The notes under the pieces: generated by a model
Databases searched by the model: none
Told to the model about the DNA's origin: nothing
Seen by the model: only the letters and a program-made list of their open reading frames with translations
Assembly: GCA_015522645.1 (NCBI GenBank)
Contig: WALV01000024.1
Coordinates: 1 to 56,171 of the forward strand
Direction of reading: 5' to 3'
DNA length: 56,171 nt
Source of the DNA: Candidatus Tiamatella sp.
GTDB taxonomy: Archaea > Thermoproteota > Thermoprotei_A > Sulfolobales > Acidilobaceae
Position numbers and translations under genes: made by a program
Shown: positions 1 through 56,171 of the stretch, piece by piece
How positions within the stretch are numbered: the first letter of the stretch is position 1
Layout: each line of letters begins with the position of its first letter

Positions 1-1
1 G

Positions 2-1240
2 AGCCACGGTATAGAGTACCAGATAGTAAGAAGCGAGTCAGGGTTCACGTATTGTATCCGAGAACCGGTAAGCGGTGATTACCTAGAAGAGAAAAAGAGA
101 AGCGGATACGGTTCGTTGTATCCTCTTGTACTGGATGACAACATCGAAGAGGTTTCCGTCAACGGCCCCAATAAACCTGTCTTCGTTCTTAATAGACTGC
201 TATCAGGGATCTGGCTCGAGTCGAACGTCACGATCGACGAGGAGGAGGCGGATTCAATAGCGTATAAGTTGGGTGTCAGGGCTAGAAGAGCTGTTAGCCT
301 ATTATCCCCCTTGGCAGAAGGGCTTACAAGTGAAGGTTATAGGGTTTCAATAGCTTATTCCAGAGAGGTCTCCAGGTGGGGTAGCTCCTTTGTAATAAGA
401 AAATACCCTTCCAACCCACCTAGCATAGCACAGCTAGTAGAGCAGAACGTTATTTCCAGTTTAATAGCCGCATATCTATGGTTTCTACTAGATCATAAGA
501 AATTCATACTAATAACAGGTGGTATGGGTGCCGGTAAAACCACGTTTCTTAACGCGCTGATAGAGCTATTACCTCCCTATAGCAGGGTTTTAACGCTGGA
601 AGATACCCCGGAAATCAGAGTTATGAACAGGAACTGGGACTCACTTATTACAAGGCCTGTATATCCGGGGACAGAGTATGCAGAAATTTCCCTCTTCGAT
701 CTCGTCAAATTCAGTCTCAGGAGGAGGGCTGACTACGTGATTATAGGGGAAGTCAGGGGGAGGGAAGCACACGGGCTGGCTCAAGCTGTTGCTACTGGAC
801 AGGGTTCTATAGCAACCTTCCATGCGAACTCTCCAGTGAACGCTCTGGAAAGGCTGAAAATGGAGCCCATCAGCCTGTCTCCAGCGTTCGTCTCACTTGT
901 GTCAGCCATCGTTCACCTTAAAAAGTCTATGAGACGAGGAGTCGTCATCTCTAGGAGAGCAGAGAGTATCGTAGAGCAAAGCGAGGGAAAGCTACATACC
1001 GTATTCAAATGGGATCCTAAACTAGACTATTTCCCTCCAGACAATATAGAGAAACTACTACGTACCAGTAGGTTACTCGAATCAATATCCGATAGGGAAG
1101 GATATTCGTTATCAGAAGTTCTAGGTGACATGCTTTCAAGGGCCAGACTACTCGAGATGAACCGTGGAGCTAGTAGGGAGAGGTTCAGGCGGGAGGTAGA
1201 GAAATTCTACATGTCAAAACTATCTGAGAGAGGTACATAG
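2..1240 (+). CDS. Type II/IV secretion system ATPase, 5' end outside window
   Basis: Partial gene of the GspE/TadA/VirB11 secretion ATPase family, which powers assembly of type IV pilus-like filaments at the inner face of the membrane. The frame is open from base 2 with no stop, and the TTG at 116 falls inside a continuous coding stretch, so the true start lies upstream of the window. Visible motifs, counted from that TTG, are a Walker A loop GGMGAGKTT near residue 137, acidic residues after the central strand, and the Walker B-like DYVIIGEVRGREA near 205, followed by the ATGQGSIATFHAN segment with the conserved His. The next gene starts 2 bases after the stop and encodes the membrane platform, as expected for a Tad-like pair. 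The pilin or substrate is not visible here. Confidence 0.9.
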   Translation, partial: SHGIEYQIVRSESGFTYCIREPVSGDYLEEKKRSGYGSLYPLVLDDNIEEVSVNGPNKPVFVLNRLLSGIWLESNVTIDEEEADSIAYKLGVRARRAVSLLSPLAEGLTSEGYRVSIAYSREVSRWGSSFVIRKYPSNPPSIAQLVEQNVISSLIAAYLWFLLDHKKFILITGGMGAGKTTFLNALIELLPPYSRVLTLEDTPEIRVMNRNWDSLITRPVYPGTEYAEISLFDLVKFSLRRRADYVIIGEVRGREAHGLAQAVATGQGSIATFHANSPVNALERLKMEPISLSPAFVSLVSAIVHLKKSMRRGVVISRRAESIVEQSEGKLHTVFKWDPKLDYFPPDNIEKLLRTSRLLESISDREGYSLSEVLGDMLSRARLLEMNRGASRERFRREVEKFYMSKLSERGT

Positions 1241-1242
1241 CG

Positions 1243-2463
1243 TTGCTTCGAAGAATACTAAAAGACGAGGATGACAAAGAAGTACCCATACTTATCACAT
1301 ACTTAATCCCATTCACATTTAACCCTATATACATGGTAAACGCATTAAGACACCTCGATAGAACCCTTTTCCCCAAAATGTCCAGGAACCTATCGGAATA
1401 CTTGAATAACCTACTTGATAAAGGGTTAGATCCTCTCACTGCTCTCTTAACCACCTCTGAGAAAGTCAAGAACAACATAATCTCCCGGCTGCTCGCGAAC
1501 TATGTTTATGTAGCTAAAAATGTCGGCTCAGCTACAATGCTCACAGTAACATTCCTCGAGAAAGCACTCGAATCTATACAGATGACGTGGGAGAACTTTA
1601 AGAACTATATGAATATTATCGTAGAAGTGGAGTTCGTCCTAGTGATGACTTCGATTATTGGAGTACTCCTAGTAATATTTAGCCCTCAAGGAGTAAGCTA
1701 TATAGCTATAGTACCATTATCAGTGTTTTTCCTGGCAATAGCCAGTTTAATGGGATACATTGTTCTTTCCCCTAACATGGGAAACCCCTATGATGAATTC
1801 CCGGAAAACAAGGGGTATACCATTTTATACTACTCTATAATCATTGCTATAATATCCGGTTTTATCCTACTACCAGAGTACACGCTATATATAACGGTGG
1901 GTTCCATCCTAGCTGGAGTAGCCCTAGAATACAGGGCCCGCAGGATTAGGAAGAACTTCACTAGGTTTATAGACGAATTATCCGCCATACTGAACAGCAT
2001 AGAAATAGGCTACCCGGGTACTCCTTCCATTAACAAGTTAGTCGGTAGCTATGGGTTGAAAGGGCGGATAGGAAGGCTGTTGAGAGCACTGAACAAGGGT
2101 GTCTCCATAGCCGGAGAAACAGGGTTGAGAGGATCATTTAGCAGGATAGTCAATGTGCTCAACAGTAGTTATAGATCATACTCGAAATACAGAGTTACGG
2201 CAGACGCCTATACCCTTTTGATAATAACTGGATACCTCATACTCGTCTATACAAACCATAGTATAGCAGGGTTATATGGAAACAGCAATCTAACCGGTGG
2301 GACCGCTGCTGTAATTAACGTAGCTCGCCTAGATCAGCTCATAGTCATATCTGCCTACCTGACACCCGTCGCAATAGGCCTATCGTACAGGCCGCGTATA
2401 CCACCATTACTCTATGCAGGGTTAAGTGCTCTAGCTATCTATACGATAACCCATTTTCTCTAG
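1243..2463 (+). CDS. TadC/GspF-like membrane platform protein of type IV filament system
   Basis: Multi-pass membrane protein of 406 residues, predicted to be the platform that partners the upstream ATPase. Hydrophobic segments lie at about residues 128-146, 154-178, 196-225, 325-338, 362-378 and 388-405, with a cytoplasmic helical stretch after residue 230 (ARRIRKNFTRFIDELSAI) typical of type II secretion F domains. The TTG start at 1243 is two bases from the ATPase stop, so the two are translationally coupled. Its 3' end overlaps the convergent thyX gene by 33 bases. Family assignment rests on topology and context more than on a clear signature, so the subtype (pilus, archaellum-like or Tad) is open. 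Confidence 0.75.
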   Translation: MLRRILKDEDDKEVPILITYLIPFTFNPIYMVNALRHLDRTLFPKMSRNLSEYLNNLLDKGLDPLTALLTTSEKVKNNIISRLLANYVYVAKNVGSATMLTVTFLEKALESIQMTWENFKNYMNIIVEVEFVLVMTSIIGVLLVIFSPQGVSYIAIVPLSVFFLAIASLMGYIVLSPNMGNPYDEFPENKGYTILYYSIIIAIISGFILLPEYTLYITVGSILAGVALEYRARRIRKNFTRFIDELSAILNSIEIGYPGTPSINKLVGSYGLKGRIGRLLRALNKGVSIAGETGLRGSFSRIVNVLNSSYRSYSKYRVTADAYTLLIITGYLILVYTNHSIAGLYGNSNLTGGTAAVINVARLDQLIVISAYLTPVAIGLSYRPRIPPLLYAGLSALAIYTITHFL

Positions 2464-3528
2464 GAAGAATAGGTTAGATCTAACACATCTAGGGATCCCA
2501 TCCCTATTAATATTCTCCGGGCACCTCTCCATAACAAGGCCAATACCGGTTATTAGTTCAGACAACGTTATAGGCTCCTTCCTTATAGCGTTCTCATAGA
2601 ATACGCATCTAGGGCCCGCATACTTAAATAGCCTCGGGTGAATGGATAAGAGTTTCCTCCATAGAAGCCATGCTACAATCCGGATTTCCCATTGTGCTTT
2701 AGTGCACATTCTCAAGGGTAGGAAACTCTGGATTAGCTCACGTGCATTCATAGTAATCACGAGCTTGGTCTGGACGCCCATAGGTATGATGAACCTTGCG
2801 TCTTCGGGAGGAATGCCCTTCGACACCATTTTTCTATACACGTGGAATAACCTGGAGGTCTCCCTGATGAATTCGGATGCGGCCTCCTTCTTGCTGGCTA
2901 TAGAAGGAGGGATGACGAAATCTATCATTCTACAATAACGCCTATACACATTCCTCACTGGAACCCTTAGCCCCTTCAAACTCTCAGGTATGTCACCGTC
3001 GATCATATCGTAGAGCCAAGACTCGACGAGCGAATCATCTAGACTATCCCCTGAACGGGTGTACTCGTCGACCAATGCATAGCCTTCTCTAACACGTAAA
3101 CGGAGAAGGGAATTATTACTAAATATTCTAATGGAATCGCCTGACCAGCACGCCTTAAGCACTCTACCGCTGAGAACAGGTAGATCTATGCATTTTCCCT
3201 TATATAACTCGGGTAGCAGGCACCTTTTATCGAAACCCAGTTTAGCATAGCGTAGGCTGAGCTGGGTGAAACTGGCTATCCTGTGTCTAACAAGCTGATG
3301 GCTACATACTCTACTGCAACCTTCAACTGTCCAAGTATAAACACTGTGTTCCCATGGACTGAAGTGCTGCCTCTTGAAGGTTTCCCTAATCCAGGCATCT
3401 ACTTCTTCATCACTCATCTTGGCGATTTGTACATCTAGGTCCCTCCTGCTAAGAGATCTCTTAGCGGCGGCGGCAACTATCCTATCCCCGTCAACAGTGT
3501 ATCTGACAACCTCTACTTTAACTCCCAC
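2431..3528 (-). CDS. thyX: Flavin-dependent thymidylate synthase ThyX, enlarged
   Basis: Makes dTMP from dUMP using methylene-tetrahydrofolate (or an archaeal pterin equivalent), NAD(P)H and FAD. The diagnostic motif RHR-x7-S is at residues 81-91 (RHRIASFTQLS) and is followed by LRY; FSPWEH lies upstream at 56-61. The C-terminal half carries the usual DFVIPPSI, GIPPEDARFIIP and NARELIQSFLPLRMC blocks. At 365 residues it is well above the usual 220-250; the extra roughly 100 residues lie between about 102 and 200, between the signature and the FVIPPS block. The GTG start at 3528 has a GAGGGG box 7 bases upstream. Divergent from ppsA with separate TATA-like boxes. Confidence 0.92.
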   Translation of the reverse strand: MGVKVEVVRYTVDGDRIVAAAAKRSLSRRDLDVQIAKMSDEEVDAWIRETFKRQHFSPWEHSVYTWTVEGCSRVCSHQLVRHRIASFTQLSLRYAKLGFDKRCLLPELYKGKCIDLPVLSGRVLKACWSGDSIRIFSNNSLLRLRVREGYALVDEYTRSGDSLDDSLVESWLYDMIDGDIPESLKGLRVPVRNVYRRYCRMIDFVIPPSIASKKEAASEFIRETSRLFHVYRKMVSKGIPPEDARFIIPMGVQTKLVITMNARELIQSFLPLRMCTKAQWEIRIVAWLLWRKLLSIHPRLFKYAGPRCVFYENAIRKEPITLSELITGIGLVMERCPENINRDGIPRCVRSNLFFLEKMGYRIDS

Positions 3529-3561
3529 TATAAGCCCCTCAACACGATATCGAGTGATACC

Positions 3562-3609
3562 ATATAAAAGAAATAGTTAAACAGTATATGAAAACACAAC
3601 GGTTTATAA
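3562..3609. promoter_or_regulatory. Divergent thyX/ppsA promoter region
   Basis: Between the divergent genes lie two TATA-like boxes: TTTTATATG read on the minus strand (3562-3570) facing thyX, and TTTATAA (3603-3609) facing ppsA. Adding the usual archaeal distance of about 25 bases puts transcription starts near 3538 and 3631, giving very short leaders. Inferred from sequence only. Confidence 0.45.
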
Positions 3610-3646
3610 CAACCAAGCTAGAAACTCCCTACTTGGTGCCTGAATA

Positions 3647-6097
3647 TTGAAATGCGATACACCGTTCGTTCTATGGCTGGAAAACGTTGACTCAGCAAAG
3701 CATGATCTCGTAGGAGGAAAGGCAGCAGGGTTGGGGGAGAACATTAGGGTAGGAATACCGGTTCCACCAGGCTTCGTAGTAACCAGTGAAGCATACAGAT
3801 GCTTCATCCAGGAAACAGAGCTTAACCAGAGAATACAAACCATACTCAAAGAGGAGGTAAAAAGCGGTCAACCTGATGAATACGAGAGGGCCTCCGCTAG
3901 AATTCGGAGCTTGATAATGCGAAGCACGGTCCCTCCAAGCATAGTAGCCGCTGTGAAACAGGCTTACAGGAACCTGGGCAAAATAATTGGGATAGAAAAC
4001 CCTAGAGTAGCTGTGAGAAGTAGCGCTACAGTAGAAGATCTCCCCGAGGCAAGCTTCGCAGGCCAACAAGACACGTATCTTAACGTTCAGGGAGAAGACG
4101 AGGTCATGGAGCATGTAAAAATGGCATGGGCGAGTCTATGGACTGCAAGAGCACTAAGCTACAGGGACTCCTTAAACATAGAACACGAATCGGCTCTTAT
4201 GGCTGTAGTTGTGCAGAAAATGGTTAACAGTAGAACAAGCGGAGTAATGTTCACCATTCACCCAGTCTCAGGAGATCCCACGCAAGTAGTGATAGAGTCA
4301 ACCTGGGGGCTAGGAGAGTATATTGTGGGAGGAAAAGTAACTCCAGATGAGTTCACCCTAGACAAGGAATCACTAGAAGTAATAGAAGAAAGAATTAGCA
4401 CAGAGAAGAGAATCGCGCTCTTCTATGACCCTGACTCAAGGTCAAACGTGGAAGTCAGAATCCCCTCCTCAAAGGAGGAACTAGAGGAACTCGAGAAGAA
4501 ATACCCTAAGATAGCTCGAGTAATAGAGGAGTACAGCATAAAACCGGATGAACCAAGCTTAAATGAAGAAGAGATAAAACAGCTAGGAAGACTCGGTTTA
4601 CGAATAGAGGAAGTCTTCGGGAAGCACATGGATATAGAGTGGGCAATAGATTACGAGTTGAAAGAAAACAACATGTTCATACTCCAAACAAGACCGGAAA
4701 CATACTGGAGCCAAAAAGAGGAGAAAGGGGAAGAAGAGGAACTAGAACCAGGAGCAGCTGAAATCCTAGTCAGAGGCATCCCAGCAAGCCCTGGTATAGC
4801 AGCGGGGAAAGTAAAAGTTGCACTAACAGTCGATGAGGCGGAAATACTAGTGGAGAAAGGTGACATACTTGTAACCAAAATGACTGACCCAGACTGGGTT
4901 CCCTACATGAAAATAGCAGGTGCGATAGTGACAGATGAGGGGGGGATGACGGCACACGCGGCAATAGTATCGAGAGAGCTTGGAATACCCGCAATAGTGG
5001 GCGCCGGAAACGCGACTGAAACCCTAAAGACAGGAATGCTCGTAACCGTAGATGCCACGCAAGGTGTAGTCTATAAGGGTAAGGTGAAAACAAAGAAGGA
5101 GGAAAAACCCGGCGTGGAGATAGCTGGAACTGCAGCTGGAACCCTGAGCCCGGAAGTAATGAAGGAGATCTATCCAGTGACAGCCACGAAAATCTACATG
5201 AACCTAGGGCAGCCCCAGGAGATAGACCGTCATCTACATCTACCATTCGATGGAATAGGCCTGATGAGAATAGAATTCATAATATCGGACTGGATAGGAT
5301 ACCATCCACTCTACCTCATAGATCAAGGAAGAGGAGTATACTTCGTTGACAAGCTCGCTGAGGGAATAGCTAAAGTAGCTAGACCAATATACCCTAGGCC
5401 TGTCGTTGTAAGATTCAGCGACTTCAAGAGCAACGAATACCGGAAGCTCAAGGGAGGAGAAAAATATGAGCCAGAGGATGAGAGAAACCCGATGCTAGGA
5501 TGGCGGGGAGTATCTAGGTATGTTTCCAAAGAATACGAGCCGGCGTTCCGGCTGGAAGTACGTGCAGTAAAGAAAGTTAGGGAAGAGTGGGGATTGAAGA
5601 ATGTATGGGTAATGTTCCCCTTCGTGAGAAACACTTGGGAGCTCCGGAAAGCATTGAAGATCATGGATGAGGAAGGACTCGAAAGGAGGCACGACTTCAA
5701 GATATGGATTATGAGTGAAGTACCAAGCACCGTAATCCTAGCAGAAGAATTCTCGCAAATGGTGGATGGTTTCAGTGTCGGAAGCAATGATCTAACCCAG
5801 CTCATACTAGGAGTGGACAGGGACTCTGGGAGGCTATTCAAAATGGGATACTTCGATGAAAGAGACCCTGCAGTAATGAAAGCTATAGAACAACTGACAA
5901 ACACCGCGCATAAATACGGGAAGACTGTAAGCATCTGCGGGCAAGCGCCAAGCGTTTATCCAGAAGTAGTTGAGTACCTGGTAAAAATAGGAGTTGATAG
6001 CATTAGTGTCAACCCGGATGCTGTGGTAAGAGTCAGGCGTCATGTAGCAAGCCTTGAGAAGAAGATTATGCTTGACCTGATTAGAAGGCGTCTCTAA
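3647..6097 (+). CDS. ppsA: Phosphoenolpyruvate synthase (pyruvate, water dikinase)
   Basis: Converts pyruvate, ATP and water to PEP, AMP and phosphate, the entry step of gluconeogenesis and in many archaea a main pyruvate/PEP interconverter. The 816-residue protein has all three parts: the N-terminal ATP-grasp region ([20 protein letters not shown], then [20 protein letters not shown]), the phosphohistidine domain with [21 protein letters not shown] and catalytic His437, and the C-terminal TIM barrel with [17 protein letters not shown] and the proton-donor Cys764 in SICGQAPS. The TTG start at 3647 follows a weak GGTG box and gives the standard N-terminus. Length and motifs are complete. Confidence 0.96.
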
Positions 6098-6100
6098 ACT

Positions 6101-6613
6101 TTACATTTTCTTTAAATCCACGTAATCCTCCTCTTTAACCACGTACTCCCCCTTAGAAAATATATCGCGCACAACATCCAGGACCTCGTATATGGAACCA
6201 TTGACATATAGCACGCCGACTTCTTTGTCCCTTATCACGTCACCCAAAAACAAGTAACACAAAGGCCCTAATCTTCCCTTCCTTGAGTATATAATTAAGA
6301 GAGCCTTAAGACCCTTCTCCTCCTTATACTCAACTACTTCATTGATGACCGGTGTAATGTCCTTGGCTAACACGACATGACCATCACTATAAACCGCTAT
6401 AAAAACCACAGTATCCTTTTTCTCAACCTTAATCAATCCTGGGGTTTCCTCTGATGGCTTCCTAGTAACCTCAGGCGAGTATTCTTCTAAGGCTTGAATC
6501 AGCATGCTTAGTCTATCAGATGCAACACGGGGGTTCATTAGTTTAATACTCAAGCTATCCTTATACTCTTCCTTTAATCCCTTCCACCCAGCAACCCTAA
6601 CTTCAGCCACCAT
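6101..6613 (-). CDS. Conserved hypothetical protein
   Basis: I do not recognise this family. The 170-residue protein begins MVAEVRVAGWKGLKEEYKDS if the ATG at 6613 is used; an ATG at 6667 in the same frame would add 18 residues, but those are hydrophobic and lie over a TATA-like TATTATAATG stretch (about 6650-6659), so the inner start is preferred. The sequence alternates charged helices and short strands (VVFIAVYSDGHVVLAKDITP, ALLIIYSRKG, VGVLYVNGS), suggesting a small soluble alpha/beta protein. It is convergent with ppsA, three bases from its stop, and divergent from hisS. No membrane segment or metal-binding cysteines are seen. Confidence 0.7.
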   Translation of the reverse strand: MVAEVRVAGWKGLKEEYKDSLSIKLMNPRVASDRLSMLIQALEEYSPEVTRKPSEETPGLIKVEKKDTVVFIAVYSDGHVVLAKDITPVINEVVEYKEEKGLKALLIIYSRKGRLGPLCYLFLGDVIRDKEVGVLYVNGSIYEVLDVVRDIFSKGEYVVKEEDYVDLKKM

Positions 6614-6694
6614 GTTAACCCATTTGAAAATAAGAGTAACAAACCAAACATTATAATACATAACCATGAACCCCCTTCGATAAGGGGAACGCGA

Positions 6695-7987
6695 TTGTAC
6701 GAGGGCGAAAGACCTAAAGGATTCAGGGACTTAACACCGGAACTCATGATAGTTAGAAAGAAGGTTATATCGATAATAGAGAAAGTTTTCCAGTCATTCG
6801 GATTCGACCCTATAGAGACGCCTGCCATCGAGTACTGGGATACACTAGCTGGTAAATATGGAGCCGAGGCAGAGGACAGGCTTATATGGAGGTTCCAGGA
6901 CCCCCTCAGCGGCAGATGGTATGCGTTGAGATACGATTTAACCGTCCCACTAGCAAGATACATGAAATCACACCAGGACGTCCCTATGCCTTTCAAGAGA
7001 TACCATATAGCCCCGGTTTGGCGTCACGAGGAACCCCAGAGGGGAAGGTATAGGGAATTCTATCAGTGCGATGCAGACATCGTCGGCAGCCAATACCCTG
7101 AGGCTGACGCGGAACTAATTGAGCTAGCTATAAAGGCAATAGACTCCATAGGATTCACTGAGTACACCTTCAAGGTAAACGATAGAAGGCTCCTCTCGGG
7201 AATATTCGAGGAGGAAATAGGTCTAGAAAACCCTATACCAGTCTATAGGGTAATCGATAAACTAGATAAAATAGGTGAAGAAGGTGTACGTAAGGAGCTC
7301 CAGGACAAGATGACTGAAACCACTGTTGAAAAGGTTATAAAAACCATTAGCCTCAGAGGGAAGCCCTTAGAGGTTCTCCGAGAAATAAGAGTAAAATACG
7401 GGGGTAACAAGAATATTACGGAGGCACTTAACCACCTTGAGGAAATGTTCAACCTCATTGAAGATCCTAGGGTTAGCGTAGACTTGAGCCTCGTCCGTGG
7501 ACTCGACTATTATACTGGACCAATATTTGAAGTATTCCTTGAGAAACCGAGAATAGGTGCTATAGCTGGGGGAGGGAGATATGATAATTTAATTGGAATG
7601 TTCCTCAAGCAAAGCATCCCCGCTACCGGCATAAGCCTCGGCCTGGAAAGGCTTATAGACGCTGTAATAGATTTGGGGATTATAAAAGACAGACGGGAAT
7701 CATATACTGAGGCATACGTCGTATACTTGAAACCCGAGTTAATTAAACAGGCATGGAAAGTAGCCAGTAGACTAAGGGATGCAGGAATACCGACTAGGGT
7801 TGACTTGATAAGGGGTTCCCCTAAGAAACAAGCAAAAAGGGCCAATAGGCTAGGAGTGAAATACATTGTTTACATTGGAGAACGAGAGGTTAAGGAGAAC
7901 CGTATAACAATATACAATACGTTAACAGGTGAAAGGAGAGAATACACGCTTGAAGAATTCATAGGAGGGCCCGCTGGAGGCGGATAG
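6695..7987 (+). CDS. hisS: Histidyl-tRNA synthetase
   Basis: Class II aminoacyl-tRNA synthetase that charges tRNA-His. The 430-residue protein starts with KGFRDLTPELM, then class II motif 1 around FGFDPIETPAIEYWDTLAGK, motif 2 RYHIAPVWRHEEPQRGRYREF, the histidine-specific blocks LVRGLDYYTGPIFEVF and AGGGRYDNLIGMF, and motif 3 ATGISLGLERL. The C-terminal anticodon-binding domain follows (YVVYLKPELIKQAWKVASRL). The TTG start at 6695 follows an AAGGGG stretch; no other start is better placed. Length is normal for archaeal HisRS. Confidence 0.96.
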   Translation: MYEGERPKGFRDLTPELMIVRKKVISIIEKVFQSFGFDPIETPAIEYWDTLAGKYGAEAEDRLIWRFQDPLSGRWYALRYDLTVPLARYMKSHQDVPMPFKRYHIAPVWRHEEPQRGRYREFYQCDADIVGSQYPEADAELIELAIKAIDSIGFTEYTFKVNDRRLLSGIFEEEIGLENPIPVYRVIDKLDKIGEEGVRKELQDKMTETTVEKVIKTISLRGKPLEVLREIRVKYGGNKNITEALNHLEEMFNLIEDPRVSVDLSLVRGLDYYTGPIFEVFLEKPRIGAIAGGGRYDNLIGMFLKQSIPATGISLGLERLIDAVIDLGIIKDRRESYTEAYVVYLKPELIKQAWKVASRLRDAGIPTRVDLIRGSPKKQAKRANRLGVKYIVYIGEREVKENRITIYNTLTGERREYTLEEFIGGPAGGG

Positions 7988-8241
7988 CATTATCGTTCCT
8001 ATCCTCACGGCAAACAGGGTATACTCGTTTCATCCAAAGAGCCCTTACCCCCTTCCCAGGGGATCTGGGCCGCCCGCCCAGTAGTAGGGTTAGATAATAT
8101 TACTAGAGTCCCATCATCCCTGGGGCAGGCATTAGTATTTCTATGTTCGATAATAGTTTCTAATACCAAATACCTCCAGCGGGCCCCTTGTTATATTGGC
8201 CTTTAACCCTTAAATTTTTTGTTCGGAAAGAAATAAGTGAT
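7988..8241. other. Intergenic segment with GC-rich competing hairpins and T tract
   Basis: This 254-base gap between convergent hisS and the MoaD-like gene has no supportable ORF. It holds a GC-rich core at 8055-8081 in which CTGGG(C) (8065-8070) can pair either with CCCAG on its left (8055-8059, loop 5) or GCCCAG on its right (8076-8081, loop 5). A T6 run at 8215-8220 could end transcription from hisS. The rest of the gap is ordinary AT-rich DNA. I could not fold it into a tRNA, SRP RNA or RNase P RNA. Confidence 0.4.
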
Positions 8242-8490
8242 TTAGATAACCCTTCCGCTTACATGCAACATGACGCTGACGAGGTCACCATTCTCTACGA
8301 AGTGATTGACATCAGTTGTACGACCATTCTTTAATACGATGAGGTCCTCTATACTCGTCTCCTCTGGGTGCTTGATAATTCCTCTTATTCTCTTCTTGGC
8401 GTTCAACTCTGCTTTAACTTCCGGAGCAACCTCCGCTGGCAGCCACCCGAAATACTTTATAGTGACCGCCAAATTCCCATCGTGATCCAA
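8242..8490 (-). CDS. MoaD/ThiS-like ubiquitin-fold protein without terminal diglycine
   Basis: Small protein of 82 residues resembling sulfur-carrier proteins of the MoaD/ThiS family: a first strand LAVTIKYFGWLP, a middle region LIVLKNGRTTDVNHFVENGD, and a last strand VSVMLHVSG. MoaD-like genes often sit beside aldehyde ferredoxin oxidoreductase genes, as here (next gene upstream on the same strand), consistent with a role in tungstopterin assembly. Family members normally end in Gly-Gly for adenylation and thiocarboxylation; this one ends SGRVI, so the second Gly is Arg and two residues follow. The start is TTG at 8490, or TTG at 8472; a TATA-like box at 8524-8537 points to its own short-leader promoter. 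Confidence 0.7.
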   Translation of the reverse strand: MDHDGNLAVTIKYFGWLPAEVAPEVKAELNAKKRIRGIIKHPEETSIEDLIVLKNGRTTDVNHFVENGDLVSVMLHVSGRVI

Positions 8491-8577
8491 ATCGAAATAC
8501 TCGTAAGAGAGCAGTTTAAAAACATATATATAAAGTTCAAAAATAATTATCCTACTAAAAACTAAATAGAGTTTAGG

Positions 8578-10404
8578 TTAGTTTAACCCTACTATTCTAT
8601 CTAAGGCAGGTATGGTGAATCCTAGCCCCAAACGCTCAAGCGTCTCTCTCGTCGGGACTCCTCTTCTATCCCAGCCTCTAATCTCATAGTAGTAGTTCAG
8701 AAGTTGGTTGTACTTCTCATAGTCTAGATGGCTCCCTGCCAGTGGTCCCTTGGTGGTTGGTCGTTTAAACCATTTCGCTGGAGGCATATCCATTTCTCTG
8801 CCCCAAGTCTTATACTCTCTTATCCATATAGCTCTTATCAATGTATATATTCTGTCTGCAACATCATAGAGATCGTCCCATGTATAAGTTATACCAGTAG
8901 CAGCCTTCAAGAACTTCGGGTAATAGTCGATACTTAACCCTACTTCTACCCATGGTAGACGGCATGCAACAAAGCTCTCGAAAAGCCCTCCTCTTATTCT
9001 CTGGAGCTCAATCACTTTTGCAGCTTTATCTCTATCGTAGCTCCACCTGTTCGTCTGAACTTCCCAGCTGATAACCCAAGCGTCTTTATGGTGTGCTCCA
9101 ATGGGGCTAGTTCCATAGGCTAATGCCATACCTGGGGCTGCATGGCAGTCGTAAGCTGATACCTCTAAACCTTTCACCTGTATAGCGAATTCAATGCTGT
9201 TCCCCCCAAGGATCTCAGCCATCCGCCTTGTTCCAAGCGATAAAAGTGCACCTAATCCTTTCCTGTACGCTATGTCACGCGCTAGCTGCTTATAAGTCTC
9301 ATAGTCTCCCCACTCGATTTTCTCGTCTATCAATCCCTTCTGGCTCGCTTCTGTTGCAAAGGCTAGTACACTCCCAAGAGCTATTGTGTCGACTCCTAGC
9401 TTGTCTGCTATTTTGTTTAGTGTAGCAACTTTACGCAGGTCGCCTAGCCCTATGTTACTACCTAGTATTGCTACATTCTCATAGTCCAGTTCACTCCACT
9501 CTTTCTCCTCGTCTTCTACAACGTTTCCACAGGGCATGTTACAGTTCGGGCATCCCCTCTGGCTTACTTTCAATTTCTCAAGCATGAACCCATCGATACC
9601 CTTGTATTCGTCGAATACTCCTTCGGTGAAGTTATACGTAGGGAGAACACTTACCTCCTGCGCCCACTGTACAGTCATCATAGTACCCTGACGCATCCAG
9701 AAATCGTATGCCTTAGACTTCCGGATGTCAGTGAAAGCCTGTGCACCTAGTTTCCTTAATTCTTTAAGGTCCACTGCCGGGATTCCACCTGTTCCTTTAA
9801 TAACTACTGCTTTCAGCTTTTTGGATCCCATAACCGCGCCCATACCGGGCCTTCCACCGCTTCTACCCTCCTGGCTTAAGACTGTAGCGAATCTAACCAG
9901 ACGCTCTCCAGCAGGCCCGATCTGTAGTACACCCAAATTTCTCCCATGTTGCTCTTTTAGCTTCCTCTCCGACTCAAAGGTGTCTATCCCCCAGAGATCA
10001 TCTGCGGGGTAGAGCTCGGCTTTCCCGTTCTCGATATATAGGTAAACCGGCTTCTCCGACTTTCCTTCAAACACTATAGCATCCCAGCCTGCTTTTCTCA
10101 GCTCTACTGATGCTTGTGTTCCAATGTTTCCATCACCGTAACCTCCTGTTAACGGGCTTTTAGCCGATATCTGTAGCTTACCACTACTCGGTAACGGGTG
10201 CCCTGTTAGTGACCCTACACTCATAATTAGAAGGTTGTATGGTCCCAGCGGGTCAGTCCCTGATGGGAGGTACTCCCATAGGATTCTCGCTGCTAGGCCT
10301 CTGCCGCCAAGATAATTCCGGGCCCATAGCCCGGGGTATTCCCATTTTTTGATTTCCCCTTTAGTTAGATTAACCCATAAGATTTTCCCATGCCATCCTG
10401 TCAT
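8578..10404 (-). CDS. aor: Tungsten-containing aldehyde ferredoxin oxidoreductase
   Basis: Oxidises aldehydes to carboxylic acids, passing electrons to ferredoxin; the family binds a W-bis-pterin and one [4Fe-4S] cluster in the cytoplasm. With the ATG at 10404 the protein begins MTGWHGKILWVNLTKGEI, the usual family N-terminus, with an AGGTG box 8 bases upstream; an upstream GTG (10416) overlaps that box. The cluster motif CPNCNMPC (CxxCxxxC) is followed by a later Cys in FVACRL as probable fourth ligand. The pterin-binding blocks GRSGGRPGMGAVMGSKKLKA and YDCHAAPGMALAYGTSP are present. The length of 608 matches AOR rather than the longer GAPOR, but the natural aldehyde is unknown. Confidence 0.93.
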   Translation of the reverse strand: MTGWHGKILWVNLTKGEIKKWEYPGLWARNYLGGRGLAARILWEYLPSGTDPLGPYNLLIMSVGSLTGHPLPSSGKLQISAKSPLTGGYGDGNIGTQASVELRKAGWDAIVFEGKSEKPVYLYIENGKAELYPADDLWGIDTFESERKLKEQHGRNLGVLQIGPAGERLVRFATVLSQEGRSGGRPGMGAVMGSKKLKAVVIKGTGGIPAVDLKELRKLGAQAFTDIRKSKAYDFWMRQGTMMTVQWAQEVSVLPTYNFTEGVFDEYKGIDGFMLEKLKVSQRGCPNCNMPCGNVVEDEEKEWSELDYENVAILGSNIGLGDLRKVATLNKIADKLGVDTIALGSVLAFATEASQKGLIDEKIEWGDYETYKQLARDIAYRKGLGALLSLGTRRMAEILGGNSIEFAIQVKGLEVSAYDCHAAPGMALAYGTSPIGAHHKDAWVISWEVQTNRWSYDRDKAAKVIELQRIRGGLFESFVACRLPWVEVGLSIDYYPKFLKAATGITYTWDDLYDVADRIYTLIRAIWIREYKTWGREMDMPPAKWFKRPTTKGPLAGSHLDYEKYNQLLNYYYEIRGWDRRGVPTRETLERLGLGFTIPALDRIVGLN

Positions 10405-10538
10405 GTATCGATACACCTCTATTTGAAAATGTTTTGTTTTCCTCCATGTTGATAGGTTAGATGTAAACCACTATATATTTCATATACCCTAAATCCATTA
10501 AGTAAACTAGACTGTTCAAGACTCCATGGGTGAGGCTA

Positions 10539-11195
10539 ATGGATAAGAAGAGGATAAGACTAGTGTTATTCGATGTCGACGGAGTCCTCGTCGACGATAA
10601 GAGTAGCTGGCAAGTAGTACACGAGCTTCTAGGAGTTAGAGAGGAGGCTGAATTCGTCGCTAGATTATACATGGAGAGCATAATTGACTACCTAGGCTGG
10701 ATGAGGCACGATACAGGTCTGTGGGTGAAAAGGAAGCGTGTTCACATTAACGAGCTGAGAAAAGCCTTCGATAGAATAAAAGTTAAACAGGAGGCTGTTG
10801 AGGCTTCACGAATCCTTCATAGAGAGGGTTACGTTATAGGACTAGTTAGTGCCGGTATAGATCTTCTAGTCGGCCGTGTGGCCAAAGAGGTAGGTGCTGA
10901 TGTATGGGTTGCTAACAAGTTATCATACGACAAGAGAGGCTATTTGGTTGAGGGCGGGGTTCCACTAGTCCCGGCGGAGCGTAAGGACGTTATTGCAAAG
11001 AGAATCATGGGTGAGCTCAACGCGGATCCCTATGAAACTGCTTTCATAGGGGACTCTGTCTGGGATATACCTGCTTTCCTTGTAGTAGGCCTTCCAATAG
11101 GTTATGGCGAGGACGAAGGGATTAGGCCTTATGTTAGGTATATTATAAGAGACCTAAGAGAGCTCCCCGGCATTCTCGCAGGGTATAATAGGTGA
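10539..11195 (+). CDS. HAD-superfamily phosphatase, SerB-like
   Basis: Predicted phosphomonoesterase of the haloacid dehalogenase superfamily. Motif I is VLFDVDGVLVDD, with the nucleophile and acid/base Asp pair; motif II is LVSAG (Ser); a Lys lies in AERKDVIAKR; motif III is FIGDSVWDIPAF. The helical cap between motifs I and II (about residues 20-95) and the overall layout resemble phosphoserine phosphatases, but a substrate cannot be assigned. GGTGAG at 10529-10534 is properly spaced for the ATG at 10539, so that start is preferred to the GTG at 10530 inside the same box. It is divergent from aor across 134 bases. Confidence 0.82.
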   Translation: MDKKRIRLVLFDVDGVLVDDKSSWQVVHELLGVREEAEFVARLYMESIIDYLGWMRHDTGLWVKRKRVHINELRKAFDRIKVKQEAVEASRILHREGYVIGLVSAGIDLLVGRVAKEVGADVWVANKLSYDKRGYLVEGGVPLVPAERKDVIAKRIMGELNADPYETAFIGDSVWDIPAFLVVGLPIGYGEDEGIRPYVRYIIRDLRELPGILAGYNR

Positions 11196-11250
11196 TATTA
11201 CTATATGAGTCCTGGCTCTCCATTTTATCTTGTGCTGTTTAAATGTGATA

Positions 11251-11296
11251 TTTATAATCATTCAAATAATATATTATTTAACGGCGTTAAAGGTGG
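11251..11296 (+). promoter_or_regulatory. Promoter and ribosome-binding site of the sufCBD operon
   Basis: A TATA-like box TTTATAAT at 11251-11258 sits in AT-rich DNA upstream of sufC. The expected transcription start is near 11280, followed by an AGGTGG ribosome-binding site at 11291-11296 and the ATG at 11303. Inferred from position and sequence only. Confidence 0.45.
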
Positions 11297-11302
11297 AATG
11301 TT

Positions 11303-12040
11303 ATGCTAGAAATTGAAAACCTGGCTGTAGAGGTTGAAGGTAAGACTATACTCGAAAACATTAATTTAAGAGTAAACAAGGGAGAACTACACGCAATAAT
11401 GGGGCCGAATGGCTCGGGTAAATCCACGTTAGCCTATGCGATCGCGGGTAAAGGAGGATACGTTATAAGGAATGGTAAAATACTTTTAGACGGGGAAGAC
11501 TTAACTCGATTGGAGCCGGAGGAAAGGGCTCTAAAGGGAATATTCCTAGGATTCCAAGAACCGCCGCCACTACCTGGTGTTAAACTGTCAACACTCATAG
11601 TAGCAGCATTAAATAAGAGAAGAGGAGTTAAGGATCTGACCAAGTTATCTAGTATGAGAGACTATAAAGCCATACTAGAAGGCCTTGAAAAAGTTGGTTT
11701 ATCAAAGTCTTACGCTTTAAGAGAAGCCAACGTGGGTTTCAGCGGGGGAGAGAAAAAGAGGGCTGAGATCCTTCAGGCAATGCTTCTAGACCCTAAAATA
11801 GTAATACTGGACGAACCCGATTCAGGGCTAGATGTTGAGGGGGTAGCTAAAATAGCAGAGATAATAGGGGAACTACGCGGCGAGGGCAAGGGGCTTCTAG
11901 TCATAACACATTATGCCAGGATATTCAAGCATATCAAACCCGATAAGGTTTCCATACTGGTTAACGGGAAAATAGTAGCTAAGGGAGGCGGGGAATTAGC
12001 CTACAAGGTAGACGATGAGGGTTACAAGAGTTTTAGTTAA
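11303..12040 (+). CDS. sufC: Fe-S cluster assembly ATPase SufC
   Basis: ABC-type ATPase that drives the SufBCD scaffold on which Fe-S clusters are built in the cytoplasm. In the 245-residue protein the Walker A GPNGSGKST is at 34-42, the Q-loop in FLGFQEPPPLPGVKLS (the SufC-type ending), the signature VGFSGGEKKRAEI, and the Walker B VILDEPDSGLDVEG, followed by the switch His in LLVITHYARI. No transmembrane segments are present. The ATG start is preceded by AGGTGG. It is first in the sufC-sufB-sufD operon; sufB starts 16 bases after its stop. Confidence 0.96.
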   Translation: MLEIENLAVEVEGKTILENINLRVNKGELHAIMGPNGSGKSTLAYAIAGKGGYVIRNGKILLDGEDLTRLEPEERALKGIFLGFQEPPPLPGVKLSTLIVAALNKRRGVKDLTKLSSMRDYKAILEGLEKVGLSKSYALREANVGFSGGEKKRAEILQAMLLDPKIVILDEPDSGLDVEGVAKIAEIIGELRGEGKGLLVITHYARIFKHIKPDKVSILVNGKIVAKGGGELAYKVDDEGYKSFS

Positions 12041-12056
12041 AGGTAGGTGATATATT

Positions 12057-13481
12057 TTGACTACTAACAATGCAGAGGAACTCTTATCGGCTTATTCCCC
12101 GGAAGACGTTCTAGGGTACGCGAAGCCTGTAAAAACCTCTCTTATTATCAAAGGGAAGCTTTCGAGGGGTATTGTAGAAGAGATTTCAAGGGCAAAAAAG
12201 GAGCCTGGGTGGATGCTAAGACTAAGGCTTAGAGCTCTAGAGCTATTTGAGAAACTCCCGACTCCAAACTGGGTCATTGGGCTGGAGGAACTTGACTTAG
12301 AGGAACTTGCCTATTATGTTAGACCAGACGTAAAAGAGCCAGCTGTGACGTACGAGGATTTACCCCCCGAGATCAGGGATTACTACGATAAACTCGGCAT
12401 ACCGGAAATGGAGGCAAAACTTCTCTCAGGCATTACGTTCCAGTTTGAAAGTGAGACTGTCTACCATAAAGCAAAGGAAACACTTGAAAAGAAAGGGGTA
12501 ATCATGCTCCCGATGGAAGAGGCCGTTATAAAGTACCCCGATCTAGTGAAACAATACTTCAGTAAAATCTATCCGATAGCAGACCATAAGTTCGCTGCTC
12601 TCCACTATGCACTATGGAGCGGTGGAGCATTTGTATATATTCCAAAAGGTGTGAAAGTTACCGAGCCTATTGAGGCTTTCTTCCTTATAGGCCAAAGCTT
12701 GGAAGGACAATTCGAGCATAGCCTGATCATTGCAGATGAAAACAGTTACTTACACTTCATAGAAGGATGCAGTGCTCCAATGCTGAAGCGATACAGCTTC
12801 CATGATGGTGCTGTTGAGCTCTACGCACATGGAGGAAGCGCAATAAAGTTCACTACCATTCAGAACTGGAGCAAGAATGTCGTAAACTTTAACAATAAGA
12901 GAGGAATAGCCGAGGAGAACGCTAGGATAGACTGGATAGAAGGAGGATTAGGAAGCAGGATAACATACACGTATCCAAGTAGTATTTTAAAAGGGGCTAA
13001 TAGCTCTTCCTCCAGCATAGTCATACAAATGTCTAAAGGCCCCTACGTAAAGGATAGCGGGTCGAAAATGTATCACCTGGCACCAAATACTAGGAGTAAA
13101 ATAATTAACAAAAGCATAAGTGTTGACGGTGGAGTTAACATCTACCGTGGGCTGGTTAAAATCAACAAAGGAGCAGTGAAAGCTAGAAGCCACGTTGAAT
13201 GCCAGAGCCTTATACTAGACGATCACAGTTATGCTTACACTTATCCCCACAACCAGGTAGAGGAACCATCCGCCATAATAACCCATGAAGCTACTACAGG
13301 TAGAATAGGAGAGGAACAACTCTTCTACCTCAGGCAACGCAGCCTCACCGAACAAGAGGCAACAAGCCTAATCGCCATAGGCTTCATAGAAGACGTGATG
13401 AAAGACATGCCATTCGAGTACGTGAATATATTACGTAAGGTGATAGAGATTGAGTTCAGTAAAGTCGGTGGGCTTGGATAA
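12057..13481 (+). CDS. sufB: Fe-S cluster scaffold protein SufB
   Basis: Core scaffold of the SUF system, forming the SufBC2D complex and receiving sulfur for cluster assembly. The 474-residue protein has the SufB N-terminal region (PEIRDYYDKLGIPEMEAKLL) and the right-handed beta-helix core with FIEGCSAPM, the YAHGGSAIKFTTIQNWSKNV block and SHVECQSLILDDHSYAYTYP. The C-terminal helices (GRIGEEQLFYLRQRSLTEQE) are conserved. The TTG start at 12057 has GGTAGGTGAT just upstream. Its 3' end overlaps sufD by 32 bases. Confidence 0.96.
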   Translation: MTTNNAEELLSAYSPEDVLGYAKPVKTSLIIKGKLSRGIVEEISRAKKEPGWMLRLRLRALELFEKLPTPNWVIGLEELDLEELAYYVRPDVKEPAVTYEDLPPEIRDYYDKLGIPEMEAKLLSGITFQFESETVYHKAKETLEKKGVIMLPMEEAVIKYPDLVKQYFSKIYPIADHKFAALHYALWSGGAFVYIPKGVKVTEPIEAFFLIGQSLEGQFEHSLIIADENSYLHFIEGCSAPMLKRYSFHDGAVELYAHGGSAIKFTTIQNWSKNVVNFNNKRGIAEENARIDWIEGGLGSRITYTYPSSILKGANSSSSSIVIQMSKGPYVKDSGSKMYHLAPNTRSKIINKSISVDGGVNIYRGLVKINKGAVKARSHVECQSLILDDHSYAYTYPHNQVEEPSAIITHEATTGRIGEEQLFYLRQRSLTEQEATSLIAIGFIEDVMKDMPFEYVNILRKVIEIEFSKVGGLG

Positions 13482-14598
13482 GCCTTTAACCAACCTAAAG
13501 GTAAGCAAGCTTAGATTGCTCGCGGATATAATACCAGTGCAAAAGTACGGTGACTCACCAACAATAAAGCACTATACTAACTGGAGTAAACTACTTAGAA
13601 TAAGAGAAGCGGAGAGAGCATTGAAGAGTACTAAAGGTGCTCTAGAGGGAATCCTAAGATTTTCCCTAGTGCTGAAACCGGAAGATATAATTATAGACAG
13701 CGCTTCCACCACATACATGTCTCCCTTAAAGAATACCCGCGATTTCAAGTGGAAAATCCCTGTTGAAAACAAGCTTCAAGCAATACATGCCTATAAATGG
13801 TATAGAGGCGCATCCCTCAGGCTAAGCGGGGAGAGTGATGCTTCAATTTACCTCTCACCTGGAGAAGGATATGTTGGATATCACCTTGAAATCAATATAG
13901 ACCCGAACTCGAGGGCGAATATAACATTGATACTAGATAATTCCTCCCAGTCCAGCCTTCACTCATCTAGTACTCTAATCAATGTTGGCTCAAACTCGCA
14001 GGTCTCAATTACGACCCTGGAGAGAAGCAGGGGAGCTACTTACCATTACAAGTATGTGAAGCTGGGGAATAACAGTAGAGTTGAATCAAGAATCCTTGCA
14101 AGCGGAGGGGAAGCGACAAGGTTTAGGGAAGACTATCTCCTAGAAGGCCCTAAGGCTTCCACGTCAATTAGGGGTTCAAGCGTTTCGAAGGCAGATGAAA
14201 GGCTGGACCTGATAATTAACACTATACATAGAGCTCCCGGAACGATAAGCGAGTTAAAAACCAGAGGAATAGTCTCGGGGTGTTCAACAGTTGCGCATAG
14301 AGGGGTGGCAAAAGTATACAAGAATGCAGAATGGTCTAGTGTGGATGTCGAAAGCTTCTTATATATAACATCAGATAAAGCTAGAGCGTATAGTGTTCCT
14401 GTACTAGAAGTTGACACAGGCATTGTTGAGTCCGCTAAGCATTCAACTGCAGTAATGAATATTCCAAGCGAAATCGAATTCTACCTAATGCAAAGGGGGC
14501 TTTCGAGGAACGATATTATTAAACTAATATCAATTGGGCTACTGGAAATAGCGGCGGCTAACCTGGAATTAGGGGAACTAGGGAAAATTTATTTGTAG
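13450..14598 (+). CDS. sufD: SufD-like Fe-S assembly protein
   Basis: Paralogue of SufB that completes the SufBC2D complex. The 382-residue protein keeps the beta-helix core and the C-terminal block (TGIVESAKHSTAVMNIPSEI, then EIEFYLMQRGLSRNDIIKLI), which corresponds to the SufB/SufD family end, but the overall sequence is divergent, as usual for archaeal SufD. The TTG start at 13450 lies inside sufB and has AGGTGAT 6 bases upstream; a later in-frame TTG at 13474 has its GGTGGG box too close. It is last in the operon and overlaps the convergent neighbour by 10 bases. Confidence 0.88.
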   Translation: MSSVKSVGLDKPLTNLKVSKLRLLADIIPVQKYGDSPTIKHYTNWSKLLRIREAERALKSTKGALEGILRFSLVLKPEDIIIDSASTTYMSPLKNTRDFKWKIPVENKLQAIHAYKWYRGASLRLSGESDASIYLSPGEGYVGYHLEINIDPNSRANITLILDNSSQSSLHSSSTLINVGSNSQVSITTLERSRGATYHYKYVKLGNNSRVESRILASGGEATRFREDYLLEGPKASTSIRGSSVSKADERLDLIINTIHRAPGTISELKTRGIVSGCSTVAHRGVAKVYKNAEWSSVDVESFLYITSDKARAYSVPVLEVDTGIVESAKHSTAVMNIPSEIEFYLMQRGLSRNDIIKLISIGLLEIAAANLELGELGKIYL

Positions 14599-15974
14599 AA
14601 TTCAGAGAGATCGATCTGAGTTTCCCTACACCATGGCATCGTTAAATAAACAGGAATAGGCTTCCCCTTCTTGTACGGAACTTCAACTATAGCCCATCCC
14701 CTAGAGTTTATGTGTTGTTTCGGTTCTAGAGTTACCTCTAGGGCTATAGAGCCATTAATCCTCGTCGGCTTCACCATCTTATAAGTTACATTGAGAACGA
14801 GCCAGGAGGGATATCGGCTTCCTTGACTGATCTTAATAGCCGGGATAGGGTATTCCTTTGTAGGACTGCATGGAATAAGACTATTGAAAGTGATATTCTT
14901 ATCCGTCGGATTATAGAGGTCCCCGTCCCTGATAACGAGTATGTAGCCATTATATGCGAATTCGAGTTTAAGAGTTAAACCGTTATTCAAGTCTATTTTG
15001 TATCGGCCTGAAACCCATTTCCCGGGAACAATATTCGGCCAAGGCTTAGTTGAATACTTTACTTTGAACCCCTCTGCATTAATCCCATTAACTGTAAAAG
15101 AGTTGAAAACGTTAATCGTGTATGGTTCCCCCCTAATTTGACCTGCCGCCACACCCAATACCATGAGACCGTTGAAACCGAAGGATGTCTCAAAATATTT
15201 GGGCGACTCTAATAATTGCACCAATACCCCGTGATCATCATATACGGATGCTTTATATGCTGATTCATCATTCCCTGTAACGTTAACAACGGCCTCTCTA
15301 TTATTTGAATCGATATATGATTCAAAAACCGTTAATCCCTCAACTAAAGTGACCCATCGTTCAACAAGCTTAGCGCCACCTAAGCTCTCTACATGCATGC
15401 CACATACCCCTCTTAATTCACTAAAGTCTTTCATCCATGCTCCCAAACGTACAGAAACCTTAGGTATGACTAGCATGGAGTACACTGGATCAGTGATGGA
15501 AAGGTGGAGTTTAAAGAGTATGGTAGAGGCAGACTCGGCGTCAACCGTTCTCGATCCTTGGCTCACGATGAGGGGCTTCTGGTCGATAAAACCTGTCTTG
15601 TCGAAGACTACTATAATCATGTTGCCCTGAGTATCCTCGGATGGTCCAAGAATAGTATCAAGGTTGAAAGCTGTTTTCCCACTATTTCGGATGACTATTT
15701 TCAGGATGTAATCACCTAAATTGCTGACTTCAGTTAAGTAGTATTTGATAGATATCTGCGGGTAATCCGGTATAACCGTCTGATCCAAACTAGCCGGTAT
15801 CCACTCCCCGCATTCTAATCCCTTCTCTCCGGCTAGGCTTGTACGCCCTCTCGAGCCCATGAAGAAGAATACTGCTAGCTCCCCTATTATTATAGCTAGG
15901 AGGAAAGCACCGAATACTAGTACAATAACCCTTCTTTTATCCACTCTCAACGGTAACCACCGAACACTCCTCAT
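14589..15974 (-). CDS. Membrane-anchored extracytoplasmic protein of unknown function
   Basis: I do not recognise the family. The 461-residue protein has a basic N-terminus (RWLPLRVDKRR) and one hydrophobic segment at about 15-40, then a long extracytoplasmic region rich in beta-strand and NxS/T sites (for example FNSFTVNG, NKNITF-like turns, LVLNVTYKMV). Two Cys in the N-terminal third (near 55 and 191) and two near the C-terminus (about 370 and 452) could form disulfides outside the cell. A short perfect inverted repeat AGGTAA-GA-TTACCT (15975-15988) touches the start codon. Probably a surface or S-layer-associated protein; this is inference. Confidence 0.7.
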   Translation of the reverse strand: MRSVRWLPLRVDKRRVIVLVFGAFLLAIIIGELAVFFFMGSRGRTSLAGEKGLECGEWIPASLDQTVIPDYPQISIKYYLTEVSNLGDYILKIVIRNSGKTAFNLDTILGPSEDTQGNMIIVVFDKTGFIDQKPLIVSQGSRTVDAESASTILFKLHLSITDPVYSMLVIPKVSVRLGAWMKDFSELRGVCGMHVESLGGAKLVERWVTLVEGLTVFESYIDSNNREAVVNVTGNDESAYKASVYDDHGVLVQLLESPKYFETSFGFNGLMVLGVAAGQIRGEPYTINVFNSFTVNGINAEGFKVKYSTKPWPNIVPGKWVSGRYKIDLNNGLTLKLEFAYNGYILVIRDGDLYNPTDKNITFNSLIPCSPTKEYPIPAIKISQGSRYPSWLVLNVTYKMVKPTRINGSIALEVTLEPKQHINSRGWAIVEVPYKKGKPIPVYLTMPWCRETQIDLSEFYK

Positions 15975-16126
15975 AGGTAAGATTACCTGGTAAATAGTTT
16001 ATAATGAATCCCTCTACTACCTTTTTTCCAGGAAAACCATCTTAGTAGATTTAAATTACTTTAGTGTTCAACCTTCAACCTAGAAGCGTCCAGAGGGGCG
16101 CTAACAATTAGTTAGAGGTGAATGCA

Positions 16127-17398
16127 ATGTCCAAGATACCGTGTACACCTGAGGAAATCAAGTTACCAGCTGAGGGTGAGTTAATTAGATTCGAGAACGG
16201 ACGATACGTAGTTCCCGACAAACCCATAATAGCCTACATAGAGGGAGACGGCATAGGACCTGAGATCGTTAACCACAGTATGAAAGTGATTAATGCAGCA
16301 GTAGAGAAAGCCTATGGTGGAAAGAGGAAAATAATATGGTATGAGTTAGCTGCTGGAGAGAAAGCACAGCATCTCTGCGGCGAGCTACTGCCTAAAGGAA
16401 CTCTTGAAGCAATCAAAATAACTAAGCTAGCAGCGAAAGGGCCTCTCACAACCCCTGTAGGCGGAGGGTTCAGAAGCCTTAACGTTGCAATAAGAATGGC
16501 ACTTGACCTATACGCTAACATAAGGCCTGTAAGGTTCTACGGCCAACCTGCCCCAAGCAAATACGCAGACAAGGTCGACTTCGTTATATTCAGGGAGAAC
16601 ACTGAAGACCTTTACAAAGGTGTAGAATGGGAGATGGGGTCAGAGGAAGCTCTCAAGATCATTAACTTCGTAAAGAAGGAGTTCGGGGTTAATCTTAGGG
16701 AAGATTCCGGTATAGGTATAAAGCCGATCTCAGAGTTCGCTACAAAGAGGCTTGCTAGAAAAGCCCTACAATGGGCTATTAAGAACAAGATACCAACAGT
16801 TACTATAATGCACAAAGGGAATATTATGAAATACACGGAAGGAGCCTTTAGGAGATGGGCGTATGAAGTCGCGGTCAACGAGTTTAGAGACTATATTGTT
16901 ACAGAGCAAGAACTTTGGGAGAAATATAACGGGCAAATGCCAGAGGGTAAAATACTAGTAAATGATAGGATAGCTGACAACATGCTCCAACAGATAATAA
17001 CGAGACCCTGGGATTATAAGATGATCGTGGCGCCGAACATTAATGGAGACTACATTAGTGACGAGGCAAATGCTTTGGTTGGAGGAATAGGAATGGCAGC
17101 CGGCCTCAATGCGGGTGACGAAATGGCGGTAGCAGAACCCGTTCATGGAACAGCGCCAAAATACGCTGGGAAAGATGTAGCCAACCCAACAGCTGAGCTC
17201 CTATCAATGAGTCTAATGGTAAGCCAGCTCATGGATTGGAAGGAAGTAGGATACCTAGTGGAAGAAGCCCTTCGAAGGGCTATTAAAGACAGGAAAGTCA
17301 CCCAGGATCTCACAAGACATATGCCTGGTGTCACGCCCTTAAAGGCAAGCGAGTTCAGAGACGCCCTCATAGGCTACATAGAGGAAATAGAACTCTAA
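16127..17398 (+). CDS. icd: NADP-dependent isocitrate dehydrogenase
   Basis: Oxidises isocitrate to 2-oxoglutarate with reduction of NADP, in the oxidative arm of the citric acid cycle. The protein starts MSKIPCTPEEIKLPAEGELI from the ATG at 16127, which has AGAGGTGA 6 bases upstream; the GTG at 16118 overlaps that box. Substrate-binding residues appear in GGGFRSLNVAIRMALDLYAN and the catalytic Tyr in FRENTEDLYKG. The segment HGTAPKYAGKDVANPTAELL carries the Lys-Tyr pair that binds the 2'-phosphate of NADP in the E. coli type, so NADP is the likely cofactor. Its 423 residues are full length. A citrate synthase gene lies at 54820. Confidence 0.96.
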   Translation: MSKIPCTPEEIKLPAEGELIRFENGRYVVPDKPIIAYIEGDGIGPEIVNHSMKVINAAVEKAYGGKRKIIWYELAAGEKAQHLCGELLPKGTLEAIKITKLAAKGPLTTPVGGGFRSLNVAIRMALDLYANIRPVRFYGQPAPSKYADKVDFVIFRENTEDLYKGVEWEMGSEEALKIINFVKKEFGVNLREDSGIGIKPISEFATKRLARKALQWAIKNKIPTVTIMHKGNIMKYTEGAFRRWAYEVAVNEFRDYIVTEQELWEKYNGQMPEGKILVNDRIADNMLQQIITRPWDYKMIVAPNINGDYISDEANALVGGIGMAAGLNAGDEMAVAEPVHGTAPKYAGKDVANPTAELLSMSLMVSQLMDWKEVGYLVEEALRRAIKDRKVTQDLTRHMPGVTPLKASEFRDALIGYIEEIEL

Positions 17399-17672
17399 AA
17401 CAACCCCTTCATTTTTCTAGTCCCATAGAATATATTTAATACTAATAGGAGAAACAAATAGGTAACAGGTTCTAACTCACTTAACTCATAAAACCAAATT
17501 ATTGGTTATGTAGCTTAGGAGACCATTAATAAAAATCCTCGTCTACCTCATGACTCCTCCTCATCACCCGATGTTTAATACCATTTGCCCATTAACTACT
17601 TATCCTGGCGAAAGAGGAACCTAAGTTGATTGAAGTCGAAAAAGACCATTTTGTAGGCTGCCATCACCATAT

Positions 17673-18764
17673 CTAAGATTCTTTTACTCTCTTCAGGTTC
17701 TCCGGGAAAGGCGGGTAAACTATTCCCTTCTCCGTCATGAAGGCTGTTATTAAGTCGGGAGGGGTAACATCGAAGGCGAAATTGTACACTGGAATGTCCT
17801 CCACGGTTATAAGGAGCTCACCCATAACCTTCCTAACTTCATCAGGGTTTCTCTCCTCGATGACTATACTCCCCGGATCCATGGTTGCCTGAATCGTGCT
17901 AGTTGGCAGGGCGACGTAGAAAGGTTTCCCTGCCCGCTTCGCGGACAAAGCAACCATATAGGTTCCTATCTTATTTGCAGTGTGCCCAGTATATATGACT
18001 CTATCAGCACCAACTATCACCGCGTCGGCAAGACCCTTCGAGAGAACCAGCCCAGCCATATTATCGGTGATCAGTTTCACTGGTATTCCCTCCTTCCATA
18101 ACTCCCATACTGTTAGCCTAGCACCCTGTAATAATGGTCTCGTCTCATCCGCTATCACACTGATTTCCTTGCCCTCGTACCATGCATACCGGATTACTCC
18201 TAAAGCTGTGCCGAACCCGCTTGTCGCTACTGCCCCTGCATTACAGTGTGTCAGGATAGTCATTCCATCCTCGAGGAGTTTTGACCCGTATTTACCCATC
18301 TCAATATTCGACGTTATATCCTCCACCATCAGATTGACTGCTTCGTTTTCCACTGCAACTCTAATTTCTCCTATATCGCCTTTCTCCTTAGCATTTTCTG
18401 CAGCCTTCCATACCTTATCAAGCGCGTAGAAGAGGTTGTACGCTGTGGGCCTAGTATTCCTTAGCACCTCGTATACTTCATGGAGTTCAGACATGAACTC
18501 CTTAATATTTGTTGTTTCAATCCTGTGTGATGCTGCTGCTAAACCGAATCCGGCTGTTACACCTATTGCTGGTGCACCTCTAACTTCCATATCCTTGATT
18601 GCAGTAGCTATTCTCATATAGTCGCCTGATCTCCTATAGACCTCTTTTTTCGGTAGTAGCCGCGTGTCAAGCCATTCCAATTCCTTTGTATCCGAATGCC
18701 ATATTAACGGCTTTATCTTGAGGAGCTCACTGTATTTATGGAATAGGTTATCCAGTGCTGGCAT
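17673..18764 (-). CDS. mtnA: S-methyl-5-thioribose-1-phosphate isomerase
   Basis: Isomerises methylthioribose-1-phosphate to methylthioribulose-1-phosphate in methionine salvage; the fold is shared with eIF2B subunits and ribose-1,5-bisphosphate isomerase. Conserved blocks are MEVRGAPAIGVTAGFGLA, LTHCNAGAVATSGFGTALG (catalytic Cys) and VIVGADRVIYTGHTANKIGTY (catalytic Asp), ending NFAFDVTPPDLITAF. This is the MtnA pattern rather than that of the shorter ribose-bisphosphate isomerase. The ATG at 18764 has AGGTGGA 4 bases upstream and is preferred to the ATG at 18785, which precedes that box. Confidence 0.92.
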   Translation of the reverse strand: MPALDNLFHKYSELLKIKPLIWHSDTKELEWLDTRLLPKKEVYRRSGDYMRIATAIKDMEVRGAPAIGVTAGFGLAAASHRIETTNIKEFMSELHEVYEVLRNTRPTAYNLFYALDKVWKAAENAKEKGDIGEIRVAVENEAVNLMVEDITSNIEMGKYGSKLLEDGMTILTHCNAGAVATSGFGTALGVIRYAWYEGKEISVIADETRPLLQGARLTVWELWKEGIPVKLITDNMAGLVLSKGLADAVIVGADRVIYTGHTANKIGTYMVALSAKRAGKPFYVALPTSTIQATMDPGSIVIEERNPDEVRKVMGELLITVEDIPVYNFAFDVTPPDLITAFMTEKGIVYPPFPENLKRVKES

Positions 18765-18881
18765 TTTCTCCACCTTTAATGTCAAGATTATATTCTATGT
18801 TTTTGGTTTAATAGGTAATATAACTGTGAATCCTATAGGTTATGTAGTATAACGTGTGCAATCAAGCTCGCCCAGGAATAT

Positions 18882-19397
18882 ATGGGGGTTGAATCGTTGG
18901 AGAATGGCTGGATGGAAGTGCAAATTAAGGCTGTAATCGAAAGCGGCAAGCTGAAAATTACAGAGTGCTTGTCAGAGCGGTTGTGTAGCAAGCTCAAGGA
19001 ATACGGGAAAATACAAGATAACTACTTAGAAGTATACGAGGGAGGCTTCTTAGCTTACAGAGGCATGCTAGAAGTCAATGGTAAGACAGGAGAGGACTCT
19101 TTCGAGAAAATTCTACCATTGATCGATGATTTCCTCGTATTCCAGGTTTATCTTGACCTGAGAAAGAAAGGTAAAAAAGTAATAAGGGGCCCTATAAGGA
19201 GATCACTTCTACTAATCGAAGGATCCCATATATACGAGGTCCACGTTCTAGGAGAAGGAGAATACACTACTCCTAAAGACATTGTTAAACTAGCAGAGTA
19301 TAGTAGTGCCAATGCAAGGCAACCTGTTGTAGCAATAGTGGACTCTACAGGGTTAATATCATATTACACCATGAGGAAGAGTGAGTCTATTAAATAG
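18882..19397 (+). CDS. tRNA-splicing endonuclease structural (non-catalytic) subunit-like protein
   Basis: Resembles archaeal EndA in both domains. The N-terminal part has the YLEVYEGGFLAYRGMLEV region that matches the usual LSLIEALYLLEKG segment, followed by FQVYLDLRKKGKKV, equivalent to the conserved YxVYRDLRxRGY. The C-terminal fold is HIYEVHVLGEGEYTTPKDI, then PVVAIVDSTGLISYYTMRK. In active EndA the catalytic Tyr and His precede the strand corresponding to IYEVHV and a Lys lies before the AIVD strand; here those places hold ordinary residues (ARQPVVAI has no Lys). It is therefore best read as the structural partner of a heteromeric crenarchaeal enzyme. The start is uncertain (ATG 18882 or TTG 18897). 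Confidence 0.72.
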   Translation: MGVESLENGWMEVQIKAVIESGKLKITECLSERLCSKLKEYGKIQDNYLEVYEGGFLAYRGMLEVNGKTGEDSFEKILPLIDDFLVFQVYLDLRKKGKKVIRGPIRRSLLLIEGSHIYEVHVLGEGEYTTPKDIVKLAEYSSANARQPVVAIVDSTGLISYYTMRKSESIK

Positions 19398-19479
19398 GTG
19401 TCTTACGAGTAGAGTTTTATGTATAAGAGGTTGTTGTCAATAAACACCTCTTACAGCTATATGACCTGTTGAAGTAAAG

Positions 19480-20604
19480 CTAAGTAGAAGCAGCATCGGC
19501 AAGCAATTTAACTATCTCGTCTATACCGTATTCCCTTAGGAGCCAAGGTGTAACCGCTAAACGTAACCCTCTACCTTTTAGGCATCTATATATATTGTAT
19601 CCTGCTCTGTATAGATTCATTAGTACCCTATCAATTTTGTCATGCAACAAGCAAACGACGGGTGTTTCAATATCGTGAGGTATACTGTAATCGTAATCAG
19701 ATAGTTGGCTCGCTATGCGTTTGGATGAATCCATTAATCTTGTTGCAAGTAATTCTATGCCACCTTTCTCTTCTATCCTAGCCAAACTGAGCGCGCCGGC
19801 AATAATGGTCCAACCAGGCCTAGTTCCCAGTAACCCGAACTGCCGGCCGCTCGGGATATAATCCGCGTTAAAGAAAAGCTTCTCCAACAGCTCCGTATCA
19901 GACACGAATAGAAAACCTGACGGCGATGGTGCCTCAGGTATCTTATGGAGATCCACTGTATATGTTCGAATACAGCCATTAAGCGTCTTGGGTATTTTAT
20001 GTGGGGAGAGGTACTTTTGAATTACCCCCGCAAAAGCCCCATCTATATGTACCTTCGCACCTAACTTACATGCTGTATTCGAGGCTTCTAAAACTGGGTC
20101 TATATACCCTGTTTCCGTAGTACCCACTGTTAAGACAAGTAGAGACTTGTCATCTAAAGCATCCTCCAAGGCGTCTAGCTTGGGAAGATACCCTTTCTCC
20201 ACCGGTAATCTAACTAAATCCATTCCTAGGATCCTAGCAATTTTCCAGACGCTATAGTGGGCTGTTTCAAACGCGACTATCCGCCTTGCTCCATCTAATT
20301 TAGCTAGAAAAGCCGAGAGGAAATTGCTTTCCGTTCCACCGGTAGTAGCCATTCCAGTATATTTGCCTGTAAACATCCATTCAGAAAGCTTGCCCTCTAT
20401 GTATTCTATAGCCCTCTTAGTCGCGGGGAAATCATCTAAGTCCCCAAGGTTCTCATCTATGAATCCTATAGAGTCACGCACTATCTGAGGATCCGGGTGC
20501 GGGATCATGCCTCCTAACACTGTTGGACCTTTAAGTTTCTCATTCAACAACATCTCTAGTAATTTCTTGTATTCCCTCATATCCGGATCCCCTATATATC
20601 GCAC
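19480..20604 (-). CDS. mfnA: PLP-dependent amino acid decarboxylase, MfnA type
   Basis: Group II decarboxylase family. In methanogens MfnA decarboxylates tyrosine; in other archaea relatives decarboxylate aspartate to beta-alanine for coenzyme A, the more likely role here. Residues seen are TTGGTESNFLSAF, His116 in FETAHYS (stacks on PLP), Asp188 in VHIDGAFAG, and the PLP-binding Lys221 in TVDLHKIPEAPSPSG. The 374-residue length is standard. The start is GTG 20604 or ATG 20580; the latter has GGGGAT upstream. It is divergent from the DUF711 gene. Confidence 0.88.
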   Translation of the reverse strand: MRYIGDPDMREYKKLLEMLLNEKLKGPTVLGGMIPHPDPQIVRDSIGFIDENLGDLDDFPATKRAIEYIEGKLSEWMFTGKYTGMATTGGTESNFLSAFLAKLDGARRIVAFETAHYSVWKIARILGMDLVRLPVEKGYLPKLDALEDALDDKSLLVLTVGTTETGYIDPVLEASNTACKLGAKVHIDGAFAGVIQKYLSPHKIPKTLNGCIRTYTVDLHKIPEAPSPSGFLFVSDTELLEKLFFNADYIPSGRQFGLLGTRPGWTIIAGALSLARIEEKGGIELLATRLMDSSKRIASQLSDYDYSIPHDIETPVVCLLHDKIDRVLMNLYRAGYNIYRCLKGRGLRLAVTPWLLREYGIDEIVKLLADAAST

Positions 20605-20680
20605 ACCTGGATATATTCGAGGTGTACATAGTGTTATTAATAATAATAACCCATTCTAGTAAGAACAAGGTGAACATGAA

Positions 20681-21781
20681 TTGGTTTACATTATTAGGAC
20701 TATAACTGTCCATGCTTCCCAGAAAACCCTGAAGGATTCCACCAGGCTTATGGATGTAGTAGATGGAATTGCTCAGAAAACATTGGAGGCTGCGGATAGG
20801 GTTAGAAGCCAATTCGATTTGAAGACCGGTATGGTTAGAGTTACGCTTCCCGATCTCCCCCAAGATAAGGTCCTTGAGACGATAAAAAGTTTGGACCTGA
20901 ATGACAGGGATCCAGAATACCTGGTTTCAATAGGTAATATACCGGTATACCACCCCTTCTTAGAGGACATAGTGTTAGACGCTGTTTCCAGAGGATTGTT
21001 TTTATCTATTCTGAACAGGCCGCCTGTCGAGGAGTCTGTGACTAGGTTCTCAAAGCTAGTTCATAAACTCTCGCAAGCCGACTTGAATTATCCCACACGC
21101 GTAGGATTTAATGTTTATGGGAGACCCGTGTATACACCATACTATCCATTAAGTAGTAGTCCAGGGGATAGAGACCTGTTTTCTATTGCCCTAACTTACC
21201 CCAATCATCTGAGAAGCATGCTTGAACGGAGGAATATTAAGGAGGTTGAGAAGGAGCTCTCTGCTATTTCCCAAAGAATTGAAAATGTAGCTAGAACCGT
21301 GAGAGAAGTAACTGGACTGGAATACCTCGGATTAGACCTCAGTCTCTCCCCATGGATGGATGAGAGTGTTGGTAGGCTCATAGAAGCAGTTTCCGGTAGA
21401 AAGATCCCTCAAGCAGGCAGTGCGTATGGTGTTTACGTATTGAACACCCTGTTATCCAACGCTGCTGACAAAACATTGTCAACAGGCTTCAATGAAGTTC
21501 AGCTACCTGTCGCGGAAGATAATATTCTAAAGGAAAGAGCGAGGGAAGGACTCCTATCAGCTTCGAGCATGGCACGCTTGACAGGTGTATGCCTAGCAGG
21601 ACTAGATTTAGTTGTAGTTCCATATAGCATTGAGAAGGTTAGGGATGTAGTGTTAGAAGTGTTCAGCTACTCCCTAACGAAGAACCGTCCTCTGGGCGTC
21701 AGAATAGTTCCTGTAGAAGAAGAGCCTGGGAATACTGTAAAGTTCGAAAAGTTCGGTGAAACAACCGTTATACCTTTTTAA
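20681..21781 (+). CDS. DUF711 family protein
   Basis: Resembles the DUF711 (UPF0210) family of unknown function, distantly related to pyruvate formate-lyase folds. The recognisable region is YLGLDLSLSPWMDESVGRLI, followed by a small-residue segment around AGSAYGVYVLNTLLSNAADK and the late ARLTGVCLAGLDLVVVP. There is no radical-type glycine loop that I can identify and no signal peptide. The TTG start at 20681 has AAGGTGA 7 bases upstream. The 76 bases separating it from mfnA hold the promoters of both. Confidence 0.65.
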   Translation: MVYIIRTITVHASQKTLKDSTRLMDVVDGIAQKTLEAADRVRSQFDLKTGMVRVTLPDLPQDKVLETIKSLDLNDRDPEYLVSIGNIPVYHPFLEDIVLDAVSRGLFLSILNRPPVEESVTRFSKLVHKLSQADLNYPTRVGFNVYGRPVYTPYYPLSSSPGDRDLFSIALTYPNHLRSMLERRNIKEVEKELSAISQRIENVARTVREVTGLEYLGLDLSLSPWMDESVGRLIEAVSGRKIPQAGSAYGVYVLNTLLSNAADKTLSTGFNEVQLPVAEDNILKERAREGLLSASSMARLTGVCLAGLDLVVVPYSIEKVRDVVLEVFSYSLTKNRPLGVRIVPVEEEPGNTVKFEKFGETTVIPF

Positions 21782-21799
21782 AGATAGGAAACTAAATTG

Positions 21800-22063
21800 C
21801 TAGGCTTTCCTGGAAACTTCTTCACTAGCTCTCCTCATCGACTTCACAGTCTTCCATAGCGTAGGCTGGATCCATAGAATCCATGCTGGTACGTTCCTAA
21901 TGAACTCGTATCCCTCCCTCCAGTCCGATAATCCTAGTTCCTTTGATAAGTCTTCCAAGCTCATTTCCGTATGAACGTACTCCCTCAATACCTCGAGAAC
22001 TTCCTCTTCTATTACTATTTCCTTATCCCCCACTTTAACGGAGTATACCTTTTCTTCGCTCAC
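21800..22063 (-). CDS. Small conserved protein, possible winged-helix fold
   Basis: The frame extends upstream to 22228, but that part covers the tRNA gene and the promoter region; the GTG at 22063 has GGTG 7 bases upstream and gives an 87-residue protein starting VSEEKVYSVKVGDKEIVI. The core LEVLREYVHTEMSLEDLSKE and LGLSDWREGYEFIRNVPAWI looks like a helix-turn-helix or winged-helix segment with a Trp-rich third helix. The function is unknown. It is convergent with the DUF711 gene and divergent from the tRNA. Confidence 0.65.
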   Translation of the reverse strand: MSEEKVYSVKVGDKEIVIEEEVLEVLREYVHTEMSLEDLSKELGLSDWREGYEFIRNVPAWILWIQPTLWKTVKSMRRASEEVSRKA

Positions 22064-22168
22064 TCTGATACACCGGAAGAAGGATAGAGTAAAGTAGAGA
22101 ATATAAATACCACTCCTGGAGCAAGTAAAAGAAATAAATCGCCCATTCCAAAGTGTTGGTATGGATAA

Positions 22169-22246
22169 GGGGCCGTCGTCTAGCCTGGCCAGGATGCGAG
22201 GCTTGGGCCCTCGTGGTCCGGGGTTCAAATCCCCGCGGCCCCACCA
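22169..22246 (+). tRNA. tRNA-Pro (TGG), CCA encoded
   Basis: Complete cloverleaf: acceptor GGGGCCG (22169-22175) pairs with CGGCCCC (22236-22242); D stem 22178-22181 with 22192-22195 and a 10-base loop containing GG; anticodon stem CGAGG/CCTCG (22197-22201, 22209-22213) with loop CTTGGGC, giving anticodon TGG at 22204-22206; T stem CGGGG/CCCCG around TTCAAAT. Discriminator A at 22243 is followed by an encoded CCA (22244-22246). No intron. AATAAAT near 22131-22137 is a possible TATA element. Confidence 0.95.
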
Positions 22247-22274
22247 ATCAAGAATGATCCTCAGGTGGGATCAA

Positions 22275-23114
22275 GTGGTTAAAACCCGGATAACTATACT
22301 GGTTGATAACTCCGTTCCCCTACCTACTAAAATGCTGGGGGAATATGGTTTTTCTGCACTCATAGAAGACCTCGAGTATGATAAGAAAATACTCTTCGAT
22401 ACTGGAAGCACTGGAAAACCATTGATATATAACTTGAATTTATTGAAAATCGAGCCGGATGATATTGACTATATTGTATTAAGCCACCGCCACTATGATC
22501 ACACAGGTGGGTTGAAAGAGTTTCTCGATAAAAGGTCTACAAGTGTAACTGTTATATCACATCCAGACCTGTTTATACCGGCTTACACTAATATTTTAGA
22601 CGGTATTCTTAGGGATATCGGCATACCTTACCCCCGTGACCAACTTGAATCACTCGGTGCAAAGTTTCTATTCTCCCACGAGCCTGTTCAAATAACACCG
22701 AATATTAAGACCATGGGGGAAATCCCTAGGAGTGCTGGCCCTAGCCATACAAGGGGTATGACGAGAATAGTCGAAGGCAAAATGATCGAGGATCCATTAC
22801 CTGATGATACAGCCCTCGGGTTGAATACGGATAAGGGGACTGTTATCTTAACTGGATGCGGCCACTCTGGAGTAGAGAACATACTCAGTTACGCGGATAA
22901 GTTATTTGGGAAAGTATACGGTTTAATTGGCGGTCTCCACCTACTAGGCGCTGAACAGTCTAGAATAAAGGAAGTCGCTTCGTATATTGCAGGTAGAAAC
23001 CTTGGTTTACTTATTGCTGGTCATTGTACTGGGCCTTTAGCTCAATGGTTATTGTTAAACGCTGCTCCAAGTGCGTATAGGATAGGTGGTGTTGGTTTTT
23101 CAATTGAATTATAA
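22275..23114 (+). CDS. MBL-fold metallohydrolase, COG1237 type
   Basis: Metallo-beta-lactamase fold protein resembling the family annotated as dihydropterin ribofuranosyl-aminobenzene-phosphate synthase or metal-dependent hydrolase II. The N-terminus ITILVDNSVPLPTKMLGEYG and the metal motif VLSHRHYDHTGGL are characteristic, followed by TGCGHSGVENIL, GLIGGLHLLGA and IAGHCTGP with further metal ligands. The frame opens across the upstream tRNA, so an earlier start is excluded. GTG 22275 has CAGGTGGG 5-6 bases upstream and is better than ATG 22254, which has no ribosome-binding site. A T7 run follows the stop. In a non-methanogen the pterin role is uncertain. Confidence 0.85.
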   Translation: MVKTRITILVDNSVPLPTKMLGEYGFSALIEDLEYDKKILFDTGSTGKPLIYNLNLLKIEPDDIDYIVLSHRHYDHTGGLKEFLDKRSTSVTVISHPDLFIPAYTNILDGILRDIGIPYPRDQLESLGAKFLFSHEPVQITPNIKTMGEIPRSAGPSHTRGMTRIVEGKMIEDPLPDDTALGLNTDKGTVILTGCGHSGVENILSYADKLFGKVYGLIGGLHLLGAEQSRIKEVASYIAGRNLGLLIAGHCTGPLAQWLLLNAAPSAYRIGGVGFSIEL

Positions 23115-23115
23115 T

Positions 23116-23128
23116 GTTTATTTTTTTA
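23116..23128 (+). terminator. T-rich transcription terminator
   Basis: A run of seven T (within 23121-23128) begins a few bases after the MBL gene stop. Archaeal RNA polymerase ends at such T tracts without needing a hairpin. Inferred from sequence only. Confidence 0.45.
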
Positions 23129-23173
23129 ACCTAATTTATCCATAAGCAAAGTTATAACATAAAATTTTTTAAT

Positions 23174-23192
23174 TAATTAACAGTGTTAATTA
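23174..23192. promoter_or_regulatory. AT-rich palindrome over a core promoter
   Basis: Perfect 8-base inverted repeat TAATTAAC-AGT-GTTAATTA, 32 bases upstream of the ATG at 23224 and overlapping the most likely TATA region. Its position fits an operator that would block promoter assembly. The AT-rich composition makes chance a real alternative. Confidence 0.35.
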
Positions 23193-23223
23193 TAATTCGA
23201 ACAGACCACACGAGGTGATACAC

Positions 23224-23832
23224 ATGCCTCTAACTACATTCGAAGAAGAAATATATCTAAGAACCCTAACTGGAAGACTCGTTGGAAAAGCCATCGCAGA
23301 TTTGGGGGTAAATAAACTAGCTGTAGTAGCTCCCAGGAACATAATTTGCAGTAGTATTGCTACTGCGACTGAAACAGCCTTCCTCGACCATACCAGTGGT
23401 ATAACATACCATTTCTTGGTAGATAACAATGAGGAAGACATTGCTGATAGACTTGCAGGCTTCAATGCCCAAGTTATACTACTACAATTCGGGGGCGAAA
23501 TACCTATAGAACAAACTAAGAAAAGCTTTGTCAAACTACTCAAAGCCATGGCAAAGAAAAACGTGCCTGGGAACATAGTATTCCACGTGAGAATATTTGC
23601 TGCAGGAGGCGTTAAAGAAGCCTTAGAAGACAATGAAATAAAGAAGTATCTAGCTTCCAAAGAGGGCCTATTCGTCTACACTGTTGGTTTCGATGAAGGG
23701 AAAGTATATGTAAACAAGGTAAAAATAAGTGATAAAATAGAACTTGAAAAACTAGCAGAATACCAGGTAACCCTAGAGCACGCAGACCTTCTCAATAGAA
23801 GCCTTAAAGAAAGAAAAATAATCTTCCAGTAA
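23224..23832 (+). CDS. Hypothetical soluble protein
   Basis: I do not recognise this 202-residue protein. It begins MPLTTFEEEIYLRTLTGRLV from ATG 23224, which has GAGGTGA 5 bases upstream; GTG 23215 lies in that box. Predicted alternating strands and helices (VNKLAVVAPRNIICSSIATA, AQVILLQFGGEIPIE, GNIVFHVRIFAAGGVKEAL, GLFVYTVGFDEGKVYVNKVK) suggest one alpha/beta domain without membrane segments. The strong AT-rich promoter with a palindrome suggests regulated, possibly high expression. It stands alone between two spaces without genes. Confidence 0.7.
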   Translation: MPLTTFEEEIYLRTLTGRLVGKAIADLGVNKLAVVAPRNIICSSIATATETAFLDHTSGITYHFLVDNNEEDIADRLAGFNAQVILLQFGGEIPIEQTKKSFVKLLKAMAKKNVPGNIVFHVRIFAAGGVKEALEDNEIKKYLASKEGLFVYTVGFDEGKVYVNKVKISDKIELEKLAEYQVTLEHADLLNRSLKERKIIFQ

Positions 23833-24090
23833 CTTTTTCTTATTCCACAATCAAGAAGCATTCTCCATAAGAACGAGGTTATATAATTCGAAAGCGGGTA
23901 GTATTATAGTAAAGCCCCTGGAGAACAGTCTAAGTCTACCCTTGAAATCCATGTGACGAGTAAAACAATTCTAGAGTTCTTAAAGATCTCTAAATGACAA
24001 CTTGAGTAGACACTTTTCATATTAAATACCACAGTCTTTAAAAGGGAGATCAAACTACAATTGTAAATAATTAAACTGAGGTGTGAAACA
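23833..24090. other. Intergenic, no gene seen
   Basis: These 258 bases contain a short T-rich stretch after the upstream stop and an AGGTG ribosome-binding site for the gene at 24091. I see no tRNA, no box C/D pair and no ORF with a credible start. Confidence 0.4.
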
Positions 24091-24930
24091 ATGAAATATA
24101 ATGTTCAAACCAGTGATGGTGGATTTGTGGAAATAGAGGAGAAGAACTCTATCCTGATAACTATAGGTGCCATCATAACCGGGTTAATTGCCATTGCATT
24201 ACTTGCTGAGGGTGTACTCGTTTACAGCAACAGTAGTGGAACGGGGATTTCATTCCTATTAGGGGGAATAATAGCTGGAATTTACACTGCTGTCCTATCC
24301 CATTTAAAGCATAAAGCTGATATGAAACCCAGCGAGGCACTGTTATCGACGGCCCAGGGTAGTACAGTGAGGGTGTGGAAAGCGTCAAGCATATGGATAT
24401 CGATACTTCTAGCATTCATTTATTTAGGCATTCTAGCTTCTCTCGGAGTCCTCGGATACGGGTTATATATCTATAAGACGGAGCCTACAGTAAGTGAATC
24501 TTTTACAACAATAGGAGTAGGAGGCCTGGTTGTAGGTGTTGTTTTCGCAAAGATATTCGGGTTCCTCAGAACAAAACTAGAGTTCAAGGGGGAAAGAATC
24601 ATAACTGTAGAGAGCAGCGGTGGACACGTTGAGCTATACAAAGACCGTTCAGTATGGCTAACTCTCGGCTTCATATTCACGTTACTCGGTGGAATAGCCT
24701 TCATACTCATACCCATACTCGTATCACTCGGTTTCATGTCATTTTTGCCAGCGCCGATGCTAGCTAACCCGGGATATAATCATATTTTAATCCATGGATA
24801 TTCGATAAGACCAAATAGTTGGATTAGTGAAGTAGGATTGTTTATCTCAGGTATAGTTCTTCTAATAAATGCGGCTGTACTGAACTTCCTACGAGTACGG
24901 GCCCAGGCACGGCCCGTCAATAAGATCTGA
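24091..24930 (+). CDS. Membrane protein with three tandem repeats
   Basis: Unknown 279-residue integral membrane protein. It is built from three copies of one unit: a short strand motif (GGFVEIEEKNS at 10, GSTVRVWKASS at 90, GGHVELYKDRS at 177), then a long hydrophobic helix (about 21-44, 101-126, 188-212), then a second helix rich in Gly (about 53-70, 138-157, 246-266). The corresponding Val residues are 13, 93 and 180, a period of 80-87. Six transmembrane helices in three pairs are predicted, with the strand motif on one face. Start ATG with AGGTG upstream. No catalytic motif. Confidence 0.75.
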   Translation: MKYNVQTSDGGFVEIEEKNSILITIGAIITGLIAIALLAEGVLVYSNSSGTGISFLLGGIIAGIYTAVLSHLKHKADMKPSEALLSTAQGSTVRVWKASSIWISILLAFIYLGILASLGVLGYGLYIYKTEPTVSESFTTIGVGGLVVGVVFAKIFGFLRTKLEFKGERIITVESSGGHVELYKDRSVWLTLGFIFTLLGGIAFILIPILVSLGFMSFLPAPMLANPGYNHILIHGYSIRPNSWISEVGLFISGIVLLINAAVLNFLRVRAQARPVNKI

Positions 24931-24996
24931 GCTCTCCATCCCATAAAATCCCTCTTTTATCTTATTATACAGTAAATTTCCAGCTGGTGAATCAGA

Positions 24997-25944
24997 TTGG
25001 AAACAGTTTTCGGGCCTGTTCCAAGTAGGAGGCTGGGTCGCAGTTTAGGTGTGAATAATATTCCTCCGAAACACTGTAGTTATTCATGTATTTACTGCCA
25101 ATTGGGTAGGACACAGTGGTTAGAAGCCCGTAGAAGAAGTTTCTATGAATGGACCACAATAGTTGAAGCAGTAAAAAACAAAGCAGCTAAAGTTGGTTTA
25201 GACAACATCGATTATATTACCTTTGTCCCTGACGGTGAACCCACCCTCGACATTAACTTGGGTAAGGAGATTCGGGGAATTAAAGGAGAGTTGAAAGCAA
25301 AGGTCGCAGTCATCACGAATGGTTCACTGCTTTGGATGGACGACGTTAGAGAAGATCTCCTAGACGCGGACTGGGTTTCGGTTAAAATAGACGCTGTCAC
25401 ACCGAATATTTACAAGAAAATGGATAGACCCCATCCAAGTCTAGATTTAAGCAAAGTACTACATGGAATACTGGAATTCGCAAACACGTATTCAGGCACT
25501 CTTGTTACTGAAACCATGCTGGTAGACGGAGTCAACGACTTCGCAGACGAGATTAGTCTCATAGCTGAGTTCATAGGGAAAATTAACCCAGCGAAAGCCT
25601 ACATATCCGTTCCAACCAGGCCGCCTGCTGAGCCATGGGTAGCTCCCCCCAGTGAGAAGAATATCCTAGTAGCATACAACTTGTTCACCGAGTATATAGG
25701 GGATAAAGTTGAGTTACTAATAGGGTTCGAGGGAGGAGAATTTAATATCGACTCAGAAAACCCTATTGAGAGCATTCTAGGTATAATCAGCGTCCATCCC
25801 ATTAGAATAGATGTTCTAGAAAAACTTCTAGAAGAGAAAAAACTTGATCCCAGAGATATAATGGAAAGGTTGAAGGCTAGTAGTGATGCAGTGATCATTA
25901 CGTATAGAGGGAAGGAATTCTTAGTTAGAAGGCTCACAAGGTAG
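24997..25944 (+). CDS. Radical SAM protein, COG0731-like
   Basis: Radical S-adenosylmethionine enzyme with the cluster motif CSYSCIYC (CxxxCxxC, about residues 27-34) after the family opening FGPVPSRRLGRSLGV. Later blocks are DYITFVPDGEPTLD, VAVITNGSLL and WVSVKIDAV, typical of the radical SAM barrel, with a C-terminal helical domain ending in VIITYRGKEFLVRRL. The family is grouped with wyosine-tRNA enzymes in COG0731, but this shorter branch has no proven reaction, so no gene symbol is given. The TTG start at 24997 has GGTGA 7 bases upstream. The MoxR-type operon begins 10 bases after its stop. Confidence 0.85.
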   Translation: METVFGPVPSRRLGRSLGVNNIPPKHCSYSCIYCQLGRTQWLEARRRSFYEWTTIVEAVKNKAAKVGLDNIDYITFVPDGEPTLDINLGKEIRGIKGELKAKVAVITNGSLLWMDDVREDLLDADWVSVKIDAVTPNIYKKMDRPHPSLDLSKVLHGILEFANTYSGTLVTETMLVDGVNDFADEISLIAEFIGKINPAKAYISVPTRPPAEPWVAPPSEKNILVAYNLFTEYIGDKVELLIGFEGGEFNIDSENPIESILGIISVHPIRIDVLEKLLEEKKLDPRDIMERLKASSDAVIITYRGKEFLVRRLTR

Positions 25945-25953
25945 GAAACCTTT

Positions 25954-27000
25954 ATGTCGTATAACTATTATATGATTAATCATGGGCTTAAAGTATTGAA
26001 GCAGTCAATTGGTAAGGGAATAATATTATTGCTATTGATTCTAGTGCCAATCACTCCAATAACCACATACTCCCAGACGTCGCCTGCTTCCAGTAACGAA
26101 CTAGAGCGTCATGCCCCAATACTAGGGAACACCACTATTAGTATTGAGGAGCTCCAGAAGATACTCGCGTCCCTGAACTCTACTTCCACCGATCCCGAGT
26201 TAAAGCAGATACTGGAAAACATGAATTCAAGCCTACAGAAAGGTGACTATGGGGGATATGAGAAAGCTAGAGAGCAACTAAATATATACCTTCAAAACAT
26301 GATGCTACGTGAGAATGCACCATTTGACATGAATACTATTGAGAAGCTAGCGCTACTAGCCTCCACGTTCATTAACGAGACAAATGGCTCGGTAGATATG
26401 GCTAAATTCGCGAAGATTATGTCTGAGCTCTCGGAAAATAAGACAAGTAATCCTGCAGGTTACGAATCCAGCCTTAACCAAATACTGAACAGGACGAATA
26501 GTGGAGAAGGGAGCCGACAATTAAATCCCCCGAAAATACCCCAGGTACCAGGTATTTCAGGTAAACCGTCGGTAAACTTCTCATACGGTATAAGTTTACT
26601 AGACATATTAAAGTATACTATTCTACTAGGACTATTAGCCAGTTCAGTATACCTGCTCCATAGGTATAAGCATTATATAAATACTAAACTCTCATTTCTA
26701 GCAGGTAAAATCATAGGACAATACAAATACAGGAGGATCACTCCTGGAACGCCTAGGGAAGCAATACTACTATGCTTTGATAGACTGGTAGATATGCTTA
26801 GCCGGATAGGGTATACAAGGAACTCGTGGGAGACGCCTAGGGAGTATCTTGGAAAGATTCGAATAATGCCCTTAGTAGAATTAAGGGAATCAATAGCTAT
26901 GCTGATTGAGAAGGCAAAATACTCGCCTAGAGAACCAACTAGTAAAGACTCGGAGAAATGCCAGAATATCCTTAGAAGGGTGGAGGAGAGTGAATTTTAA
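25954..27000 (+). CDS. DUF4129-type membrane protein of the MoxR cluster
   Basis: Begins with an N-terminal hydrophobic signal (about residues 22-38, GIILLLLILVPITPITTY), then an extracytoplasmic region of about 170 residues rich in Asn/Ser/Thr and helix, one transmembrane segment near 213-233 (SLLDILKYTILLGLLASSVY), and a cytoplasmic C-terminal domain (TPREAILLCFDRLVDMLSRI, TPREYLGKIR) matching DUF4129. DUF4129 proteins usually accompany MoxR ATPases, DUF58 proteins and transglutaminases. It is first of six overlapping genes; AGGTAGGA lies 8 bases before the ATG. Confidence 0.75.
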   Translation: MSYNYYMINHGLKVLKQSIGKGIILLLLILVPITPITTYSQTSPASSNELERHAPILGNTTISIEELQKILASLNSTSTDPELKQILENMNSSLQKGDYGGYEKAREQLNIYLQNMMLRENAPFDMNTIEKLALLASTFINETNGSVDMAKFAKIMSELSENKTSNPAGYESSLNQILNRTNSGEGSRQLNPPKIPQVPGISGKPSVNFSYGISLLDILKYTILLGLLASSVYLLHRYKHYINTKLSFLAGKIIGQYKYRRITPGTPREAILLCFDRLVDMLSRIGYTRNSWETPREYLGKIRIMPLVELRESIAMLIEKAKYSPREPTSKDSEKCQNILRRVEESEF

Positions 27001-28522
27001 AACATTCGCATTCGGCCTACTATTGGTTGCTATAATAGCCTCGATATATTCGGCTCCCAAATCACTTTTCATCAACATGGTTTTCGAAGGAACCCCGTCT
27101 CCCTACAATACTAACTGGCTCGGCACAAGCGATCTATACCATATGCTCGTGAAGGAAGGATACAATGTATACTCGCCGACCACATGGTCTCAACTGCTGG
27201 AATCTATAAAGAAATCGAATACAACAAGAATAATATTAGTCTTCATATCCCCCGATCATCCTATAACTACCGGTGAAGCACAAGAGTTATATTCTGCAAT
27301 AAAGAATAGAGAAGCCTCTCTTTTAGTGGGAGACGAAGACACTACCAGTAATAATTTACTAGCCCCCATAGGTATACGTGTCACAGGTATCAAATTAAAA
27401 GGCCCTAATGGATCACCGTACGATCCCGCTATCCTGCAGATACCCACAAATGCCTTCACAACTATCCAGATGAACGCAAGTAAAACAAGTAATATTAGCG
27501 TTGCAATGATCAAGAGATTCACTCTCGAATTAAGCATAGCCTCTAATATAACTCAAAGCGAAACCCATCCCAGTTCATTTGTCTCAGGAGGGGGAGAAGT
27601 GATCTCATACGATTATATGGGTAGGGTAGTAGGTATTTTCAAGGAGAAAACGAAATATTTCAGTGATACAGCCGTGTTCGGTGATGGTACAATATTCCTC
27701 AACACAGCCCTCAGATCATCTACTAAGCAAATGAACTATACACTGTTTGCACTAACAGTATTTAAAGCTCTATCCCATGGGGATAATCCGAGGAATGTAA
27801 CTGTCATAGTAGATTCCTCACATTATAATACCATCATACCTAATATTACCGGTAACTCGAACATAACTGGAATGGCAGACTCGTATTTCAAGGCTCCATT
27901 GCCAATAGTACTCCATCCCGCCATGCTTACATACTTCTTCCTTGTAATCGAGAAAGGAGTGGAACAAGAGTTAATCTCGTACCTCGCTGAAATGCCCCTG
28001 CTTAGTGTACCTATAGTAGGCCTCATAGCTTATTTCGCTTACAGGATACTTAAAACGGGTTTCCCATACGAGCTGGTCGATGATGACAAGGATTATACTG
28101 TACCTGAGGTTACCGTATTAACTCAATCAAGATACAGGCAAACATTAGTTTCTGCGAAGAAGCTGGATAAGAATGAGATCAAGAATGCATTATTTAATTT
28201 ATACTTCACGTTAAACGAGGTATTCAAGGAACACATGGGAGTTACACTGGAAGAAATAACACAGGATCCCGCTAAGACCGGAGCTGTAAGTAGAATAACC
28301 GGTATTGACTCTAAATTCCTTCTCGACTTCTCCAAGTGGATGATCTCTTATAGGGATAAATACGAGGGAAAGAGAAGGTTTACCCCGTTAGTGTTAAGAT
28401 GGGGAAATACACTTGGGAAACGTGCCCGTGAAGCCGAGTTTATCCTGGAAAAACTCGGCTATACGCTCGAAGGCCGTAAAGAAGGTTTTAAGGGTGTAGA
28501 ATATGGGGTTAGAAAATACTAG
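26990..28522 (+). CDS. DUF4350-like membrane protein of the MoxR cluster
   Basis: GTG 26990 gives a protein starting [20 protein letters not shown], a signal anchor; GGTGGAGGA lies just upstream, and the longer frame from 26906 would be hydrophilic and embedded in the previous gene. The extracytoplasmic region opens with [20 protein letters not shown] followed by [20 protein letters not shown], the DUF4350 pattern (a Rossmann-like, GATase-like fold). A second transmembrane segment ([20 protein letters not shown]) precedes a cytoplasmic helical domain of about 150 residues. It overlaps the previous gene by 11 bases and the MoxR gene by 20. Confidence 0.75.
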
Positions 28523-29462
28523 CTTCCCGGATCCCTCTATGGGTAAGGAGTTTTCTTCAAAAGTACTCAGAGAAATGGAGAGTGTTGTTGTAGGGAAAAG
28601 AGAGGATATAATGATAATTCTTGCCTCACTAATAGCTAGAGGCCACATTCTACTGGAAGGTGTCCCAGGTGTCGCTAAAACTACTATGGCTAAAGCAGTT
28701 GCATCCGCTCTAGATCTTTCTTTCAAGAGAATTCAGTTCACACCAGACTTGCTTCCATCAGACATTGTTGGAACAATGGTATATGACCCTAGGAGCAGTG
28801 ACTTCCGCCTGAGAAAAGGCCCCATATTCGCCAATATAGTTCTGGCAGATGAAATAAATAGAGCCAGTCCAAGGACGCAATCCGCCTTACTCGAAGCAAT
28901 GCAAGAGAAACAAGTCACAATAGAGGGGAACACTCTCCCCCTACCAGAACCCTTCATGGTGATAGCAACACAAAACCCTATTGAGCTAGAAGGGACTTTC
29001 CCTCTTCCCGAAGCACAAACTGATAGATTCCTAGTGAAACTGGAAATATCCTACCCAACAAGGAACGAGCTTATAAATATATTGAAGAAGCTGAGAGAGA
29101 TAGAGAAGTGGCCTATCAAACCTGTAGTTGGAAAGGATGAATTGGAAGAGCTTACAAACACGCTATGGAACATACATGTATCCGAGGAGCTCATGGGTTA
29201 TATTGTAGATATAGTTGGGGAGACAAGGAAACACCCTTCGGTTAAACTAGGAGGGTCTCCTAGAGCGGCTATATCCTTGCTACAGGTTTCGAGAAGTCTT
29301 GCTTTACTAAACGGTAGAGAATACGTTATACCAGATGATGTCAAAACAGCTGCAAAACCGGTTCTGGTTCACAGAATAATCCTTAAGCCAGAAGCCGAAA
29401 TCGAGGGGCAAACCCCTAATCAAGTCATTGATGAAGTGTTGAAAAAGGTTCCAGTACCATGA
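28503..29462 (+). CDS. MoxR-family AAA+ ATPase
   Basis: Cytoplasmic chaperone-like ATPase of 319 residues. Walker A is [13 protein letters not shown] (about 59-66), the Walker [21 protein letters not shown], sensor 1 [20 protein letters not shown] and arginine finger TDRF follow, and sensor 2 is in [19 protein letters not shown]. MoxR proteins usually act with von Willebrand-factor or DUF58 partners in maturing or regulating membrane or surface complexes. Start ATG with GGGTGT upstream, inside the end of the previous gene; the next gene starts in its ATGA stop overlap. Confidence 0.95.
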
Positions 29463-30826
29463 CTGTGAATACAGGCAATTGGGGGCTGACCAAGAGAGGG
29501 AAGGGTCTTCTTTTCGCTTCCGCATTACTTTATGGGATGGTATTCATCTTACCCGGGGAAACTGTGTGGCCAACAACGGCCATAGCATCCTTCCTCATAG
29601 TATTTCTCCTCACTTCCAGAATCATTTTCGAGTTCAAAATTCGTGTAGCATCTAACCTCAAGATCCAGAGGATATTCAGTAAATCTATGATAGAAGGGAG
29701 ACCGCTCGAAGTTTCAGTTAAATTGGTTAATGACTCCGCCACTCCCTTAGAGTCTATTGAAATACATGACTTATATCCCCCTCTTTTCAAGCTTGTTGAA
29801 GGATCCAGTATTGCAGTTACGCTTGTTCCTTCCAAAGGGTATTCCACTTTATCCTATCGGGTTAACCCGGTTATCGGGAAGCATTGTTTTAAAGGTCCCA
29901 TTGTAAGGGTCCGGGACCCAGCTGGGCTTTTCTCGGAAGATATAGAGCTCGGTGTAAAGGATTGCATTACAGTACAACCCTTATACGAGTCTATTGTGAG
30001 GAAAACTATTCTACCCGGAGCAATCTATATGCCTGGTGGAAGATCCTTATCACGTAGGAGGGGGATCGGCACACAATTCATTGAAACAAGAGAATATGTT
30101 CCCGGGGATGATTATAGGCTTATTGAGTGGAAGGCTACGGCGAGAACGGGTAGGCTAATGGTTAGGGAATTTGAAAGGGAAACTAGTTTAGAAGTTATAC
30201 TTGTTCTCGATACGAGGAGTTCTATGAGTTATGGTGTCGTAAGTAGAACTAAGTTCGAATACATGGTTAGGGGAACAGCAGCTATAGCTGAACACTTGAT
30301 TGCTAGGGGTGACTTAGTCGGTCTAGCATATTCCTCGAAATCTACTGTTGCCATTATTAGACCTGCTAGAGGTAAAGCGCATATGTCCACATTAATAAGG
30401 AGTCTGTCTAACATTGAGTGGCCGAGTGACGACTGGAGCCCGGGTTTTCCGGGGCTTATAAGACGAGTGTTTACTAGCCTCGGCCGTAGGGGGAGGAGGT
30501 TTTACATTATTTTCAGTGACCTGGAGATGGGTGATGACGAGTTTAATGAGCTTTTGGATGTTCTAACGAAAATTAGGGGTCTTAGAAATGATATTGTTGT
30601 TATATCTCCCTTCACCCCTTACTTCGAGGTGGAAGGTTTAAGCGGTATACAAGGATTAGTGTATAGGTTATATGCATCACGCTCAGTTAAAGAAAGAGAA
30701 GTACTTGCTACTAAATTGATGAAGATGGGAATTATGGTGGTTAATGTCGGACCAGAGGATCTTGTATCTAAGACATTAATGAGAATTGAAGCCTTGAGGA
30801 CGGGTGTAACAGGCCTTGGATCTTAG
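29459..30826 (+). CDS. DUF58 domain protein
   Basis: 455 residues. Two hydrophobic segments at the N-terminus (about 18-31 and 37-52), then a beta-rich region like a CARDB or Ig fold (about 60-165), then the DUF58 signature [20 protein letters not shown] followed by [18 protein letters not shown]. The next segment [15 protein letters not shown] is the start of a von Willebrand-type domain with a partly kept metal site (DxRSS). It starts in the ATGA overlap with moxR and overlaps the next gene by 11 bases, so it is co-translated. MoxR probably acts on this protein. Confidence 0.92.
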
Positions 30827-32129
30827 GAGAAGGAAGCTGATTTCACTTGTTAATCCAGGTAGTTTCAAGAAGAAATATGGTAGAAAACAGGTTTTAATAA
30901 TTGGGGCATGCATAATAATCCTATTAGCAATTGTAGGGTATGCTTCATATGTCCTCTACAATGACATTAAAATAGGATACACCCCGGAGACTCCTCCCCT
31001 AGACAAGTTATCTAATCAAATGGTTTTCCAGGCACCCATACTTGGGAGTATTTCAATAGCTAAATTATTCGTTCTCACAATAAGGGGGTTAGCTATTCTT
31101 CTAGTCCTACTCGAGTTTATAGTTATATTAAAGGGAGATAACACGGGGAAAATAATCGTATCACTATACGGATTACTGCTTCTAGCATTAGGCTCTGGGG
31201 AAGTAGGTTTAAGAGAGGTCTATCTCATTCTAATATCTACCCTCGTACTATTATACTTGCATCCTATCACACGTGGTTGGAGGCAGCTGCTTAGAGGGCA
31301 TATACCGAACATTAGAATCGGGGGATCATTATCCATAACTGGTTTCACAGTCATCCTTTATTACTTGTTACCGATAGCTCTTTCAATCGGAGCGGCTGGT
31401 TTAATAGTCGATATTTCTGAGGCAATAAAATCAAGGGAACTCGGTGTACCGCCTCCACTACCGGATATTTGGAGTATTTTCTCGCAATCCAGGCTCGCTA
31501 TTATAATAATATCACTCGTAGTCATAGGAATATTCGCATGGTTCGTAAGAGAGTTGGGTGAAACATTAATCTACATGTCACTGATAACCCCGGATGAGGC
31601 CTATAGGAGAATTAAAGGCATGATTAATAGAGATATAATAGAATTAAATATGGATAAATCATGGCATCAATCCATCCCGACAGGGCTGTTTGTAAGTCTT
31701 GCATCGATTTTTGCATACGGCTACATCATCATTATATCAGATAGGATTGATAACGTTTTCCAACGATTGTTTGGGAGCTCGCCGTGGTACATTCCAGAGC
31801 TACTAGGTGTAGGAGTACTAATTCTCGCTTGGGGCTTGGTTAGAAGAGAGTTTAGGAGGATGTTAACATTAAAGGGGAAAATAGGGTTTAGTGTAAAGTC
31901 GATTATGCTATTAATCGGGCTTGTAGCTCTAATAGTTTACTTCTGGTATCAAGGGCAAACTACCCTAGACCCAATATACTATGCACTAGGTCTGAAAGAG
32001 CCTTCAGGTAAAGGGGACATCATACGCAGCTTGGGGTTATGGCCTAATGATTTCTATAGCAGGCTTGAAAGTATATTTAAAAGCTTCGAGTCAACAGCTA
32101 GATTCGTGGTTAGATTCCTATGGGGGTAA
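30816..32129 (+). CDS. Multi-pass membrane protein of the MoxR cluster
   Basis: Unrecognised 437-residue integral membrane protein with about eight hydrophobic segments (near 25-47, 84-105, 111-128, 131-146, 167-200, 225-245, 285-306, 323-340 and 360-378), a short extracytoplasmic loop after the first, and a C-terminal amphipathic tail (FYSRLESIFKSFESTARFVV). The TTG start at 30816 lies in the end of the DUF58 gene. It may be the membrane platform of this cluster; that is inference from operon position only. Confidence 0.7.
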   Translation: MDLRRRKLISLVNPGSFKKKYGRKQVLIIGACIIILLAIVGYASYVLYNDIKIGYTPETPPLDKLSNQMVFQAPILGSISIAKLFVLTIRGLAILLVLLEFIVILKGDNTGKIIVSLYGLLLLALGSGEVGLREVYLILISTLVLLYLHPITRGWRQLLRGHIPNIRIGGSLSITGFTVILYYLLPIALSIGAAGLIVDISEAIKSRELGVPPPLPDIWSIFSQSRLAIIIISLVVIGIFAWFVRELGETLIYMSLITPDEAYRRIKGMINRDIIELNMDKSWHQSIPTGLFVSLASIFAYGYIIIISDRIDNVFQRLFGSSPWYIPELLGVGVLILAWGLVRREFRRMLTLKGKIGFSVKSIMLLIGLVALIVYFWYQGQTTLDPIYYALGLKEPSGKGDIIRSLGLWPNDFYSRLESIFKSFESTARFVVRFLWG

Positions 32130-32359
32130 AAATAACTGGTAACCTAGTCAAGGAAGGCATATTAGCTATACTATCAATATTCCTAATAGGGAGTAGCATC
32201 TACTTCTTCCTGCTAAGCGTTAATCTAGCAGTGAATCAACCACCAAATATAACAGCCTCACTCCTTGCCGCTCTTATAGGTTTCTCCATACTGTCTGCTG
32301 GTGTAACCATTCTTAAATCGTGGGCTATAGCTAGAGCTGCCGAGAAAATAGAGGGTTAG
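32120..32359 (+). CDS. Small two-helix membrane protein, end of MoxR operon
   Basis: 79 residues with two predicted transmembrane helices (about 13-34 and 44-63) and a short basic tail (KSWAIARAAEKIEG). ATG 32120 overlaps the preceding gene by 10 bases. The function is unknown; size and topology suggest an accessory subunit of the cluster. The converging gene ends 3 bases downstream. Confidence 0.7.
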   Translation: MGVKITGNLVKEGILAILSIFLIGSSIYFFLLSVNLAVNQPPNITASLLAALIGFSILSAGVTILKSWAIARAAEKIEG

Positions 32360-32362
32360 ACC

Positions 32363-33148
32363 TCATATTTTATAGGAAACGTGGAATAGGTTCTCTCTTA
32401 TATCATGGTAGCCCATTCCTAGCTTAATACTCTCAAAAACACTCTCAGGGTTTTGTATAATGCTTGTTTCCAAATGCGTTAGCCCTGTGGAGGTTAGGTA
32501 AATAGGTGGTAATGTAAGGCTCGGGCCGATCTCGATTCTGTACTCTGCTTTCCTTGACAACTCGAGTATTAGGTCTATATCTGGCCTAGAAAAAGCTGCA
32601 CCCGTTATATATACTATCCTGGCTTTAGGTACGATTTTATATGCAAAGTAGTCTGGGAGGATATCTCTTCCTGTTTGACTTCTGTCCAGTATGTATACCT
32701 TATAGCCCCCTGATTTGTAGATGTCAGGTATTTTTTTCAGAGCCCCAATGAAAACCACAATATCATTTCTCTTTAAAATCCTTAGAATATCGCTTATCAA
32801 ATCCTTCTCTACATAATCTGTTCTATTCAGATAATACTGCCCCACAGCATTTAACGCCGCTTGACCCAGAGCTCTTTCTACTATGCAGTTAGATGAAAGC
32901 AGTGGAATGAAATCCCTTATGTGCCCGAGATTTTTTGCCTCCGGTTTACACTTATCTTCCATTACATAGCTATAGGATATCCCCACTCTACCGTCTGCGA
33001 GTTTAACTGCGGAATATCTTGCACCGACTATATAGTCTTCGACTCTAATATCAGTAATTCCAGAGGATATTGAATCTATATTGCTGACTACTCTACGCCA
33101 GAATAGTGTGTCCAAGTCTTTCACAGTATTGTATATTGCGTCTCCCAT
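32363..33148 (-). CDS. DUF364 domain protein (putative metal-binding or chelatase-like)
   Basis: 261 residues. The N-terminal part (IVGARYSAVKLADGRVGISY) matches the DUF4213 region that precedes DUF364, and the C-terminal part (IVYITGAAFSRPDIDLILEL, then EIGPSLTLPPIYLTSTGLTH) is the DUF364 Rossmann-like domain with its GPSxxLPP turn. Family members are annotated as putative heavy-metal chelatases on structural grounds, without a proven reaction. The ATG start follows GGGATAAGGA. Confidence 0.75.
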   Translation of the reverse strand: MGDAIYNTVKDLDTLFWRRVVSNIDSISSGITDIRVEDYIVGARYSAVKLADGRVGISYSYVMEDKCKPEAKNLGHIRDFIPLLSSNCIVERALGQAALNAVGQYYLNRTDYVEKDLISDILRILKRNDIVVFIGALKKIPDIYKSGGYKVYILDRSQTGRDILPDYFAYKIVPKARIVYITGAAFSRPDIDLILELSRKAEYRIEIGPSLTLPPIYLTSTGLTHLETSIIQNPESVFESIKLGMGYHDIRENLFHVSYKI

Positions 33149-33162
33149 TCCTTATCCCGGAA

Positions 33163-34131
33163 TTAAGTGATACTGAATTTGTATATCCCATTTGTTTCCT
33201 CCAAGGATACTTTACCCTTGGCAGCAAGGTATTTCAGGTGGCTTAGAGCTTCTCCTAGAGCGAAATATTTCTGTGCAATTGGGAATTCACTCCACTCCTT
33301 GAATGCTATATCCCATGTCATCTTTGACGCTACCTCGTAAGCGGTTAATGGTTTTCCAGCTTTATCTAGAATTGATAGAACTTCCCCAAGCCTATGATTG
33401 TGATGGATCATTAGTTCTTTAATCCGCTTCTTAGGTTCGTCTATTATGCCGCGGTGGCCGGGATAAAGCTTAACGGGGTCTAGGGCTGAAAGTTTTCTAA
33501 GTGATTTAAGATAGTCGTATAGCGGGTTGGTTGACCAGTCTATTAGGGCTATATTAGGAGTTATATCGATGAGGACTGTGTCGCCTACTATGTAGTGCTG
33601 GTCACCTATGTGAACTGCCATGCTTCCAGGCGTATGCCCGGGGGTGTGGATTACCTCTAAACTGCAATCCCCTACCGTGAATCTTTCTGGCAAGGGTTTA
33701 GGTTCCAATTCTCTTAGACTTCTGAACACGTCTATTCTGCTCATTGCCGGATGCTTCTTGTCTAGGAGATCAACCTCTGACTCCGGCATTCCTCCTTTCG
33801 TAAATACATTCTTCATAATATCCAGTACTAGAGGCCATTCATCAACCATCCTTAGAATATGGCTTCGATCGGCTTCATGCATATACACCTCGTCGGGATT
33901 GAGGTGGGGTGTAGCGGCCACGTGGTCTACGTGGAAATGAGTTAGTATAACGATTAAATGTTTAGGGAAGTTGTTTTGCCTGAGGAAACTGGATATGTTG
34001 GACGCGCCTTCACTAGTCATACCCGGGTCAAATAATACTGTGCTTGACCCGCATTTCATTACATAAGTATTGATCGTTTTCAGTGCAGGAATAGGAATCC
34101 TGTTTACCAGCCTATGCAGTCTCAAAACCAT
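33163..34131 (-). CDS. MBL-fold hydrolase with C-terminal winged helix
   Basis: Metallo-beta-lactamase-fold hydrolase of the LACTB2/glyoxalase II-like branch. The metal motif is LTHFHVDHVAATPHL (HxHxDH), followed by EVIHTPGHTPGSMAVHIGDQ, YIVGDTVL and LYPGHRGII, giving the full set of ligands. The last 80 residues (LGEVLSILDKAGKPLTAYEV and on) form a winged helix as in the LACTB2 type. ATG 34131 has GGTGA 5 bases upstream; GTG 34140 lies in that box. The substrate cannot be inferred. Confidence 0.88.
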   Translation of the reverse strand: MVLRLHRLVNRIPIPALKTINTYVMKCGSSTVLFDPGMTSEGASNISSFLRQNNFPKHLIVILTHFHVDHVAATPHLNPDEVYMHEADRSHILRMVDEWPLVLDIMKNVFTKGGMPESEVDLLDKKHPAMSRIDVFRSLRELEPKPLPERFTVGDCSLEVIHTPGHTPGSMAVHIGDQHYIVGDTVLIDITPNIALIDWSTNPLYDYLKSLRKLSALDPVKLYPGHRGIIDEPKKRIKELMIHHNHRLGEVLSILDKAGKPLTAYEVASKMTWDIAFKEWSEFPIAQKYFALGEALSHLKYLAAKGKVSLEETNGIYKFSIT

Positions 34132-34140
34132 TTTATTCAC

Positions 34141-34739
34141 CCATTACGTTTAAACCAGGTGTCAAGGCAAGCATTATATACTTCTATATCCGAGTGTATG
34201 CCAAGATAAGTCTACTTATATCTCACTGATAACCCCTGAATAGGGTAATTCTTTCCTAAGGCCCTTACGTCTAGGATTCAGGTGTATATAGTTTCTATTC
34301 CGTGTTATGCAAGTTGCAGGCTTGGCCTTGTTAAGGCGAGGCATTAGGGGGCTCTGAGAAAACCAGTGTATTCTTTTTCTATGTATAAGTCATCTGAACT
34401 TGCTGGATTTTGAAGTTACACACGTCCAAGATTGGTGTGATGAGATGCTGGCGTATTGGACGGATTACTTATCCAGGTTTGAGAATGCAGGTTTAAGTAT
34501 GTGTAAAGTTGTCGGGAGAGATATAGTAGGTTTCTTCAGGCGAGTACCGATAGCAATAATTCATGGCCGCGACGATTAATGCATGTAATCCCGGTTCGAT
34601 ACTTCATACTACACTCAGCTAGAAGGGAAAAGGTAGCTCGGGAATAATGTTAAATAGGACAGAGTATGCTTCCTTTAAAAACGAATAAATAGATAGAATG
34701 GGTGTAGCGCTTCAGAAAAACTGCTGAAATACTGGTGTT
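34141..34739. other. 599-base gap with one small candidate gene
   Basis: No tRNA or stable repeat found. The segment includes a 59-codon candidate gene at 34400-34579, described separately, and a probable promoter for the HD hydrolase in the AT-rich stretch 34640-34700. The first 250 bases show nothing I can name. Confidence 0.4.
34400..34579 (+). CDS. Small candidate protein or gene remnant
   Basis: The frame is open from 34358 to the TAA at 34577. From the TTG at 34400 it encodes 59 residues, MLDFEVTHVQDWCDEMLAYW then TDYLSRFENAGLSMCKVVGR and DIVGFFRRVPIAIIHGRDD, a composition and amphipathic pattern typical of a folded protein rather than random frame. There is no clear ribosome-binding site, so it could be a leaderless small gene or the remaining C-terminal end of a decayed one. 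The nearby TTG start and lack of a good promoter keep confidence low. Confidence 0.4.
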   Translation: MLDFEVTHVQDWCDEMLAYWTDYLSRFENAGLSMCKVVGRDIVGFFRRVPIAIIHGRDD

Positions 34740-35351
34740 TTGGATTTGGTCAATCTATTCGAGATAAATGACAAAGTGAAAATAATTAAGGATCTATCAA
34801 TGATGACGATGGGTAACGACCCTTGCCATGGATGGCCTCATGTGGAGAGGGTTGCTGCTTATGCTTTAAAAATCATAGATGACGAGTCTGTGGACTATGA
34901 AGTTCTGGCAATTGCTATATTATTACATGACATTGGGAGGTTTTATAAAACCGATCTTCACCATGCTATTTCTAGTTCAAAAGTAGCGGGAATATTGTTG
35001 AGAGGATTAGGATACCCCGATGAATTTATTGATAAAGTATCACATGCTATTATAGCTCATAGCTACTCTTTGGGAGTAACTGCTAAGACTAAGGAAGCCA
35101 TGGTTCTGAGCGACGCTGATAAACTAGATGCGATAGGAGCAATAGGGATATACCGTGTCATATATACGAGTGGGTTGACCCGTAGGGGTTTCAAGGACTC
35201 CCTAAATCACTTTGAAGAAAAAATAATCAAACTAAAGGAGAAACTCTACCTTCCACAGTCTAAGAGAATAGCTGAAGAGCTCCATAGAAGAGTAGAGTTC
35301 TATATAAACTGGCTTAAAGAGGAACTTGCAGGAGTCGGGTATTTATCTTAG
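34740..35351 (+). CDS. HD-domain phosphohydrolase
   Basis: 203 residues of the HD superfamily, metal-dependent phosphohydrolases often acting on nucleotides. Metal ligands appear in order: His in CHGWPHVERVAAYA, the His-Asp pair in AIAILLHDIGRFYK, His in SHAIIAHSYS, and Asp in LSDADKLDAIGAIGI. This matches the YfbR/YedJ-like single-domain type. The start is TTG 34740, or TTG 34746, which has better spacing from GGTG at 34734. It stands alone with its own promoter. Confidence 0.85.
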   Translation: MDLVNLFEINDKVKIIKDLSMMTMGNDPCHGWPHVERVAAYALKIIDDESVDYEVLAIAILLHDIGRFYKTDLHHAISSSKVAGILLRGLGYPDEFIDKVSHAIIAHSYSLGVTAKTKEAMVLSDADKLDAIGAIGIYRVIYTSGLTRRGFKDSLNHFEEKIIKLKEKLYLPQSKRIAEELHRRVEFYINWLKEELAGVGYLS

Positions 35352-35445
35352 AAACCCGTATTTCTTCAATGTTTATTGCCTCTATAACCAATCTATATTA
35401 CACAGTGAACTCAATTAATTTAATATCTAGAGAAAGGTGATGCTT

Positions 35446-36996
35446 TTGACTATAGAAGAATCTATAAGGGAAAAACCTGCTCTGAAATTAAAGAGCGAAG
35501 TCTTTGCAAAGATTTTTACAGTTGAAAACGATATCCCTGTATTTAAAGCCTACATTAATGGTAGATGGGTAGAATCGCAGAAGAAGAGGAATATATTTTC
35601 ACCAATAAATGGATACTTAATTGCAGGAATGTTTGAGCCTAGTTATGAGGAAGCTTTAGATGCTCTTAGGAATCTATATGAGAAAGGAAGGTGGGATGCG
35701 AGAAACACTCCTGGTTCGAAGAGGCTTGAAGCACTTGAAAAACTGGCAGACCTTATAGATGAGTATAAGCAGGAATTCATCGACTCGCTCGTGTTGAACT
35801 CAGGTAAACCTGTAAAGGCTGCAAAGGGAGAGGTGGAGGCGTCGATTGATAGGCTAAGAAGAGCACCTCTAGACCTTAGAAAACTCCCGGGGGACTATAT
35901 ACCTGGGGATTGGGATGAGCATACTCTTGAAAGCGAAGGTATAGTTAGAAGGGAACCATTCGGAGTAGTGTTTGCAATAATACCTTTTAACTATCCGTTG
36001 TTCGATTCAATCAACAAAATGATATATAGCTTCCTTCCAGGTAATGCCATAGCCATAAAACCACCTAGCTCCGATCCTATTCCAATAATTCTCATGGTAA
36101 AACTAGCGCTCGAAGCTGGGTTCCCCAAGGACGCTATATCACTGTTAACAATTCCGGGAAGAGTAGCAGGGGAACTGGCAGCTACTAAATATGTAAACGT
36201 AATCAGCCTGACAGGTAGCACTGAGACCGGGTTAAAGCTGATTCAAAAAGCCGGCATCAAGCAATACATTATGGAGCTAGGTGGCGGTGATCCAGCTATT
36301 GTATTGGAGGATGCAGATCTCGATTTATCAGCCTCTAAAATAGCAACCGGAATAGCTAGCTACACGGGGCAAAGATGCGATTCCATTAAACTCGTGTTAG
36401 TAGAAGAACCAGTGTATGACGAATTAAAGCGGAAGCTAGTAGGTAAACTTACTGAATTTAAGATAGGAGATCCTAGAGATCCTAAAGTAGATCTAGGTCC
36501 AGTAATTGATAAAGCAACGGTTGATGAATGGGAGGAAGCCGTCAAAGAGGCACTAGAAAACGGTGGTAAACTATTAGCCGGGGGAAGGAGACTCGGTGAG
36601 AGATACATTGAACCTGCTCTTATAGAGATACAAGACCATGGAAAACTAGAGAACCTAAAGCTTTACAAGGATGAGGTGTTTGCAAGTGTAGCTATAATTA
36701 CACCTGTCAAAGATATCAGTGAAGCAATAATCCTAGCTAATAAGAGGAGATACGGCTTAGACGCAGCGATATTTGGGAAAGACCTTAATAAAATCAGGAA
36801 ACTTATGAGACTCCTTGAAGTTGGAGCCATATACATTAATGAATATCCCAGACACGGAGTTGGATATTACCCCTTCGGAGGGAGGAAGGAATCGGGTATG
36901 GGAAGAGAAGGAATCGGGTATAGCGTGGAACAGGTTACTGCACTAAAAACCGTAGTTTACAATTACAAAGGATACGGGATATGGGAATACATGTAA
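35446..36996 (+). CDS. gapN: Non-phosphorylating glyceraldehyde-3-phosphate dehydrogenase (GAPN)
   Basis: Aldehyde dehydrogenase superfamily. The sequence closely follows the archaeal GAPN type known from Thermoproteus: YINGRW, NSGKPVKAAKGEVEASIDRL, RREPFGVVFAIIPFNYPLFD, SLTGSTETG, MELGGGDPAIVLEDADLDL, catalytic Cys311 in YTGQRCDSIKLVL, and the typical end YPFGGRKESGMGREGIGY. It oxidises glyceraldehyde-3-phosphate directly to 3-phosphoglycerate with NAD(P) and no ATP yield, in the modified Embden-Meyerhof pathway. Of the clustered starts GTG 35437, ATG 35440 and TTG 35446, the last follows AAGGTGAT. Confidence 0.93.
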   Translation: MTIEESIREKPALKLKSEVFAKIFTVENDIPVFKAYINGRWVESQKKRNIFSPINGYLIAGMFEPSYEEALDALRNLYEKGRWDARNTPGSKRLEALEKLADLIDEYKQEFIDSLVLNSGKPVKAAKGEVEASIDRLRRAPLDLRKLPGDYIPGDWDEHTLESEGIVRREPFGVVFAIIPFNYPLFDSINKMIYSFLPGNAIAIKPPSSDPIPIILMVKLALEAGFPKDAISLLTIPGRVAGELAATKYVNVISLTGSTETGLKLIQKAGIKQYIMELGGGDPAIVLEDADLDLSASKIATGIASYTGQRCDSIKLVLVEEPVYDELKRKLVGKLTEFKIGDPRDPKVDLGPVIDKATVDEWEEAVKEALENGGKLLAGGRRLGERYIEPALIEIQDHGKLENLKLYKDEVFASVAIITPVKDISEAIILANKRRYGLDAAIFGKDLNKIRKLMRLLEVGAIYINEYPRHGVGYYPFGGRKESGMGREGIGYSVEQVTALKTVVYNYKGYGIWEYM

Positions 36997-37044
36997 TCTT
37001 ATTTTTCCCCATTTGCACAATCATTATAACTGCAGGTGGTTTTT

Positions 37045-37683
37045 TTGAGTACGCTTGAAGATGTCCGTGAGTGGCTGGAGAAAGGGACTGATGAAGCTAA
37101 GGATATCTCTGAGATCTCATGGGACGTGGATGAAATCAACGACACGAAAATTAAGGGCCTAGTCGCTGTGAATCCCAAGCTTCCAGTGAAACTGTATATA
37201 ACTGATAATGAGGAATTTAGCACTATAAGAATAATAGTACCAACAGGGATTTTGACGGCGGATCTGCCTCCTGAAGATAAGCTCAAAACATATAGAGCAC
37301 TACTAGTATTAAACAAGACACCTCTGGCTAAAATATACCTTGAAGGCATTAATGGAGAGGTATTCGTTGTATCTGACTTGAGTACCAAAACCCTAGGAGA
37401 AGACGAGTTCCATGACTCTATAAGTTTTACAATAAGCACAGTTATATCACTCTATAATAGATTTGGAGTTCCAAAGGATATTAGAACGGAAATGCTTGAG
37501 AACCTGGTATGGCTTATCCAGAGGAGACTGCAGAAAGGATGGACTAGAGAGAAGCTTGAAGAATTCCTGGTGAACAAGGTAGGTATGGGTAAACCAGAGG
37601 CTGAGCATCTTCTTGAAACGATATTTCCAACAAAGAAGAAAGAAGAGAAGAAAACCGGTGTTTCCGAGCAGATGTACATGTAG
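37045..37683 (+). CDS. Conserved hypothetical protein, chaperone-like fold possible
   Basis: Unrecognised 212-residue soluble protein. TTG 37045 has CAGGTGG 6 bases upstream, better than GTG 37036. The middle (LPVKLYITDNEEFSTIRIIV, then PPEDKLKTYRALLVLNKTPL and ISFTISTVISLYNRFG) has the strand-helix layout of the YbjN/type III chaperone-like fold, a suggestion only. The C-terminal 80 residues form a basic helical segment (LVWLIQRRLQKGWTREKLEE) and a charged tail. It follows GAPN by 48 bases and may be co-transcribed. Confidence 0.7.
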   Translation: MSTLEDVREWLEKGTDEAKDISEISWDVDEINDTKIKGLVAVNPKLPVKLYITDNEEFSTIRIIVPTGILTADLPPEDKLKTYRALLVLNKTPLAKIYLEGINGEVFVVSDLSTKTLGEDEFHDSISFTISTVISLYNRFGVPKDIRTEMLENLVWLIQRRLQKGWTREKLEEFLVNKVGMGKPEAEHLLETIFPTKKKEEKKTGVSEQMYM

Positions 37684-37740
37684 TCTCATATGTAGCGATC
37701 ATTCCCTTAATTTATTTTTAAGCGAGTATCACCCGTATTT

Positions 37741-39360
37741 ATGGTGTATAGCCCATTGGATAAACGGAAGATAGGGTTCCCGGAAGCATTTGCTATTGGA
37801 GTCGGTGGAATGATAGGCGGTGGAATATTCGCCGTCTTGGGATTGAGCGTATCTATTAGTAAATATGGAGCGCCGATTGCTTTTCTGGTTGCTGGAATTG
37901 TAGCAATTGCTACAGGCTATAGTTATGCTAAATTATCAGTCCGATACCCGAGTAGGGGAGGGACTATAGAGTTTATAGTGAAAGGATTCGGACCTGGCGT
38001 GGTTTCCGGCGGTCTCAATATTCTATTATATCTCAGCTATACAGTCATGATAGCATTGTATAGCTTCGCCTTTGGGCACTATGCGGCTGCAGCTTTCAAT
38101 GCCGAATACCCTTGGCCTCAGATAATCGGTGCGACGGTCATATTAGGTTTTACCTTAGTAAACTCTCTAGGTGCGTATGTAAGCGGTAAAGTCGAGGATA
38201 TACTGGTATACATAAAGCTCAGTATTCTTCTAATAGTTGCAGGAGCAGGTTTTTTATATGTGAACTATTCAAGGCTTTCTCCGTCGAACTGGCCTTCCAC
38301 TATAAGTATTATTGCTGGAGGCATGATTATATTCCTCGCTTATGAAGGCTTTGAACTCATTGCTAATGCCTCGCAGGACGTTTATGATCATAGAATAATC
38401 CCCAGAGCACTATATTCATCGATTATTGCCACCACTATTGTTTACATAGGGATTGCTGTTGTTTCTATCGGTGTGCTTCCTTTAAGCGAGGTTATAAAGG
38501 CTAAGGATTATGCTCTTGCTATAGTAGCAAAACCTGCTTTGGGTTCCATTGGATTTTGGCTGGTTATAATTGGCGCATTACTATCAACTGCTAGTGCTAT
38601 AAACGCTACCTTATATGGTACTGCAGGTATTACATATCTAATCTCCAAAATAGGGTATATTCCATCAAAGCTAGGGAAAGCTATATGGAAGAATGCCACT
38701 GAAGGATTATTTTTCATTGCATTGGTATCCATGGTATTCGTTATATATGCTCCTCTTCAAACAATATCTGTTATTGGGAGTTTAGGGTTTCTGACAATAT
38801 TTGCTAGTGTAAACATAGCTGCATACTTTCGCAGAACGGAGATAAAAGCGAATGCATACATTGTTCTAACAGCTATATTACTATCTCTCTTCTCGCTTGG
38901 TGTTCTATTATACGATCAAGCACATAGCAGTCCAAGTTCAGTAGTATTATTCCTAGGTGTCTTATGTGGAAGCTTCATATACGAATACGTGTACAGGAAT
39001 ATCACAGGACGTGAAATCCGTGAATATATTGATGAGAAACTTGAGGAGAGAATGAAACTGGTTGATGAATGGAGAAATTGGCTGCCTAGTTTTGTTGTTG
39101 AGTTGAAGAAGATTGTCGGTGAAGCCAGGGTTTACTTGATCGGTAGTGTTGCCAGAGGGGAAAAAGCAGTATCCCATGACGTAGATATTCTAGTTGTGGT
39201 GAGAAGTAAACCTAGTGTAAAGGAACAGAGAAGTATAGTTGATAAGGCGGTTAAGAATGCCGGTCTCTCTTCATCTCATCCAGTTCACGTTCACTTCGTT
39301 ACAAGGGAAGAGGAGGAGGAATATAAGTCTAGGAGCAGGAAATACCATCGCCTAGATTAA
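37741..39360 (+). CDS. APC-family amino acid permease fused to a nucleotidyltransferase domain
   Basis: Two-part protein of 539 residues. Residues 1 to about 425 are an amino acid/polyamine/organocation permease: the first helix has IGVGGMIGGGIFAVLGLSV, the hallmark substrate-binding glycines, and about twelve hydrophobic segments follow. After a charged linker (ITGREIREYIDEKLEERMKL) a soluble domain of about 90 residues carries GSVARG at 468-473 and DVD at 480-482, the GSx10DxD motif of DNA polymerase beta-like minimal nucleotidyltransferases, followed by HPVHVHFV. The frame is continuous; no frameshift or second start is needed. Convergent with the nuclease gene, overlapping by 9 bases. Confidence 0.88.
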   Translation: MVYSPLDKRKIGFPEAFAIGVGGMIGGGIFAVLGLSVSISKYGAPIAFLVAGIVAIATGYSYAKLSVRYPSRGGTIEFIVKGFGPGVVSGGLNILLYLSYTVMIALYSFAFGHYAAAAFNAEYPWPQIIGATVILGFTLVNSLGAYVSGKVEDILVYIKLSILLIVAGAGFLYVNYSRLSPSNWPSTISIIAGGMIIFLAYEGFELIANASQDVYDHRIIPRALYSSIIATTIVYIGIAVVSIGVLPLSEVIKAKDYALAIVAKPALGSIGFWLVIIGALLSTASAINATLYGTAGITYLISKIGYIPSKLGKAIWKNATEGLFFIALVSMVFVIYAPLQTISVIGSLGFLTIFASVNIAAYFRRTEIKANAYIVLTAILLSLFSLGVLLYDQAHSSPSSVVLFLGVLCGSFIYEYVYRNITGREIREYIDEKLEERMKLVDEWRNWLPSFVVELKKIVGEARVYLIGSVARGEKAVSHDVDILVVVRSKPSVKEQRSIVDKAVKNAGLSSSHPVHVHFVTREEEEEYKSRSRKYHRLD

Positions 39361-39870
39361 ATCATACTTGATCCATTTGACTTTACATTGTTCAATAAGT
39401 TTCTTGACTTCTTTTTCCCTTGATGACAGCTTGTTATTTCTTCCCGCCTTAACCTCTACAAACAAAATCTCCTGTGGCTTATCCTCGTATAGTCCTTTGA
39501 AAACTATGTAGTCGATAGGGCTGCCTATGAACCTTGCGTCCTTGGGGTTTATACCTAGTTTTAATGCGAAATCGAGTGGTGCAAGCTGTTCAGCAACTTT
39601 TCCTAGAACGACTGAGCTGCTTCTTTCCACGGCATCCTTCCTTATCTTGTCCTCCTCCATTCTCTTCCAAGACTCTAATGCCGACTTATACTTCTCTTCT
39701 AAAACCACTGCAAGCTTGGAGGCCTCTTTTTGCAGTTCTTTTGCCTTCCAATCCTCTAGTAGCTTTCTATACTTATCCTCTAGAGAGAGTTCTTTCTTTC
39801 GGATCCACATGTTCATGGTTAGTCTCTCATAGACAAGCATTAGAAATAATAGAATTGTAACCACGATCAA
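39352..39870 (-). CDS. Membrane-anchored endonuclease related to Holliday junction resolvases
   Basis: 172 residues: one N-terminal hydrophobic segment (about 2-15), a charged coiled-coil region (about 25-90), then a PD-(D/E)xK nuclease domain. The conserved string RSSSVVLGKVAEQLAPL is followed by DARFIGSPIDYIVFKGL (metal-binding Asp), and EILFVEVKAG with the ExK pair. This is the pattern of the archaeal predicted secreted endonucleases distantly related to Hjc. The TTG start at 39870 has no close ribosome-binding site, so the N-terminus is uncertain. Confidence 0.8.
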   Translation of the reverse strand: MIVVTILLFLMLVYERLTMNMWIRKKELSLEDKYRKLLEDWKAKELQKEASKLAVVLEEKYKSALESWKRMEEDKIRKDAVERSSSVVLGKVAEQLAPLDFALKLGINPKDARFIGSPIDYIVFKGLYEDKPQEILFVEVKAGRNNKLSSREKEVKKLIEQCKVKWIKYDLI

Positions 39871-40050
39871 TAGATCATTAAGAGTTATAGCATATCCCCT
39901 CCCTCAACTACTTTTAAACGCCTGACTTTTATAGGGTCAGATAAATATAGGGCCTAGTTTTCCCACTCAAAAATATTACCTTGAGAATCCAATAATGGTA
40001 TTCAGTAGCATCCTATATATTCAGCTAAGCCTGTATTTGAGGTGTCAGTG

Positions 40051-41058
40051 TTGGGGAATGTATTTACTATAATCTCCATGAGCCCTTTACCCGAATCATT
40101 TATGGAGGGACTATTCGCGCCGGTTAAAGACAAGATCCCTGGAGACGTGAAAATAATAGCAGTATTTGGTAAATCAAAAGACGAAATCAAGGCTATATTA
40201 AAAGATGCAGATATAATTATAGGAGACTATAGCTTCCAGATGAAAATAGACGCTGAACTGTGTGAAGCGATGGAGAAAGTAAAGCTAATTCAGCAACCAA
40301 GCACTGGCTTCGACCACATAGACATTGATGCTTGCCGGAAGAAAGGGATTCCTGTAGCCAATGCCGGCAGGTCGAATAGTGTCAGTGTTGCAGAGTATAC
40401 CATCATGTCAGCTTTAGCATTATTAAAGAGACTCGTCTATGCCCACGAGTATACTAAAAGCGGGGAATGGCCACAGTGGAAGCTCATGGATATGGGTACA
40501 TTTGATCTATACGGTAAAACATGGGGTATTATTGGTATAGGCAGAATTGGAAGAGAAGTTGCCAAGAGAGCAAGGGCCTTCGATGCTGAAGTAATCTACT
40601 ATGACGTCAGGAAGCTCCCACCGGAAGAGGAGGAGAAATTAGGTGTAAAGTATTCTAGACTCTCAAAGCTTCTAAGGAACAGTGATATAATAAGCATTCA
40701 CATACCTTTAACGCCTGAAACAGAGAAATTCCTCGGTGAACAGGAACTCAGAAGCATGAAGCCAGGGGCCGTTCTTGTAAATCCATCCAGAGGAAAACTA
40801 ATCGATGAAGAAGCCCTTGCAAAAGCCATAAGAGAGGGATGGATAGGCGGTGCAGCTGTTGATGTTTACAGTAGAGAACCTCCTAGTCCAGACTACCCAT
40901 TGCTAAGACTAGCTAGAGAAGGAGACTATAATATCATATTGACTCCTCACATAGCTGGCGCTAATTCTGACGCCAGGAGTAGGATCATAATGCATAGTGT
41001 AGAGAATATTGTTAGGGTGCTTGCCGGCGGAGAGCCTATAGCTGTTGTAAACATGTGA
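40051..41058 (+). CDS. D-2-hydroxyacid dehydrogenase
   Basis: NAD(P)-dependent dehydrogenase of the D-isomer-specific 2-hydroxyacid family. The nucleotide fold is GIIGIGRIGREVAKRARAFD (GxGxxG), with Arg in NPSRGKLIDEEAL, Glu in VYSREPPSPDYPL, and His in LTPHIAGANSDARS, the catalytic triad. The substrate (glycerate, phosphoglycerate or another) cannot be told. GAGGTG at 40039-40044 is best spaced for TTG 40051; GTG 40042 overlaps it. The ThDP enzyme gene follows after 16 bases, so the two form an operon. Confidence 0.88.
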   Translation: MGNVFTIISMSPLPESFMEGLFAPVKDKIPGDVKIIAVFGKSKDEIKAILKDADIIIGDYSFQMKIDAELCEAMEKVKLIQQPSTGFDHIDIDACRKKGIPVANAGRSNSVSVAEYTIMSALALLKRLVYAHEYTKSGEWPQWKLMDMGTFDLYGKTWGIIGIGRIGREVAKRARAFDAEVIYYDVRKLPPEEEEKLGVKYSRLSKLLRNSDIISIHIPLTPETEKFLGEQELRSMKPGAVLVNPSRGKLIDEEALAKAIREGWIGGAAVDVYSREPPSPDYPLLRLAREGDYNIILTPHIAGANSDARSRIIMHSVENIVRVLAGGEPIAVVNM

Positions 41059-41074
41059 ATTTAGGTGTCTCAAC

Positions 41075-42760
41075 TTGAAAATAAGTATAGGTGACCTGCT
41101 AGCTAGAACATTAATCGAACTCGGTGTTGAGCATGTCTACGGTATAATAGGGACAAGTGTAGTGGATTTCTATGACAAGCTATACAATTATAAGGATAAA
41201 CTCCAGATTCACACCACGAGGCACGAACAAGCAGCTGTATCCGCGGCTGATGCGGTTTATAGAGTCTCTAAGAAGCCGGCTGCAGCGATAGTGCATGCCG
41301 GGCCTGGATTCCTTAATTCCATGGTAGGATTAGGTATAGCATCCAAAGATAGGGTTCCCCTCATACTCATAAGTGGTGGGGTAAGGAGAAGGCTTAGAGG
41401 AACAGATTCTTGGCTGGAAGTAGACCAGGCCTCTATCGCCGATGGTATTAGTAGATCCTATCAAGCGATAGTCGATCCCAAGGACGCGGCAGAGCAAATA
41501 ATGAACGCTGTGAAATCAATGTATATGCCTCCTATGGGACCGGTTATCATAGAAGTAGCTGAAGACCTATGGAAGGTGGATACTGAGGTAACTCAGGACT
41601 TTTTCGGTGAGATCAGAAGCATAGGCTATAGTAGAGGAGAGGCTGAGGACTCTGATGTTAGAGACGTTGTTGACCTCCTGGGTGAGGCGGAGAAACCGCT
41701 AATCCTTGTTAGTGGAGAGGCAGTCTATCCGCCGGGCTTCAAGCAGGAGAAGCTTTCATTGATAGCGGAAAGATTCGGTGCATACATTATTACCAGTGGA
41801 AACGGGAGAGGGGCCTGTGATGAGTCGAAAAACGAGTATTGCTTAGGCAGGGTGGGATTCGGAGGCGGGAGCCTCCCAGCTGATAAGGCGTTAGAGGAAA
41901 CAGATGCTCTACTAGTATTAGGCAACGAGTTTGATGATATATCTACATACGGGTATACACTTTTACCTAGAGGAGATATACTTGTAGCTAGTAGAGATCC
42001 CTGGGTGAAGAAACGTCCTAGATACTATGATGTTATAGAAACGGACCCCTATGCACTATTAAGTAAGCTAGCAGATGCTTCGGAAGGCGTTAAAAAGAAT
42101 AGAAGCAAGTGGAAAGGTGAAATTGAAGGCTATAGGAAGGAATGGATAAGTATTCTTAAAACATCCATAGAGAAGGAAACAGAGTTGGTTAACCCTAACT
42201 TATTCTTCCACCTTGCAGATCAAGTTGTAGGTAGGAACAGGATAATTACAGCAGGCCAGGGAACCCATATTGTTTATACCTACAACCATATGACTGTGAC
42301 TAAACCTGGAACGTACCTTGCAGCGACAAACCTGGGAGCGATGGGTTACGCCCTACCAGCGGCACTAGGAGCATGCAACGCTGATCCATCATCTGAAGTC
42401 ATCGCTGTTACTGGTGATGGTGAAATCATGATGGTCATACAAGAGCTGGAAACTATTGTTAGAACAGGTTGTAAGGCCAAAATAATAGTGGTGAACGATA
42501 ACAGTTACAGGGTCCTATATCTGAGGCAGATACTTCAGAAGCAAGGTAGGATAATTGAGACTCTCCTAGGAAACCCTGACTTCAAAATGCTGGCCGAGTC
42601 TTTCGGTTTAACAGCGTACTCGGCAGGAAATAACGATGAGGCAAGGGAAGCGTTGAGGCTTCTGGAAAGTGATGGGCCTGCTTTGATTGAGATCAAGGTT
42701 GATAAAAACGAGATCCCTCCTCTTAACCTTGATTATACATTGAAAATGAATGCCGTGTAA
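41075..42760 (+). CDS. Thiamine diphosphate-dependent 2-oxoacid lyase/decarboxylase
   Basis: 561-residue member of the acetolactate synthase/oxalyl-CoA decarboxylase/benzoylformate decarboxylase superfamily. The catalytic Glu is in TTRHEQAAVSAADAVYR, and the ThDP motif is GDGEIMMVIQELETIVRTG to VVNDNSY (GDG-x25-NDN). The middle domain (AEKPLILVSGEAVY) is present but I cannot identify a classic FAD-binding signature, so acetolactate synthase is not favoured. The dehydrogenase next door suggests a 2-hydroxyacid is first oxidised to a 2-oxoacid, then decarboxylated or ligated. TTG start with AGGTG upstream. Confidence 0.85.
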   Translation: MKISIGDLLARTLIELGVEHVYGIIGTSVVDFYDKLYNYKDKLQIHTTRHEQAAVSAADAVYRVSKKPAAAIVHAGPGFLNSMVGLGIASKDRVPLILISGGVRRRLRGTDSWLEVDQASIADGISRSYQAIVDPKDAAEQIMNAVKSMYMPPMGPVIIEVAEDLWKVDTEVTQDFFGEIRSIGYSRGEAEDSDVRDVVDLLGEAEKPLILVSGEAVYPPGFKQEKLSLIAERFGAYIITSGNGRGACDESKNEYCLGRVGFGGGSLPADKALEETDALLVLGNEFDDISTYGYTLLPRGDILVASRDPWVKKRPRYYDVIETDPYALLSKLADASEGVKKNRSKWKGEIEGYRKEWISILKTSIEKETELVNPNLFFHLADQVVGRNRIITAGQGTHIVYTYNHMTVTKPGTYLAATNLGAMGYALPAALGACNADPSSEVIAVTGDGEIMMVIQELETIVRTGCKAKIIVVNDNSYRVLYLRQILQKQGRIIETLLGNPDFKMLAESFGLTAYSAGNNDEAREALRLLESDGPALIEIKVDKNEIPPLNLDYTLKMNAV

Positions 42761-42764
42761 GAAT

Positions 42765-43826
42765 TCATTTTCTTTTCCCACCATTTACAAGATCGTGTTT
42801 CCATAGTGTCAGAGGAGATAAACCGTTTTCCTTCAATGGACATATCTTGCCTTCCTTAACCCTGGATAACGCTATTGGAAACCTATCAGCATCAAGCATG
42901 ACTGTTAAAAAGAAAACAGCCAAACCTGCATCAGAGCCGAATCTTCTCATGAACTCCTCTTCAACACTATCCGCTTTAGCTGGAATACCGTAGGCGTAGG
43001 ATGCCAATCTTATTGTCCACCTGTCTAGCGGGGGGAATCTAAATCTACCATATGCCAGAAGAGTTGAAAGCCTAGCTGAATAATGCCCAAACCCCTTTAC
43101 CTGCCTTAAACTATAATAGAATTTATCTGGACTAGATGTATCAACTAAACCAGAGGCAAAACTATACGCCAACACCAAAAGAGTATTAGCCCTATACCCC
43201 AACCCTGTTATCTCCCTCAGCTCCTTGATTTGTTTCTCTATATCCCTTTTCACCAGAGGAAGCTTGTCCATCATTTCATATCTCTTTATACAAGTGTCTG
43301 GTCCATAGAAGAATCCCCTATACCCCGTAAGTTTACAAAGCATACGTGCAGGATCATATAGTACATAAATATCCCTTCCCAAGAGCCTTTGTATGTCACT
43401 ATAGTTCGCTATTAACCTAGCCAAAGATCTCCACGATGGGATGAAGCTATTATTTTGCTGTGCTAATGCTACTATAGCAGCGTTCCAATGGGGCAAACGC
43501 CTTATTCTGAGACCATTGTATTTTTCTGCGCACCCAAGAAGGGGATCACCCCTTGTTGCCTCGATGAAGCGTTGAATGTTGTCAAAGTAGCCTAGTGAAA
43601 TCTTTATTCTACGGATCATGCTGTCGCTGCATACGAATCTTCTAATTATGGCATTCCCCCTATTCGATATTTTAACAACGGTTATGTCTTCATGCATAGA
43701 ATCAGTTCTCTCAGCTAAAAATGCTGTAGTCCCAGTGTAGTAGAAGTTAAAATTATAAGTCGAAAGTACCTGTGCTGGGCTATAATTCGCTGATGCCTTT
43801 ATTGATCCGCATGTTGTTAGTAGCAA
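42765..43826 (-). CDS. HhH-GPD superfamily DNA glycosylase-like protein
   Basis: 353 residues. The C-terminal half has the helix-hairpin-helix of base-excision glycosylases, YSLRQVKGFGHYSARLSTLL, followed by the Gly/Pro-rich segment and the catalytic Asp in RFRFPPLDRWTIRLASYAYG. The N-terminal half (FNFYYTGTTAFL, then LPHWNAAIVALAQQNNSF, where AlkA/OGG types have LVxAILSQQ) fits the AlkA/OGG1 layout. No Fe-S cysteines are seen at the end, so it is not the Nth type; the Lys of OGG1 is not evident. TTG 43826 has GTGATG about 5 bases upstream. Lesion specificity is unknown. Confidence 0.7.
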   Translation of the reverse strand: MLLTTCGSIKASANYSPAQVLSTYNFNFYYTGTTAFLAERTDSMHEDITVVKISNRGNAIIRRFVCSDSMIRRIKISLGYFDNIQRFIEATRGDPLLGCAEKYNGLRIRRLPHWNAAIVALAQQNNSFIPSWRSLARLIANYSDIQRLLGRDIYVLYDPARMLCKLTGYRGFFYGPDTCIKRYEMMDKLPLVKRDIEKQIKELREITGLGYRANTLLVLAYSFASGLVDTSSPDKFYYSLRQVKGFGHYSARLSTLLAYGRFRFPPLDRWTIRLASYAYGIPAKADSVEEEFMRRFGSDAGLAVFFLTVMLDADRFPIALSRVKEGKICPLKENGLSPLTLWKHDLVNGGKRK

Positions 43827-43907
43827 AGATTCATCACGAGTTTGAAGTAATTCTATACCATGATATTATAATCTAATCTTACTGTAAAAGCGGGAGTAAT
43901 ACTTTAA

Positions 43908-43934
43908 TAACTATATCGGCTATCGATATAGTTA
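43908..43934. promoter_or_regulatory. Palindromic operator of the MMPL-PadR operon
   Basis: Perfect inverted repeat with 11-base arms, TAACTATATCG and CGATATAGTTA, around a 5-base spacer (GCTAT). A TATA-like TTTAATAA (43903-43910) overlaps its left end, and AGGTGA and TTG 43962 follow, so the palindrome lies between TATA box and likely transcription start. The operon encodes a PadR regulator, the obvious candidate to bind here. Confidence 0.65.
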
Positions 43935-43961
43935 GGATAGAGATATAAAAGGTGAACGTCC

Positions 43962-46900
43962 TTGGGCGCATCAAGGTTCATCGCTAGAAAACCAGTGGTT
44001 ATAATTGCAATATGGTTTATTATAGCTGCAGCTTCTGCACCACTATTCATGAAGCTAGACAATGTTCTAGTTACACAGGAGCAAGGATTGCTACCTCCTA
44101 ATACTGAGAGCCAGCAAGCTGAGAAACTCCTTGAAAACATCACAGGAAGTTCAGGTGACAGTTATGCTTTACTCTTAGTGGACAACGTTAACGTATCGTC
44201 TCCCGATATAGCATTGAAAATAGGCACATGGTATATGAGCAAAGAAAGCGAGCTGTCCCAGTACTCGGAGAAAACCATGGGATACCCTGTTATAATCGCC
44301 GAAGTCTACAATGGTATTAGAAGCCAAACACTTCAAGGGCTCAATCAGTCCGTGTCCTCGGTCACGAAAAGCGTACACGCGGCAGAAATAGTCAATGAAA
44401 CCGTTCAGAGAGCCTGGTACTTGGATCATGCCTTATTGAATGAAACAAAGAACACTAGAGAGCAGTTGATACTAGCAGATAAAGCATATACTGGTATATA
44501 TAGTAACTTAACTGTTCTCAGGAAATCATATCTCAACCTTAACAATACAGTATACACTCTCTCGTATGCCTGGAACAATGTTCCAGACCTCTATAGTAAA
44601 GTTTGGTTTGATATAAGTAGAACACACTACTTCCTAATGACGAATACAACTGCTTATCAAACCGGGAGCCTGACACCTAGCGACATAGATTTAGTTACCA
44701 AGCTAACTAATACTACTGGTATAGGACCCGTCAAGCCTGAGGAAGTAGTCGCTTACTATAGACTAATAATGAATTTAACTAAAGGCAATCCCTCCCAAGC
44801 TGATTATAAAACTATATCAGAAGCTACCTTGATTACATGTCTCCATGAACTCCAGCAACAAACTGTCAACACGAATAATCAAATAGTAGCTGGTGCATTG
44901 GAAACATATAACAACATCTGGGAGAAATCGCTAGAAATAGCCAACCTAACTAATCTTCCATTGCTCTATAAAGTGGAAAGCCAGCTATATGTCTATGATA
45001 CAATAAAAAATATAGAACTCCAAGCGAAACCGTATGCTATTAAGGCTTTCTCAGAATTCATAGCTAAAAGTATGTCCGAAAAAACCGGGATCAACGCTAC
45101 GTTTCTAGTTAAATTCATAAAAGAGGCAAGTAATCTAAAATACCCACCAGACCCTTCACAGGCCAACCAGCTTATTACTAGCTTGCTTACATCTAACGCG
45201 GGAACCGGAGAACGAAAAGAATTCCTGTCACAAGCCTTAGAAATAGTCTCGCAGAGAAATCCAATGCCTACGGATGCACTTAAAATTGTAATCACGACAA
45301 CCGAAGAAGAGACCGGTAGCAAGGAGACAGCATCATATATAGGTATGATATTACAGCAATATGACCCTCAGGCTACCGGTGCAATTATAGCTGACAATGA
45401 AACGTTGGCGAAGGCTATCGCCGACTTATTTACAAATATGACACCAGCAAATCTGACATCGATATTGAATTCAAGTATAATACATACAATCATCTATTCA
45501 TTCGCACAAGTATTAAACAACAAGAATGCTACGCAAAGCGATTTCTCGATTGCATTAAACCAAGCATACAATATGATTATTAAAGAGTTCATTAAAGAGG
45601 TGCTTAACAAGACTCCTGTGAACGCACGGCCTTTCATGGAGTACCTGTTCAAAGCGGCTGGTAACACTGGTATTTACAGGTTCGATATTAGGCAAATACT
45701 ATTGCCGATCCTTGTCCAACAAGCTGAAAACATAGCCGGTGGAACCAGAAGTATTAACATGCCGGTAAAGCTGATAAAAACTAATCTATGGGAAGCATTC
45801 AACATTGCATATTACCACAATGAGACCATGGAAGAAGCTGTGGGTAAGCTCAGCAGACAAGCGTTCTATAGCATGTATGGAAAACTCCTGGACTCCCTAA
45901 AGGGAACCGTGGTATCAAGAGATGCTGCTGCATTCTTAATATCATTCAAACCATACGCTGAACCAAGCGAGGAGGACCCCACATACTACTATCAAGCACA
46001 GAACTTTACCAGAATAGTGAACGAAACCCTTGGAAAGTATGTTGAAAACTATAAGCTCTACCTGACTGGATCCGGAATAATAGAATATGAGACACACCAG
46101 CTATCAGGCGAGGATATGAAGCGTGTTGACACTCTGAGCAATACCATGGTTATCATATTCTTATTCCTAGTATTGGAAAGTATTGCGGCAGTAATCATAC
46201 CATTCATGGGAATTTTCGTGGCTATCCTAATAGCGGGCGCTTTAGCATATCTTATAGTAACAGGAGGAATAGTAGACCTATCCTCATGGGCTAGAGTTGT
46301 AATGATAACCACTAGTCTAGGACTAGGTGCTGATTATGCAGGATTCATATCCTATAGGTTTAGAGAGGAGTTCCATAATACTAGGGACTCTAAACTAGCA
46401 GCGGAAAGAGCATTATCTAGAACCTATGCGGCTATCATAACTAGCGCGACAACAGCTATCATTGGCTTCGGCAGCCTAGCGTTAGCCCATGACTTCCCAT
46501 TCCTCCTAAGCTTCGGAGTCTCTATACCCTTAGCAATTTTCATAACAATGCTAGCAGGAGTTACACTCATTCCGGCTTTACTATCCCTACTAGGAGGCCA
46601 TAGTAGGTTCTGGTGGCCTAAGACACCGGAGAAACTGTCAATTAGAGGCAGAAGCTGGTTGGGAAGTAAAATAGTCAAATACGCGAAAATAGTAATAATA
46701 GTGTGGATTCTTGTATCAATTCCTTCGGCATATGCATATGCAACATTCAAAGGAAGCCACAACATGCAGGTGTTCCTACCGGAAGACAGTAGCGCTGTGA
46801 AAAGCTTCAATGTTGTATCCAAGAAATTCGGTGCGGGAATAATATATCAGACATACGTCGTCGTCGAGTTAAATAAACCGTGGAACTCCACTGACTCGCT

Positions 46901-47726
46901 CAACGCTCTAAAGAGTATCGATGAAGCACTGAAATCGAAAGACTATATAGTAGGTATATCAGGACCGCTTGAGTATACTAATTCGACGATGATGCCGGGT
47001 TCGAGCAAGGCGAACCCGTACGTTAGTAAAGACGGGAGAACAGTGTATATCTCGGTTTTCATAAGGGATAATCCCCTAGGCAATAAAGGAATAAGTGAAG
47101 TTAAAGAGCTTAGAGAAACGCTTCATAGCACAGAATTTGGTGCCAGTATAAAGAGGATACTTGTAGGGGGGTTTGCAGCATCTATGCTTGAAATGGAGAG
47201 CCTGCTAAACGACAGGTTCTATCATAGAGTCCTGCCTGTCGCAGTTACGCTAATGATCATAGCTTTCGCGGTTGCATTCAATAGTATAGTAGCGGCATTA
47301 GCGGCGATAACGGTTATTATAACATCAGCAATGATAGCTATAGCGGGTGCTGAGATAATATTCCAGGACTGGCTTGGTAAACCTGTCCTGTGGTTCCTGC
47401 CCATAATGGTGTTAACAGCGATCCTTGGAGTAGGTATGGACTATAACAGCTTCTCTCTAAGCAGAGCTAGAGAGGAATGCTTGAAAGACTGTAGTGATAA
47501 TAGTATAGTGCTGGCAACAGCTAGAGTAGGGCTGTTAGTGTTCGGTTTATCACTAATAATGGGTAGCGCGTATCTATCAATGATGTCATCACATACATGG
47601 GGTATGAGAGAGCTAGGATTCACGTTAGGTACCGGAGTTCTACTAGCAGGAGCTATGGCAAGCTATCTGGTTAACCCTTCGATCATAGCTGTTCTCAAGG
47701 CTAAAATGTGGAGGAGAATAAGGTGA
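43962..47726 (+). CDS. MMPL/RND-family exporter with very large first ectodomain
   Basis: 1254-residue membrane transporter of the MMPL type (RND superfamily), proton-driven export of hydrophobic compounds. It has two halves: TM1 at about 8-27, a roughly 690-residue extracytoplasmic region (about 30-720) rich in NxS/T sites and helices, then TMs 2-6; a second half opens near 900 with a much smaller ectodomain (about 930-1087) and five more TMs. The proton-relay Asp-Tyr pairs are in GLGADYAGFISYRFREE and GVGMDYNSFSLSRAREE. The TTG start has AGGTGA 7 bases upstream. The PadR gene follows after 6 bases. Confidence 0.92.
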   Translation: MGASRFIARKPVVIIAIWFIIAAASAPLFMKLDNVLVTQEQGLLPPNTESQQAEKLLENITGSSGDSYALLLVDNVNVSSPDIALKIGTWYMSKESELSQYSEKTMGYPVIIAEVYNGIRSQTLQGLNQSVSSVTKSVHAAEIVNETVQRAWYLDHALLNETKNTREQLILADKAYTGIYSNLTVLRKSYLNLNNTVYTLSYAWNNVPDLYSKVWFDISRTHYFLMTNTTAYQTGSLTPSDIDLVTKLTNTTGIGPVKPEEVVAYYRLIMNLTKGNPSQADYKTISEATLITCLHELQQQTVNTNNQIVAGALETYNNIWEKSLEIANLTNLPLLYKVESQLYVYDTIKNIELQAKPYAIKAFSEFIAKSMSEKTGINATFLVKFIKEASNLKYPPDPSQANQLITSLLTSNAGTGERKEFLSQALEIVSQRNPMPTDALKIVITTTEEETGSKETASYIGMILQQYDPQATGAIIADNETLAKAIADLFTNMTPANLTSILNSSIIHTIIYSFAQVLNNKNATQSDFSIALNQAYNMIIKEFIKEVLNKTPVNARPFMEYLFKAAGNTGIYRFDIRQILLPILVQQAENIAGGTRSINMPVKLIKTNLWEAFNIAYYHNETMEEAVGKLSRQAFYSMYGKLLDSLKGTVVSRDAAAFLISFKPYAEPSEEDPTYYYQAQNFTRIVNETLGKYVENYKLYLTGSGIIEYETHQLSGEDMKRVDTLSNTMVIIFLFLVLESIAAVIIPFMGIFVAILIAGALAYLIVTGGIVDLSSWARVVMITTSLGLGADYAGFISYRFREEFHNTRDSKLAAERALSRTYAAIITSATTAIIGFGSLALAHDFPFLLSFGVSIPLAIFITMLAGVTLIPALLSLLGGHSRFWWPKTPEKLSIRGRSWLGSKIVKYAKIVIIVWILVSIPSAYAYATFKGSHNMQVFLPEDSSAVKSFNVVSKKFGAGIIYQTYVVVELNKPWNSTDSLNALKSIDEALKSKDYIVGISGPLEYTNSTMMPGSSKANPYVSKDGRTVYISVFIRDNPLGNKGISEVKELRETLHSTEFGASIKRILVGGFAASMLEMESLLNDRFYHRVLPVAVTLMIIAFAVAFNSIVAALAAITVIITSAMIAIAGAEIIFQDWLGKPVLWFLPIMVLTAILGVGMDYNSFSLSRAREECLKDCSDNSIVLATARVGLLVFGLSLIMGSAYLSMMSSHTWGMRELGFTLGTGVLLAGAMASYLVNPSIIAVLKAKMWRRIR

Positions 47727-47732
47727 ATAGAA

Positions 47733-48245
47733 ATGGTCTCCACACCGCGAATATCTAACCCTTTTTATTTAAGGACAAGGTTCACTGTACTACTTCTCCT
47801 AGCTAGTGGAGAAATGCATGGTTATCAGATTATCAAGTTCCTCAAGACTATAAAACTAGGCGAACGGAATCCTGGTCCATCCACTATATATCCTATACTG
47901 CATAGACTGGAGAAAGAAGGTCTCATAGAATCGGTATATGAGAAAGGAGAGAAAAGGAAGGCTTATAGAATAACCGATAAAGGAATGGCGTTTTTGAAGT
48001 CGAGAATCAGGATTGCAAGAGAATTCATGTCTTATTTCCAGGGAATCCTGGATTTAGTCGAGGCTAAAATCGATAGTTATGAACCTAAGAAAGCGGATTA
48101 TGTAAGAATCCTTAGAGAAGCCTATGATTCCATGTATAAACTATGTGAGAGGATCAAGGGAGCCCTAGAGGAAATAAATAGAGAAATCTCTAAGGAGAAA
48201 ACCTGGAGGAACCCTGGTAAATATATTAATGTCTCCTCTTCATAG
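47733..48245 (+). CDS. PadR-family transcriptional regulator
   Basis: 170 residues. The N-terminal winged helix is the PadR type: FTVLLLLASGEMHGYQIIKF, then GPSTIYPILHRLEKEGLIES, then EKRKAYRITDKGMAFL. The C-terminal part (LDLVEAKIDSYEPKKADYVR) is a helical dimerisation region. PadR proteins usually repress neighbouring drug-exporter genes and release DNA on binding a ligand. It lies 6 bases after the MMPL gene and the pair has a palindrome at 43908, so autoregulation is likely. Its 3' end overlaps the convergent methyltransferase by 20 bases. Confidence 0.92.
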   Translation: MVSTPRISNPFYLRTRFTVLLLLASGEMHGYQIIKFLKTIKLGERNPGPSTIYPILHRLEKEGLIESVYEKGEKRKAYRITDKGMAFLKSRIRIAREFMSYFQGILDLVEAKIDSYEPKKADYVRILREAYDSMYKLCERIKGALEEINREISKEKTWRNPGKYINVSSS

Positions 48246-49143
48246 TGCTATACCTATACTTTTTCTCTTCGCCCTCATAAACTGGTTTCCTCATCACATA
48301 TAATTTTTCATGCTTAATCATTAGAAAGTCCCGGTTATACCTTTCCCAATATACCTGTGTATCCTTTATCTTATGCTGTATCTTAACTACTTCTTCCATG
48401 AGGATAAATCCTGGTTCTAAGATTCTTTTCAAGGCGTAAATAGAGACAGGTACATAGTGCCGTTTCCTCCTCGAGTCTCCTAAAAGTACTGCGAAAACAC
48501 CGCCGGGGAAAAGTACTCTGTAAACTTCCTTGGAGATCAGGCCTAATGCTTCTAGATACTTTCTCAGGCTTTTCTCGTTAGAGAGATCTCCAGTAATATT
48601 GGTTGAGTATTTGAGCGACCTCCAGTAAGGAGGATGCGTAGCTACCAGTTTGACCGAGTCATCTTTTACCTCATCTAAGTTTCTAGCATCACCCGAATAG
48701 AGCTCCACAGACTCGAGTGGTTTCATAGGGTCCAGTGGGTCAAGTCTTTTTGAGAGGGCGTATAGCCTGTGCCATGCGAGAATTAGTGACTGATCGTTTA
48801 TGTCTACTCCTATACATTTCCGCTTGAGTAGCAATGCCTCTATGCAAGTTGTTCCAGACCCAACCATTGGATCGAGTATTACATCCCCTGGAAGTGTATA
48901 GGACTCGATTAGAATTCTCGGCAGCTGCGGTGGCCAGTTCCCCCTATAATCACTTCTGTGAGAAGCCCACCTGCCTCTTTTAGGGAAACTCCAAACAGTC
49001 CCATATATTATACCTTGCTCCTCTTTCCTGGGTTTCAGTCTCGAGACTTTAATTGGTTTTAGCGGGATTTCCCTGCCTCCTATAACTACCCTATCATTCT
49101 TTTCTACAAACTCTAGATACCTAGACAAGCCAACCTTTTCCAA
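48226..49143 (-). CDS. Orphan DNA methyltransferase, N4/N6 amino type
   Basis: 305 residues. The SAM-binding motif is VILDPMVGSGTTCIEALLLK, and the catalytic motif is ATHPPYWRSLKYS, where N4-cytosine or N6-adenine methylases have (S/D/N)PP(Y/F); Ser/Asp is replaced by His. PPYW with Trp resembles the TSPPYW of N4-cytosine enzymes. The order of motifs, FxGxG first near residue 93 and then catalytic near 168, matters for class but cannot settle specificity. The TTG start at 49143 has GGGAGGT 5 bases upstream. No restriction gene is nearby. A tRNA target is also possible. Confidence 0.75.
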   Translation of the reverse strand: MEKVGLSRYLEFVEKNDRVVIGGREIPLKPIKVSRLKPRKEEQGIIYGTVWSFPKRGRWASHRSDYRGNWPPQLPRILIESYTLPGDVILDPMVGSGTTCIEALLLKRKCIGVDINDQSLILAWHRLYALSKRLDPLDPMKPLESVELYSGDARNLDEVKDDSVKLVATHPPYWRSLKYSTNITGDLSNEKSLRKYLEALGLISKEVYRVLFPGGVFAVLLGDSRRKRHYVPVSIYALKRILEPGFILMEEVVKIQHKIKDTQVYWERYNRDFLMIKHEKLYVMRKPVYEGEEKKYRYSTMKRRH

Positions 49144-49228
49144 GCAAACCTCCCTTAAACCTCTCGTTATATTATTTAGTATATAATAGATTCAACCTAA
49201 AAGAACTAGTATTGACGGTGAGATACGT

Positions 49229-49864
49229 GTGGCTGAAAAATGCTTTGATGAAAAAGTGGCTGAAACTCATTACGGAAACGTTTATACTAAACTATTTGAA
49301 GGAACCAAATACAATGTTCCAATCGTCCTGTTACACGGTTATAGCTTCACTAGTGACATTTGGAGCGAGATAGGGCTGCTGGAGTCTCTATGTAGACATG
49401 GAATCCCCTTCATAGCACCAGATATGCCTTACGGTATGAAAGTTACCCGATCGTTTAAGTCTAGGGATCCTTTGAAGAATGTATCTATTATAGAAGATAT
49501 CATAGGTTTAGCCAACTACGATAAAAGCTACTTGGTAGGAGCGAGCCTTGGAGGTTATATATCACTGAGATACGCTGTTGGAAAGAATAGTGTCACGGGG
49601 ATGACGCTAATTGCACCTGTTAACTCTCTCGAGGATGAAATCATAAGCTATCTCAAACGTAATCCTATACCCATCCTATTAATCTACGGTGACAACGATA
49701 ATATTGTAGATTTCTCTGAGATGAAGGAATTCTCTGTTGAGACAAGGGAAACTAAACTAGTCGTATACAAAGATGCCCCTCATCCAGCATACTTGAAATA
49801 TCCAGAGCGATTCTGTAAGGATGTAATAACACACTATAAAGATGTAATAGATCATTCATTATAA
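49229..49864 (+). CDS. Alpha/beta hydrolase
   Basis: 211-residue serine hydrolase. The nucleophile elbow is YLVGASLGGYISLRY (GxSxG), the acid lies in LLIYGDNDNIVDF, and the catalytic His in DAPHPAYLKYP; the oxyanion region is VLLHGYSFTSDIW. The substrate is unknown; the small size and lack of a lid suggest an esterase or thioesterase. The GTG start at 49229 has GGTGAG 6 bases upstream. It is followed 29 bases later by sufS and may share its transcript. Confidence 0.85.
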   Translation: MAEKCFDEKVAETHYGNVYTKLFEGTKYNVPIVLLHGYSFTSDIWSEIGLLESLCRHGIPFIAPDMPYGMKVTRSFKSRDPLKNVSIIEDIIGLANYDKSYLVGASLGGYISLRYAVGKNSVTGMTLIAPVNSLEDEIISYLKRNPIPILLIYGDNDNIVDFSEMKEFSVETRETKLVVYKDAPHPAYLKYPERFCKDVITHYKDVIDHSL

Positions 49865-49893
49865 GAGAAAATTGGTATTTACGGGTGTGATCA

Positions 49894-51117
49894 GTGTTGT
49901 TTGACCCCGATATAGTAAGGCGAAACTTCCCCGAGATCGCGGATGGATTGGTATATCTTGATAATGCTGCCAGCACTCTTAAACCCATCAGTGTTGTCGA
50001 GGAAATGAAGTCCTTTTCTCTCCATGAATACGCTAATGTACACAGGGGAACATATAAACTCAGTATAGAAGCCTCAGCTAAATATGATAAAGCGAGAGAA
50101 AAAGTTGCACGCTTCATAAATTCAGAGCCTAATGAAGTGGTGTTTACCTATAATTCAACTGACAGCTTAAGGAGAGTAGCACTTATTCTACTAGGTAACA
50201 GAGTCGTTTCTAAGGGGGATGAGATCCTAGTGACAGAAGCAGAGCATCATAGTAATATTCTACCCTGGAGAGGTTTAGCCCGTTTATCGGGTGCATCTCT
50301 ACGAATATTACCTGTAGATAGTGAGGGTGTTCCACGTTGGGATATGATAGACGACTATCTTACAGAAAAGACGAAGGTATTTGCGTTTGGTCACGTGTCA
50401 AATGTGACTGGAAGCATAGCTCCCGTGAACAATGTTGCTAGAAAAGCTAAGGAGAGAGGTGTAATTGTGGTTCTTGATTCCGCTCAAGGAGCTCCGCATC
50501 TCAGTATAAATGTGAAGGATATGAATGTAGATTTCCTAGCTTTCAGCGGACATAAAATGCTAGGTCCAACTGGAATAGGTGTTTTATGGGTGAATAGAGA
50601 GTTATCTGAAAAGCTAGAACCCGTTTTCGGCGGCGGTGGAAGCATTATAGACGTATACAGAGATAAGAATGATATATCTGTAGAATGGGAGGAATCCCCC
50701 TTAAAATGGGAGCCTGGTACTCCACCTATTATTGAGGCTATCGGGTTAAGTAAGGCAGTAGAGTACCTGGAAAATATAGGTATGCATGAAATAACTAGGT
50801 ATGAGGAGGAGTTAACAAAGCTTCTATTTGACCTACTTGAAGATTCCATTAGAAATAAGATACGGGTACTAGGGCCTCTTGACCCTAAAAGGAGGCTAGG
50901 AATAGTAAGCTTTACCGTAGACGGGTATTCTGTTAACTCAGTAGCACTCTACTTATCTAGGAAGGGAATCGCGGTTAGGACTGGGAAACACTGTGCTCAT
51001 CCATTACACTATGCATTGAAAGCTGACAAAGGAAGCGTTAGAGCTAGCTTATACCTGTATAATACGCGAGATGAGGTTGAAAGGTTTATAGAGGCCCTTA
51101 GATCGCTTGTAACTTGA
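49894..51117 (+). CDS. sufS: Cysteine desulfurase SufS
   Basis: PLP-dependent class V enzyme that removes sulfur from cysteine for Fe-S clusters. Visible landmarks: LVYLDNAASTLKP, EAEHHSNILPW (His stacking on PLP), VLDSAQGAPHLSINV, PLP-binding Lys221 in FSGHKMLGPTGIGVLW, and catalytic Cys367 in RTGKHCAHPLHYAL, the short SufS loop rather than the IscS one. The 407-residue length is standard. It is well away from sufCBD (11303). It ends one base before the converging amidotransferase gene. Confidence 0.95.
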   Translation: MLFDPDIVRRNFPEIADGLVYLDNAASTLKPISVVEEMKSFSLHEYANVHRGTYKLSIEASAKYDKAREKVARFINSEPNEVVFTYNSTDSLRRVALILLGNRVVSKGDEILVTEAEHHSNILPWRGLARLSGASLRILPVDSEGVPRWDMIDDYLTEKTKVFAFGHVSNVTGSIAPVNNVARKAKERGVIVVLDSAQGAPHLSINVKDMNVDFLAFSGHKMLGPTGIGVLWVNRELSEKLEPVFGGGGSIIDVYRDKNDISVEWEESPLKWEPGTPPIIEAIGLSKAVEYLENIGMHEITRYEEELTKLLFDLLEDSIRNKIRVLGPLDPKRRLGIVSFTVDGYSVNSVALYLSRKGIAVRTGKHCAHPLHYALKADKGSVRASLYLYNTRDEVERFIEALRSLVT

Positions 51118-51942
51118 TCAAGGTATCCTTGTAACTTTGAATCTACCATTTCTAAAAGCTACATGGAATCCGTCTCCTTTAGGGTAAAGATCTTGGACAG
51201 TCCAACCGTAGGACTCGAGTTTATCTGCAATAGTACTTGATACTACTGCCTGTAAATCTTGTTTTAAAGCATAACCCATTCTATAGTAATTCAGGACCTT
51301 TGTATCATCCCTTTTATCGTCAGCGATGAAGGTATAGACATATAAATCTGATTTGTATTCATCGTTTATCTCATTTAATACTAGTACTGAGATGTTTAAA
51401 GCGGTTTTAGTATAGTTTTCCAAGTCTCTAATAGCCTTCACAGCATCATCATTGTTTCGAGCTAGATATAAGGCTATAAGATAGCTATCCGGGTAAAGTT
51501 TCGCATACCCAGGCACTCCTCCCAAGTCTTCGTTTAATTTATCACCGTATAAGGAACCATTATGTGCTACAATAATTATACTGCCATCTTTTCCTACGGA
51601 GATAAACGGGTGGACTGCTAGGAGTCCTTTAGGCATTGATTTACTAGCGAATCTTGAGTGCATGAAACCGAAAGAGTATTCTGAGTCCATTATTAGTTTG
51701 GTTAATCCTGTGAGACGGGTGTATTCGATTGTGTTGTAGATAGGGTTGAGTGTTTTTGAATATATGAAACTTCCCTTATCCCTGTGAATGTAGAGTGCAT
51801 AACCCCATCCATCACTATGACTAGTGCTACCATAGAGTTCTTCTAGATACATATCCATTCTACTCGAATCAATCAACGCGTCAACTAGTTCCGGCATAGA
51901 TTGTGGCTTTTCCCTTGCCCAGAATGCAGCCATTCTACACAT
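51118..51942 (-). CDS. Class II glutamine amidotransferase-like protein (YafJ type)
   Basis: The frame is open to 52074, but the ATG at 51942 gives MCRMAAF, in which Cys2 becomes the N-terminal nucleophile that class II amidotransferases need; GGTGA lies 8 bases upstream. Further blocks: SDGWGYALY, GFMHSRFAS, VAHNGSLYG and the glutamine-binding HPFISVG. No acceptor domain is attached. The real ammonia acceptor is unknown; relatives include EgtC and YafJ. Confidence 0.85.
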   Translation of the reverse strand: MCRMAAFWAREKPQSMPELVDALIDSSRMDMYLEELYGSTSHSDGWGYALYIHRDKGSFIYSKTLNPIYNTIEYTRLTGLTKLIMDSEYSFGFMHSRFASKSMPKGLLAVHPFISVGKDGSIIIVAHNGSLYGDKLNEDLGGVPGYAKLYPDSYLIALYLARNNDDAVKAIRDLENYTKTALNISVLVLNEINDEYKSDLYVYTFIADDKRDDTKVLNYYRMGYALKQDLQAVVSSTIADKLESYGWTVQDLYPKGDGFHVAFRNGRFKVTRIP

Positions 51943-52142
51943 GCTGCTATTCACCGTTTCCGCTGTGTTCTGTTTCTCTAGTTTGGAGATAGTTGTAATA
52001 AAATTATAAGATGCTACGTAATACGTTTTATACTTGGGTTTATAAAGTAAACGATAGGTATTATCATTGATCAAATGTAGTTTTCATAGCAGAATATCCT
52101 TGATCAGTGTAATACCAAGAAAAGAGATAAGATTGATGGGGT

Positions 52143-52454
52143 TTATTGCAAACCAAGCTTCTTTACTGCATAGTACACCGTTGAAACCGGGCGGCCTAGT
52201 TTTTTGCTGATAGCATAAAGACTTGTTCCACTCTTATACATGTTCTTAATCTTCTTCAACTCATCGTCAGTAAGGTAGCCTCTGTGATTATAATTCCTTC
52301 TCCTCCTCTTTATTTTACCCTGCTTCTCGAGCCTATTTATAGCCTTATAGACTACACTCATACTGTTGTGGCATTGCTTCACTATTTCCTTAATAGGCTT
52401 ACCTTCATTATAGAGCTTCTCTACTATCTCTACACACTCATCAACTAACGACAT
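52143..52454 (-). CDS. Small DNA-binding protein with two helix-turn-helix motifs
   Basis: 103 residues with two homeodomain/resolvase-like HTHs in tandem: the first in KPIKEIVKQCHNSMSVVYKA (about 19-38), the second in SLYAISKKLGRPVSTVYYAV (about 76-95), separated by a very basic segment KQGKIKRRRRNYNHRG. Both look like Hin/Trp-repressor type elements. AGGTG lies 6 bases before the ATG. It could be a local regulator or a remnant of a transposase; no transposase catalytic part is present. Confidence 0.75.
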   Translation of the reverse strand: MSLVDECVEIVEKLYNEGKPIKEIVKQCHNSMSVVYKAINRLEKQGKIKRRRRNYNHRGYLTDDELKKIKNMYKSGTSLYAISKKLGRPVSTVYYAVKKLGLQ

Positions 52455-52867
52455 GACCTACACCTTCCATAAATCATAGAAATGATAAATCAAGGTAATA
52501 TAGGTTTTCCATTACAATTACTCATGGAAAGGGAGCTCATGTTGCAGCTACTGTATATCCACTCTATTTTTCCAGTCAATGTAGGATACGATTTTTTAAT
52601 GAGCAGGTACGGATAATATAATCCGATTATGTAATAGTGAGATAGAACAGGTTATATTGAGTCCGCGTAACCTCCACTCCTACTAGTAGTTATTCCTTTT
52701 ATAAGTGCTTACTGAACAATGAATGTTACTAGGATATAAACGCATATTTGCTATATGCATGGTTGGGGCTACCGTAGGTGTATGTAATGTATAAATGAAC
52801 TGATAACTACTCTTTTTTAATTCCATGCATAGCATATTTTTAGATAGAACTAGCTGGGGTTAATCAT
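52455..52867. other. 413-base divergent gap, no gene seen
   Basis: Between two divergent genes. It has AT-rich promoter-like stretches. TGCTATATGCATGG (from 52749) and CCATGCATAGCA (from about 52823) form an imperfect inverted repeat with a 2-base bulge; it may be binding sites for the HTH protein or chance. No tRNA, C/D pair or ORF with a good start was found. Confidence 0.4.
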
Positions 52868-53674
52868 ATGAGTATGATTGAAAGACTGCGTCAGGACATT
52901 AGAATGAGGAATGATACAGACTATGTTATGCCTATATGGCTTCCTTTCATTTCTATAGTACTTCTTATAATTGGTGCAATGTTCTTCATAGTAGCTCTAG
53001 CAATGTCAGATGTCAACAATATCCCGTCCCTCCAGGGTTCCACCGTCACTATAACGAGAAACATGGGAATACCTGGTTTAAATCTTGAAGCTTCTGTTGG
53101 TGCAAGCGTTCTCGGCGCTGGGTCAGCGTTAATAGTTTTAGGAGGACTCATTCAATTATACGTAATCTATAAATGGATTGATAGGATGAATAAACACTTC
53201 AAACGCACTATTATATTCTACAAAGATCTCGCAGATTACTTCGATGAGAAAGGCCTAAACAGCCGGGCAGAATCGATGAGAACAATCATCAGGCAAATGG
53301 AAATCGAGCAAACGGAGCACGGGCCGTTTCTATGGGTTATACTAGTCCTAATAGTCAATATTCTCTTATATTATGTCTACCATTTTCTCACCAAAGACTT
53401 CTACATTCATAATAGGAGAGAGCTCTATCTCTGGGAGGAGGCCTCTAAGGCAATGGAGGAACTTGGGCACCCATTAATGTTCAGGTCTATGTACAGCATA
53501 CCAGATAGAAATACCGTTCTCTATTTCGTTCTCTCTCTGATTACAATGGGTGTATTCCAGTTATATTGGGTTTATGCACTAACAGTAGACCCGAATAATC
53601 ACTTCAGGGAACATATGAGGTTCGAAGATGAGCTTATCAGTAAAATAGAGAAGATTGAGGAGAATATGGCTTAA
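52868..53674 (+). CDS. Membrane protein, DUF4234-like C-terminus
   Basis: 268 residues with about four predicted transmembrane segments (21-45, 80-105, 153-171 and 216-236) and a cytoplasmic helical middle (HFKRTIIFYKDLADYFDEKG). The segment DRNTVLYFVLSLITMGVFQL followed by YWVYALTVDPNNHF resembles DUF4234, a small membrane domain without known role. A possible pseudo-repeat exists with the earlier FLWVILVLIVNILLYYVYHF. ATG start. Its 3' end overlaps the methyltransferase by 38 bases. Confidence 0.65.
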   Translation: MSMIERLRQDIRMRNDTDYVMPIWLPFISIVLLIIGAMFFIVALAMSDVNNIPSLQGSTVTITRNMGIPGLNLEASVGASVLGAGSALIVLGGLIQLYVIYKWIDRMNKHFKRTIIFYKDLADYFDEKGLNSRAESMRTIIRQMEIEQTEHGPFLWVILVLIVNILLYYVYHFLTKDFYIHNRRELYLWEEASKAMEELGHPLMFRSMYSIPDRNTVLYFVLSLITMGVFQLYWVYALTVDPNNHFREHMRFEDELISKIEKIEENMA

Positions 53675-54314
53675 ACTTTAGGCAGATGAATCCTTCTTTT
53701 CCACTGCATTTTCTCGGCTCCTCGATATAAGGAGGCTCTTTAGGATGGAACGTAAGTGTTCCTAAACAGTCTTCCAACTCGAAGCCAAGGCTGGATGCTG
53801 TATCGATTAGTTCTCCCCTAGTATAGAATCTAGCTACACTGTAGAATACATGGCCTTGACTAGCTAGCTCAGTATAATAATCTCCCCATGGACTATTTCT
53901 AGGGATAATGCAAACAATAATGCGTCCATCACTACTTACAATCCTACCGGCTTCCCTGAGAACCAGAATAGGCTTATCAACAAAACATATTGTCACCACA
54001 ATCAATACAGTCTTAAACACCCTGGACTTGAATGGTAAAGACTCGCCTACACCCTGGATAACCTCTATACCTCTCTTTCTTGCTTTAAGCAACATGTTAT
54101 AGCTAGGATCCACTCCAGTTAAGCATTTTAGTTTACTGGCAAACCACCCGGAGCCCACTCCTATTTCTAGACAGGGTTGATAGGGGTAATTAAGAGCTGA
54201 CTTTATAGCTCCAGCTTCGTTAAGAGCAATTATAATGTTTTTAGTGTACCAAGAATCATACTTCTCATAGCACTCGTCGAAGATACCAGCCGTTGACAAG
54301 GATTCTCCAACCAT
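53637..54314 (-). CDS. Class I SAM-dependent methyltransferase
   Basis: 225 residues with a Methyltransf_11-type fold. Motif I is CLEIGVGSGWFASKL, motif II is GVDPSYNMLLKARKRG, followed by VIQGVGESLPFKSRVFKTVL and IVCIIPRNSPWG. The N-terminal 30 residues (FDECYEKYDSWYTKN) match the usual family entry helix. The target is unknown. The ATG start at 54314 has no clear ribosome-binding site and may be leaderless. Confidence 0.85.
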   Translation of the reverse strand: MVGESLSTAGIFDECYEKYDSWYTKNIIIALNEAGAIKSALNYPYQPCLEIGVGSGWFASKLKCLTGVDPSYNMLLKARKRGIEVIQGVGESLPFKSRVFKTVLIVVTICFVDKPILVLREAGRIVSSDGRIIVCIIPRNSPWGDYYTELASQGHVFYSVARFYTRGELIDTASSLGFELEDCLGTLTFHPKEPPYIEEPRKCSGKEGFICLKFKPYSPQSSLFY

Positions 54315-54350
54315 TTAGAAATAATTGTTAGACAGAAAGAATATTTTTGA

Positions 54351-54611
54351 CTATGCAAGAAGGCTTTTAGCTACAACACTTATGTGGAGGTTACCGTTTC
54401 CATCCAAATAACCGAGCTCCGAGTCTAGGAGAACCTGTATTGCCCTGTCAATAATAGGACTCCAAGAACCATTCACTACATAAAGATCATCATAATTATC
54501 GAGTTTTCTTATAAGAAGAGAATGTAGCTCCTCAGGTGGCACGCCATCAGGTTCTTTACCCGCTATCTCTTTGACTGTCTCCATTATTATATCCTTAATT
54601 GTGTCAAACAC
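54351..54611 (-). CDS. Small conserved protein
   Basis: 86 residues, mostly helical, with no recognised domain; PDGVPPEELHSLLIRKLDNY and IDRAIQVLLDSELGYLDGNG are the most ordered-looking parts and suggest a small winged-helix-like fold. The GTG start at 54611 has GGGATGA 6 bases upstream. It may share a transcript with the methyltransferase gene 36 bases downstream on the minus strand. Confidence 0.6.
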   Translation of the reverse strand: MFDTIKDIIMETVKEIAGKEPDGVPPEELHSLLIRKLDNYDDLYVVNGSWSPIIDRAIQVLLDSELGYLDGNGNLHISVVAKSLLA

Positions 54612-54758
54612 GGTTAATCATCCCGGTGTTCCTATGATAACATTCTGACGTAAAAGTGTTTCAATGGTTAAACGTGATACTACCAGAGTATGCCTAGAGT
54701 AATCCACTGGTAACATTATAGAATTACACATTTGTTTGGTAAGGATAGGTTAAATATG

Positions 54759-54791
54759 CTTTTATACGAGGTTACAGACACATTTATATAT
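54759..54791 (+). promoter_or_regulatory. Promoter of citrate synthase gene
   Basis: Two TATA-like boxes precede the gene: TTTATA at 54761-54766 and TTTATATA at 54783-54790. With the first, transcription would start near 54788, so the GGGGTGA ribosome-binding site at 54805-54811 is in the messenger. The upstream in-frame ATG at 54790 then falls at the transcription start. Confidence 0.4.
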
Positions 54792-54819
54792 GCAAATCCC
54801 TTATGGGGTGAATCATAAC

Positions 54820-55983
54820 ATGACAGAACAACAGTATATCCGTGCACCTAAAGGGTTAGCCGGAGTAATTGTAGACCAAACAAAACTAAGCGGTGTCGAT
54901 CCCTCTGGACAAGCAACCATCTATAGAGGATACACTATAGACGACATAGGGGAACATGCAAGCTTCTACGAAGCAACCCACCTATTCCTATACGGGCATC
55001 TGCCCTGTGAAGACGAGCTAAAGGAAATAAAGAAGAAGATTGACTATGAGAGAGGCAATATACCCGAGAAACTATTCGATGCACTAAAACTATCCCCTAT
55101 AACACATCCAATGTACTATGGCTCATATGGCGTTACACTTCTAGGACAGTATCTAGCACCGGAATGGGACTTCTCCGATGAAACTCTCTTTGACCATGCA
55201 ATAAAACTAATAGCCAAGATACCAGTAGTATTCACTGCGGGATGGCATTTAGCTAGGACTGGAACGCTGATCAGGCCAGATCCAACTCTTGACCATGCAA
55301 CAGATGTGCTACGGATGATAACAGGAAGAATGCCAAATAAAGTTGAAGCAAGAGCATTCGAATCCAGCCTAGTCCTTTACATGGACCACGGCTTCAACGC
55401 TAGTACATTCACCACAAGAGTCATAGCGAGCACCCTTAGTGACATGTATAGTTCAATTGCTGGAGGTATTGGAGCACTTAAAGGCCCATTGCATGGAGGA
55501 GCAAATGAAAAAGCTATGGAAATGTTCCTAGATGCCCAGGAGAAAGCAAAGGCTAAGGGAGTACCTTTAAAGGAGTATATAATTGACTATATAAAAGATA
55601 AACTTGCAAAGAAAGAGAAAATTATGGGATTCGGTCATAGAGTGTACAAAGTACATGATCCGAGGACAGATGTACTAGCCAAGTACGTTAAACAATTGGA
55701 GAACGGTGAGTATTGGTTAGAAGTCCTGAAAGCATCCGAGAAAGTTATGAAGGAAGAAAAGAATTTACCAGCTAACGTTGACCTATATACAGGAGTTCTA
55801 TACTATCAATTGAAGATACCAATACGTATGTATACCCCGATATTTGCTATGGGAAGAATTGTAGGGTGGACAAGCCAGTATATAGAGCAAGTCAAGAACA
55901 ATAGGATTATAAGGCCTACAGAGGAATACGTTGGCCCGACAGGTTTAAAGTATAAACCTCTCGAAGAGAGGTGCAAACAGTAA
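54820..55983 (+). CDS. gltA: Citrate synthase
   Basis: Condenses oxaloacetate and acetyl-CoA to citrate, the entry of the citric acid cycle. The protein opens with GLAGVIVDQTKLSGVDPSGQ and YRGYTIDDI. Catalytic residues are the His in GPLHGGANEKAM, His in MGFGHRVYKVHDPRTDVL and Asp in NVDLYTGVLYY. The 387-residue length matches archaeal citrate synthases, with no sign of methylcitrate specificity visible. ATG 54820 is chosen because GGGGTGA is 8 bases upstream; the ATG 54790 lies in the promoter. Confidence 0.95.
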   Translation: MTEQQYIRAPKGLAGVIVDQTKLSGVDPSGQATIYRGYTIDDIGEHASFYEATHLFLYGHLPCEDELKEIKKKIDYERGNIPEKLFDALKLSPITHPMYYGSYGVTLLGQYLAPEWDFSDETLFDHAIKLIAKIPVVFTAGWHLARTGTLIRPDPTLDHATDVLRMITGRMPNKVEARAFESSLVLYMDHGFNASTFTTRVIASTLSDMYSSIAGGIGALKGPLHGGANEKAMEMFLDAQEKAKAKGVPLKEYIIDYIKDKLAKKEKIMGFGHRVYKVHDPRTDVLAKYVKQLENGEYWLEVLKASEKVMKEEKNLPANVDLYTGVLYYQLKIPIRMYTPIFAMGRIVGWTSQYIEQVKNNRIIRPTEEYVGPTGLKYKPLEERCKQ

Positions 55984-56019
55984 TCCTCCGCCCTCCATAT
56001 TCTTTTTATTTCATTGTAA

Positions 56020-56171
56020 GGTCAAACAATTCCTTCTCGGTGGACGATCTTCGGGGAATGGCTGCTCTACACCTTTATAGTGTTCTTAGGGTTTGGTGCA
56101 GGAAATAGCATTGTAAAAGAAGCTACAATAAGAGGCCTCAACGCCTCAATGTTCCTAGTAGTATCATATAT
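56020..56171 (+). CDS. Possible partial membrane protein, cut by window end
   Basis: The frame is open from 56020 to the edge and encodes WTIFGEWLLYTFIVFLGFGA then GNSIVKEATIRGLNASMFLV, a transmembrane segment followed by a loop and another hydrophobic stretch. No ATG, GTG or TTG precedes it in frame; the first is the GTG at about 56074. AAGG at 56018-56021 could serve an ATT start. It may be a real gene with an unusual start or a fragment. Confidence 0.35.

Follow-up and report, generated by a model that had tools for sequence, protein, structure and literature searches.

The window analysed here, the whole stretch of 56,171 nucleotides from Candidatus Tiamatella sp., carries a gene that appears to encode an amino-acid permease, proton-coupled and of the ApcT type, into which a cytoplasmic regulatory domain is built. 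This domain is predicted to bind nucleotide and metal and to descend from an archaeal minimal nucleotidyltransferase (MNT), an assignment that we favour with moderate confidence. The gene (37741-39360, forward strand) begins with ATG and encodes 539 amino acids in a single frame, the other two frames of this interval holding 50 and 38 stops. An ApcT-type permease (residues ~1-422) is followed by an MNT domain (~437-537), and the two parts are alike in GC content (0.41 and 0.42, respectively). Pfam recognized both, with AA_permease_2 (PF13520) at residues 11-391 (E 8.1e-34) and NTP_transf_2 (PF01909) at residues 454-537 (E 1.5e-9; 38.6 bits against a curated cut-off of 21). The initial annotation, which described one frame joining a permease to a nucleotidyltransferase domain, is thus borne out, and its positions for GSVARG (468-473) and DVD (480-482), as well as the GSx10DxD spacing, were exactly right. 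The checks that it proposed gave the same picture: the profile search of the tail returned the PF01909 match, a survey of related crenarchaea (214 genomes of the same archaeal order) found full-length fusions in 47 genomes from at least six families, and structure prediction by AlphaFold2 modelled the tail with a pLDDT of 85-95 within the full model (84 when modelled alone). The features of the gene are as follows.

37741..39360, forward strand: entire fusion gene, stop codon included; a single open frame, whose homologues are full length in 47 archaeal genomes and in 9 bacterial ones.
37771..39006, forward strand: ApcT-like 12-helix permease domain, residues 11-422 (PF13520, 3gi9 match, Foldseek 3gia).
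38215..38217, forward strand: K159, equivalent of MjApcT Lys158, counted along the 3gi9 alignment; Lys in 56/56 fusions.
38833..38835, forward strand: R365, on the cytoplasmic loop between TM10 and TM11; its conservation pattern makes it a candidate tail contact.
39007..39048, forward strand: residues 423-436, the junction between the domains, including D431 and L434, which are specific to the fusions (sequence comparison).
39049..39351, forward strand: minimal nucleotidyltransferase domain, residues 437-537 (PF01909 at 454-537, AlphaFold2, Foldseek 1ylq).
39142..39159, forward strand: GSVARG, nucleotide-binding motif, residues 468-473; G468 in 47/47 archaeal and 0/9 bacterial copies.
39178..39186, forward strand: D480-V-D482, DxD metal-binding motif; both Asp in 47/47 archaeal and 0/9 bacterial copies.
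39277..39294, forward strand: HPVHVH, residues 513-518, in which H516 occupies the third-carboxylate position (alignment of fusions).

The permease half has the 12 helices and LeuT fold of its family and significant homology to ApcT, its closest solved relative being MjApcT (MJ0609, 3gi9; phmmer E 5.4e-66). When the full AlphaFold2 model (mean pLDDT 90, pTM 0.91) was compared by Foldseek, it matched 3gia with an E value of 9e-24 and a TM-score of 0.92 by target length (0.91-0.92 for the ApcT entries 3GIA/3GI9); KimA (PDB 8B70) was also among the structural matches. The Na2 site holds the lysine expected for proton coupling (K159), and in ApcT itself Lys158 has been implicated in this coupling (PMC12764776). 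Position 365 is Arg in 46/47 archaeal fusions, yet in none of the nine bacterial fusions and in only one of the 10 nearest unfused permeases. R365 may contact the tail or the tail's ligand, but the pattern could stem from very few evolutionary events or a change in one lineage. At the junction, D431 and L434 are present in all 56 fusions and missing from unfused relatives. As a separate observation, an unfused permease of a distant archaeal family (L036, G382:C12; 45% identity to the query) clusters with unfused relatives from bacteria and may have entered archaea by transfer.

By both sequence and fold, the closest solved relative of the tail is AF0614 (1ylq; Foldseek E 2.4e-5, TM-score 0.72 by target length), and the next Foldseek matches are other minimal nucleotidyltransferases, MntA among them. 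Among proteins that are not fusions, standalone archaeal MNTs from the same order come closest to it (best E 3e-30). Many such standalone genes, often clustered, were seen in two genomes, G514 (L173, L184) and G074 (L174, L186), with 13-15 matches each. The tail displays the hG[GS] and [DE]h[DE] motifs of the family, represented by G468, S469, D480 and D482. Since G[SG]x10DxD appeared in merely 0.1% of trials with residue-shuffled tails and is kept across dozens of species, the motif is not a product of chance. G468, D480, D482 and H518 are invariant in the 47 archaeal copies, while position 469 holds Ser (35 copies) or Gly (12 copies), both of which hG[GS] permits.

The third catalytic carboxylate, h[DE]h, is absent from the Tiamatella copy, which carries H516 in its place. 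We take residue 516 to be the third catalytic position on three grounds: its distance from the preceding DxD strand is similar (34 residues, vs 30 in MntA), it lies on the next predicted strand (515-520), and it is aligned to the Glu of h[DE]h in AF0614 and the standalone proteins. The third ligand of MntA is D71, which helps to hold the second Mg ion (PMC7641770); we equate H516 with this residue from motif order, strand position and spacing, and not from a direct residue alignment to MntA. The tail therefore belongs to this fold and family by descent, but is no canonical active enzyme. Among the 47 archaeal copies, residue 516 is His in 30, including Tiamatella, Asp in 17, and nothing else, whereas the equivalent residue in 16 standalone MNTs is Glu in 12, Gln in two, Asp in one and His in one. 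Fitch parsimony placed eight changes at this position over the tree, with the bacteria accounting for one (i.e., about seven Asp/His switches). That only Asp and His occur, both of them metal ligands, suggests that a metal ligand has been kept, though not a strict carboxylate.

When 398 genomes sampled from the phylum were searched, full-length fusions appeared only within Tiamatella's order. Nine full-length bacterial copies, mostly from Thermodesulfobacteriota and including Thermodesulfatator autotrophicus (L004), were retrieved by scanning GTDB contigs and Thermodesulfobacteriota, the contig scan relying on exact short peptide patterns that surely missed some. In a permease tree of 96 rows, all fusions, together with one bacterial permease considered below (L197), formed one branch (support 100/99), in which the bacterial fusions were nested among the archaeal ones, beside L067 (support 99/90). 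The fused tails likewise formed one branch relative to the 16 standalone MNTs (SH-aLRT 99, by a quick method on few columns). These trees fit a single archaeal origin of the fusion and a single transfer into bacteria; the archaea-to-bacteria direction is one that we infer, as the root was set at the midpoint with distant outgroups. In nine close archaeal pairs, simple Nei-Gojobori estimates of dN/dS, with dS well under saturation in most pairs, were 0.02-0.12 for the permease and 0.01-0.15 for the tail. Judged by these comparisons, the fusion is old and under purifying selection in dozens of species. One broken relative was also observed (L187, G421:C9, ~2019-3400), in which the permease piece contains two in-frame stops and the tail is split over two frames, reflecting either decay or an assembly error.

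The bacterial tails have lost the site altogether. In the nine copies, G468 is replaced by Asp or Glu, D480 by Lys, Thr or Arg, D482 by His (9/9), residue 516 by Lys, Arg or Cys, and H518 by Ser or Thr. At an E value of 0.01, the PF01909 profile matched 47 of 51 tails, and the four bacterial tails tested were those that did not match. Only eight columns combine at least 95% conservation among the archaeal copies with change in most of the bacterial ones, and since four of these are active-site residues, the loss of catalysis or ligand binding was a concerted one. The bacterial tails nonetheless remain full length and mutually alignable, with 38-64% identity compared to 68-85% for the permease. 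For the bacterial pair L004/L192, dN/dS was 0.056 for the permease and 0.21 for the tail, at partly saturated distances, values by which the tail is relaxed yet still constrained. A Thermodesulfobacteriota-type permease nested among the fusions (L197, G763) has a tail that stops ~10 residues into the domain, an apparent secondary loss. Thus, the retention of tails without any catalytic residue in nine genomes indicates that the domain is useful in some way without catalysis, while its faster evolution relative to the permease and the one bacterium that lacks it mean that the bacterial domain may be decaying.

The surroundings of the gene are variable. Its neighbours in the window encode an HD-domain protein, an aldehyde dehydrogenase, a protein without an assigned family, a D-2-hydroxyacid dehydrogenase and a thiamine-pyrophosphate enzyme. 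A Holliday-junction-resolvase-like endonuclease (39352-39870, reverse strand; PF10107, E 2.3e-47) is convergent with the fusion gene and overlaps its last few bases, a pairing common to only the two other genomes of the genus. Just upstream lies a conserved-looking protein of 215 residues without a Pfam match (37036-37683, forward strand). Farther along the same strand, a 1254-residue frame resembles, by eye, a large membrane exporter (43962-47726), with a PadR-type regulator directly 3' of it (47733-48245; PF03551, E 6e-20). Across 46 loci, no neighbour was conserved beyond close relatives, in archaea and bacteria alike, and therefore nothing outside the fusion protein is obviously needed. 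A function based on an operon was rejected, as neighbours vary between families and the recurring pairs are only lineage-local (such as a sugar kinase with an aldolase, and a spermidine-synthase-like gene, all identified by eye rather than by profile). A defence system was likewise rejected, the PADLOC matches being to generic nucleotidyltransferase candidate models.

Taken together, we propose that an archaeal minimal nucleotidyltransferase, originally a standalone protein, was joined to the permease in a single event, directly after its last transmembrane helix, a position that by ApcT topology would put the tail on the cytoplasmic side, where TM12 ends. The archaeal tail would bind nucleotide and a divalent metal via G468, D480, D482 and D/H516, and the nucleotide state of the cell would set permease activity through it, by analogy to KimA and c-di-AMP; in the His-bearing copies, transferase activity would be weak or absent. 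Because the bacterial copies kept the domain after its catalytic residues were lost, the tail probably serves to modulate the importer and is not simply an enzyme. The Asp/His-only position 516, together with the dead yet retained bacterial tails, favours binding and regulation over obligatory transfer. Against a purely sensory role, catalysis, too, would keep both DxD aspartates as strictly conserved as they are in archaea. The initial annotation suggested a transporter modified or regulated by nucleotide transfer, such as AMP addition; nucleotide binding as the means of regulation is a better fit than obligatory transfer, a reading that is weakened by the His at the third-carboxylate position, shared by 30 of the 47 archaeal copies, and by the bacterial domains kept without catalytic residues.

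The strongest alternative, which we regard as unlikely but worth serious consideration, is that the tail is an active nucleotidyltransferase that modifies either the permease itself or a second protein with AMP or a different NMP, providing a covalent switch of transport. Such switching has precedents in the action of MntA on HepT and of GS-ATase on glutamine synthetase. The intact GSx10DxD, invariant in all archaeal copies, is what an enzyme would require, metal binding is possible for His too, and covalent transfer could be envisaged above all for the 17 Asp-bearing copies, whose three-Asp (D/D/D) set is full. Transferase activity is nevertheless doubtful for the Tiamatella copy, one of the 30 out of 47 in which the third metal ligand is His. 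Moreover, there is neither a conserved partner gene nor a Tyr or Lys whose conservation is peculiar to those copies that retain the site; a target of auto-modification was rejected on this ground, all conserved Tyr residues being present in the dead bacterial copies as well. GSx10DxD is essential for AMPylation by MntA (PMC7641770) and by a Legionella MNT, and changing DxD to ExE abolishes the activity of both MntA (PMC7641770) and the Legionella protein. As this change is already enough to kill both enzymes, the site is unforgiving. A more specific proposal, to which we assign a rather small probability, is of a self-contained transporter: its own nucleotidyltransferase, tethered to the membrane and using an unusual Asp/Asp/His metal site, would covalently nucleotidylate it or a partner and so switch amino-acid uptake, the bacterial branch having become a pure pseudoenzyme regulator.

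That the tail serves only structurally, stabilizing or localizing the permease around an incidental nucleotide site, we consider improbable. The bacterial copies that keep the fold without the site would suit such a role, as would the invariance of D431 and L434 at the junction, but the archaeal site is conserved as strictly as any part of the tail, which mere structure leaves unexplained. The initial annotation also raised the possibility of a toxin-antitoxin MNT recruited to the membrane, i.e., an anchored antitoxin of the HEPN/MNT type acting on a HEPN toxin encoded elsewhere. The tail does fall in PF01909, the family of MntA, and the genome contains other PF01909 genes. However, no HEPN gene was found among the annotated neighbours, in agreement with that annotation, and the HepT family PF01934, the one HEPN family searched for genome-wide, had no match in the 98% complete genome. 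With no neighbour conserved across loci to act as a partner, a score of 13.8 bits against the NCBIfam MntA equivalog cut-off of 60, and the fused tails forming their own clade beside standalone archaeal MNTs, we find this origin highly improbable. Finally, the idea that two genes were joined by a frame error or by a chimaeric assembly, which nothing commends except the unusual domain pairing, has a negligible chance of being correct, given the same full-length fusion and identical junction in 56 genomes from separate assemblies, some of them single-contig chromosomes, and purifying selection on both halves.

Automatic annotations of such fusion genes surely exist. Our full-text literature search found no account of a permease-nucleotidyltransferase fusion, and as most subscription papers lie outside its coverage, this is weak evidence of novelty. 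Transporters with cytosolic nucleotide-sensing domains are known, while a polymerase-beta-type nucleotidyltransferase in that position is apparently undescribed in the literature searched. The fusion suggests a way in which the uptake of amino acids may be tied to the supply of nucleotides in hyperthermophilic archaea. Furthermore, within one gene tree the family constitutes a natural series, from the standalone enzyme with Glu to fused tails with Asp, with His and with the site erased, so that the transition from enzyme to sensor and on to pseudoenzyme is open to direct testing.

Each part of the fusion has a known counterpart. MjApcT (PDB 3GIA/3GI9), a proton-coupled amino-acid transporter of the APC superfamily, is 33% identical to the permease half over 428 columns, and its proton-coupling Lys aligns with the invariant K159, in line with a predicted amino-acid permease of the ApcT type; yet ApcT, at 444 residues, ends just after its last helix, without a nucleotidyltransferase tail. 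AF0614 (PDB 1YLQ) and the standalone archaeal MNTs share the GS, DxD and HPx.xH layout of the fusion tails, but are separate small proteins, mostly with Glu at the third site, where the fusions have His or Asp. MntA of the HEPN/MNT type VII toxin-antitoxin system has in common the PF01909 fold and the GSx10DxD motif, and differs in its HEPN partner, in its D71 in place of His as third ligand, and in defining an NCBIfam cut-off that the fusion falls under. KimA is a potassium importer of the APC superfamily whose cytosolic C-terminal domain binds c-di-AMP. It thus resembles the fusion in its permease fold and in having a regulatory tail in the cytosol that binds a nucleotide (predicted in the case of the fusion), but it carries another substrate and its tail has another fold, the two tails not being homologous. 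In permeases with universal-stress-protein domains, an amino-acid permease is likewise followed by a C-terminal cytosolic nucleotide-binding domain, whereas the domain appended in the Tiamatella fusion has the nucleotidyltransferase fold.

Follow-up and report, generated by a model that had tools for sequence, protein, structure and literature searches.

Does the perfect palindrome ahead of a transporter gene in this locus act as an operator, and if so, which regulator would bind it? The window, by which is meant the whole stretch of 56,171 nucleotides that was analysed, reads TAACTATATCG-GCTAT-CGATATAGTTA at positions 43908-43934, an inverted repeat (dyad 1, assigned to neither strand) with perfect 11-base arms, a 5-base spacer and a conserved core at 43910-43932. 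The letters and coordinates are exactly those given in the original prediction. The palindrome lies between a TATA-like box, TTTAAT (43903-43908, plus strand), which had been predicted as well and is invariant in three congeners, and the TTG start at 43962 of a gene of the MMPL family (RND superfamily) on the plus strand (43962-47726, 1254 aa; PF03176, 202.5 bits), the start codon position of which is conserved. Against NCBIfam the MMPL protein gives MMPL/RND, HAE3 and HpnN-like matches, all under the cut-offs. The operon was expected to include a PadR regulator, and a gene of this family (47733-48245, plus strand, 170 aa) indeed begins 6 bp past the MMPL stop, in a linkage that is conserved. 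Its winged-helix domain is recognised by the curated profile PF03551 (71.5 bits, cut-off 27), and the sequence extends beyond that domain. The comparison of related loci makes it likely that the palindrome is one part, the upstream dyad, of an operator with two dyads and three boxes, and that this operator, autorepressing and overlapping the transcription start, serves the PadR which the operon encodes as its second gene.

On the other side of the promoter region there is a divergent gene (42765-43826, 353 aa) which by eye looks like a DNA-glycosylase-type protein; no match to it was found in Pfam or NCBIfam. A block in the promoter of this gene, ATATTATAATCTA, is invariant across the three congeners.

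No perfect short inverted repeat in the 56-kb window is longer than the palindrome, which is the sole perfect one with arms of at least 11 bases and a spacer of at most 20, where Markov-shuffled windows average 0.1. A search for it elsewhere in the genome, which had been proposed as a check, found no second copy at up to three mismatches in the window (shuffles expect 0) or in the 1.54-Mb genome, so that it is unique at this threshold. One-mismatch matches in two other genera (genomes G065 and G026) both lie inside unrelated genes and were regarded as background.

The site was compared in two congeners of the window genome (G000), namely G001, with an MMPL protein 75% identical, and G002, a publicly available contig of a Desulfurococcales MAG, with one 64% identical. 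The gene order is the same in both (divergent gene, MMPL, PadR, convergent methyltransferase), and in each of the three congeners only a few bp separate MMPL from the PadR gene behind it. The promoters of G001 and G002 retain TTTAAT, ACTATATCG, CGATATA and a downstream GATATAA, and the site keeps its location between TTTAAT and the start codon. The part conserved in the two genomes is ACTATATCG-N5-CGATATA(G/C)T; the predicted 11-base arms are perfect in the window, but conservation is limited to 9 bp per arm, and among the three congeners the outermost TA/TA pairs occur in the window genome only. The perfect arms measure 11 bp in the window, 10 in G001 (one spacer pair matching by happenstance included) and 7 in G002. 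The spacer itself varies, being GCTAT in the window and AATAT or AAAGA in the others. Conserved arms around a diverging spacer indicate constraint on the former and none on the latter, which is the pattern expected of a dimer-binding site. It should be noted here that the congeners are closely related and that perfect arms of 9-10 bp arise by chance in a window of 56 kb, as would suit a chance palindrome or the shared ancestry of a functionless AT-rich promoter. This explanation is nevertheless highly improbable in view of the arm conservation beside spacer divergence, and also because a motif trained on other genera recovers the site at a fixed tandem spacing.

That motif comes from 60 related genomes, in which MMPL relatives and PadR relatives were located. 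Among the units examined, those of the same family mostly have PadR directly downstream of MMPL, and six order-level units have it in divergent orientation. A palindromic EM model was run on the 100 bases ahead of MMPL, and it was found that 19 PadR-linked MMPL promoters have an odd-centred dyad in common, roughly nATATgTCgG-nnn-CcGAcATATn, with a log-likelihood of 127-148 as compared to 28-47 in shuffles; an even-centred palindrome model gave a poorer fit (80-87) and was set aside. Since a conserved coding stretch used as control reached 113, the likelihood alone is insufficient, and symmetry and leave-group-out ranking were therefore used. Mirrored positions of the promoter sites are complementary in 6.3 of 11 pairs, whereas the control regions reach about 4. 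When the genus group of a locus was withheld from training, the tandem dyad in the MMPL promoter came first over the entire locus of 5-12 kb in all 23 loci, that of the window included. This count is slightly biased, as the best spacing was picked for each locus, and the loci, being related by descent, are not 23 independent trials. The dyads of the window genus, at 9-12 bits, fall below the majority of family sites, and taken singly they are equalled by several positions inside genes of the window (rank 7). When trained only on other genera, where the dyads are imperfect and occupy the same promoter position, the motif recovers the window palindrome together with an overlapping dyad at 43925-43947. 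Conservation upstream of orthologous MMPL genes had been named as one of two tests of the prediction; the site withstands it, being kept in G001 and G002 with a diverged spacer and recovered by the motif from other genera.

The element had been described as 27 bases long. The palindrome itself stands, but the element runs beyond 43934, as the second conserved dyad (GATATAG...GAGATATA, 43925-43947, no strand assigned) overlaps the first at an offset of 15 bp downstream. This dyad scores 8.7 bits with the motif trained without the window genus, the tandem pair ranks first in a 9-kb test stretch, and the same 15-bp spacing is found in G001 and G002. The window thus carries three boxes, ACTATATC at 43910, GATATAGT at 43925 and GAGATATA at 43940 (43940-43947), and belongs to the 15-bp class. 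Across 17 training promoters, pairs of dyads that each reach 6 bits or more have a spacing of 17 bp in 11 cases and of 15 bp in 8, with few others, and overlapping pairs of these two spacings recur in most MMPL-PadR promoters, whether PadR is downstream or divergent. Either offset amounts to about one and a half helical turns. The pattern ATATC-N7..9-GATAT-N8..12-GATAT occurs at one place each in G001 and G002, the MMPL promoter, and at three places in the window genome, namely the MMPL promoter, a decarboxylase promoter and a position inside a gene on contig C67, the last being judged a chance match. Tentatively, it could be that PadRs linked to MMPL in this archaeal order have an operator design of their own, namely two overlapping dyads with a fixed 15/17-bp offset and a common middle box. 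Over the region from TATA box to start, either a pair of dimers would then occupy opposite DNA faces, or a single dimer would switch between two registers. No description of such a regular tandem geometry was found in the PadR operator literature cited here, and the geometry is possibly new.

The distance from TATA box to start in archaea is usually about 25 bases, and from the position of the box the transcription start would be expected near 43931-43936; with this spacing the predicted operator spans about -22 to +15. The same stretch could in principle act in RNA, as a hairpin in the 5' leader that affects translation or transcription of MMPL, and its RNA fold has an energy of -20.1 kcal/mol (z -2.9). 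However, most of the hairpin would be left untranscribed, because the TATA box at 43903-43908 puts the expected start at the far end of the palindrome. Moreover, the second dyad lies outside the hairpin yet is conserved, the dyads of other genera are imperfect while their promoter position is unchanged, and a terminator-like site was looked for and none was found. Hairpin and terminator were rejected on the grounds of the expected start, the conserved second dyad and the missing terminator-like site, and an action in RNA is hardly credible.

The assignment of the site to PadR depends on how the motif is distributed and on its register. The motif is present in 23 of 23 PadR-linked MMPL promoters as compared to two of nine without a linked PadR, plus a third weakly (Fisher p about 1e-5, with phylogeny ignored and the unlinked promoters assessed by eye and at a higher score). 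The published LmrR/PadR operator has ATGT/ACAT half-sites with 8-10 bp between them (PMC3506622). The window reads ATAT-N9-ATAT and a relative (locus L114) reads ATGT-N9-ACAT in the same register, so that the spacing and register of the window site fit the published rule. The strict ATGT letters are absent from the window site, and half-sites of ATAT in place of the bacterial ATGT count against a PadR operator. Co-occurrence in both the downstream and the divergent arrangement, together with the published operator register, argues for the predicted link between the site and a PadR regulator.

Two MMPL genes of genus g10 (loci L103 and L109) have no adjacent PadR and carry a strong dyad of 14-18 bits about 30 bases before MMPL. 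This counts against the reading as an operator of the linked PadR, and an unlinked PadR may act there. Within the window, a second similar array is found at 20578-20615, at the start of a gene for an MfnA-like pyridoxal decarboxylase (19480-20604, minus strand); apart from the MMPL promoter, a tandem score of comparable height is reached nowhere else in the window. G001 retains one dyad of this array, of which the left half alone is clear in G002; promoters of decarboxylase genes from the same family served as controls and have no comparable dyad in common. The G001 copy of the decarboxylase (locus L129) has one TAG inside the tblastn match, near its start, which may reflect a different true start codon or a frame problem. 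The decarboxylase is possibly a second PadR target, and the array suggests that control may not be purely local. In the promoter region of the second PadR gene of the window genome (locus L122, contig C36, about 1851-1888) there are two dyads 15 bp apart, of 6.5 and 7.2 bits, which is too weak for a judgement.

The array at the decarboxylase promoter has no neighbouring PadR, and the genome contains three further PadR-domain matches as well as six TrmB-domain matches above the cut-off. The palindrome could thus serve a winged-helix regulator other than the linked PadR, which would then act elsewhere; candidates are a second PadR paralogue and a protein of the TrmB family, whose motif in Thermococcales, TATCAC-N5-GTGATA, shares the layout and the 5-bp spacer (PMC4706686). 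Such an assignment is unlikely, as the motif tracks PadR-linked MMPL units through two gene arrangements, the half-site of the window differs from TATCAC (it reads TATATCG-N5-CGATATA), and motif matches at the other PadR loci are weak.

If the linked PadR is the binding protein, as the association of the motif with PadR-linked units suggests, a PadR dimer would set its two recognition helices into the half-sites of one dyad. As the operator would cover about -22 to +15, just past the TATA box, bound PadR could block the recruitment of RNA polymerase, the mode described for TrmBL1 bound downstream of an archaeal TATA box (PMC4706686). The sign of control would then be repression, which would silence the transporter and padR together and, given the place of padR as second gene, would be autoregulatory. 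Several dimers per promoter and autoregulation are reported for LmrR and cdPadR1 (PMC4534193, PMC5050560). A ligand, perhaps the transported compound, could free PadR and thus induce transporter and repressor jointly; the direction of transport would presumably be export.

According to a paper of 2016, it was unknown what PadR regulators do in archaea (PMC4706686). The present analysis connects a predicted operator with a likely regulator and a target gene in an archaeal family and in part of the order to which it belongs, and it states both the motif and the spacing rule explicitly. This offers a handle on what archaeal MMPL transporters respond to.

Among known systems, LmrR with lmrCD/lmrR of Lactococcus lactis, a PadR-s2 multidrug repressor, likewise has a PadR-family gene beside a transporter gene, and here too a linked transporter gene, 6 bp upstream of padR, lies under the same predicted operator. 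LmrR structures match the window PadR at about 1e-8, and the alignment covers residues 14-113. In LmrR a Trp stacks on planar drugs; a Met is aligned with this residue in the window PadR, so that ligand binding probably differs and multidrug sensing is not to be assumed. The window PadR is also longer, with 170 aa as compared to about 116, its promoter is of the archaeal TATA type, its half-sites are mostly ATAT, and the transporter is of MMPL/RND type, whereas LmrR controls an ABC pump. The autoregulated promoter of LmrR, with its palindromic half-sites and several dimers (PMC3506622, PMC4534193), is comparable to the operator predicted here. The cdPadR1 of Clostridioides difficile is autoregulatory and, like the predicted system, has a pair of inverted repeats at the promoter of its own gene (PMC5050560), but these are TACT-N11/12-AGTA, and about 200 sites are predicted in that genome whereas the three-box pattern is nearly unique in the window genome. 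TrmBL1 with the Thermococcales Glycolytic Motif offers an archaeal palindrome with a 5-bp spacer that represses just downstream of the TATA box (PMC4706686); it differs in its TATCAC/GTGATA half-site, in its regulator family and in its sugar regulon of about 37 sites. Taken at the level of sequence comparison, the predicted circuit is, with good support, of an ordinary type, its layout being common to related archaea and near to the known drug-efflux switches of bacteria.
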